Part shown: in pieces, positions 1 to 64,000 of the stretch
Layout: each line of letters starts with the position of its first letter
How positions within the stretch are numbered: the first letter of the stretch is position 1
Source: Roseateles puraquae
GTDB lineage: Bacteria > Pseudomonadota > Gammaproteobacteria > Burkholderiales > Burkholderiaceae_C
Reading direction: 5' to 3'
DNA length: 64,000 nucleotides
NCBI RefSeq assembly: GCF_002205845.1
Contig: NZ_NISI01000001.1
Span: 1,178,001 to 1,242,000, forward strand
The notes under the pieces: model-generated
The model's database searches: none
The model's input: the letters and a program-made list of their open reading frames with translations, nothing else
Told to the model about the DNA's origin: nothing
Program-made: the position numbers and the translations under genes

Positions 1-1212
1 GCCAGTGGCGCTGTAGCTGCCGAAGTTGGTTTCTGCCTGCTCCGTCTTGGCGTAGCGGATGTTGGCGCGGTGGTTCTCGTTGATGTTCCAGTCGATCTTG
101 ATCAGCGCGTCCTTGACCGACACCGGAGCCGGGCCATTGGGCGTGCCGACGTCGATGTTGTACTTGGACTTGGCGATCTGGGTCAGCTGGTCGATCGCGT
201 TCTGCGAGATCGCCACGTTGGTCAGCGGGCTGCCGACCGGGCCGAATTCGGGCTGGGCGCGGTTGCTCTTGAGCTCTTCGTAGCTCGCGAAGAAGAACAG
301 CTTGTCCTTGATGATCGGGCCGCCGAGCGTCGCGCCGACGGTCTTCTCGGTGAAGGGCAGGAAGCTGAAGTAGGTGCCGGACGTGCTGTTGAAGCGGCGG
401 CCGGTCATGCTGTCGTCGCGGAAGACGTAGTAGACGCTGCCCTTGAAGTCGTTGGTACCCGACTTGGTCACGGCGTTGATGTTGGCGCCGGTGTAGCCCT
501 GCTGCGTGACGTCGTAGTTGGAGATGTTGACCTGCACCGACTGGATGGCATCGATCGAGATCGGCTGCTTGATGGTCGGGAGGTTGTTGGCTTCCAGGCC
601 GAAGGTGTCGTTGATCTTGACGCCGTCGACGGTGATGGAGTTGTAGCGCGAGTTCTGGCCGCCGGCCGAGATTTCACCGCGCTCCTTGTCGGTCTGGGAC
701 AGGCGCGGGTCCTGGCGGGCGTAGTCCTGCAGGTTGCGCGCGATGGAAGCGTAAGCATCCAGCTCCTGGCGACCCAGGTTGGTGCCGGCGCCGCCGCTGG
801 AGCTGGCGAAGCGGTTGTTGGGGTTGGAAGCGCTGCCCGTCACCACCACGGCTTCGAGCGTCTGGCCGCCCAGGCGGATGTCGAAGTTCAGGCTGTCGGC
901 CAGCTGCAGGTAGATGTCGTCCTGCACGCTCTTGTCGGAGCCCTTGACCGCCGTGACGGTGTAGGGGCCGCCGACGCGCAGGCCGCGGGCGCTTTAGCGG
1001 CCTTCGGCATCGGTCACCAGGGTGTTGGACGAGCCCGACTCGCGGTGCACGATCGTGACCGTGGCGCCGGCAACCGGCTTGCCGTCACCGCTCGTGACGC
1101 GGCCACCGATGGCGGCGGTCGTGTTTTGCGCCATGGCAGGCGCTGCGGCCACGATGGCCACGGCGGCGCAAAGCGCCGACAGCGGGAACCCAGACCCAAA
1201 CCTGTTGCTCAT
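1..1212 (-). pseudogene. Oar-like TonB-dependent receptor, 5' part, interrupted by an in-frame stop
   Basis: Start ATG at 1212, chosen because AGGAG lies 8 nt upstream; a GTG 9 nt earlier is also in frame. Residues 1-29 are a Sec signal peptide ending in PAMAQ. A carboxypeptidase-regulatory-like Ig domain follows (IGGRVTSGDGKPVAGATV). Codon 73 is TAA (994-996). Beyond it the same frame stays open to the window edge and reads as a normal receptor: GLRVGGPYTVTAVKG, the plug segment with SRYNSITVDGVKINDTFG, then barrel strands such as TVGATLGGPIIKDKLFFFASY. This is the layout of the Oar/OmpA-related TonB-dependent outer-membrane receptors. One base change (TAC or TTC to TAA, after GR) would explain the break. 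A product stopping at 72 residues would be non-functional; a sequencing error is the main alternative. The 3' end lies outside the window. Confidence 0.8.
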
Positions 1213-1656
1213 CCCAATCACTCCTGTTGTGCGCGCGAACGCGCGGCTGCTGTGTGTCGAAAACGGTCACGCAAGCGTCACATGACGCCTTGCCGTGCTG
1301 CGCCGCCCGCCATTCGGAGAGGCAGGGGGGCAGAGGTGACCGAATTGTCATGACTTTCCGTGACAGAACTTTACGGGTAAGTCAGATGTGGCCAATTTTC
1401 GACACCGAGCCACGCCACCAGGCACTGCCGCAGTGCGCGCCGGGCCCATGGAGGCGCCCCGGATTTGCCTCTGACAGCGCGCTGCCGCCGCCGTCACCGC
1501 GCACCAGGCGAGCACCTACCCCAGTGCAATATCACCAACCTGGTGCATTTTTTCTGGAATGTAAACTTTCCGGAGGGGCCGTTCCATGTCGCAAAACCGC
1601 GACAAACTTCGGCCTCAAAGCCACTCGGCCGCCCAGGCCACTCGCCCGCCTTCGCC
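1213..1656. other. Gene-free divergent intergenic region
   Basis: 444 bp between the start of the receptor and the start of the 5'-nucleotidase. It must carry both promoters, but I cannot place them with confidence. A short dyad CACCA-ACC-TGGTG (1533-1545) followed by TTTTTT lies in it. A purine-rich GGAGGGG near 1570 precedes an ATG at 1586 that is out of frame with the nucleotidase and leads to no recognisable protein. Confidence 0.5.
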
Positions 1657-3336
1657 ATGGTCTCTTTTGCCTTTTCTCGTTTCGGCCTCGCCGTGCTGGC
1701 CGCTGCAGCCCTGGCCGGCTGCGCCACACCCAAGCCCGCCGGCCCGACTGAGCTCACGCTGCTGTCGATCAACGACTTCCACGGCAATATCCAGCCGTCC
1801 CAACCCACGCCGCTGATGCCCCGGCTGCCCGACCCGGCCACTGGTGAGGTGAAGCCTCAACCTGCCGGCGGCGTGGCCTACCTGGCCTCGGCGCTGGCCA
1901 AGCTGAAGGCACAGAACCCGAACGCGGTCGTGGTGGCCGGCGGCGACCTGATCGGCGCGTCACCGCTGATTTCCAGCCTGCTGCGCGACGAACCCACGCT
2001 GGCCGCCATGTCGGAACTGGGCATCACCGCCAGCGCACTGGGCAACCATGACCTGGATGCCGGCCTGCCGGAGTTGCTGCGCCAGGCGCGCGGCGAGTGC
2101 GGCGCCAACGGCTGCCTGTGGCCGGGCTACAAGGGCCCGGGCTTCCCCTATCTGGGCGCCAATGTGCTGGATGCCGCCACCGGCAAGCCCTTGCTGCCGA
2201 CCCATGTGATGACCCAAGCCGGCGCGTTGAAGGTCGCCGTCGCCGGCGTGGCCACGGCAGAGACCCCGAAGGTCATCGTGGCGCGGGCCATCCAGGGCAT
2301 CCGCTTCGCAGACGAAGCCGACACCTTGAACGCGCTCGTGCCGCAGCTCAAGTCCGAGGGCGCCCAGGTGCTGGTGGCCGTCATGCATGAAGGCGGCGTG
2401 CAGGCGCTGGGCAGTAGTGCCAACGACCCGAGCTACGCCTGCCCCACGCTGACCGGTCGCGTGCAGGACATCGCCAAGCGGCTCGACCCGGCCTACGCCA
2501 TCATCATCGGCGGCCACACGCACAACGCCTACACCTGCAAGATCAACGGGCGCCTGGTGGTGCAGGCCGGCAGCTACGGCGGCTGGATCACCGAAAGCCA
2601 CCTGAAGTTCGACGCCCAGGGGCGCGTGACCGAAGCCACGGCCGTGAACCACCCGGTACTGCAATCGGTCTACGCGCCGAACGCGGCACTGGCTGAGCTC
2701 GTCGCTCGCGCAGCCGCCCTGACCGAAGCCGCCCGCACCAAGCCGGTCGCCACGCTGCCGCGCGGCGCCACGCGCTTTCCGAAGGCGCCTTACGGCGACG
2801 CGGCCCTGGGCAACCTGATCGCTGACAGCCAGCTCGCCTACGCCCGAAAGCACGGCCCGGCGGACCTCGCCTTCATCAACACCGGCGGCATCCGTGCCGA
2901 GCTGGTCGTGACCCCAGGCCAGCCGACCACCATGAGCGATCTGCTCGCCATCCAGCCGTTTGGCAACGACATCGTCGCGCTGACCCTCACGGGCCAGCAG
3001 CTGTGGGACATCCTGCAACGTCAGCTGCCCAAGGGCGACGCCTCGCCCCGACTGCTGCAGCCGTCCTACACGCTGCGCTACCGCTGGCGCATGGGGGCCG
3101 ACGGCGTGCCGCAGCTCGGCGAAATCCTGATCGACGGCAAACCGCTCGAGCGCACGCGCGACTACCGCGTCGTGGTCAACAACTTCCTGTCCGAAGGCGG
3201 GGATTCCGAGGGCGGCTTCAAGCACGGCCGCGACCGCGCTGTGCTGGGCACCGACATTGATGCCCTGGTCGACATGCTGCGAGAGAACCCACAGGCGGTG
3301 GTGCAGGCCGCGCCGGGACGCATCGTCCGGGAGTGA
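1657..3336 (+). CDS. Lipoprotein bifunctional metallophosphatase/5'-nucleotidase (UshA family)
   Basis: 559 residues. Start ATG 1657 opens a lipoprotein signal (MVSFAFSRFGLAVLAAAALAGC, lipobox cysteine 22); frames upstream carry no signal, and no good Shine-Dalgarno is visible. The metallophosphatase domain has all metal-binding blocks: NDFHGN (D40, H42), GGDLIG near 94, GNHD at 129-132 and GGHTHN near 286. The C-terminal 5'-nucleotidase substrate domain shows GNLIADSQ, FINTGGIRAEL and QPFGNDIVALTLTG. It should hydrolyse extracellular nucleotides or sugar nucleotides in the periplasm for phosphate and nucleoside salvage. The exact substrate cannot be read from sequence. It stands alone, divergent from the TonB receptor. 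Confidence 0.92.
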   Translation: MVSFAFSRFGLAVLAAAALAGCATPKPAGPTELTLLSINDFHGNIQPSQPTPLMPRLPDPATGEVKPQPAGGVAYLASALAKLKAQNPNAVVVAGGDLIGASPLISSLLRDEPTLAAMSELGITASALGNHDLDAGLPELLRQARGECGANGCLWPGYKGPGFPYLGANVLDAATGKPLLPTHVMTQAGALKVAVAGVATAETPKVIVARAIQGIRFADEADTLNALVPQLKSEGAQVLVAVMHEGGVQALGSSANDPSYACPTLTGRVQDIAKRLDPAYAIIIGGHTHNAYTCKINGRLVVQAGSYGGWITESHLKFDAQGRVTEATAVNHPVLQSVYAPNAALAELVARAAALTEAARTKPVATLPRGATRFPKAPYGDAALGNLIADSQLAYARKHGPADLAFINTGGIRAELVVTPGQPTTMSDLLAIQPFGNDIVALTLTGQQLWDILQRQLPKGDASPRLLQPSYTLRYRWRMGADGVPQLGEILIDGKPLERTRDYRVVVNNFLSEGGDSEGGFKHGRDRAVLGTDIDALVDMLRENPQAVVQAAPGRIVRE

Positions 3337-3479
3337 CGCTGCACGCATGCCGCCGGACCGCTGCACTAGGGCAAACCTGTAACCACTTGTAGCGACCGCA
3401 CGCCCACACGCGGCGCACGCCCGCCCTAGACTCAAGCCGCCCGGTATCGGCCACCGGGCGCCAGCGGTTCGGGGGAGCG

Positions 3480-6112
3480 ATGGCGGCGTTGGACGCGCAA
3501 GGGGATGGAGCCGGCTCGCCGCCCGCGGGCCCGACGCTCTCGTGCCAGACGGCCGAGGCCGCCAGCGCCAGCCCGCTGGTGCGTGAGGTGCTGGCGCACC
3601 TGCCCTGCGGCCTGGCGGTGTTCGATGCCGAGCGGCGCCTGCTGGTGCACAACCCCGAGTTCGAGCGGCTGTTGCAGGTGCCGTCCTCGCTGTTCGAAGA
3701 GCCCCCGCTGCGGTTCGACGATCTCATCGCCTTCTTCGCGGCGCGTGGCGACTATGGCGAAGGCGACCAGGCGCAGGCCGCCGTGCAGGCCGCGCTGGCG
3801 CTGGGGCGTGACCAGCGCGCCAATCGGCTCGAAACCTATCGCACCGGCGGCCGTCTCATCGAGGCCCGCACGGCGCCGCTGCCCGATGGCGGCCTGGTGC
3901 TGACCTGCCTGGACCTGACGCCCCAAGCGCAAGCGCGGCTCGCGGCGGAGCGCGCCTCGCAGGCCAAGACGCGTTTCCTGGCCAACATGAGCCACGAAAT
4001 CCGTACGCCGATGAACGCGGTGCTCGGCATGCTGAGACTGCTGCAGAAGACCCCGCTGGACACCCGCCAGCGCGATTACGCCGTCAAGAGCGAAGGCGCC
4101 GCCCGGGGCCTGCTGGGGCTGCTGAACGACATCCTCGACTTCTCCAAGATCGAAGCGGGCCGCCTGAGCCTGGACCCACACCCCACCCGGCTGGACGAAC
4201 TGTTGCGTGACCTGTCCGTCATCCTGTCGGCCAACGTCGACAAGCGCGACCTGGAGCTGCTGTTCGACGTCGACACCCAGCTGCCGCCCGTCATCCTGGC
4301 CGACGCGCTGCGGCTGCAACAGGTGCTCGTCAACCTGGCCGGCAACGCGATCAAGTTCACCTCGAGCGGCGAGGTGGTACTGGGCATTCATCGCGTCACG
4401 CAGACCGCGGGGAGCGTGGTGCTCGCGTTCTCGGTGAAGGACACCGGCATCGGCATCACGCCCGAGCAGCAGGCGCGCATCTTCTCGGGCTTCAGCCAGG
4501 CCGAGGCTTCAACCGCGCGACGGTTCGGCGGCACGGGCCTGGGCTTGGCGATCAGCCGCCGACTGGTGCGCCTGATGGGGGGCGACATTCATGTGGAGAG
4601 CACGCCCGGCGTGGGCAGCTGCTTCAGCTTCACGCTCAGCTTTGCACTGCCGGACTCCGAGGAGCCCCTCCCCGCCACCGAGCCCTTGCGCGCGCTGGTC
4701 ATCGACGACCACGCCGACGCCCGACGCGTGCTGGGTGCACTCGCCCAATCACTGGGCTGGCAGGTGCGCCTGGCGGCGAGTGGCGCGGAAGGCCTGCAGG
4801 CCGCCGAATCGGGCCCGCTGGACGTCGTGCTGCTCGACTGGGTCATGCCCGGCATGGACGGCTGGCAGACCACCGTGCACCTGCGCCAGCGGCTCGGCCC
4901 GGAGCCGCTGATCCTGATGGTCACCAGCCATGACCGTGAGCGCCTCGCCCAGCGCAGCGCCAGCGAGCAGGCCCTGCTGGACGGCTTTCTCGTGAAGCCC
5001 GTCACCGCGTCCATGCTGAGCCAGGCCGTCGCCACGGCCCGGCAGTCGCGCAGCCAGCCCGGCAAGACGCAGGAGGCCACCCCGCAGCGGCTGGCCGGCC
5101 TGCGCCTGTTGCTGGTGGAGGACAACCCCAGCAGCCAGCAGGTCACCCGTGAGTTGCTGTCGCTCGAAGGGGCCGACGTCACCCTGGCCACTGACGGCCG
5201 ACAGGCCCTCAGCCTGCTGGCCCAGACCCGCGGCGCGCGCGGCTTCGACGCCGTGCTGATGGACGTGCAGATGCCGGTCATGGACGGGACCACGGCCACC
5301 CGGCTGATCCGCCGCCAGCTGGGGCTGACCCTGCCCGTCATTGCCATGACCGCCGGGGCGCTGGACAGCGAGCGCCAGGCCTGCCTGGATGCCGGCATGG
5401 ACGAGCACTTGTGCAAGCCGTTCGACCCCGACATCCTGGTCGCCGTGCTGCGCCGCCGCTGCACAGCCGCGCCGGTCGAACCCACGACGGCCGCCGCGTC
5501 GCCGACCGAGCTGCCCCCCGCCCTGCTCGCGGATGCCGGTCGCGCCGGCATTGCGCTGGCGGAGGCCCTGGCGCGCATGTCCGGGCGCATCGAGCTCTTC
5601 GAGCGAACGCTGGCGGCGCTGCATGAGCAGGATCGCAAGCTCGCCCTCGCGCTGGCGGAGGGCGGCCAGGCCGCCGCGCGTGGCCTGCACGGCTACCGCG
5701 GCCTCGCCGCCATGCTCGGCGCCGGCGAGCTCGCCGCGCTGGCGGCCGAGGGCGAACACGCCACCGACCCCGGGCCCGACTGGCGACGACGCTTTCTGGC
5801 CCGGCGCGAAGCTGACCTCGCCGCCCTCGACCGGCTCGCCGCCGACCTGGCCGCACGCGAGGCGCTCTACGCCCGCCACGCCGAGGCGGACCGCCCTGCC
5901 CCGCCCGCCAGTCCCCTGATGCAGAAACTGGACGCCTTCAAGGCGCTGCTCGACGGCGCCGACCTGGAAGCGCTGGACGCCCACGAGGCGCTGCGCGGCC
6001 ATTTGCCGCCCGACTTCGCGGCGCCGCTGGAGGACGCGATGGCTGCGCTGGACTTCCCTGCCGCATCGGCCTTGTGCCGCCGCCTGCGCACCACGCTGGA
6101 GGCCACCCCTTG

Positions 6113-6113
<1 letters not shown>
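3480..6113 (+). CDS. Cytoplasmic hybrid histidine kinase with two receiver domains and a degenerate HPt
   Basis: 877 residues; ATG preceded by GGGGGAG. No membrane segment is visible. Order: PAS-like sensor (about 30-145, [22 protein letters not shown]), HisKA with SHEIRTP (H172), HATPase with N box ([10 protein letters not shown]) and G boxes (DTGIGI, GGTGLGL), receiver 1 (D453 in [11 protein letters not shown]), receiver 2 (D595 in [11 protein letters not shown]), and a C-terminal helical region resembling HPt with [13 protein letters not shown] (H737), where the usual HTLKG is altered. It shares 1 nt (TGATG) with the next gene, a receiver-GGDEF protein, so that protein is the likely phosphorelay output. 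The stimulus is unknown. Confidence 0.9.
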
Positions 6114-7048
<935 letters not shown>

Positions 7049-7082
7049 GGCCCCACGCGACGCCAGGCGCGGCACAAACGAC

Positions 7083-7104
7083 GACGGCCCCTCTCGGGGC
7101 CGTC
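7083..7104. terminator. Hairpin between the diguanylate cyclase gene and tRNA-Gly
   Basis: Perfect 9-bp stem GACGGCCCC/GGGGCCGTC with a 4-nt loop, lying between the convergent ends of the diguanylate cyclase gene and the tRNA. Only short T runs follow on either strand, so it may work as a weak bidirectional terminator. Confidence 0.6.
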
Positions 7105-7110
7105 TGCATT

Positions 7111-7184
7111 TGGAGCGGGTGATGGGAATCGAACCCACGTAGTCAGCTTGGGAAGCTGAAGTTCTACCATTGAACTACACCCGC
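7111..7184 (-). tRNA. tRNA-Gly(CCC)
   Basis: Folds as a full cloverleaf on the minus strand. Acceptor GCGGGTG pairs with CACCCGC, the D stem is GTTC/GAAC, the anticodon stem is TCAGC/GCTGA with loop TTCCCAA (anticodon CCC, reading GGG), and the T arm contains TTCGATT. CCA is encoded in the DNA (7111-7113 on the plus strand read as TGG). No integrase or attachment duplication is seen next to it. Confidence 0.96.
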
Positions 7185-7327
7185 AATGGTGAGCAAGTTT
7201 AAGCGAAGCGCGCACGCCACAGCCCGTGTAGGACAACACCGCAACTGAAAGCGCACGGGGCGGCGCCAATTGCGGCCGGCCCTAGCATCGCGGCCGCCCT
7301 CAACCGACTCCCCTGGAGGAGATGTCC

Positions 7328-7732
7328 ATGAAGAACACTGCCCGCCGCGCGCTGAGCTCGCTGCTCATTTCATCGATCGTCTTCAGCGGCATGGCGCATG
7401 CCGCGCCGACCGCGCTGATCAGCACCGAGCAGGCCGCCGCGGCCACCGCCTCGGTCAACCGCAGCGAAGCCCATGCACGGCTGCATGCCGCCCTCGACCG
7501 CGAAGACCTGGCTGCGATGCTCAAGGCCCGCGGCGTCTCGGCCGACGAGCTGCGCGCCCGTGTCGATGCGCTGACCGATGCCGAAGCCCAGCAGATGGTC
7601 GACCAGATCGACAAGGCCCCGGCCGGCGCAAGCGACGTGCTGGGCGTGCTCTTCACGGTGTTCATCATCCTGCTGGTGACCGACATCCTCGGCCTCACCA
7701 AGGTCTTCCCGTTCACGCGCTCCGTGCGTTGA
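7328..7732 (+). CDS. PA2779 family small membrane protein
   Basis: 134 residues. I prefer ATG 7328 because GGAGG sits 8 nt upstream; ATG 7322 would be only 2 nt from it. A signal peptide (MKNTARRALSSLLISSIVFSGMAHA) is followed by a helical, acidic middle region (AHARLHAALDREDLAAMLKARGVSADELRARVDAL). A single C-terminal membrane helix follows (VLGVLFTVFIILLVTDILGL). This is the pattern of PA2779-type proteins, which travel with a PA2778-type peptidase, as here. Function is unknown. The stop codon overlaps the start of the next gene (TTGA), so the pair is translationally coupled. Confidence 0.85.
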   Translation: MKNTARRALSSLLISSIVFSGMAHAAPTALISTEQAAAATASVNRSEAHARLHAALDREDLAAMLKARGVSADELRARVDALTDAEAQQMVDQIDKAPAGASDVLGVLFTVFIILLVTDILGLTKVFPFTRSVR

Positions 7733-8688
7733 TCCGCCGCGCCACCGCCGCCGCCGGGCTGGCTGCCACGCTGCTGCTGGGCGGCTGCGCGACCTGGCTC
7801 ACGCCGCCTCAGACCGCCGCCCTGCTGGCGGCGCCGCCGCCTGGGCTGCCGGCCCAGGTGGAGCGCACCGCCGTGCCCTTCTTCCCGCAAGAGCGGGACC
7901 ACTGCGGGCCGGCGGCGCTGGCCACGGCGCTGGCAGATATTGGCCTGCCGGCTGACCCCGACAAGCTGGCCGACGCTGTCTTCCTGCCGTCACGTGGCGG
8001 CAGCCTGCAGCTGGAGATGCTCGGCGGCGCCCGCCGCCAGGGTGCCGTCGCCACTCGACTGCCGCGCGAGCTGAACGCCGTGCTGGCCGAGGTGGCCGCC
8101 GGCCACGCCGTGATCGTGCTGCAGAACCTGGGGCTGGACCTGCTGCCGCGCTGGCATTACGCGGTCGTCGTGGGCTATGACCTGACGGCGCGCGAGCTCA
8201 TCCTGCGCAGTGGCACGACGGCCCGCGAGCGCCTGGCACTGCGCACCTTCGAGTACACCTGGGCGCGCGGTGGGCGCTGGGCGGTGACCGTGCTGCCGCC
8301 CACCACACTGGCCGCGACCGCGACCGAGGCGGAGGCACTGGAAGCCGCCATCGGCTTCGAACGCGCCGCGCCCCCCGACCGGGCCGCGGTGGCCTACCGC
8401 AGCCTGCTGCAGCGCTGGCCGGGCAACCTGCTGGCCGGCATCGGGCTGGGCAACACGCTGAACGCCGCCGGCGACCCGCCAGCGGCCCAGGCCGCCTTCC
8501 AAGCGGTCGCCGAACGGCACGACAGCGCCGTGGCCTGGATCAACCTGGCCCGGCTGAAGCTCGACGCCGGGGATCGCGACGGCGCCCGCAGCGCCGCCCG
8601 CCGGGCCCTGCAGCGCGCTGAAATCGCCGAGCCGCCCTGGCGACAGGCGGCCCGTGACATCGTGGCGGCCACAGACGCTGCCCGGTGA
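7729..8688 (+). CDS. PA2778 family C39-like cysteine peptidase lipoprotein with TPR
   Basis: 319 residues from TTG 7729, which overlaps the preceding stop; no ATG fits before the lipobox. The lipoprotein signal is IRRATAAAGLAATLLLGGC. A C39-like papain-fold peptidase follows, with catalytic Cys in DHCGPAALATAL and His in PRWHYAVVVGYD. The C-terminal third (from about 190) is tetratricopeptide-like (AAVAYRSLLQRWPGNLLAGIGLGNTLNAAG). It is expected in the periplasm, membrane-anchored. The substrate is unknown; the coupled PA2779-type membrane protein is the obvious partner. The rare TTG start is inferred from frame and overlap. Confidence 0.85.
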   Translation: MIRRATAAAGLAATLLLGGCATWLTPPQTAALLAAPPPGLPAQVERTAVPFFPQERDHCGPAALATALADIGLPADPDKLADAVFLPSRGGSLQLEMLGGARRQGAVATRLPRELNAVLAEVAAGHAVIVLQNLGLDLLPRWHYAVVVGYDLTARELILRSGTTARERLALRTFEYTWARGGRWAVTVLPPTTLAATATEAEALEAAIGFERAAPPDRAAVAYRSLLQRWPGNLLAGIGLGNTLNAAGDPPAAQAAFQAVAERHDSAVAWINLARLKLDAGDRDGARSAARRALQRAEIAEPPWRQAARDIVAATDAAR

Positions 8689-8713
8689 TGGCCTCGGGGC
8701 TAAAGTCGCGCGC

Positions 8714-11287
8714 ATGACGTCTGCCGCCCGAGCCTCGCGCCCACCTTCCACCCTGGCCGTTGCCTGGCGGCAGTTGCTGCGCGACTGGCGCGCCGGGGAG
8801 CTGCGTCTGCTGATGCTCGCTGTGGCGCTTGCGGTTGCGGCGCTCTGCGCGGTCGCCTTCCTGTCCGACCGCCTCGACCAAGGCCTGCGCCGGGACGCGG
8901 CGCAGCTGCTGGGCGGCGACGCCGTCGTGGCGAGCGACCAGCCCACGCCCCCCGCACTGGTGAACCTGGCGGCCGACCTGAAGCTGGCCACCGTGCGCAG
9001 CGCCACCTTCCCGAGCATGGCCCGCGCGACGGAGGCGCAGGGCGGAGAGAGCCGGCTGGTTGCGGTCAAGGCGGTCAGCGACGGTTACCCGCTGCGCGGC
9101 CAGCTCGTGCTGCGGGAGGCCCTTCCCGGCCGCCAGGGCGCGCCGGTGCGCGGCGAAGTCTGGGCCGATGTCGCCGTGGCCGATGGGCTCGGGCTGAAGC
9201 TCGGCGACGCGCTGTTGCTGGGCGACAGCGAACTCAAGCTCACCGCGCTGATCGAGACCGAACCCGACCGAGGTGCTGGTTTCGTCAACTTCGCGCCGCG
9301 CGTGCTGCTGACCGAGGCTGATCTGGCCGCGACCCGGCTCGTGCAGCCGGCCAGTCGTATCACGTACCGGCTGGCGGTGGTGCCGGCGCCGGGCGCTGCC
9401 GCCGATGCGGTGAGGCGCTTTGTCACGACGGCTGAGCAGCTGGTCGAGAAAGACAAGCTGCGCGGCGTGCGGTTGGAGTCGCTCGAATCCGGCCGCCCGG
9501 AGATGCGCCAGACCCTGGACCGCGCGGCGCGCTTCCTGCGCCTGGTGGCCATGCTGTCGGCCCTGCTGGCTGCCGTGGCGGTGGTGCTGGCTGCCCGTGA
9601 CTTCGCGGCCCGGCACCTGGACGCGTGCGCCATGCTGCGCGTGCTGGGCCAGCCGCAGCGGCGCATTGCCTGGGCCTACGGCCTGGAGTTCACGCTGGCC
9701 GGCCTGACCGCCAGCGTCGTGGGCGTGTTGCTGGGGTTGGCCCTGCACCAGGTGTTCGTGTCGCTGCTGGCCGGCCTCATCAACGTGAGCCTGCCGCCGC
9801 CCAGCCTCTGGCCGGCGCTGCTGGGCCTGGGGCTGGGCTTGTCGTTGCTGCTGGGCTTCGGGCTGCCGCCGGTGCTGCAGCTGGCGGCGGTGCCGCCGCT
9901 GCGCGTGATCCGGCGCGACCTGGGCGCCCCCAAGGCCGGGTCGCTGCTGGTGCTGGGCGCTGGCGTGGCAGGCCTGGCGGCCATCCTGGTCGTGCTGGCG
10001 GGCGACCTGACCCTGGGCGGCATCGCCGCGGCGGGCTTCGCCGGCGCGGTGCTGCTCTTCGCGTTGCTGGCCTGGGGCGCGGTCAAGCTGCTGCGGCGCA
10101 TCGTGCCGAGCAACGTCAGCGGCGCCGGCGTGCCGCGCTGGCTGCTGCTCGCGACGCGCCAGGTGGCGGCGCGGCCCGGCTTTGCGGTGATGCAGGTGTC
10201 GTCGCTGGCGGTGGGCCTGCTGGCCCTGGCCCTGCTGGTGCTGCTGCGCACCGACCTCATCGACAGCTGGCGACAGGCCACGCCCGCCTCGGCGCCGGAC
10301 CGCTTCGTCATCAACATCCAGCCCGACCAGTCTGACGCTTTCCGCCAGGCATTGAAGGATGCGGGCGTGGAGAACTACGACTGGTACCCGATGATCCGCG
10401 GCCGGCTGACCACCATCAACGGCACGCCGGTGCAGGCCCGCAAGTTCGACGAGGAGCGCGCGCAACGACTGGCCGAGCGGGAGTTCAACCTCAGCCACAC
10501 CGCCGAGCAGCCCTCGCACAACCAGGTGGTCGCGGGCCGCTGGGGCGACGCCCGGCCCGGCGAAATGGGCATGAGCGTGGAGGAAGGCCTGGCCAAGTCG
10601 CTGGGGCTCAAGCTCGGCGATCAGCTCGGCTTCGACATCGCCGGTCAGCCGGTGCAGGGGCGCATCACCAACCTGCGCAAGGTGGACTGGTCGTCGATGC
10701 GGGTGAACTTCTTCGTGCTGTTCGAGGCGGCTGACCTGCCGGACCTGCCCGCCACGCAGATTGCCGCCTACCGCACACCGCTCACGCCCGCCGGCCGCGG
10801 CCTGGACCGGGCGCTGGCGCGGCAGTTCCCCAACCTGACGGTCATCGACGTCTCGGCCCAGCTCAACCAGGTGCAGGGTGTGCTGGACCAGGTCATCCAG
10901 GCCGTGCAGTTCCTGTTCGGCTTCACGCTGGCCACGGGCCTTGTGGTGCTGCTGGCCGCCGTGGGCAGCACCCGCGAGGCGCGCACCCGTGAGTTCGGCC
11001 TGATGCGGGCCCTGGGTGCACCATCGTCGCTGCTGGCCCAGGTCCAGCGCGCCGAGTTGCTGGGCGTGGGCGCGCTGGCTGGCTTCCTGGCCGGGGCCGT
11101 GGCGCTGCTGCTGGCCGGGCTGATGGCGCGCTACGTGTTCCAGTTCGAATGGCAGATGAAGCCGTGGGTGCCGCTGGCGAGCGCGGCTTTCGGCGCCGTG
11201 CTGGCCTGGGGTGCCGGCTGGTGGAGCCTGCGTGGCGTGCTGCAGCGCCCGGTGGTGCAGACCCTGCGCGAGGCTCAAGCCGAATGA
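8714..11287 (+). CDS. FtsX-type ABC transporter permease (YbbP-like)
   Basis: 857 residues. ATG 8714 precedes an N-terminal transmembrane helix (LRLLMLAVALAVAALCAVAFL). Layout: TM helix, large periplasmic domain (about 55-270), a first FtsX module of membrane helices (about 275-500), a second periplasmic domain (about 515-715) and a last FtsX module including FGLMRALGAPSSLLAQVQRAELLGVGAL written here only in part as FGLMRALGAPSSLL. This matches the large duplicated permease class of YbbP, thought to extract lipids or lipoproteins from the inner membrane. The ATPase partner (YbbA type) is not adjacent. The stop overlaps the next gene's start by 4 nt (ATGA), pairing it with a sensor kinase. Confidence 0.88.
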   Translation: MTSAARASRPPSTLAVAWRQLLRDWRAGELRLLMLAVALAVAALCAVAFLSDRLDQGLRRDAAQLLGGDAVVASDQPTPPALVNLAADLKLATVRSATFPSMARATEAQGGESRLVAVKAVSDGYPLRGQLVLREALPGRQGAPVRGEVWADVAVADGLGLKLGDALLLGDSELKLTALIETEPDRGAGFVNFAPRVLLTEADLAATRLVQPASRITYRLAVVPAPGAAADAVRRFVTTAEQLVEKDKLRGVRLESLESGRPEMRQTLDRAARFLRLVAMLSALLAAVAVVLAARDFAARHLDACAMLRVLGQPQRRIAWAYGLEFTLAGLTASVVGVLLGLALHQVFVSLLAGLINVSLPPPSLWPALLGLGLGLSLLLGFGLPPVLQLAAVPPLRVIRRDLGAPKAGSLLVLGAGVAGLAAILVVLAGDLTLGGIAAAGFAGAVLLFALLAWGAVKLLRRIVPSNVSGAGVPRWLLLATRQVAARPGFAVMQVSSLAVGLLALALLVLLRTDLIDSWRQATPASAPDRFVINIQPDQSDAFRQALKDAGVENYDWYPMIRGRLTTINGTPVQARKFDEERAQRLAEREFNLSHTAEQPSHNQVVAGRWGDARPGEMGMSVEEGLAKSLGLKLGDQLGFDIAGQPVQGRITNLRKVDWSSMRVNFFVLFEAADLPDLPATQIAAYRTPLTPAGRGLDRALARQFPNLTVIDVSAQLNQVQGVLDQVIQAVQFLFGFTLATGLVVLLAAVGSTREARTREFGLMRALGAPSSLLAQVQRAELLGVGALAGFLAGAVALLLAGLMARYVFQFEWQMKPWVPLASAAFGAVLAWGAGWWSLRGVLQRPVVQTLREAQAE

Positions 11288-14200
11288 CGATGACACCGCG
11301 CGACATCGGCCGCTACCTGGCGCTGTCCGCGGGCATCACCGTCGTCTATTACCTGCTCGGCCGGCTCGGCCTGCTCATGGTGCTGCCCCCCTACCAGGTG
11401 GCGCCCATCTACCCGGCGGCGGGGTGGGGACTGGCGGTGCTGCTGGTGGGCGGCCTTCGCTTCCTGCCGGCCGTCGCGGTGGGCTCCTTCATCGTGCAGG
11501 CCACGACGATGGGCAACTTCAGCGAGTCGGTCCTGCCCCTGGCCGCGGGCATCGGTTTCGGGGCCGCAGCCCAGGCCGCGGCGGGCACGGTGCTGATGCG
11601 CCGCTGGTGCGGTCAGCCGCTGCTGCTGGCGTCGCCCCGCGAGGTGGCCGCGTATCTCGCGGCGGTGTCGGTGGCCGGGCTCATCAGCCCGACCTGCGCG
11701 ACGCTGCTGTTCAAGTCCCTGGACATCATCGGCGGTGGCCAGATGGCCCTGGTCTGGACCGTCTGGGCCACGGGTGACCTGATGGGCGTGCTGATCGCCA
11801 CGCCCATCACGCTGGCGCTGATCGGCCAGCCGCGCGAGGCCTGGGCCACGCGGCGGCTGAGTGTCGGCCTGCCGATGTTGCTGACCACGCTGCTGGTGGG
11901 CCTGGGCGTGGCCGTGACCATGGAATGGGACCGCCAGCGCAACCGGGCCGACTTCACGCGCGAGGCGGCCTCTGCCGCGCAGTCGCTGGCCGCGCGCCTG
12001 CGGGAGCCGCTGTTGGCGCTGGAAGGCACGCATGGCCTGGTCAAGGTCAAGCCTCGCCCGACCCGCGAGGAGTTCGCACGGGCCACCAGCGGCTTCCTGA
12101 CGGAAGAAAGCCCGCTGCTCGCGCTGGGTCAGTCATTGCGCGTGGCGCGGGCCGATGCCGAGCGCTTTACGGCGGCAGCCGCGGCGGACAACTTCCCCGG
12201 CGGCTTCCAGGTGCGAGACCGCATGCGCGCCGGGGATGTGCGGCCGCCGTCCGACGAGGACCTGCTGGTCATCCGGCTCATCGAGCCCCTGTCGCGCAAT
12301 GGCGGTGCCCTGGGCGTGAACGTGCGCACCATCCCGAGCGCGCGCGCCGCCATCGATCGAGCGGCGGCCGCCGGCCGGCCCGTGGCCTCGGCGGGCTTTC
12401 AGTTGTCGCAGGACCGCGAAGGCGCGGTCGGGGTGGTCATCTACCAGCCGCTGTACCGCCACGCGGGCCGGCCGGATGCGGCGAACCTGGACGGCGTCGT
12501 GTTCGCCACGCTGCGCCCTGACCTGCTCATGGCGCGCCTGGCCAACACCTGGCCGGACTATCTGGGCGTGTGCCTCGTCGACCTGGAACCTGAGGCCGCC
12601 TACCCCCGCCTCGCCGGGCGGTTGGGCTGCGAAGCCGTGGAACGCGGCGCTGATGCCAGCCTGCCGCTGGTGAAGCTGCCGGTGGAGTTTGGCGGCCGGC
12701 AGTGGGAGGTGCGGGTGTATGACCTGCCGGGCAAGCTCGTGCCACCGGGTCGCAGTTGGGCGTTCGCGCTGGTGGGGCTGCTGGCGACCGCGATGGTGGG
12801 CGCCCTGCTGCTGCTAATGTCGGGCCGCACCCAGCATGTCGAGGCCCTGGTCCAGGAGCGCACCGCAGCGCTCGAGCGCGAGATCGCCAACCGCACCGAG
12901 GGCGAGAAGGCCTTGCGCCAGAGCGAGCAGCGGTTTCGCAGCATCTTCGAGACGGCGCCGATCGGCATCGCCTTTGCCGACCTCAACGGCGGCTTCCAGG
13001 AGGTCAACGCGCACTTCTGCAAGCTGGTCGGCTACCCCGCGCTGACGCTGCTGGGCAAGCGCTCCATCGACATCACCCACCCCGACGACCGGCGCGAGGA
13101 CATCCGCCTGGGCCGCAGCCTGATGCGCGGTGAGATCCCGTTCTACCGGCGCCTCAAGCGCTATGTGCGTCCGGACGGCAGCATCGCCCACGCCCGCGTG
13201 CTGGTGAGCCTGCTGCGTGGGGGTGACGGCCGCCCGCACCGGCTGGTCGGCGTGGTGGAGGACATCACCGATCAGCTGCGCATCGAAGAACTCGACCGCG
13301 CGCGCGAAGCTGCCGAGGCGGCCAACCAGGCCAAGAACGAGTTCCTGTCGCGCATGAGCCATGAACTGCGCACGCCCATGAATGCCATCCTGGGCTTTAC
13401 CCAGCTGATGCAGATGGACGCCAGCGCCCCCCTGCCACCGGCACAGCGCAACCGCGCGCAGCAGATCGCCCAGGCCGGCTGGCATCTGCTGGAGATGATC
13501 AACGACACACTGGATCTGTCGCGCATTGAATCGGGGTCGCTGCGCCTGGACCTCAAACCCCTGGAACTGCCGCCGCTGCTGGCCCGGGCACTGGCCCTGG
13601 TGCAGGGCCAAGCCAGCGAGCGGGGCCTGGCCATCAGCCAACGGATCGACGCCGGCGCCGCCAGCATCCTGGGCGACGCGACGCGCGTGACCCAGATCCT
13701 GACCAATCTGTTGAGCAACGCGGTCAAGTACAACCATCCGGGCGGCAGCATCAGCATCACCGCCAGCGGCCCGCAACCCGGTTGGGTGGAGATCGCGGTT
13801 CGCGACACCGGCATCGGGCTGACGGACGAGCAGCGCGGCGCGCTGTTCCAGCCCTTCAACCGCCTGGGGCGCGAAAGCACGGGCCTGCCCGGCACCGGCA
13901 TCGGCCTGGTCATCAGCCAGCGCTTGGCCGAGATGATGGGCGGCAGCCTGCGGGCCGAGCCGGTCCAGGGCGGCCCTGGCGCCTGCTTCGTTTTGCGCCT
14001 GACGGCCGCCGATGCCGCCGCGCCCCCCAATGCCGAGGGAGGGCCCGAGCCGCAAGCCGAACGGCACGCCGTGCCGCGCCAGCGTGTGCTCTACATCGAA
14101 GACAACCCGATGAACGCTGAGGTGATGCGCGGGATCGTGGAGCAACGCCCCGGCATCGAACTCGAGACGGCCCCGACGCTCGAAGCGGGGCTGCAGGCGC

Positions 14201-14463
14201 TGCGCGCCCGGCCGCCAGCCCTGCTCTTGCTCGATTGGCAATTGCCCGACGGTGACGGCGAAGACCTGCTGCACGCCTTGGCGGACCTGGGGCTGGCCCT
14301 GCCCGTGATCGTGGTGTCCGCCAATGCGCAACCGGAGCAGATTGCGGCCGCCCGGGCGGCAGGCGCGCGCCACTACCTGACCAAGCCGCTGGACATCCGC
14401 GAACTCCTGGCCCTCGTCGATGAATTGTTGGCGCCGCCGTCTGAGGCAGAGCGGGCAGAATGA
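11284..14463 (+). CDS. Membrane hybrid histidine kinase MASE1-CHASE-PAS-HisKA-HATPase-REC
   Basis: 1059 residues. ATG 11284 overlaps the permease stop (ATGA). The N-terminal 220 residues hold many membrane helices of MASE1 type (YYLLGRLGLLMVLPPYQVAPIYP). A periplasmic CHASE domain (about 235-480) is closed by another helix (WAFALVGLLATAMVGALLLL). A coiled coil, a PAS domain (about 560-665, FRSIFETAPIGIAFADLNGG), HisKA with SHELRTP (H693), HATPase (NLLSNAVKYN, DTGIGL, GTGIGL) and a receiver with D984 (LLLDWQLPDGDGED) follow. It should sense an extracytoplasmic or membrane cue. No output regulator follows directly, but CheW is 34 bp downstream. Confidence 0.9.
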   Translation: MTMTPRDIGRYLALSAGITVVYYLLGRLGLLMVLPPYQVAPIYPAAGWGLAVLLVGGLRFLPAVAVGSFIVQATTMGNFSESVLPLAAGIGFGAAAQAAAGTVLMRRWCGQPLLLASPREVAAYLAAVSVAGLISPTCATLLFKSLDIIGGGQMALVWTVWATGDLMGVLIATPITLALIGQPREAWATRRLSVGLPMLLTTLLVGLGVAVTMEWDRQRNRADFTREAASAAQSLAARLREPLLALEGTHGLVKVKPRPTREEFARATSGFLTEESPLLALGQSLRVARADAERFTAAAAADNFPGGFQVRDRMRAGDVRPPSDEDLLVIRLIEPLSRNGGALGVNVRTIPSARAAIDRAAAAGRPVASAGFQLSQDREGAVGVVIYQPLYRHAGRPDAANLDGVVFATLRPDLLMARLANTWPDYLGVCLVDLEPEAAYPRLAGRLGCEAVERGADASLPLVKLPVEFGGRQWEVRVYDLPGKLVPPGRSWAFALVGLLATAMVGALLLLMSGRTQHVEALVQERTAALEREIANRTEGEKALRQSEQRFRSIFETAPIGIAFADLNGGFQEVNAHFCKLVGYPALTLLGKRSIDITHPDDRREDIRLGRSLMRGEIPFYRRLKRYVRPDGSIAHARVLVSLLRGGDGRPHRLVGVVEDITDQLRIEELDRAREAAEAANQAKNEFLSRMSHELRTPMNAILGFTQLMQMDASAPLPPAQRNRAQQIAQAGWHLLEMINDTLDLSRIESGSLRLDLKPLELPPLLARALALVQGQASERGLAISQRIDAGAASILGDATRVTQILTNLLSNAVKYNHPGGSISITASGPQPGWVEIAVRDTGIGLTDEQRGALFQPFNRLGRESTGLPGTGIGLVISQRLAEMMGGSLRAEPVQGGPGACFVLRLTAADAAAPPNAEGGPEPQAERHAVPRQRVLYIEDNPMNAEVMRGIVEQRPGIELETAPTLEAGLQALRARPPALLLLDWQLPDGDGEDLLHALADLGLALPVIVVSANAQPEQIAAARAAGARHYLTKPLDIRELLALVDELLAPPSEAERAE

Positions 14464-14497
14464 CGCCTGATCCCTTCCAACCCATTCACAGCGCCCG

Positions 14498-14998
14498 ATG
14501 AGTTCCACCGACCTTGTTCCCAGCAGCGGTGCCCAGGCCGTGCAGGCCTTGGCACGCCCTGACGGCCGCCAGTTCCTGACCTTCCGCATCGGTGAGGAGG
14601 AATATGGCCTGGACATCCTGCGCGTGCAGGAGATCCGCTCCTACGAACCGCCGACGCGGGTCGCCAACGCGCCGCACTTCGTGAAGGGCGTGGTCAACCT
14701 GCGCGGCGTCATCGTGCCCATCCTGGACCTGCGCCTGCGCCTGGGCCAGAGCGGCGAGTACAACGCCTTCACGGTCGTCATCGTGCTGAACGTGGCCGGC
14801 CGCGTGGTCGGCATTGTGGTGGACTCGGTGTCCGACGTGCTCGAACTGGGCGTCGACGAGATCAAGCCCCGCCCCGAAGTGCCCGCGGCCATGGATGCGC
14901 GCTTCATCACCGGCCTGGGCAAGCTCGGCGAGCGCATGCTCATCCTGCTGGACATCGAGGCCATGATCACGAGCCCGGATTTCGGCCTGGTCGACTGA
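14498..14998 (+). CDS. cheW: Chemotaxis coupling protein CheW
   Basis: 166 residues, one CheW domain (about 25-160). Typical blocks are present: FLTFRIGEEEYGLDILRVQEI, VKGVVNLRGVIVPILDLR, VGIVVDSVSDVLEL and FITGLGKLGERMLILLDIE. In the cytoplasm it bridges chemoreceptor tips and a CheA kinase. It is separated from the rest of any flagellar chemotaxis operon; the only CheA in this window is the Pil-Chp one at 46903-53133, which has its own CheW-like PilI. It may serve a kinase encoded elsewhere. The Shine-Dalgarno before ATG 14498 is weak. Confidence 0.93.
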   Translation: MSSTDLVPSSGAQAVQALARPDGRQFLTFRIGEEEYGLDILRVQEIRSYEPPTRVANAPHFVKGVVNLRGVIVPILDLRLRLGQSGEYNAFTVVIVLNVAGRVVGIVVDSVSDVLELGVDEIKPRPEVPAAMDARFITGLGKLGERMLILLDIEAMITSPDFGLVD

Positions 14999-15088
14999 GC
15001 AAAAACTGCCGGGCGGCGCACTCAAGTTAGCGGTCGCCCACTGTTTCAGCCTCAGAAACAATGCATTCCAGATGAGGCATCGTCTGAC

Positions 15089-15115
15089 TTAGCACTCACC
15101 AAGTCAGAGTGCTAA
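15089..15115. promoter_or_regulatory. CIRCE operator (HrcA binding site) upstream of rpoH
   Basis: A perfect copy of the CIRCE consensus: TTAGCACTC, a 9-nt spacer, GAGTGCTAA. It ends 51 nt before the rpoH start. A candidate sigma-70 promoter (TTAGCA at 15089-15094, 18 nt, TAATAT at 15113-15118; 4/6 matches each) is buried in it, so HrcA binding would occlude it. The operator is seen directly; the promoter is inference. Confidence 0.95.
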
Positions 15116-15166
15116 TATCTTGCGCATCGCAGCTGCTGTCGCTGCGGTCCTGCAAGGATTCACACG

Positions 15167-16084
15167 ATGTCTGCCTCTTCTGCCATTGCCGTCCGCGACC
15201 CCTGGGCCCTGGTGCCTTCGCTGGGCAATCTGGACGCCTACATCTCTGCCGTCAATCGCCTGCCTCTGCTCACCGCCGAGGAAGAAGGCGATGCGGCCCG
15301 CCGCCTGCGCGACAAGGGCGACCTGGAAGCCGCCGGTCGCCTTGTGCTGTCGCACCTGCGCCTGGTGGTGTCGATCTCGCGCCAGTACGTCGGCTACGGG
15401 CTGCCGCAAGGCGACCTGATCCAGGAAGGCAACGTCGGCCTGATGAAGGCCGTCAAGCGCTTCGACCCCGACCAGGGCGTGCGGCTGGTGAGCTACGCCA
15501 TGCACTGGATCAAGGCCGAGATCCACGAGTACATCTTGAAGAACTGGCGCATGGTCAAGGTCGCCACGACCAAGGCCCAACGCAAGTTGTTCTTCAACCT
15601 GCGCTCGATGAAGCATCAGCTCAAGGCCGAGCAGGCCGAGGGCCAGACGCACCGCAACACGCTCAGCGAAGCCGAGGTGGCGCATGTCGCCCGTGAGCTG
15701 AACGTGAAACGCGAGGAAGTGCTGGAGATGGAAACCCGCCTGTCCGGCGGCGATGTGGCCCTGGAGCCGCAGACCGACGACGACGGCGAGAGCTTCGCAC
15801 CCATCGCCTACCTGGCCGACGACAGCCATGAGCCGACCCGCGTGATCGAAGCACGGGCTCGTGACAGCATGGCCGGCGACGGCATCCAGCGCGCGCTCGA
15901 CGTGCTGGACCCGCGCAGCCGCCGCATCGTCGAGGAGCGCTGGCTGAAGGTCAACGACGACGCCTCCGGCGGCATGACGCTGCACGAACTGGCCGCCGAG
16001 TACGGCGTGTCGGCCGAACGCATCCGCCAGATCGAAGTCGCCGCGATGAAGAAGATGAAGAAGGCGCTGACCGAAGCGGCTTGA
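15167..16084 (+). CDS. rpoH: RNA polymerase sigma-32 factor RpoH
   Basis: 305 residues, full length for the family; ATG preceded by AAGGA at 8 nt. Region 1.2 is LGNLDAYISAVNRLPLLTAEEE. Region 2 holds VVSISRQYVGYGLPQGDLIQEGN and KRFDPDQGVRLVSYAMHWIKAEI. The RpoH box region follows (KVATTKAQRKLFFNLR), then region 4 with the C-terminal helix-turn-helix (LHELAAEYGVSAERIRQIEVAAMKKM). It directs polymerase to heat-shock promoters. The CIRCE operator just upstream places it under HrcA, joining the two classical heat-shock circuits. A hairpin terminator follows at 16106. Confidence 0.97.
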   Translation: MSASSAIAVRDPWALVPSLGNLDAYISAVNRLPLLTAEEEGDAARRLRDKGDLEAAGRLVLSHLRLVVSISRQYVGYGLPQGDLIQEGNVGLMKAVKRFDPDQGVRLVSYAMHWIKAEIHEYILKNWRMVKVATTKAQRKLFFNLRSMKHQLKAEQAEGQTHRNTLSEAEVAHVARELNVKREEVLEMETRLSGGDVALEPQTDDDGESFAPIAYLADDSHEPTRVIEARARDSMAGDGIQRALDVLDPRSRRIVEERWLKVNDDASGGMTLHELAAEYGVSAERIRQIEVAAMKKMKKALTEAA

Positions 16085-16105
16085 GTACAGCCCCGCGCCC
16101 CAGTA

Positions 16106-16130
16106 CAAAGCCCCGCACCGCGGGGCTTTG
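16106..16130 (+). terminator. Probable terminator of rpoH
   Basis: 11-bp perfect stem CAAAGCCCCGC/GCGGGGCTTTG with loop ACC, 22 nt after the rpoH stop. The stem ends in TTTG then TTC, so the T tract is short. The mirror image (TTTG on the minus strand) could also serve the convergent sco gene. Confidence 0.7.
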
Positions 16131-16141
16131 TTCATCCAGCG

Positions 16142-16194
16142 ACACCCGAGGGTCCGGCTCCGCCGGCCCGACGGGTGTGCCCCCTCGAGGGGGC
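16142..16194. repeat. Paired palindromes between rpoH and sco
   Basis: Two adjacent dyads in a convergent gap. The first (16142-16178) is an imperfect 17-bp stem with arms beginning ACACCCG and ending CGGGTGT. The second (16179-16194) is a perfect 16-bp palindrome GCCCCCTCGAGGGGGC. A small GGCC stem follows (to about 16208). The arrangement is like REP-type intergenic palindromes of Burkholderiales, a resemblance from memory only. Confidence 0.55.
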
Positions 16195-16217
16195 GGCCGC
16201 AGGCCGTAGGGGGTGAC

Positions 16218-16823
16218 CTACCTTTCGGCCAGCAGCAGCTTGATGTCGTCGCCCAGCGCCTGGGCGCCCGAGCCATAGCGGGCGTAGACGCGCACCCGCC
16301 CTTCGGTGTCGAAGATGAAGCTCGCCGCCGTGTGGTCCATGGTGTAGGTCTCGGGCGTCTTGCCGGGCACCTTGGCGTAGAAGACCTTGAACTCCTTGGC
16401 CGCGGCCTGGGTCTGCTCGGCGCTGCCCCGCAGCGCGACAAAGCTGGGGTCGAAGCTGGCCATGTAGGCCTTGAGCAGCTGGCCGGTGTCGCGCTCGGGG
16501 TCGATGGTGACGAAGACGCCCTGCACCTTCTCGCCGTCGGCGCCCAGAGAACGCTTCACCTCGGCCACTTCGGCCATGGTCGTGGGGCAGACGTCCGGGC
16601 ACTGGGTGTAGCCGAAGAAGACCACCACGACCTTGCCCTTGAAGTCGGCGAGGGAGCGGGCGCGGCCGTCCTGGTCGGTGAGGTTGAGGGTGCGCGCGTA
16701 CTCGGCGCCTGTGAGGTCCACGCCCTTGAAGGCCTGCTTCTCGGGGCCGGACTTCTGGCAGCCGGCAAGGGTCAGGGCCGCGAGTGCCGTCACGGCGGCC
16801 AGGGCGAAACGGCGGGTGGTCAT
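16218..16823 (-). CDS. SCO1/SenC family copper chaperone
   Basis: 201 residues. A lipoprotein signal ([22 protein letters not shown]) anchors a thioredoxin-fold domain. The copper site is complete: CPDVC (CxxxC) in [20 protein letters not shown] and the distal His in [16 protein letters not shown] proteins deliver or prepare copper for the CuA centre of cytochrome oxidase subunit II, whose gene is in the same block (24221-25405). Its start overlaps the ctaB stop by 4 nt (ATGA), making it the last gene of the ctaA-ctaB-sco run. Confidence 0.93.
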
Positions 16824-17725
16824 GCGATGTAGTGGTCGATCAGGAGGGCCGCAAAAAGCAGCGACAGATGCCAGATGGAGAACCAGAAGGTCCGCCGCGC
16901 CAGCATCTCCGAATAGCTGCGCCACAGCCGGAAGGCATAGCCGCAGAAGCCCAGCCCCAGCAGCACCGCGCTGGCCAGGTAGAACCAGCCGCTCATGCCG
17001 GTCAGGTAGGGCAGCAAGGTGGCGGCGAACAGCACCCAGGTGTAGAGCAGGATCTGCAGCCGGGTGTAGTCGTTGCCGTGGGTGACCGGCAGCATGGGCA
17101 GGCCAGCGCGTGCGTAGTCTTCGGCGCGGTACAGGGCCAGGGCCCAGAAGTGCGGCGGTGTCCAGAGGAAGATGATCAGGCACAGCAGCCAGGCCTCGAA
17201 GCCCACCTCGCCGCGCAAGGCCGCCCAGCCCAGCACCGGCGGCATGGCCCCGGAGGCGCCGCCGATCACGATGTTCTGCGGCGTCATGGGCTTGAGGATG
17301 ACGGTGTAGATGACCGCGTAGCCGACGAAGGTGGCGAAGGTCAGCCACATGGTCAGCACGTTGACGTAGACGCCGAGCAGCAGCATGCCCATGGCGCACA
17401 GCAGGGCCGAGAAGGCCAGCGTCTGCGGCCGGCTGAGCTCGCCCTTGGCGGTGGCGCGCCAGGCGGTGCGCTTCATGCGGGCATCGATGCCGTCTTCAAT
17501 GAGGCAGTTGAACGCCGCCGCGGCACCGGCCACCAGCCAGATGCCGACGATGGCAGCCAGCATGGTGAGGGCCTGAGACAAGTCAGGCAGGCCTGGCACG
17601 GCCAGCGCCATGCCGATGGCAGCGCAGAAGACGATGAGCTGGACGACGCGGGGCTTGGTCAGCTGGTAGAACTGCTGCCAGCGCGGGCTGTGCACCAGGG
17701 CACTGGCGGTGGACGTGGAAGCCAT
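16820..17725 (-). CDS. ctaB: Protoheme IX farnesyltransferase (heme O synthase)
   Basis: 301 residues, polytopic inner-membrane UbiA-family prenyltransferase. The first Asp-rich motif region is [20 protein letters not shown], with LTKPRVVQL near the N terminus and [21 protein letters not shown] as the second conserved loop. It farnesylates heme B to heme O, the substrate of CtaA encoded just upstream. It overlaps sco by 4 nt. A 168-bp gap with three hairpins separates it from ctaA. Confidence 0.97.
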
Positions 17726-17798
17726 ATCAGTTGTCTGTCACCTTGACTGTTTTCGGGCCGAGCGCTGGGCTGCACCCGAGCCGGCCCGGCGGGCGATG

Positions 17799-17875
17799 TG
17801 CTTGCCGGTCAAGCCGGCAAGCATCGCCGTCCCCACGGGGGACCGACTGGGCTTGCCCGCGTTCAGCAGGGCAAG
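17799..17875. repeat. Three successive hairpins in the ctaA-ctaB gap
   Basis: Hairpin 1: 17799-17823, a perfect 10-bp stem TGCTTGCCGG/CCGGCAAGCA with a 5-nt loop. Hairpin 2: 17829-17843, GTCCCC/GGGGAC. Hairpin 3: 17852-17875, CTTGCCC/GGGCAAG. No T tract follows on the coding (minus) strand, so these look like intergenic palindromes or mRNA-processing structures rather than plain terminators. Confidence 0.55.
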
Positions 17876-17893
17876 ACTGGGCGAGGGGCAGTT

Positions 17894-18970
17894 TCATCTC
17901 AGGCGCGCAAGCAAGGTGGTGAGCAGGCCCAGCAGCACGGCGGCGCCGGCGGTGTGGGCCAGGGCGGCGACGATGGGCCAATCGAGCACGACGTTGGACA
18001 GGCCCGAGGCGAACTGCCAGCCGGCGACCGCCAAGAGGCCGCGCGAGGCCCAGCGCGCGGGCTGGCGCAGGCGCCAGGCCAGGGCCAGCAGCGCGATGAA
18101 GACGACTGCCGCACCGATCCGGTGAGCCATGTGGATGGCGGCCAGCGCTTCGAAACCCAGGTAGCCACCGCCCGCGCGCTGGCCGAGTTCACGCCAGAGC
18201 TGGAAGCCCTGCGCGAAATCCAGGTGCGGCCACCACTGGCCGCCATGGCAGGTGGGGAACTCGTCGCAGGCCAGCACCGCGTAGTTCGTGCTCACCCAGC
18301 CTCCGAGCGCCACCTGCATCAGTGCGAGCACCAGCACCACGGTCGTGGCCCGACGCAACCTGACCGACACGGCGATCGGTTGTGGGCGATAGGCCTCGTG
18401 CTGCCAGGCCAGCAGCATCAGCAGGCCCATGCCGAACAGAAGGTGCAGCGTGACGATGGCCGGGAACAGCTTCATCGTGACCGTGAGCGCGCCGAACGCC
18501 CCCTGTACGCAGACCCAGACCAGCGTGAGCGTCGGCAGCCAGGGTGAAGGCGCAGCCTCCCCGGCCTGGCGGCGCAGCCGCCAGCTCAAGGCGGCCATCA
18601 CCAGGATCAGCAGGCCCACGCCGCTGGCAAGGTAGCGGTGGATCATCTCGATCCAAGCCTTGCCGTGGGTCACCGGCCCGGTCGGCATGGCTGCCTGGGC
18701 CGCGTCGATGTGCTCCCGCGCGCCGAACGGGCTGGCCGACGCGTAGCAACCCGGCCAGTCGGGGCAGCCCAGGCCCGAATCGGTCAGCCGGGTGAAGGCG
18801 CCGAAAACGATGAGGTCGAAGGTCAGGAAAAGCGTGAGCAGGGTCAGCGCACGCAGCCGCCCCGCCGGCGTGCTGCTGCGCGAGCGCTGCCGCCACCACA
18901 GGAGCGGGCCGATGGCCACCGCGCCGCCGATGGCAGCGACCTGGCCGAGAGGGAGAAGGACGTCTTCCAT
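17894..18970 (-). CDS. ctaA: Heme A synthase (COX15/CtaA)
   Basis: 358 residues with about eight membrane helices. Conserved features: FGAFTRLTDSGLGCPDWPGCY in the first half, HGKAWIEMIHRYLASGVGL with a heme-ligand His, HLLFGMGLLMLL, and IHMAHRIGAAVVF in the second half. It oxidises the methyl group of heme O to give heme A for the aa3-type oxidase. The upstream gene ends only 6 bp before its start, so it is co-transcribed with the SCO-like and SURF1 genes. Confidence 0.95.
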   Translation of the reverse strand: MEDVLLPLGQVAAIGGAVAIGPLLWWRQRSRSSTPAGRLRALTLLTLFLTFDLIVFGAFTRLTDSGLGCPDWPGCYASASPFGAREHIDAAQAAMPTGPVTHGKAWIEMIHRYLASGVGLLILVMAALSWRLRRQAGEAAPSPWLPTLTLVWVCVQGAFGALTVTMKLFPAIVTLHLLFGMGLLMLLAWQHEAYRPQPIAVSVRLRRATTVVLVLALMQVALGGWVSTNYAVLACDEFPTCHGGQWWPHLDFAQGFQLWRELGQRAGGGYLGFEALAAIHMAHRIGAAVVFIALLALAWRLRQPARWASRGLLAVAGWQFASGLSNVVLDWPIVAALAHTAGAAVLLGLLTTLLARLR

Positions 18971-18976
18971 CGCAGA

Positions 18977-19681
18977 TCAACGGCCGGGGCTGTCCCAGCC
19001 GGCACTCGCCTTGAGCAGCTTGCTGAGGTCGCCCTGGAACTTCTTCGGGTCAGGATCGGCTGGGGCGCGCAGCATCCAGCGTCCCAGGGGGTCGACCACA
19101 TAGAAGTGGTCGCGCAGCGTCTTGCCCTCGGCCGGCTTCAGCCAGCCGGCCAGCGCCTCCTGAGGTACCCGCAGGACGGTGGCCTCGACGCCCTTCTGTT
19201 GCACGGCTGCCAGCACTTCCGGCCGCGGTGTGCCGTCGTCGGGGATGAGCCAGATCTTGTCGACCCGGGCGCGCTCCTTGCCCAGCATTTCGCGCAGTTG
19301 CCGCTGCACGAAGAGCTCGCGCTCACAGGCCGCATCGCATGCTGAAGGCTGCACCGCCACGAGCAGCCACTGGCCGTGCAGCGACTCCGCCGCCACGCGC
19401 TGCCCCTGCAGGTCGGTCAGCGGCAGGTTGGCCGGCAGTTGGACGGTGGGCGTGATCAGCTCGCCGTAGGCCGAGCCTTTGGGCTTGATCACATAGAACG
19501 TGAAGTACGACGCAATGACCGGCGCGGCACAGACGGCCAGCACCAGCAGCATGCGCAGCCTCCCGGCCCGCTGCTGTGGCTCCCCCAGCGCGCGTGGGTC
19601 GGGCTGGCTGTGCACCGTGAAGCTCAACGGCTCAGGGCTGCTGGCGGTGGAGCCGGGGGCGGACGTGTTGGAACCAGACAT
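18977..19681 (-). CDS. SCO-like thioredoxin-fold membrane protein of the oxidase cluster
   Basis: 234 residues as drawn. One membrane helix (about 44-65, LLVLAVCAAPVIASYFTFYVI) is followed by a periplasmic domain with SCO/thioredoxin-like pattern: WLLVAVQPSACDAACERELF places a CDAAC (CxxxC) where SCO has CPDVC, and DHFYVVDPLGRWML resembles the SCO C-terminal block. No other assigned function; the location between SURF1 and ctaA points to oxidase assembly, possibly as a copper-site thiol reductase. The ATG at 19681 gives a 50-nt overlap with SURF1; a GTG at residue 23 would reduce it, and I cannot decide between them. Confidence 0.75.
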   Translation of the reverse strand: MSGSNTSAPGSTASSPEPLSFTVHSQPDPRALGEPQQRAGRLRMLLVLAVCAAPVIASYFTFYVIKPKGSAYGELITPTVQLPANLPLTDLQGQRVAAESLHGQWLLVAVQPSACDAACERELFVQRQLREMLGKERARVDKIWLIPDDGTPRPEVLAAVQQKGVEATVLRVPQEALAGWLKPAEGKTLRDHFYVVDPLGRWMLRAPADPDPKKFQGDLSKLLKASAGWDSPGR

Positions 19682-20339
19682 AGAGGGCGAGGATCAGCGC
19701 GCAGAGCGCGAACCATTGAAAGGCGTAGCCGTAGTGTTTCTGCAGACCCAGATCCGGCGCCGGCCAATGGCGCAGCAGGCCACCGTCGTCGGTGCCATCG
19801 GTCTGGATGACCGTCAGGGGCAGCAGCGCCAGGCCGGTTTCGAGGGCGAAGGTCGCCGGGTCGAGATTCTGCCGGATCAACCCCGCCTCTCCAGCGCCGA
19901 GCTCATAAAGCCGCGATGGCGAAGCGGCCAGCCGGCCCGTGATCTCGACCTCGCCGGGCGGCGTCACCAGGGGCGGCAGATGCGTTCGGTTGGCCGGGTC
20001 GCGGGGCGCCCAGCCGCGCTGCACCAGCACGCTGTCGCCCCGGCCAGCCAGCCGCAGCGGTGTGACGACATAAAAGCCCGCCCGGCCATCCATGGGTCGG
20101 TTGTCGAGCCAGACCGTGCGCTCCGGCAGCCATTGGCCGCGCAGCACCACACGGCGGTGCAGTGGCGTGGCCGCGCCCACGTCCGCGGCCGACAAGGGCG
20201 GGCGGACGGCTTCGGCCTCCATCGCCGCCTGCAGCGCAAGCTTTTGCTGAGCCCGATCCAGCTGCCACACGCCCAGGCGAGCCGTGAGCGCAACGCCCAG
20301 CAACGCGGCCACCAGGGCAAGCCAGCGCCGCAGCGTCAT
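19632..20339 (-). CDS. SURF1 family cytochrome oxidase assembly protein
   Basis: 235 residues with the SURF1 topology: an N-terminal helix (WLALVAALLGVALTARLGVWQLDRA, conserved GxWQLxR) and a C-terminal helix (YAFQWFALCALILALYVWF). Between them is the periplasmic domain with YVVTPLRLAGRGDSVLVQRGW. SURF1 assists insertion of heme A into subunit I. Its 3' end overlaps the next gene by 50 nt if that gene starts at its first ATG. Divergent from the small DUF2909 gene, 30 bp away. Confidence 0.93.
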   Translation of the reverse strand: MTLRRWLALVAALLGVALTARLGVWQLDRAQQKLALQAAMEAEAVRPPLSAADVGAATPLHRRVVLRGQWLPERTVWLDNRPMDGRAGFYVVTPLRLAGRGDSVLVQRGWAPRDPANRTHLPPLVTPPGEVEITGRLAASPSRLYELGAGEAGLIRQNLDPATFALETGLALLPLTVIQTDGTDDGGLLRHWPAPDLGLQKHYGYAFQWFALCALILALYVWFQHVRPRLHRQQP

Positions 20340-20369
20340 GCACCGCCCCCAAGAAGATAATCGGTCCCC

Positions 20370-20594
20370 ATGAAATTCGTCTTCCTGATCGCCTTCATCG
20401 GCATCCTCGGCGCCCTCGGGGCCGCGGGCGTGTTCATGCTGCGCAAGGGCCGCGGCGACGCACGGCGCAGCCCCAACATGGCCCGCGCGCTGGCGCTGCG
20501 GGTGGCGTTGTCGGTGGCGCTGTTCCTGATCATCCTGCTGAGCTGGAAGTTGGGCTGGATCCAGCCGACCGGGCTGCCCGTTCGCCCAGCCTGA
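20370..20594 (+). CDS. DUF2909 family twin transmembrane protein
   Basis: 74 residues, almost entirely two membrane helices (FVFLIAFIGILGALGAAGVFML and ALRVALSVALFLIILLSWKLG) joined by a basic cytoplasmic loop (RKGRGDARRSPNMAR). The family sits beside cytochrome oxidase genes in many beta- and gammaproteobacteria; a role in oxidase assembly is presumed from location only. It is the sole plus-strand gene inside the oxidase block. Confidence 0.85.
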   Translation: MKFVFLIAFIGILGALGAAGVFMLRKGRGDARRSPNMARALALRVALSVALFLIILLSWKLGWIQPTGLPVRPA

Positions 20595-20597
20595 CCC

Positions 20598-20625
20598 AAA
20601 AAAAAGCGCCGCGTCGGCGGCGCTT
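20598..20625 (-). terminator. Rho-independent terminator of the ctaC-ctaE operon
   Basis: On the minus strand a 9-bp stem (AAGCGCCGC/GCGGCGCTT) with a 4-nt loop is followed by a run of eight Ts, 22 nt after the ctaE stop. It is a textbook terminator and also lies just past the end of the plus-strand DUF2909 gene. Confidence 0.93.
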
Positions 20626-20646
20626 GTTCCAGGCGAGGTCGCCTCG

Positions 20647-21531
20647 TCACATCCAGTAGACGACGACGTACAGGCCGAGCCACACCACGTCAACGAAGTG
20701 CCAGTACCAGGCCGCACCTTCGAAGCCGAAGTGACGGTCGGCCGTGAAGTGGCCCTTCATCAGGCGGATGGTGATGAACAGCAGCATCAGCGCGCCCACG
20801 CACACATGGAAGCCGTGGAAACCGGTCAGCATGTAGAAGGTGGAGCCGAAGATGCCGGAGCTGAGCTTGAGGTTCAGCTCGGAGTAGGCGTGGTGGTACT
20901 CGTAGGCCTGGAAGCCCAGGAAGGTTGCACCCAGCAGCACCGTGATCCACATCCAGGCGATGGTCTTGCCGCGGTTGCCGGCGATCAGCGCATGGTGGGC
21001 GATGGTGAGCGTGATGCCCGAGGTCAGCAGCAGCGCGGTGTTGATCGTCGGGATGGGCCAGGGGCCCATGGTGCTGAAGGCCTCGACCGTGCCACCAGGC
21101 GCGGCGGTGAAGCCGGCGGCCGTGCTCGGCCAGATGGCCTTGAAGTCAGGCCACAGCAGCGAGTTCTCGAGGCTGCCCAGCGACGGCACCGAGAACACGC
21201 GGGCCCAGTACAGCGCGCCGAAGAAGGCCGCGAAGAACATCACCTCCGAGAAGATGAACCAGCCCATGCTCCAGCGGAAGGAGACGTCGATGCGGTCGCT
21301 GTAGAGGCCGCCCTCACTCTCGCCGATCGCGTCGCGGAACCAGGCCTGCAGCACAAAGGCCCAGAAGGCCAGGCCACCCAGCAGGGAGTACATGCCCCAG
21401 CCGTGGCCGTTGATCCACTGCCCGGCGCCGAGGATGACGAAGAACAGACCGATGGCGGCCATCACCGGATGGCGTGAAGGTCCTGGGACGAAGTAGTACG
21501 GGGCTTTGCCCGGGGTTGCCGCTGCCGACAT
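20647..21531 (-). CDS. ctaE: Cytochrome c oxidase subunit III
   Basis: 294 residues, seven membrane helices expected; ATG preceded by AGGAG at 6 nt. Conserved blocks are YFVPGPSRHPVMAAIGLF at the N terminus, SEVMFFAAFFGALYWAR with the invariant Glu, TNINTALLLTSG-type helix (INTALLLTSGITLTIAHHAL), YEYHHAYSEL, GSTFYMLTGFHGFHVCVGA, and WYWHFVDVVWLGLYVVVYW at the C terminus. Last gene before the terminator at 20598. Confidence 0.97.
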   Translation of the reverse strand: MSAAATPGKAPYYFVPGPSRHPVMAAIGLFFVILGAGQWINGHGWGMYSLLGGLAFWAFVLQAWFRDAIGESEGGLYSDRIDVSFRWSMGWFIFSEVMFFAAFFGALYWARVFSVPSLGSLENSLLWPDFKAIWPSTAAGFTAAPGGTVEAFSTMGPWPIPTINTALLLTSGITLTIAHHALIAGNRGKTIAWMWITVLLGATFLGFQAYEYHHAYSELNLKLSSGIFGSTFYMLTGFHGFHVCVGALMLLFITIRLMKGHFTADRHFGFEGAAWYWHFVDVVWLGLYVVVYWM

Positions 21532-21578
21532 GTCGTTCTCCTAGTTCTCGCTCGTTCTGAACTCTGTTGCGGCCGCCG

Positions 21579-21821
21579 TCAGGCCGCCGCCACGCCGCTG
21601 CTGATGACCCAACGGACCAACAACACCAGCATCAATACAAACAGGGCTGCGCCAAGCACGCCCGCAATCACCACATGCACCGGGTTGAGCTTGGCCATGT
21701 CGTTCTCATGGTCCCGCCCCCGGCGCACGCCGAAAAAACTCCAGGCCACGGCCGAGATCGTCTGGCCGATGGACGCCTTGCGGCCCACCGCTTCCTTCAG
21801 ATCCTCGCCGGGCTTGCTCAC
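21579..21821 (-). CDS. DUF2970 family protein
   Basis: 80 residues from GTG 21821, which overlaps the ctaG stop (GTGA). The N-terminal half is RKASIGQTISAVAWSFFGVRRG, the DUF2970 signature. A membrane helix follows (HVVIAGVLGAALFVLMLVLLVRWV). Choosing the internal ATG at 21698 would leave only 39 residues and lose the signature, so the GTG start is preferred. The family is found between ctaG and ctaE in betaproteobacteria; its role in the oxidase is unknown. Confidence 0.88.
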   Translation of the reverse strand: MSKPGEDLKEAVGRKASIGQTISAVAWSFFGVRRGRDHENDMAKLNPVHVVIAGVLGAALFVLMLVLLVRWVISSGVAAA

Positions 21822-22420
21822 AGCGCCCCCGCCTTCTGGGGCGCCTGCCCGACCTTGAATCCGCCCTTGCCCGCGACCTCGAAGAAGGTGTAGGACAGGG
21901 TGATGGTCTTCACATCCTTGGGCAGCTTGGGGTCGATGACGAACACGACCGGCCACTGCTTGCTCTCGCCCGGCGCCAAGGTGTATTCGTTGAAGCAGAA
22001 GCACTCCAGCTTGTTGAAGTGCGCACTGGCCTGCATGGGCGCGTAGCTGGGAATGGCCTGCGCGGCCATCGTGCGGTCCTGCTTGTTGCGGAACTCGTAC
22101 ATCACCTGGCTCAACTCGCCGGGGTGCACCGTCATGTGGCGCACCGCAGGCTTGAAGTCCCAGGGGCCGCGGGCGTTGGTATCGAACTCCACCGTGATGC
22201 TGCGGCTGTAGTCGATTTGCCCGTTGCCGTTGGCCACGCCCTTGTCGGCCAGGATGGTCTGCCGCTCGGACAGCGACAGCACGTTGATGCCCAGCGCCTC
22301 GCAGATCGCCTTGTACAGCGGCACGAGGGCGTAGCCGAAACCGAACATCAGCGCCACGATGACGGCCAGCTTCACCAGGAGTTGGCGGTTGTCGCGGCGC
22401 AAGGCGGCGAGGAACTGCAT
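21818..22420 (-). CDS. ctaG: Cytochrome c oxidase assembly protein CtaG (Cox11)
   Basis: 200 residues. An N-terminal anchor helix (LLVKLAVIVALMFGFGYALVPLY) is followed by a periplasmic Ig-like domain carrying the copper motif CFCF in LECFCFNEYTLAPGE. Cox11 inserts copper into the CuB site of subunit I, encoded just upstream. GTGA overlap with the DUF2970 gene; 1 bp separates its start from the stop of the 37-residue assembly protein. Confidence 0.96.
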   Translation of the reverse strand: MQFLAALRRDNRQLLVKLAVIVALMFGFGYALVPLYKAICEALGINVLSLSERQTILADKGVANGNGQIDYSRSITVEFDTNARGPWDFKPAVRHMTVHPGELSQVMYEFRNKQDRTMAAQAIPSYAPMQASAHFNKLECFCFNEYTLAPGESKQWPVVFVIDPKLPKDVKTITLSYTFFEVAGKGGFKVGQAPQKAGAL

Positions 22421-22421
22421 C

Positions 22422-22535
22422 TCAGTGGCTGCCGAACATCGCCATCTTGACCATGAAGCCCACGCCGAAGGCGAGGGCCACCGTCAGCAGGATCAGGCCC
22501 AGCCGACGGTTTGCCTTGCGCTGCTCAGGCGTCAT
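22422..22535 (-). CDS. Cytochrome oxidase small assembly protein
   Basis: 37 residues: MTPEQRKANRRLGLILLTVA followed by LAFGVGFMVKMAMFGSH. A basic N terminus is followed by a single membrane helix. It fits exactly between ctaD (10 bp upstream) and ctaG (1 bp downstream) and matches the small membrane protein known at this position in Burkholderiales oxidase operons. Short length makes it easy to miss. Upstream GGAGCAGGGC offers a weak ribosome site. Confidence 0.85.
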   Translation of the reverse strand: MTPEQRKANRRLGLILLTVALAFGVGFMVKMAMFGSH

Positions 22536-22545
22536 GCCCTGCTCC

Positions 22546-24192
22546 TCAGGCGACGATGCGGGTCGCCGAGGCGTCCAGCTTGGGCGGCTCTTCGAAGGTG
22601 TGGAAGGGAGCCGGCGACGGCACTTCCCACTCCAGGCCTTCAGCGGCTTCCCAGGGCTTCTGCGGGGCCGGCTGGCCCTTGCCGCGCATCATCGGGACGA
22701 CGACGAACAGGAAGAAGTACACCTGCATGAAGCCGAAGCCGAAGGCGCCGATGGACGCGATCTGGTTGAAGTCGGTGAACTGCATCGGGTAGTCGGCGTA
22801 GCGACGCGGCATGCCGGCCAGACCCAGGAAGTGCATCGGGAAGAAGGTGATGTTGAAGAAGATCAGCGAGCCCCAGAAGTGGATCTTGCCGCGCAGCTCC
22901 GAATACATCACGCCCGTCCACTTCGGACCCCAGTAGTACACGCCGGCGAACAGCGCGTACAGCGAGCCGGCCACCAGCACGTAGTGGAAGTGGGCGACGA
23001 CGTAGTAGGTGTCCTGGATCTGGATGTCGATCGGCGCCATGGCGCAGATCAGGCCGGTGAAGCCGCCCATCGTGAACACGAAGATGAAGCCCACGGCCCA
23101 CAGCATCGGGACCTCGAAGGTCATCGAACCGCGCCACATCGTGGCCAGCCAGTTGAAGATCTTCACGCCCGTGGGCACCGCGATCAGCATGGTCGCGTAC
23201 ATGAAGAACAGCTGGCCCGTCACCGGCATGCCAGTGGCGAACATGTGGTGAGCCCACACGATGAAGGACAGGATGGCGATCGAGGCCGTGGCGTACACCA
23301 TGGAGGCGTAGCCGAACAGGCGCTTGCGGGCGAAGGCCGGCACGATCTGGCTGATGATGCCGAAGGCCGGCAAGATCATGATGTAGACCTCGGGGTGACC
23401 GAAGAACCAGAAGATGTGCTGGTACATGATCGGGTCACCACCGCCTGCCGGGTTGAAGAAGGCAGTGCCGAAGTGACGGTCGGTCAGGGTCATCGTGATG
23501 GCGCCGGCCAGCACGGGCATCACCGCGATCAGCAGGTAGGCCGTGATCAGCCAGGTCCAGCAGAACATCGGCATCTTCATCAGCGTCATGCCGGGGGCGC
23601 GCATGTTGAGGATGGTCACGATGATGTTGATCGAGCCCATGATGGAACTCGCGCCGAGGATGTGCATCGCGAAGATGCCGGCGTCCATCGACGGGCCCAT
23701 CTGCAGCGTCAGCGGCGCGTAGAGCGTCCAGCCGGCGGCAGGGGCGCCACCGGGCATGAAGAAGCTGCTGACCAGCATGATGGCCGCCGGGATCATCAGC
23801 CAGAAGCTGAAGTTGTTCATCCGCGCGAAGGCCATGTCGCTGGCGCCGATCTGCAGCGGAATCATCCAGTTCGCGAAGCCGACGAAGGCCGGCATGATGG
23901 CCCCGAACACCATGATCAGACCGTGCATGGTCGTGAACTGGTTGAACAGCTCGGGGTTGAAGAACTGCAGGCCCGGCTTGAACAGCTCGGCGCGGATGCA
24001 CAGCGCCAGGATGCCGCCGATCATCAGCATCGTGAAGCTGAACAGCAGGTACAGCGTGCCGATGTCCTTGTGGTTGGTCGCGAAGACCCAGCGGCGCCAG
24101 CCGGTGGGCGCGTGATGGTCGTGATGATCGTCGTGGGCGTGGTCACCAGCGTGGCCGCCGTGAACACCGTGGGGTGGGAGCACTGCACTCAT
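22546..24192 (-). CDS. ctaD: Cytochrome c oxidase subunit I
   Basis: 548 residues, twelve-helix heme-copper oxidase core. ATG is preceded by GAGG. The CuB His-Tyr motif is [13 protein letters not shown]; further ligands are in [11 protein letters not shown] and in [13 protein letters not shown] (heme a3 and heme a). K-channel residues are visible in the helix around [15 protein letters not shown]. The cytoplasmic N terminus is unusually His/Asp-rich ([20 protein letters not shown]) before [19 protein letters not shown]. Catalyses oxygen reduction and proton pumping. Confidence 0.98.
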
Positions 24193-24220
24193 GGGATTAC
24201 CTCTAGTTCGGCGTTCGCGA

Positions 24221-25405
24221 TTACTTGCGGGCGGCGACGATCTCGGCCGGCTGCACGGTCTGGCCGGTCTTGTTGGACCAGCTGTTCTTCGTGTAGGTGA
24301 TCACGGCGGCGATGTCGGTGTCGCTCAGCTGTTTCCAGGCGGGCATGCCCTTGTCCATGCGGCCGTTGAGCAGCACCTGGATCTGCTCCAGATGGTTGTC
24401 CGAGAGCACCAGGGCCGATGCGTCCAGCGCCTTGATCGGGCCGGCGCCCTTGCCGTCGGGCTTGTGGCAGACGGCGCAGTTGGCGGCATAGACCTTCTCG
24501 CCACGGGCCACCAGCGCCGCCTGTTCCCAGACCTTGCTCGGATCATCTGCCTTGGCGGCCATTTCCTTCTTCTTGCCGTCGACCCACTTGGCGTAGTCCT
24601 CGGCGGACACCACCTTGACGTGGATGGGCATGTAGGCGTGTTCCTTGCCACAGAGCTCGGCGCACTGGCCGTAGTAGTCGCCGACCTTCTCGGCCTTGAA
24701 CCAGGTGTCGCGCACGAAGCCGGGGATGGCGTCCTGCTTGACGCCGAAGGCGGGCACCATCCAGGCGTGGATGACGTCGTTGGCGGTGGTGATGATGCGG
24801 ACCTTCTTGTCGACCGGCACCACCAGCGGGTTGTCGACCTTCAGCAGGTAGTTGTCGACCGGCTGCGGGTTGCCCGAGTTGGAGGCTTCGCGCTGCTCGG
24901 TGTCGAGGGTGGCCAGGAAGCCGATGCCCTCGCCTTCGCCCTTGATGTAGTCGTAGCCCCACTTCCACTGGTAGCCAGTGGCCTTGATGGTGAGGTCGGC
25001 ATTGGTCGTGTCCTTCATCGCGACCACCACCTTGGTGGCCGGCAGGGCCATGCCGATGACGATCAGGAAGGGGACCACGGTCCAGGCGATTTCGACGGCC
25101 ACGCTTTCGTGGAAGTTGGCCGACACCGCGCCCTTGGATTTGCGGTGCTTGAAGATGGAATAGAACATCACGCCGAACACCGCCACGAAGATGACGAGGC
25201 AGACGATCAGCATGAAGTTGTGCAACCACATCTGGTCGCGCGCGATGGTGGTCACCGGCTCGGGCAGATTGATCTGATTGACGCCAGGGCCGCCTTTGAG
25301 GTCATTCACCGCCAGGGCCGGACCCGCTGCCAGGGCCGCCGCCGCTGCGGCCCATCGGCCCCAAGCGCGTGAGGCGCTCTGCACTCGTGCGTTCATCATC
25401 GTCAT
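24221..25405 (-). CDS. ctaC: Cytochrome c oxidase subunit II with fused cytochrome c domain
   Basis: About 394 residues from ATG 25405 (an in-frame GTG at 25414 and an ATG at 25399 are alternatives; no strong ribosome site). A signal peptide ([14 protein letters not shown]) is followed by two membrane helices (about 65-85 and 105-125), then the cupredoxin domain with the CuA site ([23 protein letters not shown]). A C-terminal class I cytochrome c domain has CAVCHK and a distal Met (MDKGMPAW). This fused form defines a caa3-type enzyme. First gene of the operon ctaC-ctaD-small protein-ctaG-DUF2970-ctaE. Confidence 0.95.
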
Positions 25406-25486
25406 GGTTGTCACTTGGTTCTTAGTGGTGCGGGGCTTGCAACCAGGCCGGCAAGCCCGATCTGCTGCGCAAGGTCCGTGAGGAGA

Positions 25487-25505
25487 ACAGACCGATTCGA
25501 TCTGT
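25487..25505. promoter_or_regulatory. Palindrome upstream of ctaC
   Basis: 19-nt dyad ACAGACCGATTCGATCTGT: 8 of 9 position pairs are complementary around a central T. It lies about 80 bp upstream of the ctaC start in a 165-bp gap with no other structure, so it is a candidate operator. No regulator can be named. Confidence 0.4.
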
Positions 25506-25570
25506 CCTTGATGCGGCGCAAGAGTTTAGCCCACGAGGGTCCTTGCTCTCCCTGGGGTCACCCCGGGAAA

Positions 25571-26494
25571 TCACCCACCTGACCGCCCCTCGCGCAGCTT
25601 GGCGCGCATCGCATCGACGCTGACCACTGTCTCGGCCGCGACAGCCAGCCGGGGCGCGGCCTTGAACGCATGGCCGAAGACCACCTCGACGGTCATCGCC
25701 AGCCGCCCCTGCGCATCGCGCAGCGATTCGAGTTCGGACAGCAGCCGAGCCCGCCACTGCCGCCCACGCAGACCCGCAAACCGCAGCGGTGACAGGTTGC
25801 CACCCAGCGCCCGCAGGTCCGACAGCAGGCGCTCGGGGCCCGGCCAGGTCAGACGCAGGCGCTGCTGGTCCATCACCGGGTCGGCCAGCCCCGCCTTCAA
25901 CACCAGGTCGCCGATGTCGTGCATGTCCCACCAGTCAGGCGCTGGGCGGCCCCAGCCGTTGCGGGCAAAGAGAGGGCGAAGTTCCACGAAGCTGTCGGGC
26001 CCCAGGCAGGAGAACATCACGAAGCCGCCCACCGCGAGGCTCCCCTGCCACTGCCCGAGCAGTCCCGGCAGGTCGGCACAGGCATGCAGGGCCATGTTGG
26101 ACCACACCAGGTCGACCTCAGGCCGTGCCGGCAGCGCCTCGATGCGGCCTGATCCGCCGCCACGCAGCCTGCGCCACCAACCCGGCACCCGCTCGGCCTC
26201 GGCGCGAGCGGCCAGGTCGACGTCGGATTCGTGCCAGAGCATGTCGGCCTCGGGGTAGGCCTGGCGCAGCAGTGCGGCACTGTCACCCAGCGCCGCGGAC
26301 ACGTCCAACACCCGGGCCGGCTTGAGCTTGATGTAGCCAAGCCGCTCGGCCATGCGGGTGGCGACTTCGGCATGCAGCCAGGGCGCCGAGTCGGCCCGCG
26401 CCAACCGGCGAGCCTGGTGACGCAGGGCCGCCACATCCAGATCCTGAGGCCGCGGCCCCTGCTTCAAGTTAGGGGTCGGGTGCAGCTCATTCAT
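25571..26494 (-). CDS. SAM-dependent methyltransferase (BioC-like)
   Basis: 307 residues. The class I methyltransferase motif is degenerate but recognisable: ARVLDVSAALGDSAALLRQAYPEADMLWHESD (motif I and the acidic end of beta 2), then VDLVWSNMALHACADLPGLLGQWQGSLAVGGFVMFSCLGPDS. The second-half layout, with LVLKAGLADPVMDQQRLRLTW, is that of proteins annotated as malonyl-ACP methyltransferase BioC in Burkholderiales. No biotin genes are next to it, so a BioC role is tentative. Divergent from comF, with only 23 bp between starts. Confidence 0.7.
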   Translation of the reverse strand: MNELHPTPNLKQGPRPQDLDVAALRHQARRLARADSAPWLHAEVATRMAERLGYIKLKPARVLDVSAALGDSAALLRQAYPEADMLWHESDVDLAARAEAERVPGWWRRLRGGGSGRIEALPARPEVDLVWSNMALHACADLPGLLGQWQGSLAVGGFVMFSCLGPDSFVELRPLFARNGWGRPAPDWWDMHDIGDLVLKAGLADPVMDQQRLRLTWPGPERLLSDLRALGGNLSPLRFAGLRGRQWRARLLSELESLRDAQGRLAMTVEVVFGHAFKAAPRLAVAAETVVSVDAMRAKLREGRSGG

Positions 26495-26517
26495 GAGCCG
26501 GTCAGTATATTGAGACC

Positions 26518-27273
26518 ATGCCAGACCGCTCCCTGCCGGCCCACAAGCCCGCACTGGTCGAGAAAGTGCTGCTGCGCTGCGCCGGCCAGTGCGCAGTCTG
26601 TCGCGCCTGGAGCCACCAGACCATCTGCGAGAGCTGCCTGGCGCTCTACGCCCGCCCCCAGCCCCGCTGCTGGACGTGCGCCGCCCGCCTGCCCCTGGAG
26701 CTGCTCGGCCGCCCGCAGCCGCAATGCGGCCGCTGCCTGCGCGAGCCGCCCCCGCTGGATCGCACCATCGCCGCGCTTGACTACAGCTTTCCCTGGGATG
26801 GCCTGCTGCAGCATTTCAAGTACCACCAGGCGCTGGAGCTGCGCGAGAGCCTGCTGGAGCGCCTGAACATCGCGCTGAACGCCGCCGACGTCACCGAGCC
26901 CGACTGGCTGCTGCCCGTGCCCATCTCGGCCGAGCGGCTGCGCGAGCGGGGCTACAACCAGTCCTACGAGCTGGCCCGGGCCCTGGCCCGTCGGCGCGGC
27001 CTGCGCTGCGAGCCCGAGTTGCTGCTGCGCCTGCGTCACAACGAACGCCAGGCGGGCCTCAAGCTCGACCAGCGCGCGGCCAATGTGCGCGGCGTGTTCG
27101 CCGTCGAGCCGCTGCGCGCCAACCGCCTGCGCGGCACCAGCGTGGCCCTGCTGGACGACGTGATGACCAGCGGCTCCACGCTCTACGAGCTGGCCGGCAC
27201 GTTGCTGCAGGCCGGCGTGATGAGCGTGCAGGCGTGGGTGGTGGCCCGCACGCCGGAGCCGGGCGACTGCTGA
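26518..27273 (+). CDS. comF: ComF family phosphoribosyltransferase-like protein
   Basis: 251 residues. N-terminal zinc-finger-like cysteines occur as CAGQCAVC, CESC, CWTC and CGRC. The C-terminal PRTase-fold domain has VPISAERLRERGYNQSYELARALA and the PRPP-binding loop VALLDDVMTSGSTL. ComF is needed for DNA uptake after entry in naturally competent bacteria; relatives elsewhere have broader roles. It precedes trmL by 26 bp. Confidence 0.93.
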   Translation: MPDRSLPAHKPALVEKVLLRCAGQCAVCRAWSHQTICESCLALYARPQPRCWTCAARLPLELLGRPQPQCGRCLREPPPLDRTIAALDYSFPWDGLLQHFKYHQALELRESLLERLNIALNAADVTEPDWLLPVPISAERLRERGYNQSYELARALARRRGLRCEPELLLRLRHNERQAGLKLDQRAANVRGVFAVEPLRANRLRGTSVALLDDVMTSGSTLYELAGTLLQAGVMSVQAWVVARTPEPGDC

Positions 27274-27299
27274 GCACGGGCGGCGGATACTCCCGCCCC

Positions 27300-27770
27300 A
27301 TGTTCAACATCGTCCTCGTCCATCCGGAGATCCCGCCCAACACGGGCAATGTGATCCGACTGGCTGCCAACACCGGCTGCAGCCTGCACCTGATCGAACC
27401 GCTGGGCTTCTCGATGGAAGACCGGCTGCTGCAGCGCGCAGGCCTGGACTATCACGAGTACGCCCGCGTGCAGCGCCATGCCGACTGGGCCCGCTTCCTG
27501 GCCACCGAGTCGCCCGACCCCACGCGCCTGTTCGCATTCACCACCCGCGGCAGCCAGCCCTTCGGTCAGGTGCAGTGGCAGCCGGGCGACTGGCTGGTGT
27601 TCGGCAGCGAGACGGCGGGCCTGCCGCCCGCCTTGCGCGATGGCTTCCCGACGGAACAACGCGTGCGGCTGCCGATGCGTGAAGGCCAGCGCAGCCTGAA
27701 CCTCAGCAACAGCGTGGCAGTCGCGGTGTTCGAGGCCTGGCGACAGAACGGCTACGCCGGCGGGGCCTGA
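27300..27770 (+). CDS. trmL: tRNA (cytidine(34)-2'-O)-methyltransferase TrmL
   Basis: 156 residues, the usual single-domain SPOUT size. It begins MFNIVLVHPEIPPNTGNVIR. The knot motifs are LFAFTTRG, FGSETAGLPP and LNLSNSVAVAVFEAW. It methylates the wobble ribose of tRNA-Leu isoacceptors. It is the downstream partner of comF and converges on gpsA with a 10-bp gap. Confidence 0.94.
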   Translation: MFNIVLVHPEIPPNTGNVIRLAANTGCSLHLIEPLGFSMEDRLLQRAGLDYHEYARVQRHADWARFLATESPDPTRLFAFTTRGSQPFGQVQWQPGDWLVFGSETAGLPPALRDGFPTEQRVRLPMREGQRSLNLSNSVAVAVFEAWRQNGYAGGA

Positions 27771-27780
27771 CGACGGCGTG

Positions 27781-28788
27781 TCACTCCGGCCGGGCCTGCC
27801 GGCCCATGAGCAGTTCCACCACCTGCGGCGCACCGACGCGGCCGTCGAGCAGCGCCACCATCGCCTCCGTCACCGGCATCTCCACGCCGGCGGCGCGAGC
27901 GCGCGCCAGCACGGTGGGCGCGCTGTAGACGCCTTCGGCCACATGGCCCAGTTCGGCCAAGATTTGCGGCAAGGCCAGACCTTGGGCCAGCAACAGGCCA
28001 ACGCGCCGGTTGCGCGACAGGTCGCCGGTGGCGGTGAGCACCAGATCCCCCAGGCCCGACAAGCCCATGAAGGTCTCGGCCTTGGCGCCCAATGCCAGGC
28101 CCAGGCGCAGCATCTCGGCCAAGCCGCGGGTGATCAGTGCCGCGCGGGCATTGAGCCCCGGCGCATCGGGTGCCGAACCCGACAGGCCGTCGCACACGCC
28201 AACCGCGATGGCCATCACGTTCTTGACCGCGCCACCCACTTCCACGCCGACCGGGTCGGCCGAGGTGTAGACGCGCAGCCGCTCGCCGTGGAAGGCGTCG
28301 ACCGCTGCCTGTGACAGCGCCGCGTCGCCACTCGCGGCCACCAGCGCGGTCGGGCGGCCCGCGGCCACTTCCTGGGCAAAGCTCGGCCCGGAGAGCACAC
28401 CCACGCGCATGGCCGGCTGCAATTCGCGGGCGATCTCATGGCCCAGCCGCCCCGTGCCGGCCTCGAAGCCCTTGCACAGCCACAGCACGCGCTGGTGCAC
28501 AGGCAGCGCCGCCAGCGTGCCGCGCAGGCCCGACATCGGCGTGGCGATAATGGTCAAGCCATCGGCCGCATGCGCGACGGCAGCACCCAGGTCGGCACCG
28601 ATCTGCAAGGCCTGCGGCAAGGGGTTGTCCGGCAGATAGGCCTGATTGCGCCGGCTGGCCTGCATCAGGCCGGCCGCTGCGGCGTCGCGCGCCCACAGAT
28701 GCACCGCATGGCCGGCACGTGCCGCCTGGATGGCCAGGGCCGTACCCCACGCCCCGGCACCGAGCACACTGATCTTCATCGTCGTCAT
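27781..28788 (-). CDS. gpsA: Glycerol-3-phosphate dehydrogenase [NAD(P)+]
   Basis: 335 residues. The Rossmann motif is [14 protein letters not shown]. The catalytic block [17 protein letters not shown] contains the conserved Lys, followed by [23 protein letters not shown] and the C-terminal MPVTEAM. It makes sn-glycerol 3-phosphate for phospholipids. ATG 28779 (MKISVLG) is an equally likely start; neither has a clear ribosome site. A terminator separates it from secB upstream, so it probably has its own promoter or depends on read-through. Confidence 0.96.
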
Positions 28789-28808
28789 GCGCAGGAGTGT
28801 CGCCCAAG

Positions 28809-28835
28809 CAAAACGCCCCGCACGGGGCGGGGCGT
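28809..28835 (-). terminator. Terminator after secB
   Basis: On the minus strand an 8-bp stem ACGCCCCG/CGGGGCGT is followed by TTTTG, 26 nt after the secB stop and just before gpsA. Alternative pairing of the repeated GGGGC blocks is possible. Confidence 0.8.
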
Positions 28836-28860
28836 CGTCAACGGGCGAAGCCGTGAATGC

Positions 28861-29334
28861 TCAGTTGACGGCCTGGCCGCCCTGGGCGGCGCGCTGGGCC
28901 TGCTGGGCCTCGAACATGGCCTGGAAGTTCACTTCGGTCAGCAGCACCGGCGGGAAGCCGGCACGGGTGCAGACGTCGGACACGATGGCGCGCAGGTAGG
29001 GGTAGACCATCTGCGGGCAGACGATGCCCAGAATGCCTTCGACCTGGTCTTGCGGCACGTTGCGGATCTCGAAGATGCCGGCCTGCTTGGCTTCCACCAG
29101 GAACAGCGTCTTGTCGCCGACCTTGGTGTTGACGGTGGCGGTCACGCAGACCTCGAAGATCCCGTCCGTCACGTTCTCGGCCGACAGGGCGAGGTTGATG
29201 TCGACCTGGGGCTGCTGCTGCTCCAGCAGGATGTGCGGCGCGTTGGGCTGCTCCAGCGACAGATCCTTCAGGTACATGCGCTGGATCTGGAACACGGGGG
29301 TGCCTTCGGGGGCGGCTTGGATCTCGTCGGCCAT
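28861..29334 (-). CDS. secB: Protein-export chaperone SecB
   Basis: 157 residues, full family length. Conserved blocks are [48 protein letters not shown] and [15 protein letters not shown]. SecB is a tetrameric cytoplasmic chaperone that keeps preproteins unfolded and passes them to SecA. It follows grxC, the usual proteobacterial order rhodanese-grxC-secB-gpsA, although a terminator lies between grxC and secB here. Confidence 0.97.
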
Positions 29335-29356
29335 GGAACTCTTTCTAGCGGAGCGT

Positions 29357-29389
29357 CAAACAAAAGCCCGCAGGCATCGCGCTGCGGGC
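29357..29389 (-). terminator. Terminator between grxC and secB
   Basis: On the minus strand an 8-bp stem GCCCGCAG/CTGCGGGC is followed by TTTTGTTTG, between the grxC stop and the secB start. A second smaller CCCGGG/CCCGGG dyad lies closer to the grxC stop. Confidence 0.75.
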
Positions 29390-29450
29390 GGTAGGCGGAT
29401 TATGGGTGAGGCCTCGTGACGGGCCGCCCGGGGCTTGCCCGGGCTTGAAA

Positions 29451-29711
29451 TCAGGCGGCCTGGAGCAGGGGCAGCAGGCCGCCCTTCTGGTCGAGGGCGA
29501 TGAGGTCGTCACACCCCCCGACATGGGTGTCGCCGATGAAGATCTGCGGCACGGTGCGGCGGCCGGTGCGCTCCATCATGGACTGGCGCTCGGCCGGGTC
29601 CAGGTCGACACGGATCTCCTCGATCTCATCCACGCCGCGCTGCTTGAGCAGCGACTTGGCACGGATGCAGAACGGGCAGACCAGGGTGGTGTACATCTTG
29701 ACGGGGGCCAT
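29451..29711 (-). CDS. grxC: Glutaredoxin 3
   Basis: 86 residues. ATG 29711 has AGGAG at 7 nt. Active site CPFC in YTTLVCPFCIRAKSLL. The glutathione-binding TVPQIFIGDTHVGGCDDL block is intact. A cytoplasmic thiol-disulfide reductant. It lies 12 bp after the rhodanese gene and is followed by a terminator. Confidence 0.96.
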   Translation of the reverse strand: MAPVKMYTTLVCPFCIRAKSLLKQRGVDEIEEIRVDLDPAERQSMMERTGRRTVPQIFIGDTHVGGCDDLIALDQKGGLLPLLQAA

Positions 29712-29723
29712 GGGCAATCTCCT

Positions 29724-30134
29724 TCAGGCGGTCTTCTCGACCGGCAGGCTGGCCTCCCGCCACGCCTTGAGACCACCCGCCAGCACCCGGGCCTTTTCAT
29801 AGCCCAGCTTGCGCAGCATGCCTGCGGCGCGGCCGGCGCGTGCGCCGGTCGGGCACACCACCACGATGGGCAGGGCCTTGTTGCTGGGCAGTTGCTTGTG
29901 GCCCTCAAGCTGGCCAAAGGGGATGTTGCGCGAGCCCACGGCATGGCCCTGGGCAAACTCTTGGGGCTCGCTGACGTCGATCAGCACGCCCTTCTCACGG
30001 TTCATGAGCTGCACCGCCTCCGCGGGCGTCACGGCCGCGCCCTGCCCGCCCGAAGCCAGCAGGGGCCACAGCAGCATGCCGCCGGACACGACGGCGGCGA
30101 CCACCAGAAACCAGTTCTCGATCAGGAAGTTCAA
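29724..30134 (-). CDS. Membrane-anchored rhodanese-like sulfurtransferase
   Basis: 136 residues. One N-terminal membrane helix (LIENWFLVVAAVVSGGMLLWPLL) is followed by a single rhodanese domain with LIDVSEPQEFAQGHAVGSRNIP and the active-site loop VVVCPTGARAG (Cys nucleophile in a six-residue loop). YibN-type proteins of this shape precede grxC-secB in many proteobacteria. The sulfur acceptor is unknown. Confidence 0.92.
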   Translation of the reverse strand: MNFLIENWFLVVAAVVSGGMLLWPLLASGGQGAAVTPAEAVQLMNREKGVLIDVSEPQEFAQGHAVGSRNIPFGQLEGHKQLPSNKALPIVVVCPTGARAGRAAGMLRKLGYEKARVLAGGLKAWREASLPVEKTA

Positions 30135-30203
30135 GCAAGCATCCCGTGCAGTTGACGAAGCCCGGGATTATCGACGAGGCCGCAGCCCCGCGACCGCGCT
30201 GCC

Positions 30204-31718
30204 TTACTTGAGCTTGAAGGTCGCGACCGCCGACTGCAGCGTCTGGGCCTGCTGCTCCAGGCTGGTGGCTGCCGCAGCGGCCTCTTCCACGAGGGCGGCG
30301 TTCTGCTGCGTCATCTGGTCGAGCTGCATCACCGACTGGTTGACCTGGCCGATGCCCTGGCTCTGCTCGGCCGAGGCCGCGGTGATCTCGCTGATGATGT
30401 CGGACACCCGCTGCACGCTCGCGACGATCTCGCTCATGGTGCTGCCGGCGTCCTGCACGAGGCGCGCGCCGGACTCCACCTTGTCGACGCTGGCGCCGAT
30501 CAGGCCCTTGATCTCGCGCGCCGCCTCGGCACTGCGTTGCGCCAGCGAGCGCACTTCGCCCGCCACCACCGCAAAGCCGCGCCCCTGCTCACCGGCACGG
30601 GCGGCCTCGACCGCTGCGTTCAGCGCCAGGATGTTGGTCTGGAAAGCGATACCGTCGATCACGCCGATGATGTCGGCGATCTTCTTGGAGCTGGTGTTGA
30701 TCTCGTCCATGGTCGAGACCACCTGGCTGACGACCTCGCCGCCCCGCTGGGCCACGGACGCCGCGGAGCCGGCCAGCTGGTTGGCCTGCGCGGCCGCCTC
30801 GGCGCTCTGGCGCACCGTGTCGGTCAGGGTCTGCATGTTGCCGGCCGTCTGCTCCAGCGAGCCGGCCTGCTTTTCGGTGCGCACCGACAGGTCCTGGTTG
30901 CCCGCCGCGATCTCGCGGGAGGCAACCGTCATCGAGTCGGTGCCGGCCCGCACATTGGCCACGATGGCCGCGAGGCCGCTCGACATGTCGCGCACCGCCG
31001 CCAGCAGGCTTTGCTCGGCGCCCGGCGCGACGATGATGTCCTGGGACAGGTCGCCATCGGCCATGTGCCGCATCACGTCTCGGGCGTACTCCGGCTCGCC
31101 GCCGAGCTGGCGCCACACGCCGCCAATGATCAGGAACGAGCCCCCGCCCAGGCACAGCACCACGACCACACCGCTGATGACGATCGCCCACAGGCTGGAA
31201 GAAACCCCCTGGTGGGCGCGCTCCAGGCCTGCATCGAATCCCTCGCTAGCCTCGACCCGCGCGGTGGCGAGTTCGCCTTCGAGCTTCTTGAGCGCCGACT
31301 GCATCTTGGGAATCGCGCCGGCCTGGTCACCCTGTCGCATGCCCAGGAACAGTTCGGCCGTCTCGACCGAAGCCGCGTAGTACGCCTCGAAGCTCTTGGT
31401 CAGCTGGCTGCCCACCTCGGCCTTGCCATCGATGCGGCTGATGGCAGCCAACAACTTGCGGATGCTGGCCGCGCGATCCTTGGCCTCGTCCAGGCGCTTC
31501 TTCTCGCCTTCGGCCACGGCGCTCTGGATCGTCGCGCCGAGCGCCTCCAGTTGGGCCGCGAACTGTGTGGTCGCATCCAGATAGGGAAAGTCCACCTGGC
31601 CGACCGACCGGATCGAGTCCGAGGTCTTCGACGAGAACACCAGCACCACCACGATGCCGATGGCAAAGATGGCGGCGGCCAGGGCCGGCAGCATCCAGAT
31701 CCGGGTCTTCACATTCAT
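30204..31718 (-). CDS. Methyl-accepting chemotaxis protein
   Basis: 504 residues. ATG 31718 has GGAG at 7 nt. TM1 ([21 protein letters not shown]), a periplasmic four-helix sensor (about 35-180), TM2 ([26 protein letters not shown]), HAMP, and the long cytoplasmic coiled coil with hairpin tip [20 protein letters not shown]. No NWETF-type tail is seen. The signal sensed is unknown. It is the third gene of a porin, phosphate-binding-like protein, receptor run, which may hint at an anion or nutrient ligand. Confidence 0.93.
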
Positions 31719-31783
31719 TCGAGGTCTCCAAGGCGGGGCGGGGCGCAACGCGCCCTCTGCCCATCATCTGCCGTGCGCAGGTT

Positions 31784-32206
31784 TCAGTCGACGGTCAACA
31801 CGACCTTCACGCTGCCATCCACGGCAGATTTCTCGATATAGCCGATCGCGTCAGGGTTGGCCGCGACGAACTTCTTCACGTCGGCGGAGCTGGACAGCTC
31901 TTTCGGCGGCGTGGCCTTGCCGGAGAACACCAGGCGCGACCAGGCCGCCTTGACCTGCGCAGCCTGCTTGCCGGCGACCTTGCTGTAGAACTGCTCGCGA
32001 ATGGCCGAGCCTTCGGCCTGGTCCGCCGCCGCTGCGGTCGCGCCGCTCGGCAGGGTCGCGCTCTTGCCGAGGAAGATGCTGGCGACCTGGTCGGCCGTCA
32101 TCGAGGCGGCAGCGCTCTTGGGGTTCACGACGACGGCGACTTGCGCCTGGGCGCCCAGCGCCAGGAAGGCCAGCGCCAGGCCGGAGAAGATTTGCTTGAG
32201 AGTCAT
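31784..32206 (-). CDS. Short PstS-like phosphate-binding family protein
   Basis: 140 residues: signal peptide (MTLKQIFSGLALAFLALGAQA), then VAVVVNPKSAAASMTADQVASIFLGKSATLPSG, the pattern of the short periplasmic proteins annotated as phosphate ABC transporter substrate-binding proteins. It has about half the size of a true PstS and no ABC transporter genes next to it, so a transport role is doubtful; ligand sensing is an alternative. It lies 15 bp after the porin gene. Confidence 0.8.
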   Translation of the reverse strand: MTLKQIFSGLALAFLALGAQAQVAVVVNPKSAAASMTADQVASIFLGKSATLPSGATAAAADQAEGSAIREQFYSKVAGKQAAQVKAAWSRLVFSGKATPPKELSSSADVKKFVAANPDAIGYIEKSAVDGSVKVVLTVD

Positions 32207-32221
32207 GGCGTTGCTTCCTGA

Positions 32222-33421
32222 TCAGAACACGGTGTCCAGCGCGACGCTGATCACGTTGACGGTCTTGCCGTTGCCCCAGTTCGCGGTGGGCGAGATGAAA
32301 TAGCCGCGGCCGTCCGGGCGCACGTTCTCCCACTGCGCCTTCAGCGCGAGGTTGCGGGCGAAGTCCCAGCGAGCGCCGACGGCGAAGGTCTTCTGCGTGT
32401 GACGCTGGCCTTCCACCACGCTGTCCACGGCCGCCTTCAGGGCCGCGAGTTGCGCCGTGGCCGCGGGGATGGTGTTGTTGACGTTGCTGCTGACCGTGCG
32501 GGCTTCCGACACCGTCACGTAGGGCGTCAGCGGGCCGAAGCGGTGGCCGACGAGCACGTACCAGCCGTCGGTGTCGGCCAGGAAGGTCTTGATGCGGCGC
32601 TGGGTGTACTCGGCGCTGGCGACCCAGTCGCCCTGGTCCCAGGTCAGGCCCACGCCGCTGAAGGTCCCCTTGCTGTCGTTCGGGTCGAGCTGGTTGCCCA
32701 CGGAAGCGAACGGCGTGGCGCGCAGCGTGGCCACGAGGCCGTTCAGCGCCGCATTGCCGACGGTCAGCTTGCCTTCGGCGTAACCCAGGCGCAGCGTGAG
32801 GCCGGCGTCAGTCTCCAGCGTGGCGTTGAAGCCAGCCAGGCTCTTGACATCCACCTTGTAGCGCTGCGAGGTGTCGGAGGCCTTGCCGCCGAAGAGCTGG
32901 CCCGTCAGCGTGCCGACCGACGTGCTGAGCTGGTAGCTCGCGTCGGCGCCGTCGAAGTGGCTGACCGGCACCTGGTCGTACACATCCTTGGGCGGACGCA
33001 GCGCGGTGTTGGCATAGCCCACGTCGCGGAAGTCAGACACCGCGAAGAACGGCGCACCCATGCGGCCGGCACGCAGGGACAGCGCCGGCGTGACCTGCGC
33101 CTTCAGGAAGGCCCATTCCACGCCAGGCGTGAAGTTGCCCTTGCCGTTGGACTTGGTCAGCACCTGCAGGGTGCCCGAGAACATGTCGTTGAACTTGGCG
33201 CCCACCTGCACGCCCAGCTTGCTGTCGACCTCGGCGCTGACGTCCTTGTCGGCACCGCGCGTCTGGCCGAACAGCGCGAACTGCGCGTCGTCGGTGCTGG
33301 TGCGCACGAGGCCCAGGGTGCCGAAACCGGACAGCGAGAACATGCCGTCAGCGGCGGAAGCGCCACCGGCCGCGAGGGCCAGCAGCAGGGGAAGCAGACG
33401 ATGTCGTGCGTGGACCATCAT
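32222..33421 (-). CDS. Outer-membrane porin
   Basis: 399 residues; AAGGAG lies 7 nt before ATG 33421. Signal peptide (LLPLLLALAAGGASA) and then alternating beta strands through the whole length (GMFSLSGFGTLGLVRTSTDD), ending in VNVISVALDTVF with the C-terminal Phe used by the BAM machinery. Internal segments such as LSLRAGRMGAPFFAVSDFRDVGYANT resemble selective porins. Substrate is unknown. First gene of the porin, PstS-like, chemoreceptor run, divergent from gpmA. Confidence 0.88.
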   Translation of the reverse strand: MMVHARHRLLPLLLALAAGGASAADGMFSLSGFGTLGLVRTSTDDAQFALFGQTRGADKDVSAEVDSKLGVQVGAKFNDMFSGTLQVLTKSNGKGNFTPGVEWAFLKAQVTPALSLRAGRMGAPFFAVSDFRDVGYANTALRPPKDVYDQVPVSHFDGADASYQLSTSVGTLTGQLFGGKASDTSQRYKVDVKSLAGFNATLETDAGLTLRLGYAEGKLTVGNAALNGLVATLRATPFASVGNQLDPNDSKGTFSGVGLTWDQGDWVASAEYTQRRIKTFLADTDGWYVLVGHRFGPLTPYVTVSEARTVSSNVNNTIPAATAQLAALKAAVDSVVEGQRHTQKTFAVGARWDFARNLALKAQWENVRPDGRGYFISPTANWGNGKTVNVISVALDTVF

Positions 33422-33610
33422 GGGTTGACTCCTTGATTCGGCGGGGGGCCGTGTTTGATCGGGAAAACCCGGATTATTCGAGCCCCAAACTCATTTCTGA
33501 CGCCTCCGCCAGAGAGGAATGAGCACTGATTCACAGTCGAAGGAACTGTGGGAGGCCAGCGTCGCGGCCTCCCTACAATTTCGACCGCTCAAACCCCTCT
33601 CTGGAGTGCC

Positions 33611-34354
33611 ATGTACAAGCTCGTCCTCATCCGCCACGGCGAATCGACCTGGAATCTCGAAAACCGCTTTACCGGCTGGACCGATGTGGACCTCACGCCC
33701 ACCGGCGTGGAGCAGGCCAAGCAGGCCGGGCGGCTGCTGAAGGAGGCGGGCTATGACTTCGACATCGCCTACACCTCGGTGCTCAAGCGCGCCGTCTGGA
33801 CGCTGTGGCACTGCCTGGACCAGATGGACCGCACCTGGCTGCCCGTGCGCCACGCCTGGCGCCTGAACGAGCGCCACTACGGCGCGCTGCAAGGCCTGAA
33901 CAAGGCCGACATGGCCAAGCAATACGGCGACGAGCAGGTGCTGATCTGGCGCCGCAGCTACGACACGCCGCCGCCGGCGCTGGAGGCCACCGACCCGCGC
34001 AGCGAGCGCAGCGACCGCCGCTACCGTGGCCTGGATGCGAACGACATCCCGCTGACCGAATGCCTGAAGGACACCGTCGCCCGCGTGCTGCCGTTCTGGA
34101 ACGAGACCGTCGCCCCGGCCATCAAGGGCGGCGAGCGCGTGCTGATCGCCGCGCACGGCAACAGCATCCGTGCGCTCGTGAAATACCTGGACAACATTGC
34201 CGACGACGCCATCGTTGGCGTGAACATCCCCAACGGCATCCCGCTGGTGTACGAGCTCGACGCCGACCTCAAGCCCATCAAGAGCTACTACCTGGGTGAC
34301 GCCGAGGCCGCCGCCAAAGCGGCTGCCGCAGTCGCCAATCAGGGCAAGGCCTGA
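33611..34354 (+). CDS. gpmA: 2,3-bisphosphoglycerate-dependent phosphoglycerate mutase
   Basis: 247 residues. Start ATG 33611 ([15 protein letters not shown]) with GGAG just upstream. Catalytic RHGE at the N terminus, [17 protein letters not shown], and the second His in [16 protein letters not shown]. Interconverts 3- and 2-phosphoglycerate in glycolysis. Its last 16 bp overlap the 3' end of the convergent glycosyltransferase gene. Confidence 0.97.
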
Positions 34355-35292
34355 TCCACGGCTGAGATCACCTCGTCGACGCTGGACCACTCACCCGGTC
34401 CGCGTCGCATGAGCGTGACGCTCGACCCCCACGGCGCCCAGCGCGCCGCATCCACCGGGCCCCAGATGCTCAGCAGCCGCGCGCCCACGCCCGCCGCCAT
34501 GTGAGCCGGGCCGGTGTCGTTGGCCACCACCACGCCCGCCAGCTGGAGCAGCGCGTTGTAGACGCCCAGCCCGACGCCATCCAGCCGCAGTGCATCCGGA
34601 TAGAGCTGCTGGGCCCCTTGCACCTCGGCCGGCCCCGGCACGATGACGACCGGCCGCCCCGCGGCCTTCAGGCGTTTCACGAAATCAGGGAAGGCCGGCC
34701 AACTGCGGTCCAGGAACTCCACCCGGCCGTTGGCGAACGGGCAGATCAGCACATAGCCACCCGGTGCGAGCCCGAGCGACGCCAGCATCGCGCGCGCCTG
34801 CTCGCGCTGCGCCTCGCTGACCTGCATGCCAATGTCGACCGGCGGCTCGGCCTGCACGCCGAGAAAGTCGCAGGCCAACTCCCAGTACTCCACCAGCGTG
34901 TGCCGGCCTTCCCGGCGCGGCAGACCGCGGCGCAGCAGCCAGCCGCGGCCGTCGCCCGCATGGCCCACGGGCTTCAGGCCCGCCAGGCGCGCATCCAGCG
35001 CGGCCGAGAAGGCGTAGGGGAAGAGCAGCATGTTGTCGCGCGCAGCAAAGGCCGGGTCGCGCCTCGTCGCCTCCCGGCGCATCACCCGCAGCTGGCCGAT
35101 GCGGTCATGCAGCCCGGCCTGACGCACATGCACCGGCCAGCCTTCGGCCTCCAAGAGGCCGCGCGCCCAGCCCTTGCCGAGCAGCTCCAGCGCGTAGCCA
35201 TGGCGTTCGAGCAGCCGCAGTGCGGGAATGCTCAATACCGTGTCGCCCACGAAGTTGCGCAGGCGAACGATCAGCGGGCGGGCTTCTATCAT
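34339..35292 (-). CDS. Glycosyltransferase family 9 (heptosyltransferase-like)
   Basis: 317 residues. GT-B fold features of heptosyltransferases: [26 protein letters not shown] at the N terminus and the nucleotide-sugar site [27 protein letters not shown] in the C-terminal half. It should add a heptose or related sugar to lipopolysaccharide core at the inner membrane. The acceptor is unknown. It is divergent from the DUF4254 gene 43 bp away and overlaps gpmA tail to tail. Confidence 0.87.
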
Positions 35293-35335
35293 CGGCAGTT
35301 CTTTACAAATGGCGCGGGATTCTCCACCCCAATTC

Positions 35336-35959
35336 ATGATTGCACTGCCCTCTTCCGCTGAAGTCATCGCCGCGCAGGATGCCGCCCTCGCCTCGCCGCC
35401 TGTGCCGGTCGAGGCCACCGACGTGCAGGGCTGGGTGGCCGTCAACCATTTCCACAACCGCAGCCTCTGGGCGCAGGAAGACCTGGCCCGGCGCACGCAG
35501 GCGCCGGATGCCGAGATCGTCGCGAACAAGCGCGCCATCGACCGTCACAACCAGGCCCGCAACGACGCCATCGAGCGCATCGACGAGTTCCTGCTGTCCG
35601 CCCTCGGCCTGGTCGACTCCGCCACGCTGGCCAGCGCCCTGCCCCGCTCGACCGTGCCGCCGGGCGCACGCCTGAACAGCGAGACGGCCGGCTCCATGCT
35701 CGACCGCATCTCCATCCTCGGCCTCAAGATCGCCGCGATGCGCGAGCAGACGCAGCGCCAGGACGTGGACGACGCCCACCGCCAGGCCTGCGCCGAGCGG
35801 CTGGAACGCCTGAAGCAGCAGCGCAGCGACCTCGGCCGCTGCTACGACGAGCTGCTGGCCGATGCCCGCGCCGGCCGGGCCTATTTCAAGGTCTACCGCC
35901 AGTTCAAGATGTACAACGACCCGCGGCTGAACCCGGCACTGGTGGCGGAATCCAAGTGA
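35336..35959 (+). CDS. DUF4254 domain protein
   Basis: 207 residues from ATG 35336; an in-frame ATG at 35309 would add nine residues, and neither has a good ribosome site. It is helical and charged, with the DUF4254 core VNHFHNRSLWAQEDLARR and IVANKRAIDRHNQARNDAIERIDEFLL. There is no signal peptide or membrane segment. Biochemical function is unknown. The neighbouring GT9 gene suggests a part in surface glycan synthesis. Its stop overlaps the next gene's GTG start (GTGA). Confidence 0.8.
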   Translation: MIALPSSAEVIAAQDAALASPPVPVEATDVQGWVAVNHFHNRSLWAQEDLARRTQAPDAEIVANKRAIDRHNQARNDAIERIDEFLLSALGLVDSATLASALPRSTVPPGARLNSETAGSMLDRISILGLKIAAMREQTQRQDVDDAHRQACAERLERLKQQRSDLGRCYDELLADARAGRAYFKVYRQFKMYNDPRLNPALVAESK

Positions 35960-36705
35960 TCGCCGCGCGCTTCGCCGCCAATCTTGACTGGCTGTACGGC
36001 GAGCACGCCTACCTCGACCGACCCGCCGCCGCACGCACCGACGGCTTCAACGCCGTGGAGCTGCAGCAACCCCATCTGCACGACGTGGCAGCGCTGACCG
36101 CGGCACTGGCCGGCCTGCGCGTGGTGCTCATCAACGCGCCGGCCGGCGACTGGGCCGCCGGTGAACGCGGCTTTGCGGCCCTGCCGGGGCAGGAGGCGCG
36201 CTTTCGCGACAGCACCCTGCGCGGCCTGGACCTCGCGAGCCGCCTCGGCGCGGCGCGCATGCATCTGCTGTCGGGCCTGGCAGAGGACACGCCGGCCCAC
36301 CGCGGCACCTGGCTGGCCAACCTGCGCTGGGCGGCTGAGCAGTCAGCGCTGCCGCTGACCGTGGAGCCGATCAACCGGCGTGACATGCCCGGCTACTTCC
36401 TGCACACCCAGGCGCAGGCCCTGGCTCTGCTGGCCGAACTCGGTACGCCGCGCGTGCAACTGCAGCTGGACCTCTACCACTGCCGCGTCACCGAGGGTGA
36501 GTCCCTGAGCCACCTGACCCGAGCGCTGGACCTGGGCGTGCTGGGCCATGTGCAGGTGGCCGGCGTGGCCGGCCGCCACGAACCCGACCGGGGCGAATAC
36601 GCCACCGAGCTGGCGCTGCTGGGCCGCCGAGCCTGGGCAGGCGCGGTCGGGCTGGAGTACCGGCCTCGCGCGATGACGTCGGCAGGACTGAGCTGGCTGG
36701 CCTGA
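35956..36705 (+). CDS. Hydroxypyruvate isomerase-like TIM-barrel protein
   Basis: 249 residues from GTG 35956, coupled to the DUF4254 stop. Xylose-isomerase-like TIM barrel: FAANLDWLYGEHAYLDRPAAA at the start, LTVEPINRRDMPGYFL with the catalytic Glu, QLQLDLYHCRVTEG with the metal Asp, and VGLEYRP at the end. This matches the Hyi/OtnI family (hydroxypyruvate or 2-oxo-tetronate isomerases). No gcl or otn genes are nearby, so the substrate is open. It converges with plsC, 1 bp apart. Confidence 0.85.
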   Translation: MIAARFAANLDWLYGEHAYLDRPAAARTDGFNAVELQQPHLHDVAALTAALAGLRVVLINAPAGDWAAGERGFAALPGQEARFRDSTLRGLDLASRLGAARMHLLSGLAEDTPAHRGTWLANLRWAAEQSALPLTVEPINRRDMPGYFLHTQAQALALLAELGTPRVQLQLDLYHCRVTEGESLSHLTRALDLGVLGHVQVAGVAGRHEPDRGEYATELALLGRRAWAGAVGLEYRPRAMTSAGLSWLA

Positions 36706-36706
36706 C

Positions 36707-37435
36707 TCAGAGCCGCGCCGCGATCACCTGACGCAGCTGCTCGCCGAGCATCCGCCGATCCAGACCTTCCGAGGCCACGCTCGGCAGCACCTGCACGTCG
36801 ATGGCCAGCCCCCGGGCGCTGGCGATGCGCCACAGGCTCTGCACCAACGTGGTCTCACCGATGAAGCGCGCCGACGTGCTGAAGCGCTCACCCGGCTCAT
36901 GCCAGCGCAGGACCAGCGGCAGCACGGGCGCGCCCGTCGACACGGCCGCCTGCAACAGATTGGCGTGGAAGGGCAGCAGCGCCGGCCCGGCGCCGGTCGT
37001 GCCTTCCGGGAAGACGGCCACGCAGTCGCCCCCCTGCAGCGCCGCCGCCGTCTGGTGCACGACACGCAAGGCGTCGCGCTTGCTGCTGCGCTCGATGAAC
37101 AGCGTGCCCGCGCCTTCCACCAGCGCCCCCACCAGCGGCCAATGCTTCACATCGGCCTTGGACACGAAGCGCGCCTGCGGCAGCACCGCATGGACCGCGG
37201 CGATGTCCAGCCACGAGACGTGATTGGCCACCAGCAGATGGCCGGAGGGCAGCGCCGTCCCGGCCGCGTTCAGGCGGATACCCAGGATGCGCAGCGTCTT
37301 GACCGACCACCACTGGATCAGCTGGTGCCGCTCCGGCGCACTCAGCAGATCAAAGCGCCGCCGCACGATCCACAGCCCGTGCAGCACATGCGGCACCAGC
37401 CGCAGCAGCCGCGCGGCCGCAACCAGTGGCCTCAT
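36707..37435 (-). CDS. plsC: 1-acyl-sn-glycerol-3-phosphate acyltransferase
   Basis: 242 residues. Acyltransferase motif I NHVSWLD (HxxxxD), motif II-like FIERSSKRDA and motif III FPEGTTGAG are present, with a hydrophobic N-terminal segment. It acylates lysophosphatidate in phospholipid synthesis at the inner membrane; specificity could be for another lysolipid. ATG 37435 overlaps the pyrX stop (ATGA), so it closes the yqgE-ruvX-pyrR-pyrB-pyrX operon. Confidence 0.9.
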   Translation of the reverse strand: MRPLVAAARLLRLVPHVLHGLWIVRRRFDLLSAPERHQLIQWWSVKTLRILGIRLNAAGTALPSGHLLVANHVSWLDIAAVHAVLPQARFVSKADVKHWPLVGALVEGAGTLFIERSSKRDALRVVHQTAAALQGGDCVAVFPEGTTGAGPALLPFHANLLQAAVSTGAPVLPLVLRWHEPGERFSTSARFIGETTLVQSLWRIASARGLAIDVQVLPSVASEGLDRRMLGEQLRQVIAARL

Positions 37436-38736
37436 GCCCCCTCGTAGGCGACGTGGCCGGCCACCAGGGTGCAGCGCACACGCGCTGGCAGCTCGAAGCC
37501 GGTGCGCTCGAAGGCGAAGGGCGTGTGCTTGCCCTGGCTGGCCAGGGCCTCGGGCGTGACCGCCCAGCTGGCGCCCGCGTCGAACACGCAGACATCAGCC
37601 ACGCCCCCCTCCACCAGCCGGCCGGCGCTGGCCGCGAGCGAGCCGAGGGCCGTGCCCAGCACCCGCACCGGCTCAGCCGTCACCACGCCGAGCGCGCGGG
37701 ACATCGGCAGGCCGGAGTCCTGCGCCCAGCGCAGCGCCAGGCTCAACAGCAGCTCCAGGCCGGTGGCGCCGGGCGTGGCCTCGGCAAACGGCACGGCCTT
37801 TTCGTCCAGCGTGACCGGCATGTGGTCGGAGACCAGCGCATCCAGCGTGCCATCGGCGAGCCCGGCGCGCAGCGCATCCCGGTCGCGACCCTGGCGCAGC
37901 GGCGGGGTCAGGCGCATGGCGGAGTCGAAGTAGCCAATGTCCACGTCGCTCAGGTGCAGCGAGTTGATGGACACATCGGCGGTCACGGGCAGGCCGTGAC
38001 GCTTGGCCGCGCGCACGAGGTCTACGCCCGCGGCGCTGCTGATGCGGCACAGGTGCACCCGCGCGCCCGTGGCGCGCACAAGCTCGAAGACGGTGTGCAA
38101 GGCGACGGTCTCGGCACTGACCGGCACGCCGGACAGGCCCAGGCGTGTGGCCACCGAGCCGCTGGCCGCCACGCCGCCGCCCAGCCAGGCATCCTGGGGC
38201 CGCAGCCAGACCGTGTAGCCGTAGGTTGCGGCGTACTGCAGGGCGCGGTGAAGCACCAGCGTGTCCTTGATGGCCACTTCCGCCTGCGAGAAACCGATGC
38301 AGCCGGCTTCGGTCAGCTCGGCCATCTCGGTCAGCGCCTTGCCCTCCAGGCCGCGCGTGAGCGCCCCCAGCGGGAACAGCCGGCAGCGGCTCAGCTTGCG
38401 GGCGCGGAACTTGAGCATCTCCACCAGGCCCGGTTCGTCGAGCGTCGGGTCGGTGTCGGGCGGGCAGACCAGGCTGGTCACGCCACCGGCCGCGGCTGCG
38501 GCCAGTTCGGTTTCCAGCAGGCCTTCATGCTCATGCCCAGGCTCGCGCAGGCGGGCGCACAGGTCCACGAGACCCGGCGCGACGATGAGGCCGGTGGCAT
38601 CGATACTGCGGTCGGCGGTGAAGTCGTTGACGTCGCCCAGGTGGACGATGCGGCCGTTGGCAATCGCCAGGTCGCCGATGCGGTCGAGGCTGGAGGCCGG
38701 GTCGATGAGGCGGCCGTTCTTGATCAGGATCTTCAT
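37432..38736 (-). CDS. pyrX: Dihydroorotase-like non-catalytic subunit (PyrX type)
   Basis: 434 residues, type I dihydroorotase fold. The metal-binding residues are missing: the usual DLHVHLREPG reads DLCARLREPG (Cys60, Arg62), HCED-like reads LRPQD (Arg179), HICHVS-like reads HLCRIS (Arg231), and the TPHH-type block reads SINS. The Asp of SDHMP (304) remains. This is the pattern of the inactive PyrX/PyrC' chain that assembles with aspartate carbamoyltransferase in pseudomonads. It starts 3 bp after pyrB. A working dihydroorotase must be encoded elsewhere. Confidence 0.87.
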   Translation of the reverse strand: MKILIKNGRLIDPASSLDRIGDLAIANGRIVHLGDVNDFTADRSIDATGLIVAPGLVDLCARLREPGHEHEGLLETELAAAAAGGVTSLVCPPDTDPTLDEPGLVEMLKFRARKLSRCRLFPLGALTRGLEGKALTEMAELTEAGCIGFSQAEVAIKDTLVLHRALQYAATYGYTVWLRPQDAWLGGGVAASGSVATRLGLSGVPVSAETVALHTVFELVRATGARVHLCRISSAAGVDLVRAAKRHGLPVTADVSINSLHLSDVDIGYFDSAMRLTPPLRQGRDRDALRAGLADGTLDALVSDHMPVTLDEKAVPFAEATPGATGLELLLSLALRWAQDSGLPMSRALGVVTAEPVRVLGTALGSLAASAGRLVEGGVADVCVFDAGASWAVTPEALASQGKHTPFAFERTGFELPARVRCTLVAGHVAYEGA

Positions 38737-38739
38737 CTG

Positions 38740-39702
38740 TTATGCCTCATTGCCTGCGAGGATGGCCATGACCGCCATGCGCACCGCAATGCCGAAGGTG
38801 ACCTGCGGCAGGATCACGCTGCTCTTGCCATCCGCCACCTCGGACGCGATCTCCACGCCGCGGTTGATGGGGCCCGGGTGCATCACGATGGCATCGGGCT
38901 TGGCCAGCGCCAGCTTGTCGGGCGTGAGGCCGAAGTGCTTGAAGAACTCGCCGCTGCTGGGCAGCATGCCGCCGTTCATGCGCTCGTTCTGCAGGCGCAG
39001 CATGATGACGACGTCGGCGTCCTTCACGCCCTCGGCCATGTCGTGGCAGACACGCACGCCCATGTCGCGCAGGTCGCCAGGCACCAGGGTCTTGGGGCCG
39101 ACCGCGCGGATCTCGGGCACGCCCAGGATGTTCAGCGCATGGATGTCGCTGCGGGCCACGCGCGAGTGCACGATGTCGCCCACGATGGCCACCGTCAGGT
39201 TGCGGAAGTCCTTCTTGAAATGCCGGATCGTGTACATGTCCAGCAGGCCCTGCGTCGGGTGGGCGTGGCGGCCGTCACCGGCGTTCACCACGTGCACGTG
39301 CGGCGCGCAGTGCTGGGCGATCAGATGAGGCGCGCCGCTCTCGCTGTGGCGCACGACGAACATGTCGGCATGCATGGCGCTGAGGTTGGCCACCGTGTCC
39401 AGCAGGGTCTCGCCCTTGGCGGTCGACGAGCGCGCGATGTCCAGGTTGATGACGTCGGCACTCAAGCGCTTGGCCGCGATCTCGAAAGTGGTGCGGGTGC
39501 GGGTGCTGTTCTCGAAGAACAGGTTGAACACCGACTTGCCGCGCAGCAGCGGCACCTTCTTGACCTCGCGGTCATTGACGGAGAGAAAGCTGCCGGCGGT
39601 GTCCAGGATCTGCTCGATGACCGCCCGCGGCAGGCCCTCGATGGACAGCAGGTGGATGAGTTCGCCGTGCTTGTTGAGCTGGGGGTTGCGCTTGGACAGC
39701 AT
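38740..39702 (-). CDS. pyrB: Aspartate carbamoyltransferase catalytic subunit
   Basis: 320 residues from ATG 39702, which shares 1 nt with the pyrR stop (TGATG); GTG 39705 is the alternative. Carbamoyl-phosphate site [12 protein letters not shown], then [29 protein letters not shown], and [11 protein letters not shown]. Catalyses the first committed step of pyrimidine synthesis. The order pyrR-pyrB-pyrX implies a PyrB-PyrX holoenzyme. Confidence 0.97.
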
Positions 39703-40187
39703 CACTGCACCTCGAATCGGAAACGACCGTCGTCGCCGCGCGCCAGTCGCAGCTTCTGGGCAGCGCCGAGCGTCACCCGCGCGGCCGAGAAGGCGGGCTC
39801 GATGGGCAGCTCACGACCGCCGCGGTCCACCAGCACGGCCAGCTGCACGCGCGCCGGGCGGCCGAAGTCGAACAGCTCGTTGATGACGGCGCGGGTGGTG
39901 CGGCCCGTGTAGAGCACGTCGTCAATCAGCAGGATGTCGCGCCCGTTCACGTCGAAGGGCAGCGTGGTGTGGTCGGCCTTGGCCATGCCACGCGAGCCGA
40001 AGTCGTCGCGGTGCATGGCGCTGGAGATGACGCCGGAAGCCACGCCAAGATCGGCTGCCAGCCGCTCGGCCAGCCACGCGCCGCCGCTCCAGATGCCCAC
40101 CAGGGCGGTGTCGGGCGTCAGCAGGCGCTGTACGCCGCGTTTGAGTTCGAGGTACAGGGCCTCGGCGTCCAGCAGCAAGTCACTCAT
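39702..40187 (-). CDS. pyrR: PyrR bifunctional pyrimidine regulator/uracil phosphoribosyltransferase
   Basis: 161 residues. PRTase fold with PRPP loop [21 protein letters not shown] and [19 protein letters not shown]. In Gram-positives PyrR is an RNA-binding attenuator; in proteobacteria its regulatory role is less clear and it may act as a uracil phosphoribosyltransferase. Start overlaps the ruvX stop by 4 nt (ATGA). Confidence 0.93.
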
Positions 40188-40582
40188 GGGTGTTCTCGGA
40201 AAAACTGTTCCAGGATCAGGGCGGCGGCGGCGGCGTCCACGTCTTGCGCGCCTCCGGCCTCGGCTTCGACGCTGGTGTAGCGCTCGTCCACCTCGAAGAC
40301 CGGCAGGTGGTAGCGGCCCGACAGCCGGCGGCCGAAGTTCTGCGCCTTGGCGGTCATCTCGTGCGGCGCGCCATCGGGGTGACGCGGCACGCCGATGACG
40401 AGGGCATCAGGCTGCCAGGTCTTGATGAGCGCCGCAATGGCGTCGAAGTCGCCACCCTTGATGGTGCCGCGTGCCTCGGCGCTTCCCAGCAGACGCGTGC
40501 CGGAAGCCACGCCAATGCGGCGCAGGCCGAAATCAAATGCGAGAAAGGAATGCAGCTCGGTGGGCGACACGGGCGCCGCCAT
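40184..40582 (-). CDS. ruvX: Putative pre-16S rRNA nuclease RuvX/YqgF
   Basis: 132 residues. RNase H-like fold: FLAFDFGLRRIGVASG with the first catalytic Asp, DALVIGVPRHPDG, VFEVDERYTSVEAE with the acidic residues, and DAAAAALILEQFF. Processes the 5' end of 16S rRNA in E. coli. ATG 40582 shares 1 nt with the yqgE stop; GTG 40585 is the alternative. Confidence 0.94.
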   Translation of the reverse strand: MAAPVSPTELHSFLAFDFGLRRIGVASGTRLLGSAEARGTIKGGDFDAIAALIKTWQPDALVIGVPRHPDGAPHEMTAKAQNFGRRLSGRYHLPVFEVDERYTSVEAEAGGAQDVDAAAAALILEQFFREHP

Positions 40583-41169
40583 CACGCGTGGCCTGCGTCC
40601 GCGCTGAGCATGCGCGGGTCGATACCCAACAGGCCCAGGGCGCGCTCATAGCGCTGCTCGACCGGGGTGTCGAAGATGATCTCGGGCGCCGCATCCACCG
40701 TGAGCCAGCCGTTGCGGCCAATCTCTTCCTCAAGCTGTCCCGCTGCCCAGCCGCTGTAGCCCAGGGTCACCAGCAGCTTCTTGGGGCCTGCCCCGTTGGA
40801 CAGCGCCTCCAGCACGTCGCGGCTGGTGGTCATCTCCAGGCCACCCGGCACCGCCAGCGTGGCGTTGTAGTGGCCGCCTTGCTCGTCCAGGGGCTCGTGC
40901 AGCACAAAGCCGCGGTCGGTCTGTACCGGGCCGCCGTAGAAGACCGGCGCATCCGCCAGGCCGTCACCCGGCGGGCTGAGTTCCACCTTCTCGAAGAGGT
41001 TGCCCAGAGTCAGCGAGATGGGCTTGTTGATGACCAGGCCGAGGGCGCCGTTGTCGTTGTGCTCACACAAGTACACCACGGTGCCTGCGAAAGCCTCGTC
41101 GGCCATGCCCGGCATGGCGATGAGGAACTGGTTGGTCAGGACGATCCGGTCGGCAGGCATGCGAAGCAT
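40582..41169 (-). CDS. yqgE: YqgE/AlgH family protein
   Basis: 195 residues. The conserved opening LTNQFLIAMPGMADEAFAGTVVYLCEHNDNGALGLVINKP is present (shown here as LTNQFLIAMPGM and GALGLVINKP), with VFYGGPVQTDRGFVLH and LGYSGWAAGQLEEEI. Biochemical role is unknown; its operon position ahead of ruvX is conserved in proteobacteria. First gene of the six-gene operon down to plsC. The start is only 14 bp from the divergent photolyase gene. Confidence 0.93.
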   Translation of the reverse strand: MLRMPADRIVLTNQFLIAMPGMADEAFAGTVVYLCEHNDNGALGLVINKPISLTLGNLFEKVELSPPGDGLADAPVFYGGPVQTDRGFVLHEPLDEQGGHYNATLAVPGGLEMTTSRDVLEALSNGAGPKKLLVTLGYSGWAAGQLEEEIGRNGWLTVDAAPEIIFDTPVEQRYERALGLLGIDPRMLSADAGHA

Positions 41170-41183
41170 TTTATTCTGGCGGG

Positions 41184-42638
41184 ATGAACAAGCCTTCCAG
41201 CCGCTCCCTGGACCGTGCGCTCGTCTGGTTCCGCCGCGACCTGCGGGCCGATGACCATGCCGCGCTCCACCATGCCCTGAAGACCGCCCGCGAGGTGTTC
41301 TGCGTCTTCATCCTCGACCGCGACATCCTGGACGCCCTGCCCCGCACCGACCGCCGCGTGGCCTTCATCCTCGACGCGCTGCGGGTGCTGGACGATGACC
41401 TCCGGCGCCTGGGCGGCGGCTTGATCGTGCGCCACGCCCGCGCCGTGGACGAGCTGCCCCGGCTGGCCGCCGAGCTCGGCGTGCAGGCCGTCTTCCTGAA
41501 TCACGATGACGAGCCGCAAGCCCTGGCACGCGATGCGCGGGTGGCCGAGCAACTGCGCGCCCAGGGCGCCGAGCTGCGCAGCTTCAAGGACCACGTCATC
41601 TTCGAGCGCAGCGAGGTGCTGACTGCCGCTGGCGGACCCTATGGCGTGTTCACCCCGTACAAGAACGCCTGGCTGCGCAAGGTCAACGACTTCTACCTGC
41701 GCAGCTATCCCGTCGAGCGCCATGCCGATGCCTTGGCCAAGACGCTGCTGGCCCAGGGGGTGCCTGAGCTGGCCGACATCGGCTTCGAGCCCGCCACGCT
41801 CTCGCCCCACCTCGGCCAGGGCAGCCGCGGTGCGGAGACCCTGCTAGCCGACTTTCTGGACCGCATCGATGCCTACGACCGGCAGCGCGACTTCCCGGCC
41901 GTCAAGGGACCGAGCTACCTGAGCGTGCACCTGCGCTTCGGCACCGTCTCCATCCGGCGGCTGGCACGGCTGGCGCACGGTCGCATGGTGGGCGGCGACC
42001 ATGGCGCGGAGGTGTGGCTGTCAGAGCTGATCTGGCGCGACTTCTATCACCAGGTCATGCACCATCACCCGCATGCGATGACGGCGGCCTTCCGGCCCGA
42101 GTACGACGCCATCACCTGGGAAACCGGGGCGCACGCCGACGCGCTTTTCCAGGCCTGGTGCGAGGGCCGCACCGGCTTTCCGATCGTGGATGCCGCGATG
42201 CGCCAGCTCAACCAGACCGGCTACATGCACAACCGGCTGCGCATGGTGACGGCCAGCTTCCTGACCAAGGACCTCGGCCTAGACTGGCGGCGCGGCGAGG
42301 CCTATTTCGCGCAACAGCTGCTGGACTTCGACCTCGCCGCGAACAACGGCGGCTGGCAGTGGGCCAGCAGCAGCGGCTGCGACGCCCAGCCTTACTTCCG
42401 CATCTTCAACCCCACCAGCCAGAGCGAGAAGTTCGACGCCGAGGGTCGCTTCATCCGCCGCTACTGCCCGGAGCTGGCCGGGCTGGATGCCAAGACCATC
42501 CACGACCCTTGGGCGCGCGCGCCGCTGGCGATGCAGGGCGTGGACTACCCCCGCCCCGTGGTGGACCACGCGGTCGCCCGGGAGCGCACGCTGGCCCGCT
42601 ACGCCGTGGTGAAGTCCCGCGGCCTGCCGGCAGCGTAA
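41184..42638 (+). CDS. phrB: Deoxyribodipyrimidine photolyase
   Basis: 484 residues. N-terminal Rossmann antenna domain (ALVWFRRDLRADDHAALHHA) and C-terminal FAD domain with GPSYLSVHLRFGTVSIRRL, ELIWRDFYHQV, TGFPIVDAAMRQLNQTGYMHNRLRMVTASFL-type block (shown as TGFPIVDAAMRQL) and NNGGWQWASSSGCDAQPYFRIFNP in part. These are the CPD photolyase class I signatures. Repairs pyrimidine dimers with blue light. It converges with the following response regulator, 16 bp apart. Confidence 0.96.
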   Translation: MNKPSSRSLDRALVWFRRDLRADDHAALHHALKTAREVFCVFILDRDILDALPRTDRRVAFILDALRVLDDDLRRLGGGLIVRHARAVDELPRLAAELGVQAVFLNHDDEPQALARDARVAEQLRAQGAELRSFKDHVIFERSEVLTAAGGPYGVFTPYKNAWLRKVNDFYLRSYPVERHADALAKTLLAQGVPELADIGFEPATLSPHLGQGSRGAETLLADFLDRIDAYDRQRDFPAVKGPSYLSVHLRFGTVSIRRLARLAHGRMVGGDHGAEVWLSELIWRDFYHQVMHHHPHAMTAAFRPEYDAITWETGAHADALFQAWCEGRTGFPIVDAAMRQLNQTGYMHNRLRMVTASFLTKDLGLDWRRGEAYFAQQLLDFDLAANNGGWQWASSSGCDAQPYFRIFNPTSQSEKFDAEGRFIRRYCPELAGLDAKTIHDPWARAPLAMQGVDYPRPVVDHAVARERTLARYAVVKSRGLPAA

Positions 42639-42654
42639 GTTCCCATCACGACCG

Positions 42655-43503
42655 CTACTGGACGCCGAAAGCCGTTGCTTCCGCGAGCGTCAGCAGCCCG
42701 CGGGGCGAGACGGCGTCCGCCGGGAACAGCGCGACGCCGAGTTCCACCCGCATCCGGTAGGGCTGCCCGCCGAACTCGAAGGGCCGGGCCATGAGACCGG
42801 CGAGATGCCGCGCATGGCTGGCCGCCTGCTCGGCCTGCTCGGCCTTGTCGAGCCGCGTCTGCACGATGGCGAACTGGTCGGCCGCGCTGCGGGCCACGAT
42901 GTCGGCCTCGCCGCCGGCCTCGGCCAGCCGCCGCGCGGCCTGGCGCACCACGGCCTCGGCGACCTCACACGGCAGATCCGCCAGGCCCACCAGGCGCAGC
43001 ACATGCACGGCCAGGTCCACGCCGTCCCGCAAGGCGCAGCGGGCGACCTGGTCGAGCCGCTCGTGCAAAGCCGCCTCCGTGTAGAGCCCGGTCAGGCCGT
43101 CACGCAGGTACACGGCCGGGCGCTGCTGAGGCTCCGCCGAGGGCGCGCCAGCCAGTGCGGCGAGGTCGTCGAACAAGCTCTCCAGGCCGCTCGCCTTGTC
43201 GTAGAAGGCATCGGCGCCAGCCACGAAGCAGGCGCGGCGGTAGGCCTCGGCGTCCTGCGCCGTCAGCACCGAGATGCGCCCTTCATAGCCGCCGGCACGC
43301 AGCTCGCCGAGCAGGTTCAGCCCGGAGCCATGCGCCAGCGACAGGTCCAGCAGCACCGCATCGGGCCGGGCCCAGCGGATCAGCGCCAGGGCCTGGCGCT
43401 CGCCCGCCGCCTCGCCGACGACGCGCATGCCGGGCATGCTGTCCAGTCGGCGCACCAGCAGTCGACGGATGGAGACGGTGTCTTCGACGATAAAGATGTT
43501 CAT
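42655..43503 (-). CDS. Response regulator with degenerate GGDEF domain
   Basis: 282 residues. Receiver domain 1-120 with FIVED, phospho-acceptor D53 (LLDLSLAHGSG) and Lys103 in FYDKASG. The second domain begins RDGLTGLYTEAALHERL, clearly GGDEF-like, but the active-site loop RYGGDEFAI has become RSAADQFAI (AADQF at 207-211), and no RxxD I-site precedes it. It should therefore not make c-di-GMP. It may bind nucleotide or a partner instead. It lies just downstream of a NarL-type two-component pair in the same direction. Confidence 0.85.
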   Translation of the reverse strand: MNIFIVEDTVSIRRLLVRRLDSMPGMRVVGEAAGERQALALIRWARPDAVLLDLSLAHGSGLNLLGELRAGGYEGRISVLTAQDAEAYRRACFVAGADAFYDKASGLESLFDDLAALAGAPSAEPQQRPAVYLRDGLTGLYTEAALHERLDQVARCALRDGVDLAVHVLRLVGLADLPCEVAEAVVRQAARRLAEAGGEADIVARSAADQFAIVQTRLDKAEQAEQAASHARHLAGLMARPFEFGGQPYRMRVELGVALFPADAVSPRGLLTLAEATAFGVQ

Positions 43504-43580
43504 GGCCGCGATGGTGCTCCCCGGCACGGGGGAGCAGCAGCAGCAGAAAGCGGCTCCTCGACAGCGCCAAGCCCGCGAGC

Positions 43581-43605
43581 CCGTGTAGTGAGATTGCCTA
43601 CACGG
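43581..43605. repeat. Inverted repeat between two response-regulator genes
   Basis: Perfect 8-bp arms CCGTGTAG/CTACACGG separated by 9 nt, flanked by GCCCGCG and CGCGGGC as outer arms. It lies 15 bp past the stop of the LuxR-type regulator and about 80 bp upstream of the degenerate-GGDEF regulator. It could be a weak terminator or an operator; no T tract follows. Confidence 0.4.
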
Positions 43606-43622
43606 CGCCTGCAGCCGCGGGC

Positions 43623-44258
43623 TCAGAGCGCTGTCAGCCCGTGCTGCACGCAGTACTTGGTGAGCTCGGTGTTGTTGGCCCAGCCAGCCTTCTCCAGGAT
43701 GCGCGCCCGGTAGCTGCCCACCGTCTTGACCGACAGGTGCATGGTCTCGGCAATCTGTGCCGGCGTCTGGCCCGCGGCGATCAACAGCATGACGCGATGT
43801 TCCTGGGCCGACAGCAATTCATGCGGCAGGGCATCAGGCGCCTTGCCGCTGAGCAGGCCGAGCAGGTGGTCGGCCATGGCCGCCGTCACGTAGCGACCGC
43901 CTTCCGACAGGCGCCGCAGCGCGGTGCGCAGCTCATCGGGCGCGCGATCCTTGGGCAGGTAGCCGGAGGCGCCCATCTGCAGCAGGCGAGAGGCATAGGC
44001 CGCCTCAGCGTTGAGGCTCAGGACCAGCAACGGCACGCCCTGCAGCACGCGCAGCAGCCGGGTGGCGCCTTCGAGGCCTTGGGCATCGGGCAGCGACAGG
44101 TCCAGCGTGACGAGGTCGGGCCGGGCAGCGGCGATGCGGGCCAGGGCTTCGGCGATGGTCGGGGCCTCGTCGATCTGGGCGTCAGGCCATTCCTGTCGAA
44201 CCAGGTGGCTGATGCCCACGCGCATCAGCGGGTGATCGTCAACGATGAGCAGTCTCAC
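43623..44258 (-). CDS. NarL/FixJ family response regulator
   Basis: 211 residues. Receiver domain (LLIVDDHPLMRVGISHL, phospho-acceptor in LVTLDLSLPDAQG) and C-terminal LuxR helix-turn-helix (EHRVMLLIAAGQTPAQIAETMHLSVKTVGSY). A transcription factor. Its start overlaps the stop of the CHASE3 kinase by 4 nt, making the two a cognate pair. Target genes are unknown. Confidence 0.94.
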   Translation of the reverse strand: MRLLIVDDHPLMRVGISHLVRQEWPDAQIDEAPTIAEALARIAAARPDLVTLDLSLPDAQGLEGATRLLRVLQGVPLLVLSLNAEAAYASRLLQMGASGYLPKDRAPDELRTALRRLSEGGRYVTAAMADHLLGLLSGKAPDALPHELLSAQEHRVMLLIAAGQTPAQIAETMHLSVKTVGSYRARILEKAGWANNTELTKYCVQHGLTAL

Positions 44259-45655
44259 GGCGTAGGTTCCTCCGGCTCGGGCCGCGCGATCAGGGGTTGG
44301 GGTGCCGTGGTTGGCAACCAGACCCGCACGCGCGTGCCGCCATCGGGCGCCGGACCGAAGTCAAACGTCCCGCCGGCCAAGGCGGCCCGCTCGCGCATGT
44401 TGCGAAGGCCGGCTGCATCGGGCCTGACATCGCCCGGGCCGCGGCCGTCGTCGATGACCTCCACCTCATAGCCCGCACCGGCCGCCTGCGTGAGCGGCCA
44501 AGCCGCCACCCGCAGGTTGCGCGCCTGCGCATGCCGCAGCACGTTGGTGCAGGCCTCCTGGATGATGCGAAACAAGGTGCTGGCCTGCTCGGCGGGCAGC
44601 AGGCCCGGCTCGGCCAAGGTCATGCGCGTGACCACGCCCGACTGGCGTTGCAGCGTCTGCAGGTAGTGGTCCAGTGCGGCCTCCAGCCCGAGTTCATCGA
44701 GCAGCGGGGGGCGCAGCGCCGCAGATATCTCGCGGGCCGAGCGGATGGCCTCGTCGGCCATGGCCTGCAACTCGTCCACCAGTGGCTCGGTCTGCGGCGC
44801 CAGCTTGGCGCGCAAGGACAGGGTCAGCATCTTGATGGCCGTGCCCACCTGGCCGATCTGGTCGTGCACCTCGCGCGCCAGGCGCCGCCGCTCGGCCTCG
44901 ATGCCCCGGTCCATCTCGACGGCGAAGCTGCGGATGCGGGACAACGCGCGACTGAGGGCATCGGTGCGCTGCGCGACCTGCGCCTCGAGGTTGGCATTGG
45001 CATCTCGCAGCGCCGCCTCGGCCCGGTCGCGCAGGCGGCGCTCCCGCAGCATCAGGCCCAAGGCCACGGCGCCCATCAGCGCGCCGCCCGCGGGCAGCAG
45101 CCGGGTCAGCCGGGTCGTGCGCCGCTGCACGTCCTGGGTGGCCGCGTCGGCGGCGGTCACGGCCGCCTGCTGCTCCTGCTCCAACTGGTCGATCTGGAAG
45201 CGCAGCTCATCCATCACGCGCTTGCCGTCGACGTAGGCCGCCAGGTCCGGCGTGAAGGCGCCGCCTTGCTGCAGGCGCCGGTCCACGGTCGTGCGGGCCT
45301 GGCGCAGGCGTTCATCAATGAGCGCATCAAGCCGCGCCAGGGTCATGCGATTGGCGTTGTGGCGAGGGATGCGCTCACGCAAGGCGGCACGGGTCGTGCG
45401 GAGCTGCTCCAGCGCTTCCTCGTAGGGGCGCAGGAACGCCTGCTGGCCGGTGATCAGGAAGCCGCGCTGGCCGGTCTCGACATCCAGCAACAAGGTCAGC
45501 AGCCGACGCAGTTCGGTCCGTGTGGCCAGGGCCTGGCTGCGCTCGCCGTCACGGGCGATCAGCTCCGACAAGCTCAATGAGGCACCGACCGCCGTCCCGA
45601 TGAAGGCGATGAAGGCTGCGACCAACAGGCCCAGCGGAAGCCAGGAATAACGCAT
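44255..45655 (-). CDS. CHASE3 sensor histidine kinase (HisKA_3 type)
   Basis: 466 residues from ATG 45655 (MRYSWLPLG). TM1 (LGLLVAAFIAFIGTAVGASLSL), a periplasmic CHASE3 domain with LLDVETGQRGFLITGQQAFLRPYEEA, TM2 (LLPAGGALMGAVALGLML), a coiled coil, dimerisation domain with H-box LAREVHDQIGQVGTAIK, and HATPase with FRIIQEACTNVLRHA, DDGRG and GLRNMRERA. Phosphorylates the overlapping NarL-type regulator. The upstream 201-bp gap holds only a small GCTTGC/GCAAGC dyad. Confidence 0.93.
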   Translation of the reverse strand: MRYSWLPLGLLVAAFIAFIGTAVGASLSLSELIARDGERSQALATRTELRRLLTLLLDVETGQRGFLITGQQAFLRPYEEALEQLRTTRAALRERIPRHNANRMTLARLDALIDERLRQARTTVDRRLQQGGAFTPDLAAYVDGKRVMDELRFQIDQLEQEQQAAVTAADAATQDVQRRTTRLTRLLPAGGALMGAVALGLMLRERRLRDRAEAALRDANANLEAQVAQRTDALSRALSRIRSFAVEMDRGIEAERRRLAREVHDQIGQVGTAIKMLTLSLRAKLAPQTEPLVDELQAMADEAIRSAREISAALRPPLLDELGLEAALDHYLQTLQRQSGVVTRMTLAEPGLLPAEQASTLFRIIQEACTNVLRHAQARNLRVAAWPLTQAAGAGYEVEVIDDGRGPGDVRPDAAGLRNMRERAALAGGTFDFGPAPDGGTRVRVWLPTTAPQPLIARPEPEEPTP

Positions 45656-45856
45656 GCACGATCCACGGCAAAGCACGTTCCAGGGCTCCACCAGGGTGTC
45701 AGCCCGGTGGTGATGCAAGGAGCCCACGCTTCCCAACGCACCCAGGCATGGCAGCTCGACGGCGCCATTGCAAGGACTCCCGCAGGCTAGGGCTGCGGCG
45801 GGCTGGAAGTCAAGCGCTTGCGTGGAGCAAGCAACAGATCCGTTAGCGGGCGAGCC

Positions 45857-46894
45857 TCAGAACAGCTCGACGTCGCTCAGCTGCGTGGCTTCCTGGATGA
45901 TGCCGCTGGCCACCAGGGCGGCGTAGTTGTGCACCTGGTTCCGGCCATTGGCCTTGGCGTGGTAGACCGCCTTGTCGGCCCGCTCGAAGGCGGCTGCAGG
46001 GGCGTCGCCGGCCCGCACTTCCGTGAAGCCGATGCTGACGGTGATGCGACCGACCTGCGGGAAGGCATAGCGCTCGGTGTTCAGGCGCAGGCGCTCGAAG
46101 GCCTCCCCGGCGTGGATTTCCTCGTCGCAGCGCATCAGCACCACGAACTCCTCGCCGCCGAAGCGGTAGAGCAGGTCATGGAAGCGGAACGAGCCGCGCA
46201 TCAGGCGCGAGAGCAGCAGCAGCACCTCGTCGCCGATCAGGTGGCCGAAGCGGTCGTTGACCGACTTGAAGTGGTCAATGTCGATCACGCCGAGCACGTA
46301 GTGCGGCGTGGCCGTTTCGTGACGGCGGTCCTCGGCCTCGTGGCGCACCTCGTGCTTGACCGGGATGTCCGACAGCACCTTCAGGAAGCTCTCGTCGAAG
46401 GTCTTGCGGTTGAGCAAGCCGGTGAGCGTGTCGCGCTCGGAGTAATCGAGCAGGCCCTGGAAGTTGTGATAGATCCGCAGCACGCTGCTGACCATGCGCT
46501 GCGCGCCCGTGCCCAGCCGCCGCGTCGACAGGATCTCGATCACGCCCACCACGTCGCGGTCGGTCGCGATCGGGAACAGGTAGAGCCACTGGCCGCCCTG
46601 CGCCACTTGCGTGACGGCCCGCGTACGCATGGCCTCCAGCCGCAAGGGATGCGTGGTGACCAGGGGCAGCGCCTCGGGCTTGGCCCACAGCGGGTCGGCC
46701 GAGGCCACCGCGTCGCCGGCGCGCAGATGCGCACGGGTCAGCCACCGCTCATGCCCCACCTCGCCCACCGTGCGGTAGATGGCCACCGACTCCGGCTCCA
46801 GCAGATCACGCAGCGCCATGACGAGTGTGACGTCCATGACGTCACGGTCACGGAAACCGGTCAGTTCGGCGAGATGGTCGACAACCTGGGACAC
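45857..46894 (-). CDS. Diguanylate cyclase with GAF-like sensor
   Basis: 345 residues. N-terminal GAF-like domain (about 10-150, LPLVTTHPLRLEAMRTR, WLYLFPIATDRDVVGVIEIL), then a GGDEF domain (YSERDTLTGLLNRKTFDESF) with active loop GGEEF in LYRFGGEEFVVLM. RFHD five residues before it is an intact I-site. Soluble. Its start is 8 bp after the chpA stop, so it looks like the last gene of the Pil-Chp operon, linking surface sensing to c-di-GMP. Confidence 0.93.
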   Translation of the reverse strand: MSQVVDHLAELTGFRDRDVMDVTLVMALRDLLEPESVAIYRTVGEVGHERWLTRAHLRAGDAVASADPLWAKPEALPLVTTHPLRLEAMRTRAVTQVAQGGQWLYLFPIATDRDVVGVIEILSTRRLGTGAQRMVSSVLRIYHNFQGLLDYSERDTLTGLLNRKTFDESFLKVLSDIPVKHEVRHEAEDRRHETATPHYVLGVIDIDHFKSVNDRFGHLIGDEVLLLLSRLMRGSFRFHDLLYRFGGEEFVVLMRCDEEIHAGEAFERLRLNTERYAFPQVGRITVSIGFTEVRAGDAPAAAFERADKAVYHAKANGRNQVHNYAALVASGIIQEATQLSDVELF

Positions 46895-46902
46895 TGTTTC
46901 TC

Positions 46903-49900
46903 CTAGGCCGCCACGGCCTCGCGATGCGTGTACTGCTGGATCAGGCTCAGCAGGTAGTCCTCATCGTAAGGCTTGCCGAGGTAGTGATCGACGCCGAGCT
47001 GCTCCGCATAGTCGCGATGCTTCTGGGCAATGCGCGAGGTGATCATGATCACCGGGAGCTTGGCCAGGCGCGAATCGGCCCGCATGTTGCGAACCAGGTC
47101 GAAGCCGTCCATGCGGGGCATCTCGATGTCGGACAGCACGACGGCCGGCAGTTCGTCGCCCGCCAGTCGTTCCATCGCATCCAGGCCGTCCTTGGCCAGC
47201 AACACACGCATACCCACGCGCTCCAGGAAGCGCTGCGTCACGCGACGCACCGTCAGCGAGTCGTCCACCACCATCACCAGCGGGGCCTGGGCGACGGTCG
47301 CGGCGACCGGCGCAGCCGGCTGTGGCACGTCCAGATCGCCCTGGGCCTGCGCCTGGGCCGTTGCAGCAGCCAGGCGAGCCTGGGCTTCCACGCCGTACCA
47401 GTCGGCCAACGCCACCACGTTGTAGATCAGCGCCACGTCGCCGGAAGCCAGCAGGCTGATGCCCGCCAGGCCCGGCACGCGGTTGAGCTGGGCACCGAGG
47501 TTCTTGACCACGACTTCCTGGTTGCCGATCACTTCGTCGACGTGCAGCGCCAGCGAGGCCTGGGCATTGCGCACCAGCACGACGTGGGCGTTGCGACCAT
47601 GGGTCACGCCGCGGCCCGCGTGGCCGAGCAGACCACCCAGCCAGTAGAACGGCATCTCCAGGCCCGCGTGCTGCAGCTTGCCGCTGAGGTAGGCCGCTTC
47701 GACCGCCTCGACTGGCACACGCTGCACCGACGCCATCAGCGCCGCAGGCACCGCGACGACCTGGTCTGCGCTCTTGAGCAGCACGACTTGCGTCAACGCT
47801 GTGGTGAGCGGCAGGTGCAGCAGGAAGCTGGTGCCCTGGCCAGCGGTCGAGGTGGTCTCGATGCTGCCGCCCAGCGTACCCACTTCGGCACGCACCACAT
47901 CCATGCCAATGCCGCGGCCACTCAGCTCTGTGACCTGGCTGGCCGTGGAGAAGCCCGGCGCGAAGATCAGGCGCTTGAGTTGCGCATCATCCGGCTCGGC
48001 ATCCGGCGAGATCAGGCCCAGCTGCAGGCCGCGCTCGCGGATGCGGGCCAGGTTCAGGCCGGCGCCGTCGTCCGAGAACTGCAGCTGCACCTCGTTGCCC
48101 TGCTGGCTGACTTCGATGCGCAGCGTGCCCACCGGGTCCTTGCCAGCGGCCGTGCGGGCCTCGGGCGTCTCGATACCGTGCGCCACGCTGTTGCGCAGCA
48201 GGTGCTCGAAGGCACCGGCCGTGCGCTCCAGCACCGAACGATCAAGTTCGGTCTGGCCGCCGCTGATCTCCAGCTTGACCTGCTTGCCGCTGTCGCGCGC
48301 CGCCTGGCGCACCACGCGGTGCATACGCTCACCGATGCTGTCGAAGTCGACCAGGCGGGTGCGCAGCAGGTCATCCTGCAGCTCCCGCGTCAGCCGAGAC
48401 TGCGCAGCCAGTTCGTCTTCGCCGGTCTGCACGCTGCGGCCCAGGGAGCGCTGCAGCGTGGCCACGTCGCCGACCGATTCGGCCAGCATCCGGGTCAGCT
48501 CCTGGAAGCGGGTGTAGCGGTCGAACTCCAACGGGTCGAACTCGCGGCCGCCCTGCTGCGCCATCTCCTGCTGGATGTGCATCTGGGCTTCGGCCTGCAG
48601 CTCCAGCTCGCGCAACTGGGCGCGCAGGCGCTCCAGGTTGTCGTCGAGGTCGAGCAGCGCGCCCTTCATCTGGGCGAGTTCGGACTCCATCCGCGCACGG
48701 CGGATGCTGACCTCGCCGGCCTGCGTGGCCATGCGCTCGAGCAGGCTGCCGCGCACACGCACGAGGGCCTGGCCGATGGCGAGGTTTTCGTTGGCGGCTT
48801 CGACTTCTGCGGTGTCGGTGAAACGGGTCCAGTCGATCTGGCGCAGCGGCTCGGCAGGCTTGTCGGCGACAAACGCCGGGGCCGGAGCCGTGACCGCCGG
48901 CGTGGGCGCCTCGGTCGGCGCCGGGGCCGGCTCGGGCGCGGGCGGCGGCGGTGCCACCACCTGCGGCTCGACCGGCGCCGGGGCAGCCGCCATCAGGCTG
49001 CGGCCCAGGGCCTCGAAAGCGTGCTCCAGCGCGTCACCCTCGTCCTGCAGCGCCTGCACCTGGGCATGGTCAGCCGTGCCGGCATGCACCAGGGCCTCGA
49101 TGGCAGATTCCAGGTGGTGGGCCTGCTCGCCCAGACGCATTGCACCCGCCAGACGCGCACCACCCTTGAAGGTGTGCAGGGCGCGCATGCAGGCGTCGGA
49201 GCGGCTGACTTCGGCCGGCTCGGCCAGCCAGTCGCGCAGCGCCGCATGCAGCTGCTGCAGCAGGTCGCGGCCTTCTTCTTCGAAGATCGGGTAGAGGTCG
49301 GGCTCGATGTGGTCGGGCAGCCCCGGCTCGGGCTCGGGCTCGACCGCGGAGGCCGCCAGCACCGGCTCCGCCACCACCTCGGCCACCACCTCGGCGACCA
49401 CGTCTGGCGCCGTTTCCGGCTCGGGCGTGGGCGCGTCGGCCAGCTCGGTCACCTGCATCGCTTCCACGACGGGCTCCGGCTCGGGCTGCACCGCCTCGAT
49501 CACCTCGACGGCAGCCATCGGTTCGGGCTCGGCAACCGGCTCGAACACCGGCTCCGACTCAACCGCCAGCACCGGTTCCGGCGCGGGTTGAACAGGCGCT
49601 TCGGCGGCCAGGTCGAAGCCTTCCGGCAGTTCGCCTGCCACCGTCTCCGCAATGCCCAGGTCAGCCGCAATGGTCTCCGCGGGAGCCTCGTCCAGCGGCG
49701 GCGGCAGGGTGTCCTCGAAGCCCGGCGCCGACGTGGAGATGTCCTCCTCGTCCGGCTCGTAGGCATGCAGGCGCTCGATGACCTCAGGGTCGTTGGGCTT
49801 CAGGAAGCCGGCCGCGAACTGGTGCAGCAGGCGACGGATGTCGTCAGCCGCACGCACGAACAGCTCGGCGTCTTCTTCCTTGAAACGCAGGGCGCGCTGG

Positions 49901-52900
49901 GCGCGCTCCAGCGCATGTTCCAGCGCCCGGGCCAGCGCCGACAGGTCTTCATAACCCACGGTTGCCGCATTGCCCGCGAGCGCATGGGCCTGCACTTCGC
50001 AGCTCTGCGGCACCGGTGCCACGAGCTCGGCCGCCCACTCGGCCAGGCCGATGGAGAGCTTGCGCGAGAGTTCGTCGGCCTCGTTGAGGAAGATGTTGAA
50101 CAGCGCAATGCTGATCCGCAGCGGGCCGATGACCTTGAAGCCTTCGTCCGGGTCCAGGGCCTCGGGCTCGGGTTCGGCCACCGCTTCGACAGCCGGCGCT
50201 TCGTTGTCGACCACCAGGCGCGGCAACGTGAGCGTGACCTCTTCGGGGCGCACCGGCGGCGCCAGGCTCTCGTCGACCACGACGGGCTCGGCAGCTTCGG
50301 GTTCGTCCAGGTTGAGCACGACGCCGAAGTTGGCAAGCGTGGGCTCCTCGTCGGGCATCGCCGGCAGCGGCAGCGGCTCGGTCGGCGCATGCGCGCCATC
50401 GAAGTCGACCGCCAGGTCCAGCGGCAGGGCCGCCGGGTCGAGCTCCTCCGCCACCTCGGGCTGGGGCAGCGGCGCGTCGACGGCCGGCGCCTCCAGGTCG
50501 AGCACGAAGTCAGGCTCGAGCGCAGGCCGCGCTTCCATCTCGGCGGGCAATGCCGGCACCTCGGGCTCGCTGGCTTCCTCGACCAGCAGCTCCGGCGCCA
50601 CGACGGCCGGCTCGACCGGCACGTCCAGCGACAGATCGATGGTCTCGATCACCTCGGCCGCCGGCAGCTCGAAGGCCACCTCGGCCGGTGCAGCCACCGG
50701 GGCCTCGGCCTGGAACGACAGCGGCAGCAGTTCGCCTTGCAGGCGCAGTGCGTCGGCACTGCGGCGCACCGGCTCAGGCGTGTGCATGCCGGGCTGATTG
50801 CCGGCGATCTGCTCGCGCCAATGCGCGAAGTAGTCCAGCGCTTCGCTCGTGAAGGCCAGCAGCGCGCCATCGGCATGCGGCGTGGCTTCGGCCAGGCGGG
50901 CGTTGTAGAGCTGCTCGCAGGCCCAGGCCCCCTCGCCGAAGGCATCCAGACCCACCATGCGGGCACTGCCCTTGAGGGTGTGGAAGGCGCGGCGGACCAC
51001 AGTCAGCTGGGCGTGATCGGTCGGCTGGTCGCGCAACTCGGCCAGGGCCGCACGCGCATTGCCGATGACCTCGTCGGCCTCCTCCAGGAAGATCTCGCGC
51101 ATTTCCGGGTCGTCGGCCACGCTCGGTGCCGGAGCCGGCGCAGGAGCTGGCGGCGGCGGTGCCACGATGGGGGCCGGGGCCGGCACGGGTGCGGCCACGC
51201 TGAGGTCGACGTCGGGCAGGCTGAGGTCGGGCAGGTCGAGGCTGGCGAAGTCCACGCGCATCGGCTGCGTGGCCTCGTGCTCGAAGGGCGCCGGGGCGGC
51301 CGGCGCGGGGGCCTCGGGCTCCAGGTCGACATGGAAGCCGCTGGCTTCGAAGTCCGGCAGCGCCACCGCACCTTCGCGGCGGCCCATGACGGCATCCAGG
51401 CGGCCCGTGGCCTCGTCGAACTGGAACATGCGCTTGGCCAGCTGGGGCTGGACGCTGAGCATGTCGATCAGAAAGCCCAGCGCGCCCAGGTTGGTGGCCA
51501 GGCGCTCGAAGACATCGCGCGCACCCGGGCGGTTGAAGTCGATTTCGGTGCTGGCGAGGTTGTCCACCTCGTCACGCATGCGCACGGTGGCGTGGGCGGC
51601 CTGGTCCAGGCCCAGCACGCTGAGCACGCCGCGCATGGCCTGCAGTTGGCCGGGCACGGGAATCAGCAGGTCACGCTGGGTCGGGTTGCGGAAGTACTCG
51701 TCGCAGTGCTTCTCGACTTCTGAGAGGCTGGCGCGCAGTTCATGCACCACGCTGCCCAGCGTCTGCCGGTCGGAGACGCGACGGTAGAGGTCCTCCATCC
51801 AGTCTTCCAGCGGCTCGGCGGGCTCGCCGTGCGCCACGGCCTCGACGCGGCGCGCGAGGCGGCGCACCCGGTCGGCCTGCTCGGGCTGGTCGAAGGCGGC
51901 GTCTTCAAGGGCGGCCTCGACGTACAGCAGGCTGGTGGCGACTTCCATCGCCAGCGCGGGCGGCGGCGTGGTGCGCGAACGCAGGGTCGCGACGACCGCG
52001 CGTTGAAGCGTCTGGGCCAGCACTTCGCCGCTCGGGAAGAGGCGGGTCAGGGATTCGGCCAGGGCCGCGAACTGCTCGTCAAGGGCGGACAGACGATGCT
52101 GGTCGCCCTCGGCAGCGCTGGACCAGCTCTCCTTGGCGGCGAGCACGCGGCGCTTGGCCTGCGCGACCCAGGCAGGGTCGATGCGGCCGAGGCTGGCATC
52201 TTCGTAGTCACCGGCCTGCTCTTCGGTCAGGCGATAGGCCTCATGCACCGCCGTCAGGCGCGGGCCGGAGCCGCGGGTGATGCGGCACTGGGCACAGAAG
52301 AAGAGCAGGTCCTGCGCCAGACGCTCGCGCGCCGGGTCGGCCTGGTCGCCCTGCCCCACGCGGCGCAGTTCGTGCAGCAGCTTGGAGCCCAGGCGCTTGG
52401 TGTAGGCATCGCTGCCGATGAGCTTGAGGGCCTGGCCCTCGAACACGGCGGCAGCCAGCTGCCACAGCGTGCGGGAATTGCCCGCCGGCAGCGAAGCCGC
52501 CAGGCCGGCACACAGGCCTGACAAATTGGCCGCATGTGCGGGGCTGGGCTCGCGCATGTGGCGCAGCAGCGCCGCCTCGAAGGGCGCACGCACGGCTTCG
52601 GCCGATCGCGGCGCGACATCGGCCTCGGCGCGGATGGCGCGCCAGGACCAGTCGAACTGCCACAGGTCGGCCGGATGGATGCGGTCGGCACCGTTGAGCT
52701 CTTGCAGCGCGCGATAGCTCGGATAGAGCGACAGCGAGGACGTCTTGTTGCCCGCCAGCAGGCGAGCCACATAGGCCAGCAGCGCAAAGTCTGCGCGCTC
52801 GATGATGTCCACCGCCGCGGCTTCGACCGCCAGCGGCTTCTCGGCCAGCCGCAACACGGCCGCCTCGGCAGCGCGCAGCACGCTCGCCCCTGCCGGCAGG

Positions 52901-53133
52901 CCGACGAGGGAGAGCACACCGCTGACCTGGTGGAGTTGCGCCGCTGCCTGTTGCAGCGGCTGGCTGGCCGGCGCGTCGCCGCCGAAGGCGGTGGCGCGGT
53001 TGTCGCCGCCCTCGCGGACGAGGCGGCGCAGAGTCTTGTGCACTGACTCCAGGGAGCGGCGCAATTCCTCCTGCACCCAGGCCAACGGGCTGAGGTCGGC
53101 CGGGAGTTCGGAGTCTCGCAGGGAGCTGTCCAT
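46903..53133 (-). CDS. chpA: ChpA/PilL hybrid chemotaxis histidine kinase
   Basis: 2076 residues. N-terminal helical region of failed-HPt type (1-600), then phosphotransfer domains at H718 (AFHTLKGSARMVG) and H1320 (ALHTFKGGARLAG), and a degenerate one at H1050 (AHALAGNAATVG, Lys replaced by Ala). Long Glu/Pro/Ala linkers join them. CheA dimerisation and ATPase follow (LLRNSVAHGIE, FSDDGAGLN, LSGRGIGMDVV), then a CheW domain and a receiver with D2002 (LSDIEMPRMDGFD). It controls type IV pilus motility through PilG and PilH. Similar in plan to P. aeruginosa ChpA, with fewer HPt sites. Confidence 0.93.
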   Translation of the reverse strand: MDSSLRDSELPADLSPLAWVQEELRRSLESVHKTLRRLVREGGDNRATAFGGDAPASQPLQQAAAQLHQVSGVLSLVGLPAGASVLRAAEAAVLRLAEKPLAVEAAAVDIIERADFALLAYVARLLAGNKTSSLSLYPSYRALQELNGADRIHPADLWQFDWSWRAIRAEADVAPRSAEAVRAPFEAALLRHMREPSPAHAANLSGLCAGLAASLPAGNSRTLWQLAAAVFEGQALKLIGSDAYTKRLGSKLLHELRRVGQGDQADPARERLAQDLLFFCAQCRITRGSGPRLTAVHEAYRLTEEQAGDYEDASLGRIDPAWVAQAKRRVLAAKESWSSAAEGDQHRLSALDEQFAALAESLTRLFPSGEVLAQTLQRAVVATLRSRTTPPPALAMEVATSLLYVEAALEDAAFDQPEQADRVRRLARRVEAVAHGEPAEPLEDWMEDLYRRVSDRQTLGSVVHELRASLSEVEKHCDEYFRNPTQRDLLIPVPGQLQAMRGVLSVLGLDQAAHATVRMRDEVDNLASTEIDFNRPGARDVFERLATNLGALGFLIDMLSVQPQLAKRMFQFDEATGRLDAVMGRREGAVALPDFEASGFHVDLEPEAPAPAAPAPFEHEATQPMRVDFASLDLPDLSLPDVDLSVAAPVPAPAPIVAPPPPAPAPAPAPSVADDPEMREIFLEEADEVIGNARAALAELRDQPTDHAQLTVVRRAFHTLKGSARMVGLDAFGEGAWACEQLYNARLAEATPHADGALLAFTSEALDYFAHWREQIAGNQPGMHTPEPVRRSADALRLQGELLPLSFQAEAPVAAPAEVAFELPAAEVIETIDLSLDVPVEPAVVAPELLVEEASEPEVPALPAEMEARPALEPDFVLDLEAPAVDAPLPQPEVAEELDPAALPLDLAVDFDGAHAPTEPLPLPAMPDEEPTLANFGVVLNLDEPEAAEPVVVDESLAPPVRPEEVTLTLPRLVVDNEAPAVEAVAEPEPEALDPDEGFKVIGPLRISIALFNIFLNEADELSRKLSIGLAEWAAELVAPVPQSCEVQAHALAGNAATVGYEDLSALARALEHALERAQRALRFKEEDAELFVRAADDIRRLLHQFAAGFLKPNDPEVIERLHAYEPDEEDISTSAPGFEDTLPPPLDEAPAETIAADLGIAETVAGELPEGFDLAAEAPVQPAPEPVLAVESEPVFEPVAEPEPMAAVEVIEAVQPEPEPVVEAMQVTELADAPTPEPETAPDVVAEVVAEVVAEPVLAASAVEPEPEPGLPDHIEPDLYPIFEEEGRDLLQQLHAALRDWLAEPAEVSRSDACMRALHTFKGGARLAGAMRLGEQAHHLESAIEALVHAGTADHAQVQALQDEGDALEHAFEALGRSLMAAAPAPVEPQVVAPPPPAPEPAPAPTEAPTPAVTAPAPAFVADKPAEPLRQIDWTRFTDTAEVEAANENLAIGQALVRVRGSLLERMATQAGEVSIRRARMESELAQMKGALLDLDDNLERLRAQLRELELQAEAQMHIQQEMAQQGGREFDPLEFDRYTRFQELTRMLAESVGDVATLQRSLGRSVQTGEDELAAQSRLTRELQDDLLRTRLVDFDSIGERMHRVVRQAARDSGKQVKLEISGGQTELDRSVLERTAGAFEHLLRNSVAHGIETPEARTAAGKDPVGTLRIEVSQQGNEVQLQFSDDGAGLNLARIRERGLQLGLISPDAEPDDAQLKRLIFAPGFSTASQVTELSGRGIGMDVVRAEVGTLGGSIETTSTAGQGTSFLLHLPLTTALTQVVLLKSADQVVAVPAALMASVQRVPVEAVEAAYLSGKLQHAGLEMPFYWLGGLLGHAGRGVTHGRNAHVVLVRNAQASLALHVDEVIGNQEVVVKNLGAQLNRVPGLAGISLLASGDVALIYNVVALADWYGVEAQARLAAATAQAQAQGDLDVPQPAAPVAATVAQAPLVMVVDDSLTVRRVTQRFLERVGMRVLLAKDGLDAMERLAGDELPAVVLSDIEMPRMDGFDLVRNMRADSRLAKLPVIMITSRIAQKHRDYAEQLGVDHYLGKPYDEDYLLSLIQQYTHREAVAA

Positions 53134-53162
53134 GCGTTGTGGCTTTCTCGGAATCGTGCCGG

Positions 53163-55517
53163 TCAGGCGACCTTGAACCGGGACACGGAGGTCCGCAGGG
53201 CTTCGGCGGAGCGAGACAGCTCATGCACCATCTGGGCGGTAGAGCGCGTGCCCTCGGAGGTCTGCTCGGTCACCGCGAAGATGTGCTGGATGTTGGACGC
53301 CACGTCATTGGCGCGTTCAGCTTCCTGCTGCGCCTGTGCCGAGATGCGCTCGATCAGCTCGTCCAGCTGACGCGACACCTTGTCGATGTCTTCCAGCGCC
53401 TTGCCGGCCGCGTCAGACAGCTGCGTACCTTCCACCACACCGCGCGTCGAGCGCTCCATGGCGGCCACGGCGTCGTGGGTGTCGGTCTGAATGGTCTTGA
53501 CCAGCGCGGCAATCCGGCGCGTCGCGTCGCCCGAGCGTTCGGCCAGGCGCTGCACTTCTTCCGCCACCACCGAGAAGCCGCGACCGGCTTCACCGGCAGA
53601 CGCGGCCTGGATGGCGGCGTTCAGGGCCAGCACGTTCGTCTGTTCCGTAATGTCCGAGATCAGCTCCGTGATCTCACCGATCTCCTGAGAAGACTCGCCC
53701 AGGCGCTTGATGCGCTTGGAGGTCTCCTGGATGGAGTCACGGATGGCGTTCATACCGGCGATGTTGTTCTGCATCGCGGCCAGACCCTGCTCAGCGGCCT
53801 GACGGCTTTGACGCGCCACCTCGGCCGTCGTCTGCGCTTGTGCAGACACGGAGGTGATTCGTTCCGCCATGCCGAGCACGGCCTCACCCGTCGCGCGGAT
53901 CTCGTGCAGCTGTTCCTTGGAAGCGGCCAGCAGGTCGGTGGACGTCTGGTCGACCGCACCGGTCGTGTCCGTCACGCGAGCGGCCGTGGCCTGCACCTGG
54001 CCCACCAGGTTGCGCAGCTCTTCCACGGTGTAGTTCACCGAGTCGGCGATCGCGCCGGTGATGTCTTCCGTCACCGTGGCTTGTTGCGTCAGGTCACCTT
54101 CAGCGACGCTGGCCAGTTCGTTCATCAGTCGCAGAATGGCCGCCTGGTTGGCGTCGTTCACGCGCTTGGCCTCCTGCTCCTGTGCCTCGGCCTCGCGCTT
54201 CTGCGCTTCGGCAAGCTCGGCACGGCGGGCCTGGTCAGACAGGTACAGCCGCAGGAAGCCGACCGCGCCGATGACCAGCGAGATCAGCGACACCGCCATC
54301 AGCGCGAACAGGCCGAGACCGGCACCGCCCGACTTTTCGAGGTCGGCCGCGGTTTGCTCCAGGCCCTTACGCAGCGGTTCGGAGTCGTTCAGGATGGCGG
54401 TCTGGGCTTCACGAGCCGCCACCAGGCCCTGCAGGTTGCCCAGAATGGCAGAGGCCTGGGTGCGGGTCTGCTCGTACTGCTTGAGCAAGGTCTGCAGGCG
54501 TTCCTTCAGCTGCGGGTCCTTGGCAGCGTTCAGGCGCAGTTCGGGGCTGCCGTTGATCAGGGCTTCGGTGATCAGCTTGAAGGAGTTCAAGTCCTTGCCC
54601 AGCAGGAACACGGCTTCGGGGCTCACGCCTTCCTGCGTCAGGAACTCGTTGGCGCTCTTGCCGATACGCTGAGTCAGCATCACGAGCTGACCGACCGCCG
54701 AGACTTCACCCGCCGACGCACCGATCTGCAACGCCTGCGACGACACCGCCTCGGCGCTTTCCAGCAGGTCGCTCGACTGCCGGTTGATGGCGCGCAGGGC
54801 CTGGCCGACCTGGGTCAGGATCTTTTCCTGGGCTTGGACGATCTTGCCGTTCTTCTCGGCGCGCTCGACCATCGGCTTGAGCGTGTCCAGCGTCGGCTGC
54901 ACGGCGGCCGGCGCAATCGCCAGTTCACCTTCACCCGTGCGCAGGTTCGTGACGACGCCACTGAGCGTGCCCACCGACTCGCGCAATTCGGCAAACGCGG
55001 CCGGGTTGCCCACCAGGGCGGCCGACACGGACTTGGCCATCCGCTGCGAGTGCATCAAGGCCGAACCAGCCGCGCGCACCTGAGCGGCGCTGCGGTTGGA
55101 ACTCGACACCACGAGGAAGACCGACGCGAAGGTGCCGATGAAGCCCAGGGCCACCAGGCCCGTCAGCACCTTCTGACGATTGCGACCGAAGAGGTCCGTC
55201 AGCTTGTCGGAGCCCGACGCCGGCAGCGACGGGAGAGACGTGGGATCGGCGGCCTGGGTCGTGGGCGCAAAGCTCATCGTGCTGCTGGGCGCGAACTCGC
55301 TGTTCGGGCCCGGCTCGGTCGGCACGGCCGGCGAGATGATCGACGAGCTCTCATTGCGCGGATAGAGATCCGAGCCGGCGAGCGTCGAGTCGGGATTGCG
55401 GGTGGCATCGAAACTCGTCGTGCTGCCCGAGTCGATGGCCGTGTCGACGCCTTCCACCGGCACCGGCGGTTGCTTGTCGGCTTCGGACTTACCCCTGATT
55501 GTGTCCAGCAGGCTCAT
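53163..55517 (-). CDS. pilJ: Twitching motility chemoreceptor PilJ
   Basis: 784 residues from ATG 55517 with GAGG upstream. A long polar cytoplasmic N-terminal tail of about 115 residues rich in Ser/Pro/Thr is unusual. TM1 is VLTGLVALGFIGTFASVFLVV, followed by two PilJ-type periplasmic modules (SALMHSQRMAKSVSAAL and VMLTQRIGKSANEFL), TM2 (GLFALMAVSLISLVIGAVGFL), HAMP and an MCP signalling domain with tip EQTNVLALNAAIQAASAGEA. Couples through PilI to ChpA. Confidence 0.94.
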   Translation of the reverse strand: MSLLDTIRGKSEADKQPPVPVEGVDTAIDSGSTTSFDATRNPDSTLAGSDLYPRNESSSIISPAVPTEPGPNSEFAPSSTMSFAPTTQAADPTSLPSLPASGSDKLTDLFGRNRQKVLTGLVALGFIGTFASVFLVVSSSNRSAAQVRAAGSALMHSQRMAKSVSAALVGNPAAFAELRESVGTLSGVVTNLRTGEGELAIAPAAVQPTLDTLKPMVERAEKNGKIVQAQEKILTQVGQALRAINRQSSDLLESAEAVSSQALQIGASAGEVSAVGQLVMLTQRIGKSANEFLTQEGVSPEAVFLLGKDLNSFKLITEALINGSPELRLNAAKDPQLKERLQTLLKQYEQTRTQASAILGNLQGLVAAREAQTAILNDSEPLRKGLEQTAADLEKSGGAGLGLFALMAVSLISLVIGAVGFLRLYLSDQARRAELAEAQKREAEAQEQEAKRVNDANQAAILRLMNELASVAEGDLTQQATVTEDITGAIADSVNYTVEELRNLVGQVQATAARVTDTTGAVDQTSTDLLAASKEQLHEIRATGEAVLGMAERITSVSAQAQTTAEVARQSRQAAEQGLAAMQNNIAGMNAIRDSIQETSKRIKRLGESSQEIGEITELISDITEQTNVLALNAAIQAASAGEAGRGFSVVAEEVQRLAERSGDATRRIAALVKTIQTDTHDAVAAMERSTRGVVEGTQLSDAAGKALEDIDKVSRQLDELIERISAQAQQEAERANDVASNIQHIFAVTEQTSEGTRSTAQMVHELSRSAEALRTSVSRFKVA

Positions 55518-55587
55518 TTCACCCTCGTCCTTCAGTGTGTGTGATGTCCGCACTCGTGGCGGCTCGGAACTTCGAAATGCAGGCGCA

Positions 55588-56118
55588 TCAAGCGACGATG
55601 TGCAGGAAGTTTTCCTGTCGCGACAGCGCCTCTAGATTGATCACTTGCCAATCGCGACCGGCTTCATCCCGGCGCACGGCCCCCGCAAATCGCGGCAGCG
55701 GCCCCGTGGGCTGCTGCGGCGCCAGCGGCAGTTGTTCGTCGCTGCGCAGGCCGGCCAAGCGGTCCACGAGCAGCGCGCAATTGAGGTTCAGGTCGCTGCC
55801 CAGCGACACCAGGCGGGTCTGGGCGGTGGTGGCACGACCGGGTTGCGGCTCACGCAGCCCGAGGTAGACGGCCAGGTCGACCACGGTGAACAGGCCGCCC
55901 CGCAGGTTGGCCACCCCGGCCAGCCAGGGCTTGGCGTAGGGCACCGGCTTGATGGGCACCGGCGCAAAGATTTCGCTGGCCTGCTTCAACGAGAACAGCA
56001 GGCCCACGCCGGCGCATTCAACAGCCAGCCAGTTCGCAATCAGCGTCTGCTCGCGGGCAGCCTGCATGCGCTCTGCCAGGCGCTGCTGCAGCTCGCGGAG
56101 GGCGGTCTTGTTGGCCAT
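55588..56118 (-). CDS. pilI: CheW-like adaptor PilI
   Basis: 176 residues, one CheW domain: WLAVECAGVGLLFSLKQASEIF, KPWLAGVANLRGGLFTVVDLAVYLG, CALLVDRLAGLR. It joins PilJ to ChpA at the cell pole. It lies 10 bp after pilH and 70 bp before pilJ in the conserved pilGHIJ-chpA order. Confidence 0.92.
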   Translation of the reverse strand: MANKTALRELQQRLAERMQAAREQTLIANWLAVECAGVGLLFSLKQASEIFAPVPIKPVPYAKPWLAGVANLRGGLFTVVDLAVYLGLREPQPGRATTAQTRLVSLGSDLNLNCALLVDRLAGLRSDEQLPLAPQQPTGPLPRFAGAVRRDEAGRDWQVINLEALSRQENFLHIVA

Positions 56119-56128
56119 GCGTCAGCCT

Positions 56129-56494
56129 TCAGCCGAGAGCTTTGATCTTGGCGAGCAACTCGTCCGCCTTGACGGGCTTGACGACGTAGTCGCTGGCGCC
56201 TTGGCGCATGCCCCAGACCTTGTCGGTCTCCTGGTTCTTGCTCGTGCACATGATGATGGGCACGCCGGCGTAGCGCTCGTCGCGGGTGATGGCACGGGTC
56301 AGCTGGAAACCGTTCTGGCCCGGCATCACGACGTCCATCAGGATCAGGTCGGGCTTGGCCTCGGCCAGGCGCTTCATGGCCTCTTCGGCGTTCTCGGCGG
56401 TGCGCACGTTGTAGCCGCGCTTGACCAGCATCTCGGAGAGTGCGTGCAGCTCGGTCTTGGAATCGTCAACCAACAGGATGTTTTGGATGCTCAT
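56129..56494 (-). CDS. pilH: Response regulator PilH
   Basis: 121 residues, a stand-alone receiver: ILLVDDSKTELHALSEML, phospho-acceptor in LILMDVVMPGQNGFQ, switch Thr/Ser in PIIMCTSKNQETDKVWG and Lys in YVVKPVKADE. In twitching systems PilH counteracts or drains phosphate from PilG signalling. Identified as PilH by its order after pilG and by the MCTSK-NQETDK block. Confidence 0.92.
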   Translation of the reverse strand: MSIQNILLVDDSKTELHALSEMLVKRGYNVRTAENAEEAMKRLAEAKPDLILMDVVMPGQNGFQLTRAITRDERYAGVPIIMCTSKNQETDKVWGMRQGASDYVVKPVKADELLAKIKALG

Positions 56495-56518
56495 GGCAAT
56501 ACTCTCTTGGGAGGAGGC

Positions 56519-56908
56519 TCAGGGCCGGTGTTGGATGACCGCCTGCAGCAGCTGGTCCTTGGTGAAGGGCTTGGTCAGGTAGTCCTGTGATCCGACCATG
56601 CGCCCGCGGGCCTTGTCGAAAAGCCCATCCTTGGACGACAGCATGATCACTGGCACTCCCGAAAACTGCGGGTTGCGCTTGATGATGGCGCAGGTCTGGT
56701 ATCCATCCAGCCGCGGCATGAGGATGTCGCAGAAGACGAGATCAGGATGAAAGTCGCCCAGCTTGGCCAGCGCATCAAAACCATCTTCCGCGAGCGCGAC
56801 CTCGTGACCTCCCTGCTTGAGGAAGATCTCCGCGCTGCGACGGATGGTGTTGCTGTCGTCGATGACCAGGATGCGGGTTGGACCTGCACCGGAAACTTGC
56901 TCGTTCAA
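56519..56908 (-). CDS. pilG: Response regulator PilG
   Basis: 129 residues, a stand-alone receiver: ILVIDDSNTIRRSAEIFLKQ, phospho-acceptor in LVFCDILMPRLDGYQTCAIIK, PVIMLSSKDGLFDKARGRM and Lys in YLTKPFTKDQL. Phospho-PilG promotes pilus extension and, in P. aeruginosa, cAMP signalling. It is the first pil gene after rubredoxin. Confidence 0.93.
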   Translation of the reverse strand: MNEQVSGAGPTRILVIDDSNTIRRSAEIFLKQGGHEVALAEDGFDALAKLGDFHPDLVFCDILMPRLDGYQTCAIIKRNPQFSGVPVIMLSSKDGLFDKARGRMVGSQDYLTKPFTKDQLLQAVIQHRP

Positions 56909-56969
56909 ACGTCGTCTCCTAGGAACTTCAGCTCGGGGCCGGGCCCTGTCGGCAATCGATGAATCGGCG

Positions 56970-57164
56970 TCAGATGCGCACCATCTCGAAGTCTTCCTTG
57001 CGCGCGCCGCAGTCAGGGCAAGTCCAGTTCATGTCGACATCTGCCCATGCCGTGCCCGGTGGGATACCGTGGTCGGGATCGCCGGTTGCTTCGTCATAGA
57101 TCCATCCACAGATCAGGCACATCCAGGTACTGGGTTCGCTCACGGTGCTCAGAGTTTTGCTCAC
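56970..57164 (-). CDS. Rubredoxin
   Basis: 64 residues from GTG 57164. Two CxxC knuckles (MCLICGWIYDEATGDPDHGI and NWTCPDCGARKEDFEMV) bind one iron. A GTG at residue 8 is an alternative start. A TAGAAT box at 57177-57182 (minus strand) is a possible -10 element very close to the start. It carries electrons to an unknown partner; its place ahead of pilG is common in Burkholderiales. It is divergent from thiD. Confidence 0.93.
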   Translation of the reverse strand: MSKTLSTVSEPSTWMCLICGWIYDEATGDPDHGIPPGTAWADVDMNWTCPDCGARKEDFEMVRI

Positions 57165-57305
57165 TACAATCGATTCATTCTAGCCAGGGCCCGAGAGCGC
57201 AATGCTGAGGGCAAATGCCGGTGTGCTCCGCGTTAGAAGCGCACTTTTAGCGGCAGACTCCACGCTTTGCGGCAGCTCTTTCGACCGCGTTCCGCCAAGA
57301 CTCCC

Positions 57306-58253
57306 ATGAGCCCAACACCCCTGCGCCCCGACCCCGAGGTCGACGACACCCCAGCCGAGGAAGAAAGCCCGCCGCCGGCCTGCGTGCTGACCTTCAATGC
57401 GAGCGATGCCAGCGGCGCCGGCGGCCTGGCTGGCGACGTGGCCACCATTGCCGCCATGGGGGCGCACTGCCTGCCAGTGGTGACTGCCGTCGTGCTGCGC
57501 GACACCGCTGAAACCTTCGAGCATCACAACCTCGACGCCGACACCATCGCCGAGCAGGCGCGGCACATTCTTGAGGACGTGCCCATCACCGCCTGGAAGG
57601 TCGGCTTCCTCGGCAACGCCGAGGCGGTGAGTGCCGTGGCGGAGGTCTTGAGCGACTATCCCGACGTACCTTTGGTTACCTATTTGCCCTCGGTCGCGTG
57701 GATCGATGAGGACGATCAACAACAGTATCTGGATGCGCTGCGCGAATTGGTGCTGCCCCAGACCGTGGTGCTGGTCGGCAATCACAAGACGATGACCGAC
57801 TTCCTGCTGCCTGACTGGGACAACGAGCGCAGCCCCTCGGCTCGCGAGCTGGCCGTGGCCGCCGCGCAGTCGGGCGCCCAGCATGTGCTGGTGACCGGCA
57901 TGCAGTTGCCCAACCAATATGTGGACAACGTGCTGGCCAACGCCCAGGGACCGATCACCGGCGAGAAGTTCGAGCGCTTCGAGACGGCCTTCGTTGGCGC
58001 GGGCGACACCCTGTCGGCCGCCCTCGCGGCGCTGCTGTCGGTGGGCGCCGAGCTGCACTCGGCCGTCAGCGAGGCACTGTCCTTCCTCGATCAATCCCTG
58101 GACGCGGGCTTTCGCCCCGGCATGGGCAACGTCATTCCCGACCGCTTCTTCTGGGCCCTCCCGGCCGCCGACGAAGCGGGCGGTGAGCCGCCTGAATTCG
58201 AACCCGATCCCGAACCCGAGCAGCCGCCCAAGACGCCGCGCCGGATGCACTGA
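57306..58253 (+). CDS. thiD: Hydroxymethylpyrimidine/phosphomethylpyrimidine kinase
   Basis: 315 residues. Ribokinase-like fold: VLTFNASDASGAGGLAGDVA, AMGAHCLPVVTAVVLRDT, WKVGFLGNAEAV, and the anion hole with catalytic Asp in AFVGAGDTLSAALAALL. Phosphorylates the pyrimidine precursor of thiamine. Two odd parts: an acidic, Pro-rich N-terminal extension of about 30 residues (DPEVDDTPAEEESPPP) and a similar C-terminal tail (PEFEPDPEPEQPPKTP). The substrate-binding GSDPSGGAG is modified to ASDASGAGG. Confidence 0.88.
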   Translation: MSPTPLRPDPEVDDTPAEEESPPPACVLTFNASDASGAGGLAGDVATIAAMGAHCLPVVTAVVLRDTAETFEHHNLDADTIAEQARHILEDVPITAWKVGFLGNAEAVSAVAEVLSDYPDVPLVTYLPSVAWIDEDDQQQYLDALRELVLPQTVVLVGNHKTMTDFLLPDWDNERSPSARELAVAAAQSGAQHVLVTGMQLPNQYVDNVLANAQGPITGEKFERFETAFVGAGDTLSAALAALLSVGAELHSAVSEALSFLDQSLDAGFRPGMGNVIPDRFFWALPAADEAGGEPPEFEPDPEPEQPPKTPRRMH

Positions 58254-58271
58254 TCACCTGAACCTGATTCC

Positions 58272-59558
58272 ATGGCCAGCAACACCGAGCTCTTCGAACG
58301 CGCCGCCCGCGTCATTCCCGGCGGCGTCAACTCCCCCGTGCGCGCCTTCCGCGCCGTCGGCGGCACGCCGCGCTTCATCGCCCGTGGCGAGGGCGCCTAC
58401 ATCTGGGACGCCGAGGGCCGTCGCTACATCGACTACATCGGTTCCTGGGGCCCGATGATTCTTGGCCACGGCCACCCGGCCGTGCTGGAAGCCGTCACCA
58501 AGGCCGCGACCGAGGGCTTCTCGTTCGGCGCGCCCACCGAGCGCGAGATCGAGCTCGCCGAAGAGATCCTCAAGCTCGTGCCCAGCATCGACCAGGTGCG
58601 CCTGGTCAGCTCCGGCACCGAGGCGACGATGAGCGCCATCCGCCTGGCGCGTGGCGCCACCGGCCGCCCCAAGTTCATCAAGTTCGAGGGCTGCTACCAC
58701 GGCCACACCGATGCCCTGCTGGTGAAGGCCGGCTCAGGCCTGGCCACCTTCGGCCACCCCACCAGCGCCGGCGTCACGCCGGGCGCGGCGGCTGACACCC
58801 TGGTCCTGGAATACAACAACGTCGAGCAGCTCGAGGCGGCATTTGCCGAAGTCGGGCACGAGCTGGCCTGCGTCATCGTGGAGCCGATTGCCGGCAACAT
58901 GAATTTCGTGCGCGCCTCGGTGCCCTTCATGACCGCCCTGCGCCGCCTGTGCTCCAAGCATGGCGCGCTGCTGGTGCTGGACGAGGTCATGACCGGCTTT
59001 CGCGTGGCCCTGGGCTCGGCGCAGTCTCACTACGCCACGCTCATTCCCGGCTTTGCACCCGACATCTCGGTCTTCGGCAAGGTCATCGGCGGCGGCATGC
59101 CGCTGGCGGCTTTTGGTGCCCGGCGAGACGTGATGCAGCACCTCGCGCCGCTGGGCGGCGTCTACCAGGCCGGCACGCTGTCGGGCAACCCGGTGGCGAC
59201 CGCCTGCGGCCTGGCCACGCTGCGCGAGATCCAGAAGCCCGGCTTCTTCGAGGCCCTGTCGGCCCGCACCCGTCAACTGGTGGACGGCTTGAAGGCTGTC
59301 GCCGCCGACAACGGCGTGCCCTTCAGTGCCGACAGCGAGGGGGGCATGTTCGGCTTCTTCCTGCTGCCTGAGCTGCCGCAGAACTACGCCAAGGTCATGA
59401 CGACCGACAAGGACCGCTTCAACCGCTTCTTCCACGCGATGCTGGACGCTGGCATCTATCTTGCACCGGCCCTGTACGAGGCGGGCTTCGTGTCGGCAGC
59501 TCACAGCCAGGCCGACATCGACGCCACCCTCGCGGCCGCGCGCACCGCCTTGCGCTGA
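58272..59558 (+). CDS. hemL: Glutamate-1-semialdehyde 2,1-aminomutase
   Basis: 428 residues, normal length. PLP-dependent class III aminotransferase: [20 protein letters not shown] at the start, [22 protein letters not shown]-type [15 protein letters not shown], and the PLP lysine in [16 protein letters not shown]. Makes 5-aminolevulinate for heme, fitting the heme A demand of the oxidase block. It lies 18 bp after thiD. Confidence 0.97.
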
Positions 59559-59589
59559 ACTCAGGCGCTCCCCCGGGAGCGATCCCGAC

Positions 59590-60957
59590 ATGCATCTGCA
59601 CATCCTCGGCATCTGCGGCACCTTCATGGGCGGCCTGGCTGCGCTCGCGCGCGAGGCCGGCCACAAGGTCACCGGCTGCGACGCCAACGTCTACCCGCCC
59701 ATGAGCACCCAGCTCGAAGCCCTGGGCATCGAACTCATCCCCGGCTTTGGCGCGGAACAGCTGGAACTCAAGCCCGACGTCTTCGTCATCGGCAATGTCG
59801 TCACCCGCGGCGAGCGCTTTCCGCTGATGGAAGCCATCCTGGACGCCGGCCTGCCCTACGTGTCGGGCCCGCAGTGGCTGGCGGAGCATGTGCTGCAGGG
59901 CCGCCACGTGCTGGCCGTGGCGGGCACGCACGGCAAGACCACCACGACCTCCATGCTGACCTGGATCCTGGAGCACGCAGGCCTGAAGCCTGGCTTCCTG
60001 GTGGGGGGCGTGCCGCAGAACTTCGGCGTGTCGGCGCGGCTGGGCGAGGGAACCCCCTTCGTCATCGAGGCTGATGAGTACGACACGGCCTTCTTCGACA
60101 AGCGCAGCAAGTTCGTGCACTACCGGCCGCGCACGGCCGTGCTGAACAACCTCGAGCACGACCACGCGGACATCTTCCCCGACCTCGCCGCCATCGAGAC
60201 CCAGTTCCACCACCTGGTGCGCACCGTGCCGGCCAGCGGGCGGTTGGTTGTGAACGCACGAGAAGAGGCCTTGCAGCGTGTCATCGCCCGCGGTTGCTGG
60301 AGCGAGGTGCAGCGCTTCGGCGCCAAGAAGGAAGAAGCCGGCATGCTGCGCGCCCGCGGCGAGCCGCAGGCCTTCGACGTGCTGCGCGGCAGCCTGAAGG
60401 TGGCCCGTGTGGAATGGGGCCTGATCGGCGAGCACAACCAGCTCAACGCGTTGGCTGCCATCGCCGCCGCGGAGCATGTGGGCGTGACGCCGGAACAGTC
60501 CGCCGAGGCGCTGGCCACATTCCAGAACGTGCGCCGCCGCATGGAGCTGCGCGGCGAGGTGCGGGGCATCAAGGTCTACGACGACTTCGCCCACCACCCC
60601 ACCGCCATGCGCACCACCATCAATGGCCTGCGCCGCCGCATCGCCCCGGCCGAGCGCATCCTCGCCATCTTCGAGCCGCGCTCCAACACGATGAAGCTCG
60701 GCACCATGAAGGCCCAGCTGCCCTGGGCGCTGGAGGAAGCCGACCTCGCCTTCTGCAACCAGCAGGGCCTGGCCTGGGATGCGAAGGAGGCCTTGGCACC
60801 CATGGGCGCTCAAGCCGTCGTCGGAGCCGATGTGGATGCACTGGTCGCTGCCGTCGTGAAGGTCGCGAAGCCGGGGGACCATCTGCTGTGCATGAGCAAT
60901 GGGGGCTTCGGGGGGATTCACGAGAAGCTGCTGGCGGGGTTGGCCGAGCGAGGCTAG
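59590..60957 (+). CDS. mpl: UDP-N-acetylmuramate:L-Ala-gamma-D-Glu-meso-DAP ligase
   Basis: 455 residues from ATG 59590 with GGGAG 10 nt upstream. Mur ligase family: HILGICGTFMGGLAALAREAG, ATP loop VAGTHGKTTTTSMLTWIL, EADEYDTAFFDKRSKFVHY, DDFAHHPTAMRTTINGLR and FEPRSNTMKLG. Mpl reattaches recycled tripeptide to UDP-MurNAc. It is the last gene before the 725-bp repeat region. Confidence 0.96.
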   Translation: MHLHILGICGTFMGGLAALAREAGHKVTGCDANVYPPMSTQLEALGIELIPGFGAEQLELKPDVFVIGNVVTRGERFPLMEAILDAGLPYVSGPQWLAEHVLQGRHVLAVAGTHGKTTTTSMLTWILEHAGLKPGFLVGGVPQNFGVSARLGEGTPFVIEADEYDTAFFDKRSKFVHYRPRTAVLNNLEHDHADIFPDLAAIETQFHHLVRTVPASGRLVVNAREEALQRVIARGCWSEVQRFGAKKEEAGMLRARGEPQAFDVLRGSLKVARVEWGLIGEHNQLNALAAIAAAEHVGVTPEQSAEALATFQNVRRRMELRGEVRGIKVYDDFAHHPTAMRTTINGLRRRIAPAERILAIFEPRSNTMKLGTMKAQLPWALEEADLAFCNQQGLAWDAKEALAPMGAQAVVGADVDALVAAVVKVAKPGDHLLCMSNGGFGGIHEKLLAGLAERG

Positions 60958-60991
60958 ATCGTCCGCGGTCGTACCGGCCGCTTTTGCCCAA

Positions 60992-61636
60992 AGCCTTTGG
61001 ACTCCATGCACCGTTCCGGGAGTCCGCCCCGGCGGGCGGGTAACTTTTCTCTGTCGCGCCAGAGAAAAGTCACCAAAAGAGAGGCGCTGAACCGCAAGTC
61101 ATCGGGCTGGTGCTGAAGCTCACGCGCGAAAACTCGTGCTCGGCTTGTGCGCCGAAGCGATCCGCTGCGCTCTCGCTGCTGTCCCTGTCACGACCACCAT
61201 CCATCGCACCTTCACGCCGGTTAACGCCGGCTGCACGCCGGGCTCACCAGTGAATGCACCAACCCGCACGACGCGCCGTCGACGGCGCTTGGTCTTCAAC
61301 TCGTGAGTTCGGCGTGCAGCCGACGTTGACCGCACAAGCGGTGGATGACGCGAGGTCTGGATAGGGTCAGCAGCGAGAGCGCAGCGGCTCGCTTCGGCTA
61401 AGTCTCTGAGCGTTTGTTTTCGCGCGATGTCCTTCGCAGGCCAGAGGCGACTTGCGGTTCAGCGCCTCTTCTTTGGTGACTTTCTTCTGGCGCAGCAGAA
61501 GAAAGTTACCCGCCCGCCGGGGCTGAGCCCGGACACAAGACAGCCCACTGCAGGCTGTCTTGTGCCTGGCGAAGGCCTTGCCGCTTGCAAGCGGCAAGGC
61601 AGGACTCCCGGCACAGTGCACCGAGTCGCAAAGGCT
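60992..61636. repeat. Long imperfect inverted-repeat element between mpl and the thioesterase gene
   Basis: The gap 60958-61682 has no gene. It contains two collinear inverted arms: 61026-61100 with 61449-61523 (67 of 75 bases identical after inversion), 61151-61185 with 61364-61398 (33 of 35), and 61220-61247 with 61303-61330 (24 of 28). The centre is near a perfect 16-bp palindrome at 61273-61288. Paired positions sum to the same value (122549-122550), so the arms align almost without gaps. Similarity resumes outside the arms: 60992-61025 resembles the inverse of 61602-61636, offset by about 79 bp. No transposase frame is seen. Confidence 0.88.
61534..61600. repeat. Two palindromes forming an asymmetric insert in the right arm
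   Basis: 61534-61564: stem CACAAGACAGCC/GGCTGTCTTGTG (12 bp, 7-nt loop). 61575-61600: a perfect 26-bp palindrome centred on TTGCAA with CTTGCCG/CGGCAAG shoulders. They fill the roughly 79 bp by which the right flank exceeds the left in the inverted-repeat element. The same CTTGCCG/CGGCAAG shoulders occur in the ctaA-ctaB hairpin at 17801-17820. Confidence 0.75.
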
Positions 61637-61682
61637 CCCGGCACAGGCAACCCCGCAACAACGGCGGCGGACAAACCACCCT

Positions 61683-62093
61683 TCACTTCCCGTACAGCAC
61701 CATCTGCGTACACCGAAACAAGGCCATCGTCTTGCCCGTGTCCTTGTTGGTCACCACCGCATCCCACACCTGCGTCGTCCGCCCCAGGTGCACCGCCTTG
61801 GCCACACAGGCCACCGTGCCCTCGCGCGCCGTGCCCAAGTGGTTGGACTTCAGCTCCACCGTCGTGAAGCCGACTGCACCTTCAGGCAGGCTGGCCATGC
61901 AGCCATAGCCCGCACAGGTGTCGGCCAGCGTGACGACGCTGCCTGCATGAAGAAAGCCATTGGGCGCCATCAGCTCAGGGCGCACCGGCAGTTCGGCATG
62001 CACCTCGCCGTTCTCGACCTTCGTGATGACGATGCCGAGATGGCCCGGCAGGTTGCGCGCGCCGGCGGCGTTGAAGGAGGCGGTGTCCGCCAT
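61683..62093 (-). CDS. PaaI family hotdog-fold thioesterase
   Basis: 136 residues; AAGGAG lies 6 nt before ATG 62093. Hotdog domain with ELPVRPELMAPNGFLHAGSVVTLADTCAGYGCMA (shown as APNGFLHAGSVVTLADTC) holding the catalytic Asp, and TVELKSNHLGTAREGTVACVA. It should hydrolyse an aromatic or medium-chain acyl-CoA. No catabolic operon is nearby, so the substrate is unknown. Confidence 0.9.
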   Translation of the reverse strand: MADTASFNAAGARNLPGHLGIVITKVENGEVHAELPVRPELMAPNGFLHAGSVVTLADTCAGYGCMASLPEGAVGFTTVELKSNHLGTAREGTVACVAKAVHLGRTTQVWDAVVTNKDTGKTMALFRCTQMVLYGK

Positions 62094-62130
62094 GCAGTTC
62101 TCCTTGTTGGTCAGTCATCGTAGCGACCAT

Positions 62131-62158
62131 GAAAAAGGCCAGCCCGAGGGCTGGCCTT
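62131..62158 (-). terminator. Terminator of the zinc metalloprotease gene
   Basis: On the minus strand a 10-bp stem AAGGCCAGCC/GGCTGGCCTT with a 4-nt loop is followed by TTTTTC, 22 nt after the metalloprotease stop and before the thioesterase gene. Confidence 0.92.
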
Positions 62159-62180
62159 GCAGTCCGACGAAGAACGCCGA

Positions 62181-64000
62181 TCAGCTGCGGGTCAGCGTGG
62201 CCTTGAGCATGCTGTTCAGCAGGTCCAGCGACTCGGCCAGGTGCGCCCGCGTCTCGACCGACAGGCCCGGCTTGGCCGAGGCCACGCGCAGCTCGTTGGC
62301 CAATTGCGTGGCGTGGAAGCGCGCCATCGAGAACGCGTCGGCATAAGCCGTGGCGCCATTGGTGGAGCGGTTCAGCTGGGCCTGCAGGCGCTTGAGGTAT
62401 TCGCGCTGCAGGCTGCGGCGCATGCGGTCGATCTCGGCGCCGGTCTTCAGCTCGCTGAAGATCGCGCCCTGCAGCGTGCCGTAGACCTCGTTCAGCGACA
62501 CCGCGCCCTTGCGCTGGCCTTCGGGCAGGAAGGAAGCCTGCTCAATGAGGCGGCGCGCGGTGTTGGGCGACATCAGGCGGTCCAGCACCCGGCCTTGCAG
62601 CGCGGCGACGGCGTCCGGAATGGAGAGCGGCAGGCCGCGGTCCCATTCGTTGTAGTCGACCGTCTGGGTGGCCAGGAACTCGGGCTTGAACTTGAACGAG
62701 TCGCTGGACAGCAGACCGCTGGCGATGAAGCGCAGGGCGTCGCGCTGCTGGGCGTTGTCCACCGGCTTGAAGGCCGGGCCCGTGGTCACGCCGGGCACCA
62801 CGCGCTCCGCGTAGATACCGCCCACGTACTTGCTGACGTTGTTGGCCGTCATGCCGAGCTGCCGGAAGGCATCGGCCACGGAGCGGCGGTTGCGCAGCGG
62901 GTCATCGCCCAGGTTGGCCGGGCGTGCCTGCACGCGCTCCCACAGCTCCTGGCTCAGCTTCAGGCGCTTCCTGGCGTAGGCCAGCGGGTCGTCGCCCAGG
63001 TCGCGCTGGTTGCTGCGCGGATCGAAGCCGTCGTACGGGCCGCCCACGCCCTGGTCGAAGTCATCGCCATAGGCCAGCAGCGGCTCGGTGGAGCGCGCCG
63101 CGATCTTGGCCAGCTCAGTCGTTTCCTGCTCGGCCGGCACTTGCTTGTAGGCGTATTCGATGGCCCAGTAGTCGTAGGCCCCCAGCGTGGTGTTGGTCAG
63201 GCTGGCCTTGGGCTCGCCCTTGAGCGGCAGGTTGTAGGCGTTGTAGTCCATCACCGAGTTGGAGATGCCATGGGCCTCGGTGTAGGCCTTGTCGCGCAGC
63301 TGCGCCTGCGTGACCGTGGTGGACGAACGGAAGTTGTGCTTGAGGCCGAGCGTGTGGCCCACCTCATGCATGATCACGTCCTTGACCACGGCCTGGGCCA
63401 GGGCCTCGGCTTCGGGGCCGTTCATGTCCATGCCGTCGCGCAGCGCCAGCAGGTCGAGCGCGAAGCCCAGCTCGTTGGCCTGGTCGGCCATGTAGCTGCA
63501 CTGCTCCTGCGCCAGGCGCTGGCTGCGCTCGCCCATCCAGGCGTGGGCGGCGTGGTCATGGTCGTGGGCGGACTGACCCAGCACGTCGTCGGTAGCGAGG
63601 CGGCGGGAGCCGCGGCCGAACACGTCGCTCATGCCGATGTCGGCGTCCAGGATTTCGCCGGTGCGCGGGTCACGGTTGCTCGGGCCGATGGCAAAGCCCA
63701 CGTCAGCGCCGGTGAACCAGCGGATGGACGCATGCGTGGCATCCATGTTGTCCCAGTCGGCATCGTCACGCTGCTGCTTGGCCTGCACCGCGTCCTTGAA
63801 GCCGATCTTCTCGAAGGCCTTGTTCCATTCCAGGATGCCGGCCTTGACGGCTTCGCGGTACTTGGCGGGGATGTTCTTGTCCATCCAGTAGACGATGGGC
63901 TTCACCGGCTCGGACAGGGCCGCTGACGGGTCCTTCTTCTCCAGGCGCCAGCGGGCCACCATGTGCACGCGCGGGTTGGCCTTGAGATCGTCGCCCAGGT
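62181..64000 (-). CDS. Zinc-dependent metalloprotease (DUF5117/DUF4953 type), 3' part
   Basis: The frame is open to the window edge, so only the C-terminal 606 or so residues are present. The last part of the N-terminal module is MVARWRLEKKDPSAALSEPV, followed by IVYWMDKNIPAKYREAVKAGILEWNKAFEKIGF in part (IVYWMDKNIPAKYREAV). The zinc site is HEVGHTLGLKHNF (HExxHxxGxxH) in VIMHEVGHTLGLKHNF. The C-terminal domain is helical. It is probably secreted or surface-exposed like relatives, but the signal region is outside the window. A terminator follows at 62131. Confidence 0.9.
   Translation of the reverse strand, partial: LGDDLKANPRVHMVARWRLEKKDPSAALSEPVKPIVYWMDKNIPAKYREAVKAGILEWNKAFEKIGFKDAVQAKQQRDDADWDNMDATHASIRWFTGADVGFAIGPSNRDPRTGEILDADIGMSDVFGRGSRRLATDDVLGQSAHDHDHAAHAWMGERSQRLAQEQCSYMADQANELGFALDLLALRDGMDMNGPEAEALAQAVVKDVIMHEVGHTLGLKHNFRSSTTVTQAQLRDKAYTEAHGISNSVMDYNAYNLPLKGEPKASLTNTTLGAYDYWAIEYAYKQVPAEQETTELAKIAARSTEPLLAYGDDFDQGVGGPYDGFDPRSNQRDLGDDPLAYARKRLKLSQELWERVQARPANLGDDPLRNRRSVADAFRQLGMTANNVSKYVGGIYAERVVPGVTTGPAFKPVDNAQQRDALRFIASGLLSSDSFKFKPEFLATQTVDYNEWDRGLPLSIPDAVAALQGRVLDRLMSPNTARRLIEQASFLPEGQRKGAVSLNEVYGTLQGAIFSELKTGAEIDRMRRSLQREYLKRLQAQLNRSTNGATAYADAFSMARFHATQLANELRVASAKPGLSVETRAHLAESLDLLNSMLKATLTRS

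Follow-up and report, generated by a model that had tools for sequence, protein, structure and literature searches.

Triple-helix RNAs include telomerase RNA and the 3′ end of MALAT1, with triples of the U·A-U type. To our knowledge, natural examples of long RNA triple helices are few and come mostly from eukaryotic RNAs and from riboswitches. Integron cassettes are single unrelated genes with palindromic sites, termed attC. Among bacterial RNAs, the SAM-V and guanidine-III riboswitches (PMC6061858, PMC5696562) are triple-helix pseudoknot RNAs, and the type III toxin-antitoxin RNA CptIN (PMC4627078) is a case of bacterial RNA pseudoknots in repeats. MITEs and other non-autonomous elements, including RU-1, RU-2 and RU-3 (PMC2759123; reviewed in PMC2229807), are short, dispersed, intergenic and enzyme-less sequences with inverted ends. 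REP and BIME sequences, with their RAYT transposases (PMC2817692, PMC3686654), are palindromic, intergenic and present in many copies per genome. A systematic survey of stem-loop families has also been published (PMC2267715).

The window analysed here is a stretch of 64,000 nucleotides of the Roseateles puraquae genome (contig NZ_NISI01000001.1, positions 1,178,001 to 1,242,000), in which a preliminary description had placed an inverted-repeat element at 60992-61636. The element lies between a gene ending at 60957 on the plus strand, which we take to be mpl, and a convergent gene at 61683-62093 on the minus strand, presumably encoding a hotdog thioesterase. Only short ORFs overlap it, in agreement with the gene-free gap initially noted. 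Self-comparison of the gap recovered all three arm pairs of the preliminary description, with 78-88% complementarity (61023-61100/61449-61526, 78 nt, 88%; 61123-61195/61354-61426, 73 nt, 78%; 61218-61251/61299-61332, 34 nt, 85%). It also confirmed the perfect 16-bp palindrome GCGCCGTCGACGGCGC at the centre (61273-61288, no strand), at which place some relatives have at least one gene between the arms. An outer arm pair, 61000-61025/61602-61627 (26 nt, 85%), had not been noticed before. Because a palindromic outer sequence (GCTTTTGC..nnn..GAGCC-like) runs past the ends first proposed, the true extent is slightly wider, about 60980-61648, the inverted repeat itself being upheld. The whole element, outer palindrome included (GCTTTTGC-nnn-GAGCCTTT-like / AAAGGCTC-nnn-GC..), has no strand, and its outer sequence is recognisable, if sometimes degraded, around all 10 copies of the genome. 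The predicted folds of the two strands, at -473.2 and -475.4 kcal/mol, are far from chance: shuffled sequences average -274.9 and -278.5, which gives z -20.6 and -26.7, and none of 20 shuffles was as stable on either strand.

Each arm begins with an end module, i.e., its first ~85 nts, and is read outward. The left end module, comprising the outward-reading pseudoknot and the H1 hairpin region, spans 61010-61087 on the minus strand, as indicated by covariation and by a match to the R1 covariance model at 61009-61094. Its stem S1 (61039-61074, minus strand), recognized from the inverted repeat, the module layout and the pair count, joins 61039-61053 with 61060-61074 around the apical loop 61054-61059. 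Next to it are the left third strand (61075-61082, minus strand; outward RNA TCTCTTTT), predicted by third-strand fit to lie along the purine strand AGAGAAAA, and the S2 strand (61083-61087, minus strand; outward GCGCC), which pairs with the apical loop GGCGC according to S2 permutation tests and the pair count. In the left H1 region (61016-61039, no strand), the H1 stem count identified a stem A (61016-61020/61028-61032) and a stem B (61024-61029/61034-61039), which exclude one another. The remainder of the outward-reading left arm forms its interior (61088-61272, minus strand) and has its counterpart in the right arm interior (61289-61461, plus strand), both assigned from arm comparisons and strand asymmetry. 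On the right, the predicted triple-helix pseudoknot (61462-61510, plus strand), row 1 of alignment A5 at 61460-61510, consists of S2 (61462-61465 with 61490-61493), the third strand (61467-61474, TCTTCTTT) and S1 (61475-61489 with 61496-61510), all on the plus strand. The right H1 region (61511-61523, plus strand), placed by sequence and sibling comparison, is interrupted by an extra two-hairpin insert of ~78 bp (about 61524-61601, no strand), missing from eight of the nine sibling copies and shared with one (L002), a related piece being found at G000:C39:252634. The insert has pushed out the right outer palindrome (61602-61648, no strand), which is defined by the outer arm pair and by flank comparison.

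Around the core (61218-61345 in the window copy), attC-like boxes are seen in many copies of the genus, GCTTAAC/GCCTAAC at one border and GTTAAGC/GTTAGGC at the opposite one. In the flanks of four copies (L059, L035, L007 and L008), an outer unit, GCACCGAG..GCAAAGGCTC-nnn-GCAAAAGC, is present in degraded outward tandem on one or both sides. The outer palindrome was also considered as a separate REP acting as the target, an idea rejected as the main reading since 12 of its 16 matches in the own genome are at element ends and the other four are weak (E 0.03-4.2).

Searching the R. puraquae genome with the element identified 10 near-full copies, i.e., the window copy and nine siblings at 85-95% identity, plus and minus matches marking the same places via either arm. 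With the R1 end-module model, 38 full-length ends were detected in this genome (E 0.05), a count possibly missing weak ends as 150 of 4119 first-look candidates were scored. Inward-facing pairs account for 34 of them, with 20 in the 10 elements and 14 in seven pairs of a second kind, and the remaining four lie at contig ends (C5, C7, C9 and C42 of G000). The assembly was therefore probably interrupted by the hairpins, so that more copies would exist than were counted. The second-kind pairs (L320-L323, L212), members of the same family, measure 557-582 bp and are located at G000:C12:1278465-1279045, C12:1283551-1284121, C2:33115-33683, C23:168720-169276, C38:230696-231277, C39:20469-21028 and C39:252745-253310. 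Six of these pairs were inspected and contain short stems, e.g., CTTTTTG and CTTTCTGG.

Across the genus, 17 of the 19 other genomes match the element at E 1e-10, some partially, and two (G003 and G017) have no match at this threshold. The preliminary description had proposed a genome search with the arms, which returned many intergenic copies with recognisable ends, in the own genome as well as in relatives. With 10 copies in one genome and matches in 17 of 19 others, the contrary outcome it had envisaged, arms unique to this site and diverging freely, was not what was found. Arms within elements differ by roughly 20%, and the left/right asymmetry is mostly constant within a lineage. On plasmids, the window element matches four and a single-arm copy three of 72,556 records, and the single-arm copy, the only query used for phages, matches none of 50,697 records.

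The history of the window site could be followed at four orthologous sites, derived from 80 fetched thioesterase loci, five of which had an mpl match, one of them (L064) to a part of mpl far from the gap. The full element is present in L061, the short outer palindrome alone in L060, and no repeat in L067 and L068. Because the closest relative, L060 (mpl 99.1% identical to that of the window), is without the core and the more distant L061 (95.3%) has it, L060 is read as a case of core loss. This is simpler than two gains, which are a possible alternative. The orthologue in L061, a separate assembly, makes it very unlikely that the element is an inverted duplication created by assembly, a pitfall raised in the preliminary description. 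L060 (JAIPCJ010000005.1) belongs to a MAG titled Methylotenera, and its mpl and thioesterase genes are 98-99% identical to those of the window genome; it looks as if the title is wrong or the bin is mixed.

The end module is found well beyond the genus. The R1 model, built from 20 sequences and trained on the stem and H1 without S2 or the third strand, matches 91 of 250 genomes of the order, in 49 of 121 genera (E 0.01), and, at E 1e-4, 64 of 274 genomes of the class, which we take to be Gammaproteobacteria, and 23 of 249 genomes of the phylum, the own genome being counted throughout. Every phylum match among those listed falls within the class, the share of the 249 phylum genomes outside the class not being given. 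Inward pairing is the rule in some genomes and not in others. For example, G253 has nine inward pairs and two lone ends, G073 seven pairs and one lone end, and G222 four pairs and no lone end. In G254 all four full-length ends are unpaired, in G268 all seven are lone, with no pairs, and in G116 lone ends predominate. In other genera, single-arm copies, with no partner within the flank fetched, have a defined far end, common to the copies of one genome. The earlier proposal that two ~250-bp repeats met head to head holds in part: single-arm copies exist in other genera, and in the own genome every full-length end detected away from contig ends is paired.

Other arrangements were observed. In G107, three pairs are in the opposite arrangement (C4:277963-278226, C1:476788-477048 and C4:346858-347124), with modules back to back and outer ends ~70-100 bp apart. 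Minimal pairs of 293-330 nts, hardly extending beyond two modules, were seen at G778:C1:961547-961862 and in five other places. A short internal motif, AACTCG-hairpin-CTCRRACA, was recognized by eye in arms across genera (G254, G134, G222, L050-L052 and L308).

In Rfam, the best score for 60700-61900 of the window was 68.4 bits, against a gathering threshold of 268. At 61154-61395, the plant models MIR918 (68 bits) and MIR8622 (38 bits) scored far under gathering, probably owing to the long GC-rich hairpins that these models describe. In six module-bearing loci, SRP RNA alone exceeded gathering and one further match was sub-threshold, neither being on the module. Among the papers listed by searches of open-access full text, none was recognisable as describing the element.

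When 139 module matches from the genus and the order were laid out, the stem, the apical loop and the downstream purine segment were found to vary together. In the outward direction, the S2 5′ strand comes first, then a pyrimidine loop of 8 nt, then a stem of 15 bp with the S2 3′ strand in its apical loop, which is the arrangement of an H-type pseudoknot. Loop and stem purine strand have the same direction, the parallel orientation required of a Hoogsteen third strand. In a first set of 121 usable modules with 27 stem types, the purine segment mirrors the stem purine strand at 6.8 of 8 positions, against 5.8 with tails shuffled (z 8.4, 0/2000). A direct repeat gave z 3.6 (0/2000) in this set, and complement readings of the purine segment gave no signal in the same 121 modules. 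In addition, the apical loop pairs with the tail beyond the purine segment (z 6.6, 29 loop types, 0/5000). A second set, 64 modules from other orders of the class, reproduced both the mirror relation (z 5.0, 0/2000, 19 stem types) and the loop-tail pairing, S2 (z 9.7, 32 loops, 0/5000), the direct and mirror readings having the same raw score here (6.42 each) and the mirror being ahead only against its own permutations (direct z 2.9, 7/2000).

In a register fixed by S2 alone, the third strand obeys the code (T·A, C·G or G·T) at 332 of 424 positions (z 9.9, 53 combinations), with 28 of 191 hairpins omitted as they had no exact 4-bp S2. A wider set took in all 135 distinct modules with 8 of 10 stem pairs and a loop of 6 nt, none being chosen by hand or filtered for purines. 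Here the triples T·A-T, C·G-C, G·T-A and T·C-G account for 865 of 1060 Watson-Crick cells (81.6%), compared with 41.6-54.2% in six neighbouring registers. The best register is 0 in 95 of these modules and two positions off in 26, as shorter stems would produce. For alignment A5, 73 modules, mostly with 10-bp stems, were hand-picked out of 132 left after a filter, and one shifted row was dropped for the triple count. In this hand-chosen set, 557 of 565 Watson-Crick cells (98.6%, against 81.6-82.9% for all usable modules) fit the triple code (z 13.6), with 462 T·A-T, 91 C·G-C, 2 G·T-A and 2 T·C-G triples. In the DNA triplex literature, G opposite T-A and T opposite C-G are said to be exceptions. 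For the stem and S2 of A5, 96.8% of cells are paired, versus 44.9-56.4% when slid, and double changes occur in 16 of 19 pairs (190 cells, 0/500 shuffles). Because the copies are related, the z values overstate independence. Taken as sequence covariation, these data provide strong evidence for a triple-helix pseudoknot in the outward-reading ends.

The lower six stem pairs also covary in A5. By our own reading, the 15-bp stem and a full eight-triple helix could hardly coexist, because no linker would remain to span the distance to the stem base; the lower 6 bp would have to open, or few triples would form together. Moreover, C+·G-C triples require protonation. In the adjacent H1 region, a stem A of at least 5 bp is present in 133 of 165 distinct regions, stem B in 110 and both in 95, versus 1.8% of mononucleotide shuffles. 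The two stems overlap and are mutually exclusive. We infer that a two-state switch would explain both the lower-stem covariation and the H1 alternatives.

A structured RNA had been among the initial suggestions, and covariation argues for it on the outward strand of each arm, not as one giant hairpin. Among 73 elements, all except L208 (62%) have arms that match their own complement at 71-87%. Sibling arms often differ in H1 and stem modules with each local fold intact; the giant hairpin was hence rejected as the selected structure, and the local folds, rather than arm-arm pairing, carry the clearest signal.

The choice of strand is indicated by the mismatches. In the stems of 101 distinct hairpins, the non-Watson-Crick cells are 61 inward A.C (equivalent to outward G.U), 7 inward G.T and 25 of other types, many wobble cells being at the stem base and common by descent. 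In 50 hairpins from other orders, the outward G.U type occurs 17 times against 0, with 12 others, which makes 78 to 7 over both sets. A purine-motif fold-back triplex on the inward strand was abandoned for the outward pyrimidine motif after this count. For the arm interior, taken as positions 86-200 to exclude the module, the outward RNA has the more stable fold in 46 of 56 cases among single arms, in 24 of 33 among cargo arms and in 25 of 32 among arms of empty pairs, and for positions 86-250 the corresponding counts are 35 of 56, 30 of 34 and 27 of 32. In random stretches of the same loci, the two strands differ by -0.63 kcal/mol on average (n=117). This asymmetry may reflect selection on an outward RNA; because single-stranded DNA also tolerates G.T, it does not prove RNA over single-stranded DNA. 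No sigma-70-like promoter was detected in 60900-61750, and a GC hairpin followed by a U run matched the outward strand twice, against 1.1 expected, neither match being at the outward end of a module.

In relatives, similar arms surround different genes, e.g., those for Mrr, TIR, toxin-antitoxin and methyltransferase proteins. G073, a single contig, has seven inward pairs of 1000-1616 bp with different inserts, which, once trimmed, show no blastn match among themselves at E 1e-3. In one of the seven (L236), BLAST detects no inverted repeat between the two arms, and in L289 it detects a partial one only. G222 has four cargo pairs of 1159-2729 bp, and G059, G106 and G202 have one each. A 2.7-kb pair at G222:C1:172977-175705 (L307), the arms of which are 98.5% identical, encloses a toxin-antitoxin pair, a TIR protein and a 185-aa protein. 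When 11 longer pairs, nine from class genomes and two from a genome of the same family, were read by eye, the ORF was clear in seven and doubtful in four. Pfam named 7 of 20 cargo proteins, the 20 including one from a lone end (L291), as methyltransferase, macro domain, Mrr (twice), FitA-like antitoxin, PIN and TIR. PADLOC, applied to eight proteins, supported the Mrr-type assignment with 297.8 bits and the TIR assignment with 82.6 bits, gave weak scores to the macro domain (28.6 bits) and, with a TniQ model, to the L287 protein (16.5 bits), and found no match for four of the eight. Arm identity within an element is not above that between elements, except slightly in G222 (0.966 vs 0.925).

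A profile of the ends matched 97 of 101 loci searched. From these, 73 distinct elements were retained, each with two ends that scored more than 38 bits at a distance of 250-1100 bp (one duplicate dropped), and a simple codon-usage script, used to call the surrounding genes, called none inside any of the 73. They lie between codirectional genes in 45 cases, convergent genes in 18 and divergent genes in 2, with 8 unclassifiable. The gene pairs of the window itself are 32 codirectional, 7 convergent and 7 divergent.

We consider it probable (roughly 0.6) that the window copy is a dispersed non-autonomous element, the two inverted ~250-bp arms of which would specify outward structured RNAs with a triple-helix pseudoknot near the 3′ end. 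What the sequences themselves hold in its favour is the dispersed copies, the inward pairing in the own genome, the covariation of stem, loop-tail helix and third strand, the G.U strand and the varied genes between the arms of relatives. From the centre outward, each arm would be read as a structured RNA. Close to the 3′ end of this RNA, an H-type pseudoknot would place its pyrimidine loop parallel to the stem purine strand, the two forming a triple helix in the major groove (U·A-U, C+·G-C), and a further hairpin region, with switch-like properties, would follow. The outward RNAs would be made, the folded end would protect the 3′ end of each, and a trans-acting enzyme would recognize the folded end and move the arms with whatever lies between them. 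Because nothing lies between its arms, the window copy would represent the empty, MITE-like form. A bolder version, which we offer tentatively as possible rather than probable, is that of class-wide mobile gene cassettes in Gammaproteobacteria. Their outward-RNA ends would carry an eight-triple Hoogsteen pseudoknot switching with an extended hairpin, RNA ends and not DNA repeats would define the unit, and single genes, several of them defence-like (Mrr, TIR, toxin-antitoxin), would be shuttled.

It is conceivable, though rather unlikely, that RNA is irrelevant and that the folded ends of a MITE-like DNA element act as single-stranded DNA structures for a transposase or recombinase supplied in trans. 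Dispersed copies with matching inverted ends, cargo between these ends, the presence or absence of the core at an orthologous site and the G.T wobble permitted in single-stranded DNA would all be expected of such an element. The palindromic GGTGCACC on both sides of the core could likewise be read as an 8-bp target repeat; it is itself conserved in nearly all copies of the own genome. However, the strand asymmetry extends to the arm interior, and no consistent target duplication was seen by eye at four G222 elements. Furthermore, no transposase was found among the 20 cargo proteins by Pfam or, by eye, in the other listed ORFs. The module is at none of 16 Y1 transposase loci (~1.5 kb each side), and Y1_Tnp has no match (E 1e-5) in the module-bearing genomes G206, G222, G254 and G278. 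We regard as unlikely a portable 3′-UTR, or bidirectional end-of-gene element, that would terminate or stabilize the mRNAs of neighbouring genes. The position of the window copy between convergent genes suits it, as does the avoidance of divergent gaps, which hold 2 of the 65 elements that could be classified and make up 7 of the 46 gene pairs of the window (3 of 45 for single modules), but neutral insertion would likewise give promoter avoidance. For single modules, codirectional gaps are without clear bias (16 vs 9), and the terminator-like matches are near chance. In addition, among 53 single-module loci, 47 have an upstream gene called, and in 35 of these the gene nearest the outer end of the module points into it on the inward strand, so that the transcript of this gene would contain the folded module in complementary form. 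This orientation would fit an independent, putative outward RNA facing a convergent gene.

An integron-related origin, in which the core would be an attC-like site and the cargo would be cassettes placed by IntI, seems improbable. The R″/R′ boxes of attC follow the consensus RYYYAAC...GTTRRRY, and genus cores, often bounded by the GCTTAAC/GCCTAAC and GTTAAGC/GTTAGGC boxes, fit it in many cases, not in all. By eye, attC-like palindromes adjoin the cargo in L307 and L308, whereas a scan with the box consensus found an attC-like site in none of 15 cargo loci, including these two. An integrase is over the cut-off in all five order genomes in which cargo pairs of at least 1 kb were seen, but also in 4 of 10 other genomes tested, and the own genome has none. 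Moreover, no DNA was found in common between cargo elements and the integrase neighbourhood fetched from the respective genome, and the end module is in none of 10 such neighbourhoods. Finally, an ordinary old inverted duplication with no present role, with which the arm divergence and the mostly lineage-constant asymmetry would agree, is very improbable in view of the class-wide occurrence and the three-strand covariation, and is already hard to hold for the end module.

The variation among sequences suggests that a three-strand code has been maintained in dozens of variants, including the rare G at T-A and T at C-G inversions (two cells each in A5). This triple-code repeat has many copies per genome across a bacterial class, and no Rfam family was found for it. 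The element family offers a ready evolutionary data set for the rules of triple-helix formation. It also raises the questions of what moves elements with RNA-fold ends and of why single, partly defence-like genes lie between them.

Compared with known systems, the element resembles MITEs in being short, dispersed and intergenic, with inverted ends and without an enzyme of its own. It differs from them in that its ends are a covarying pseudoknot with a third strand instead of a simple terminal inverted repeat, some copies carry a gene, and a source transposase was not found. Like REP and BIME sequences it is palindromic, intergenic and multi-copy, but REP units are much shorter than the element described here and, unlike the REP/RAYT association, the 16 Y1 transposase loci fetched are without the module. 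Similar to integron cassettes, it is associated with single unrelated genes and palindromic sites; in contrast to integrons, its arms flank both sides, in inverted orientation, with no attC hallmark beyond the core box consensus. It departs from CptIN in that most copies are without a known adjoining toxin gene and form inverted pairs instead of tandem repeats. With triple-helix pseudoknot RNAs the module shares its predicted form, an H-type pseudoknot with a loop in the stem groove. Unlike those RNAs, it would be a dispersed repeat present in two outward copies per element, each with eight predicted triples, rather than a riboswitch leader.
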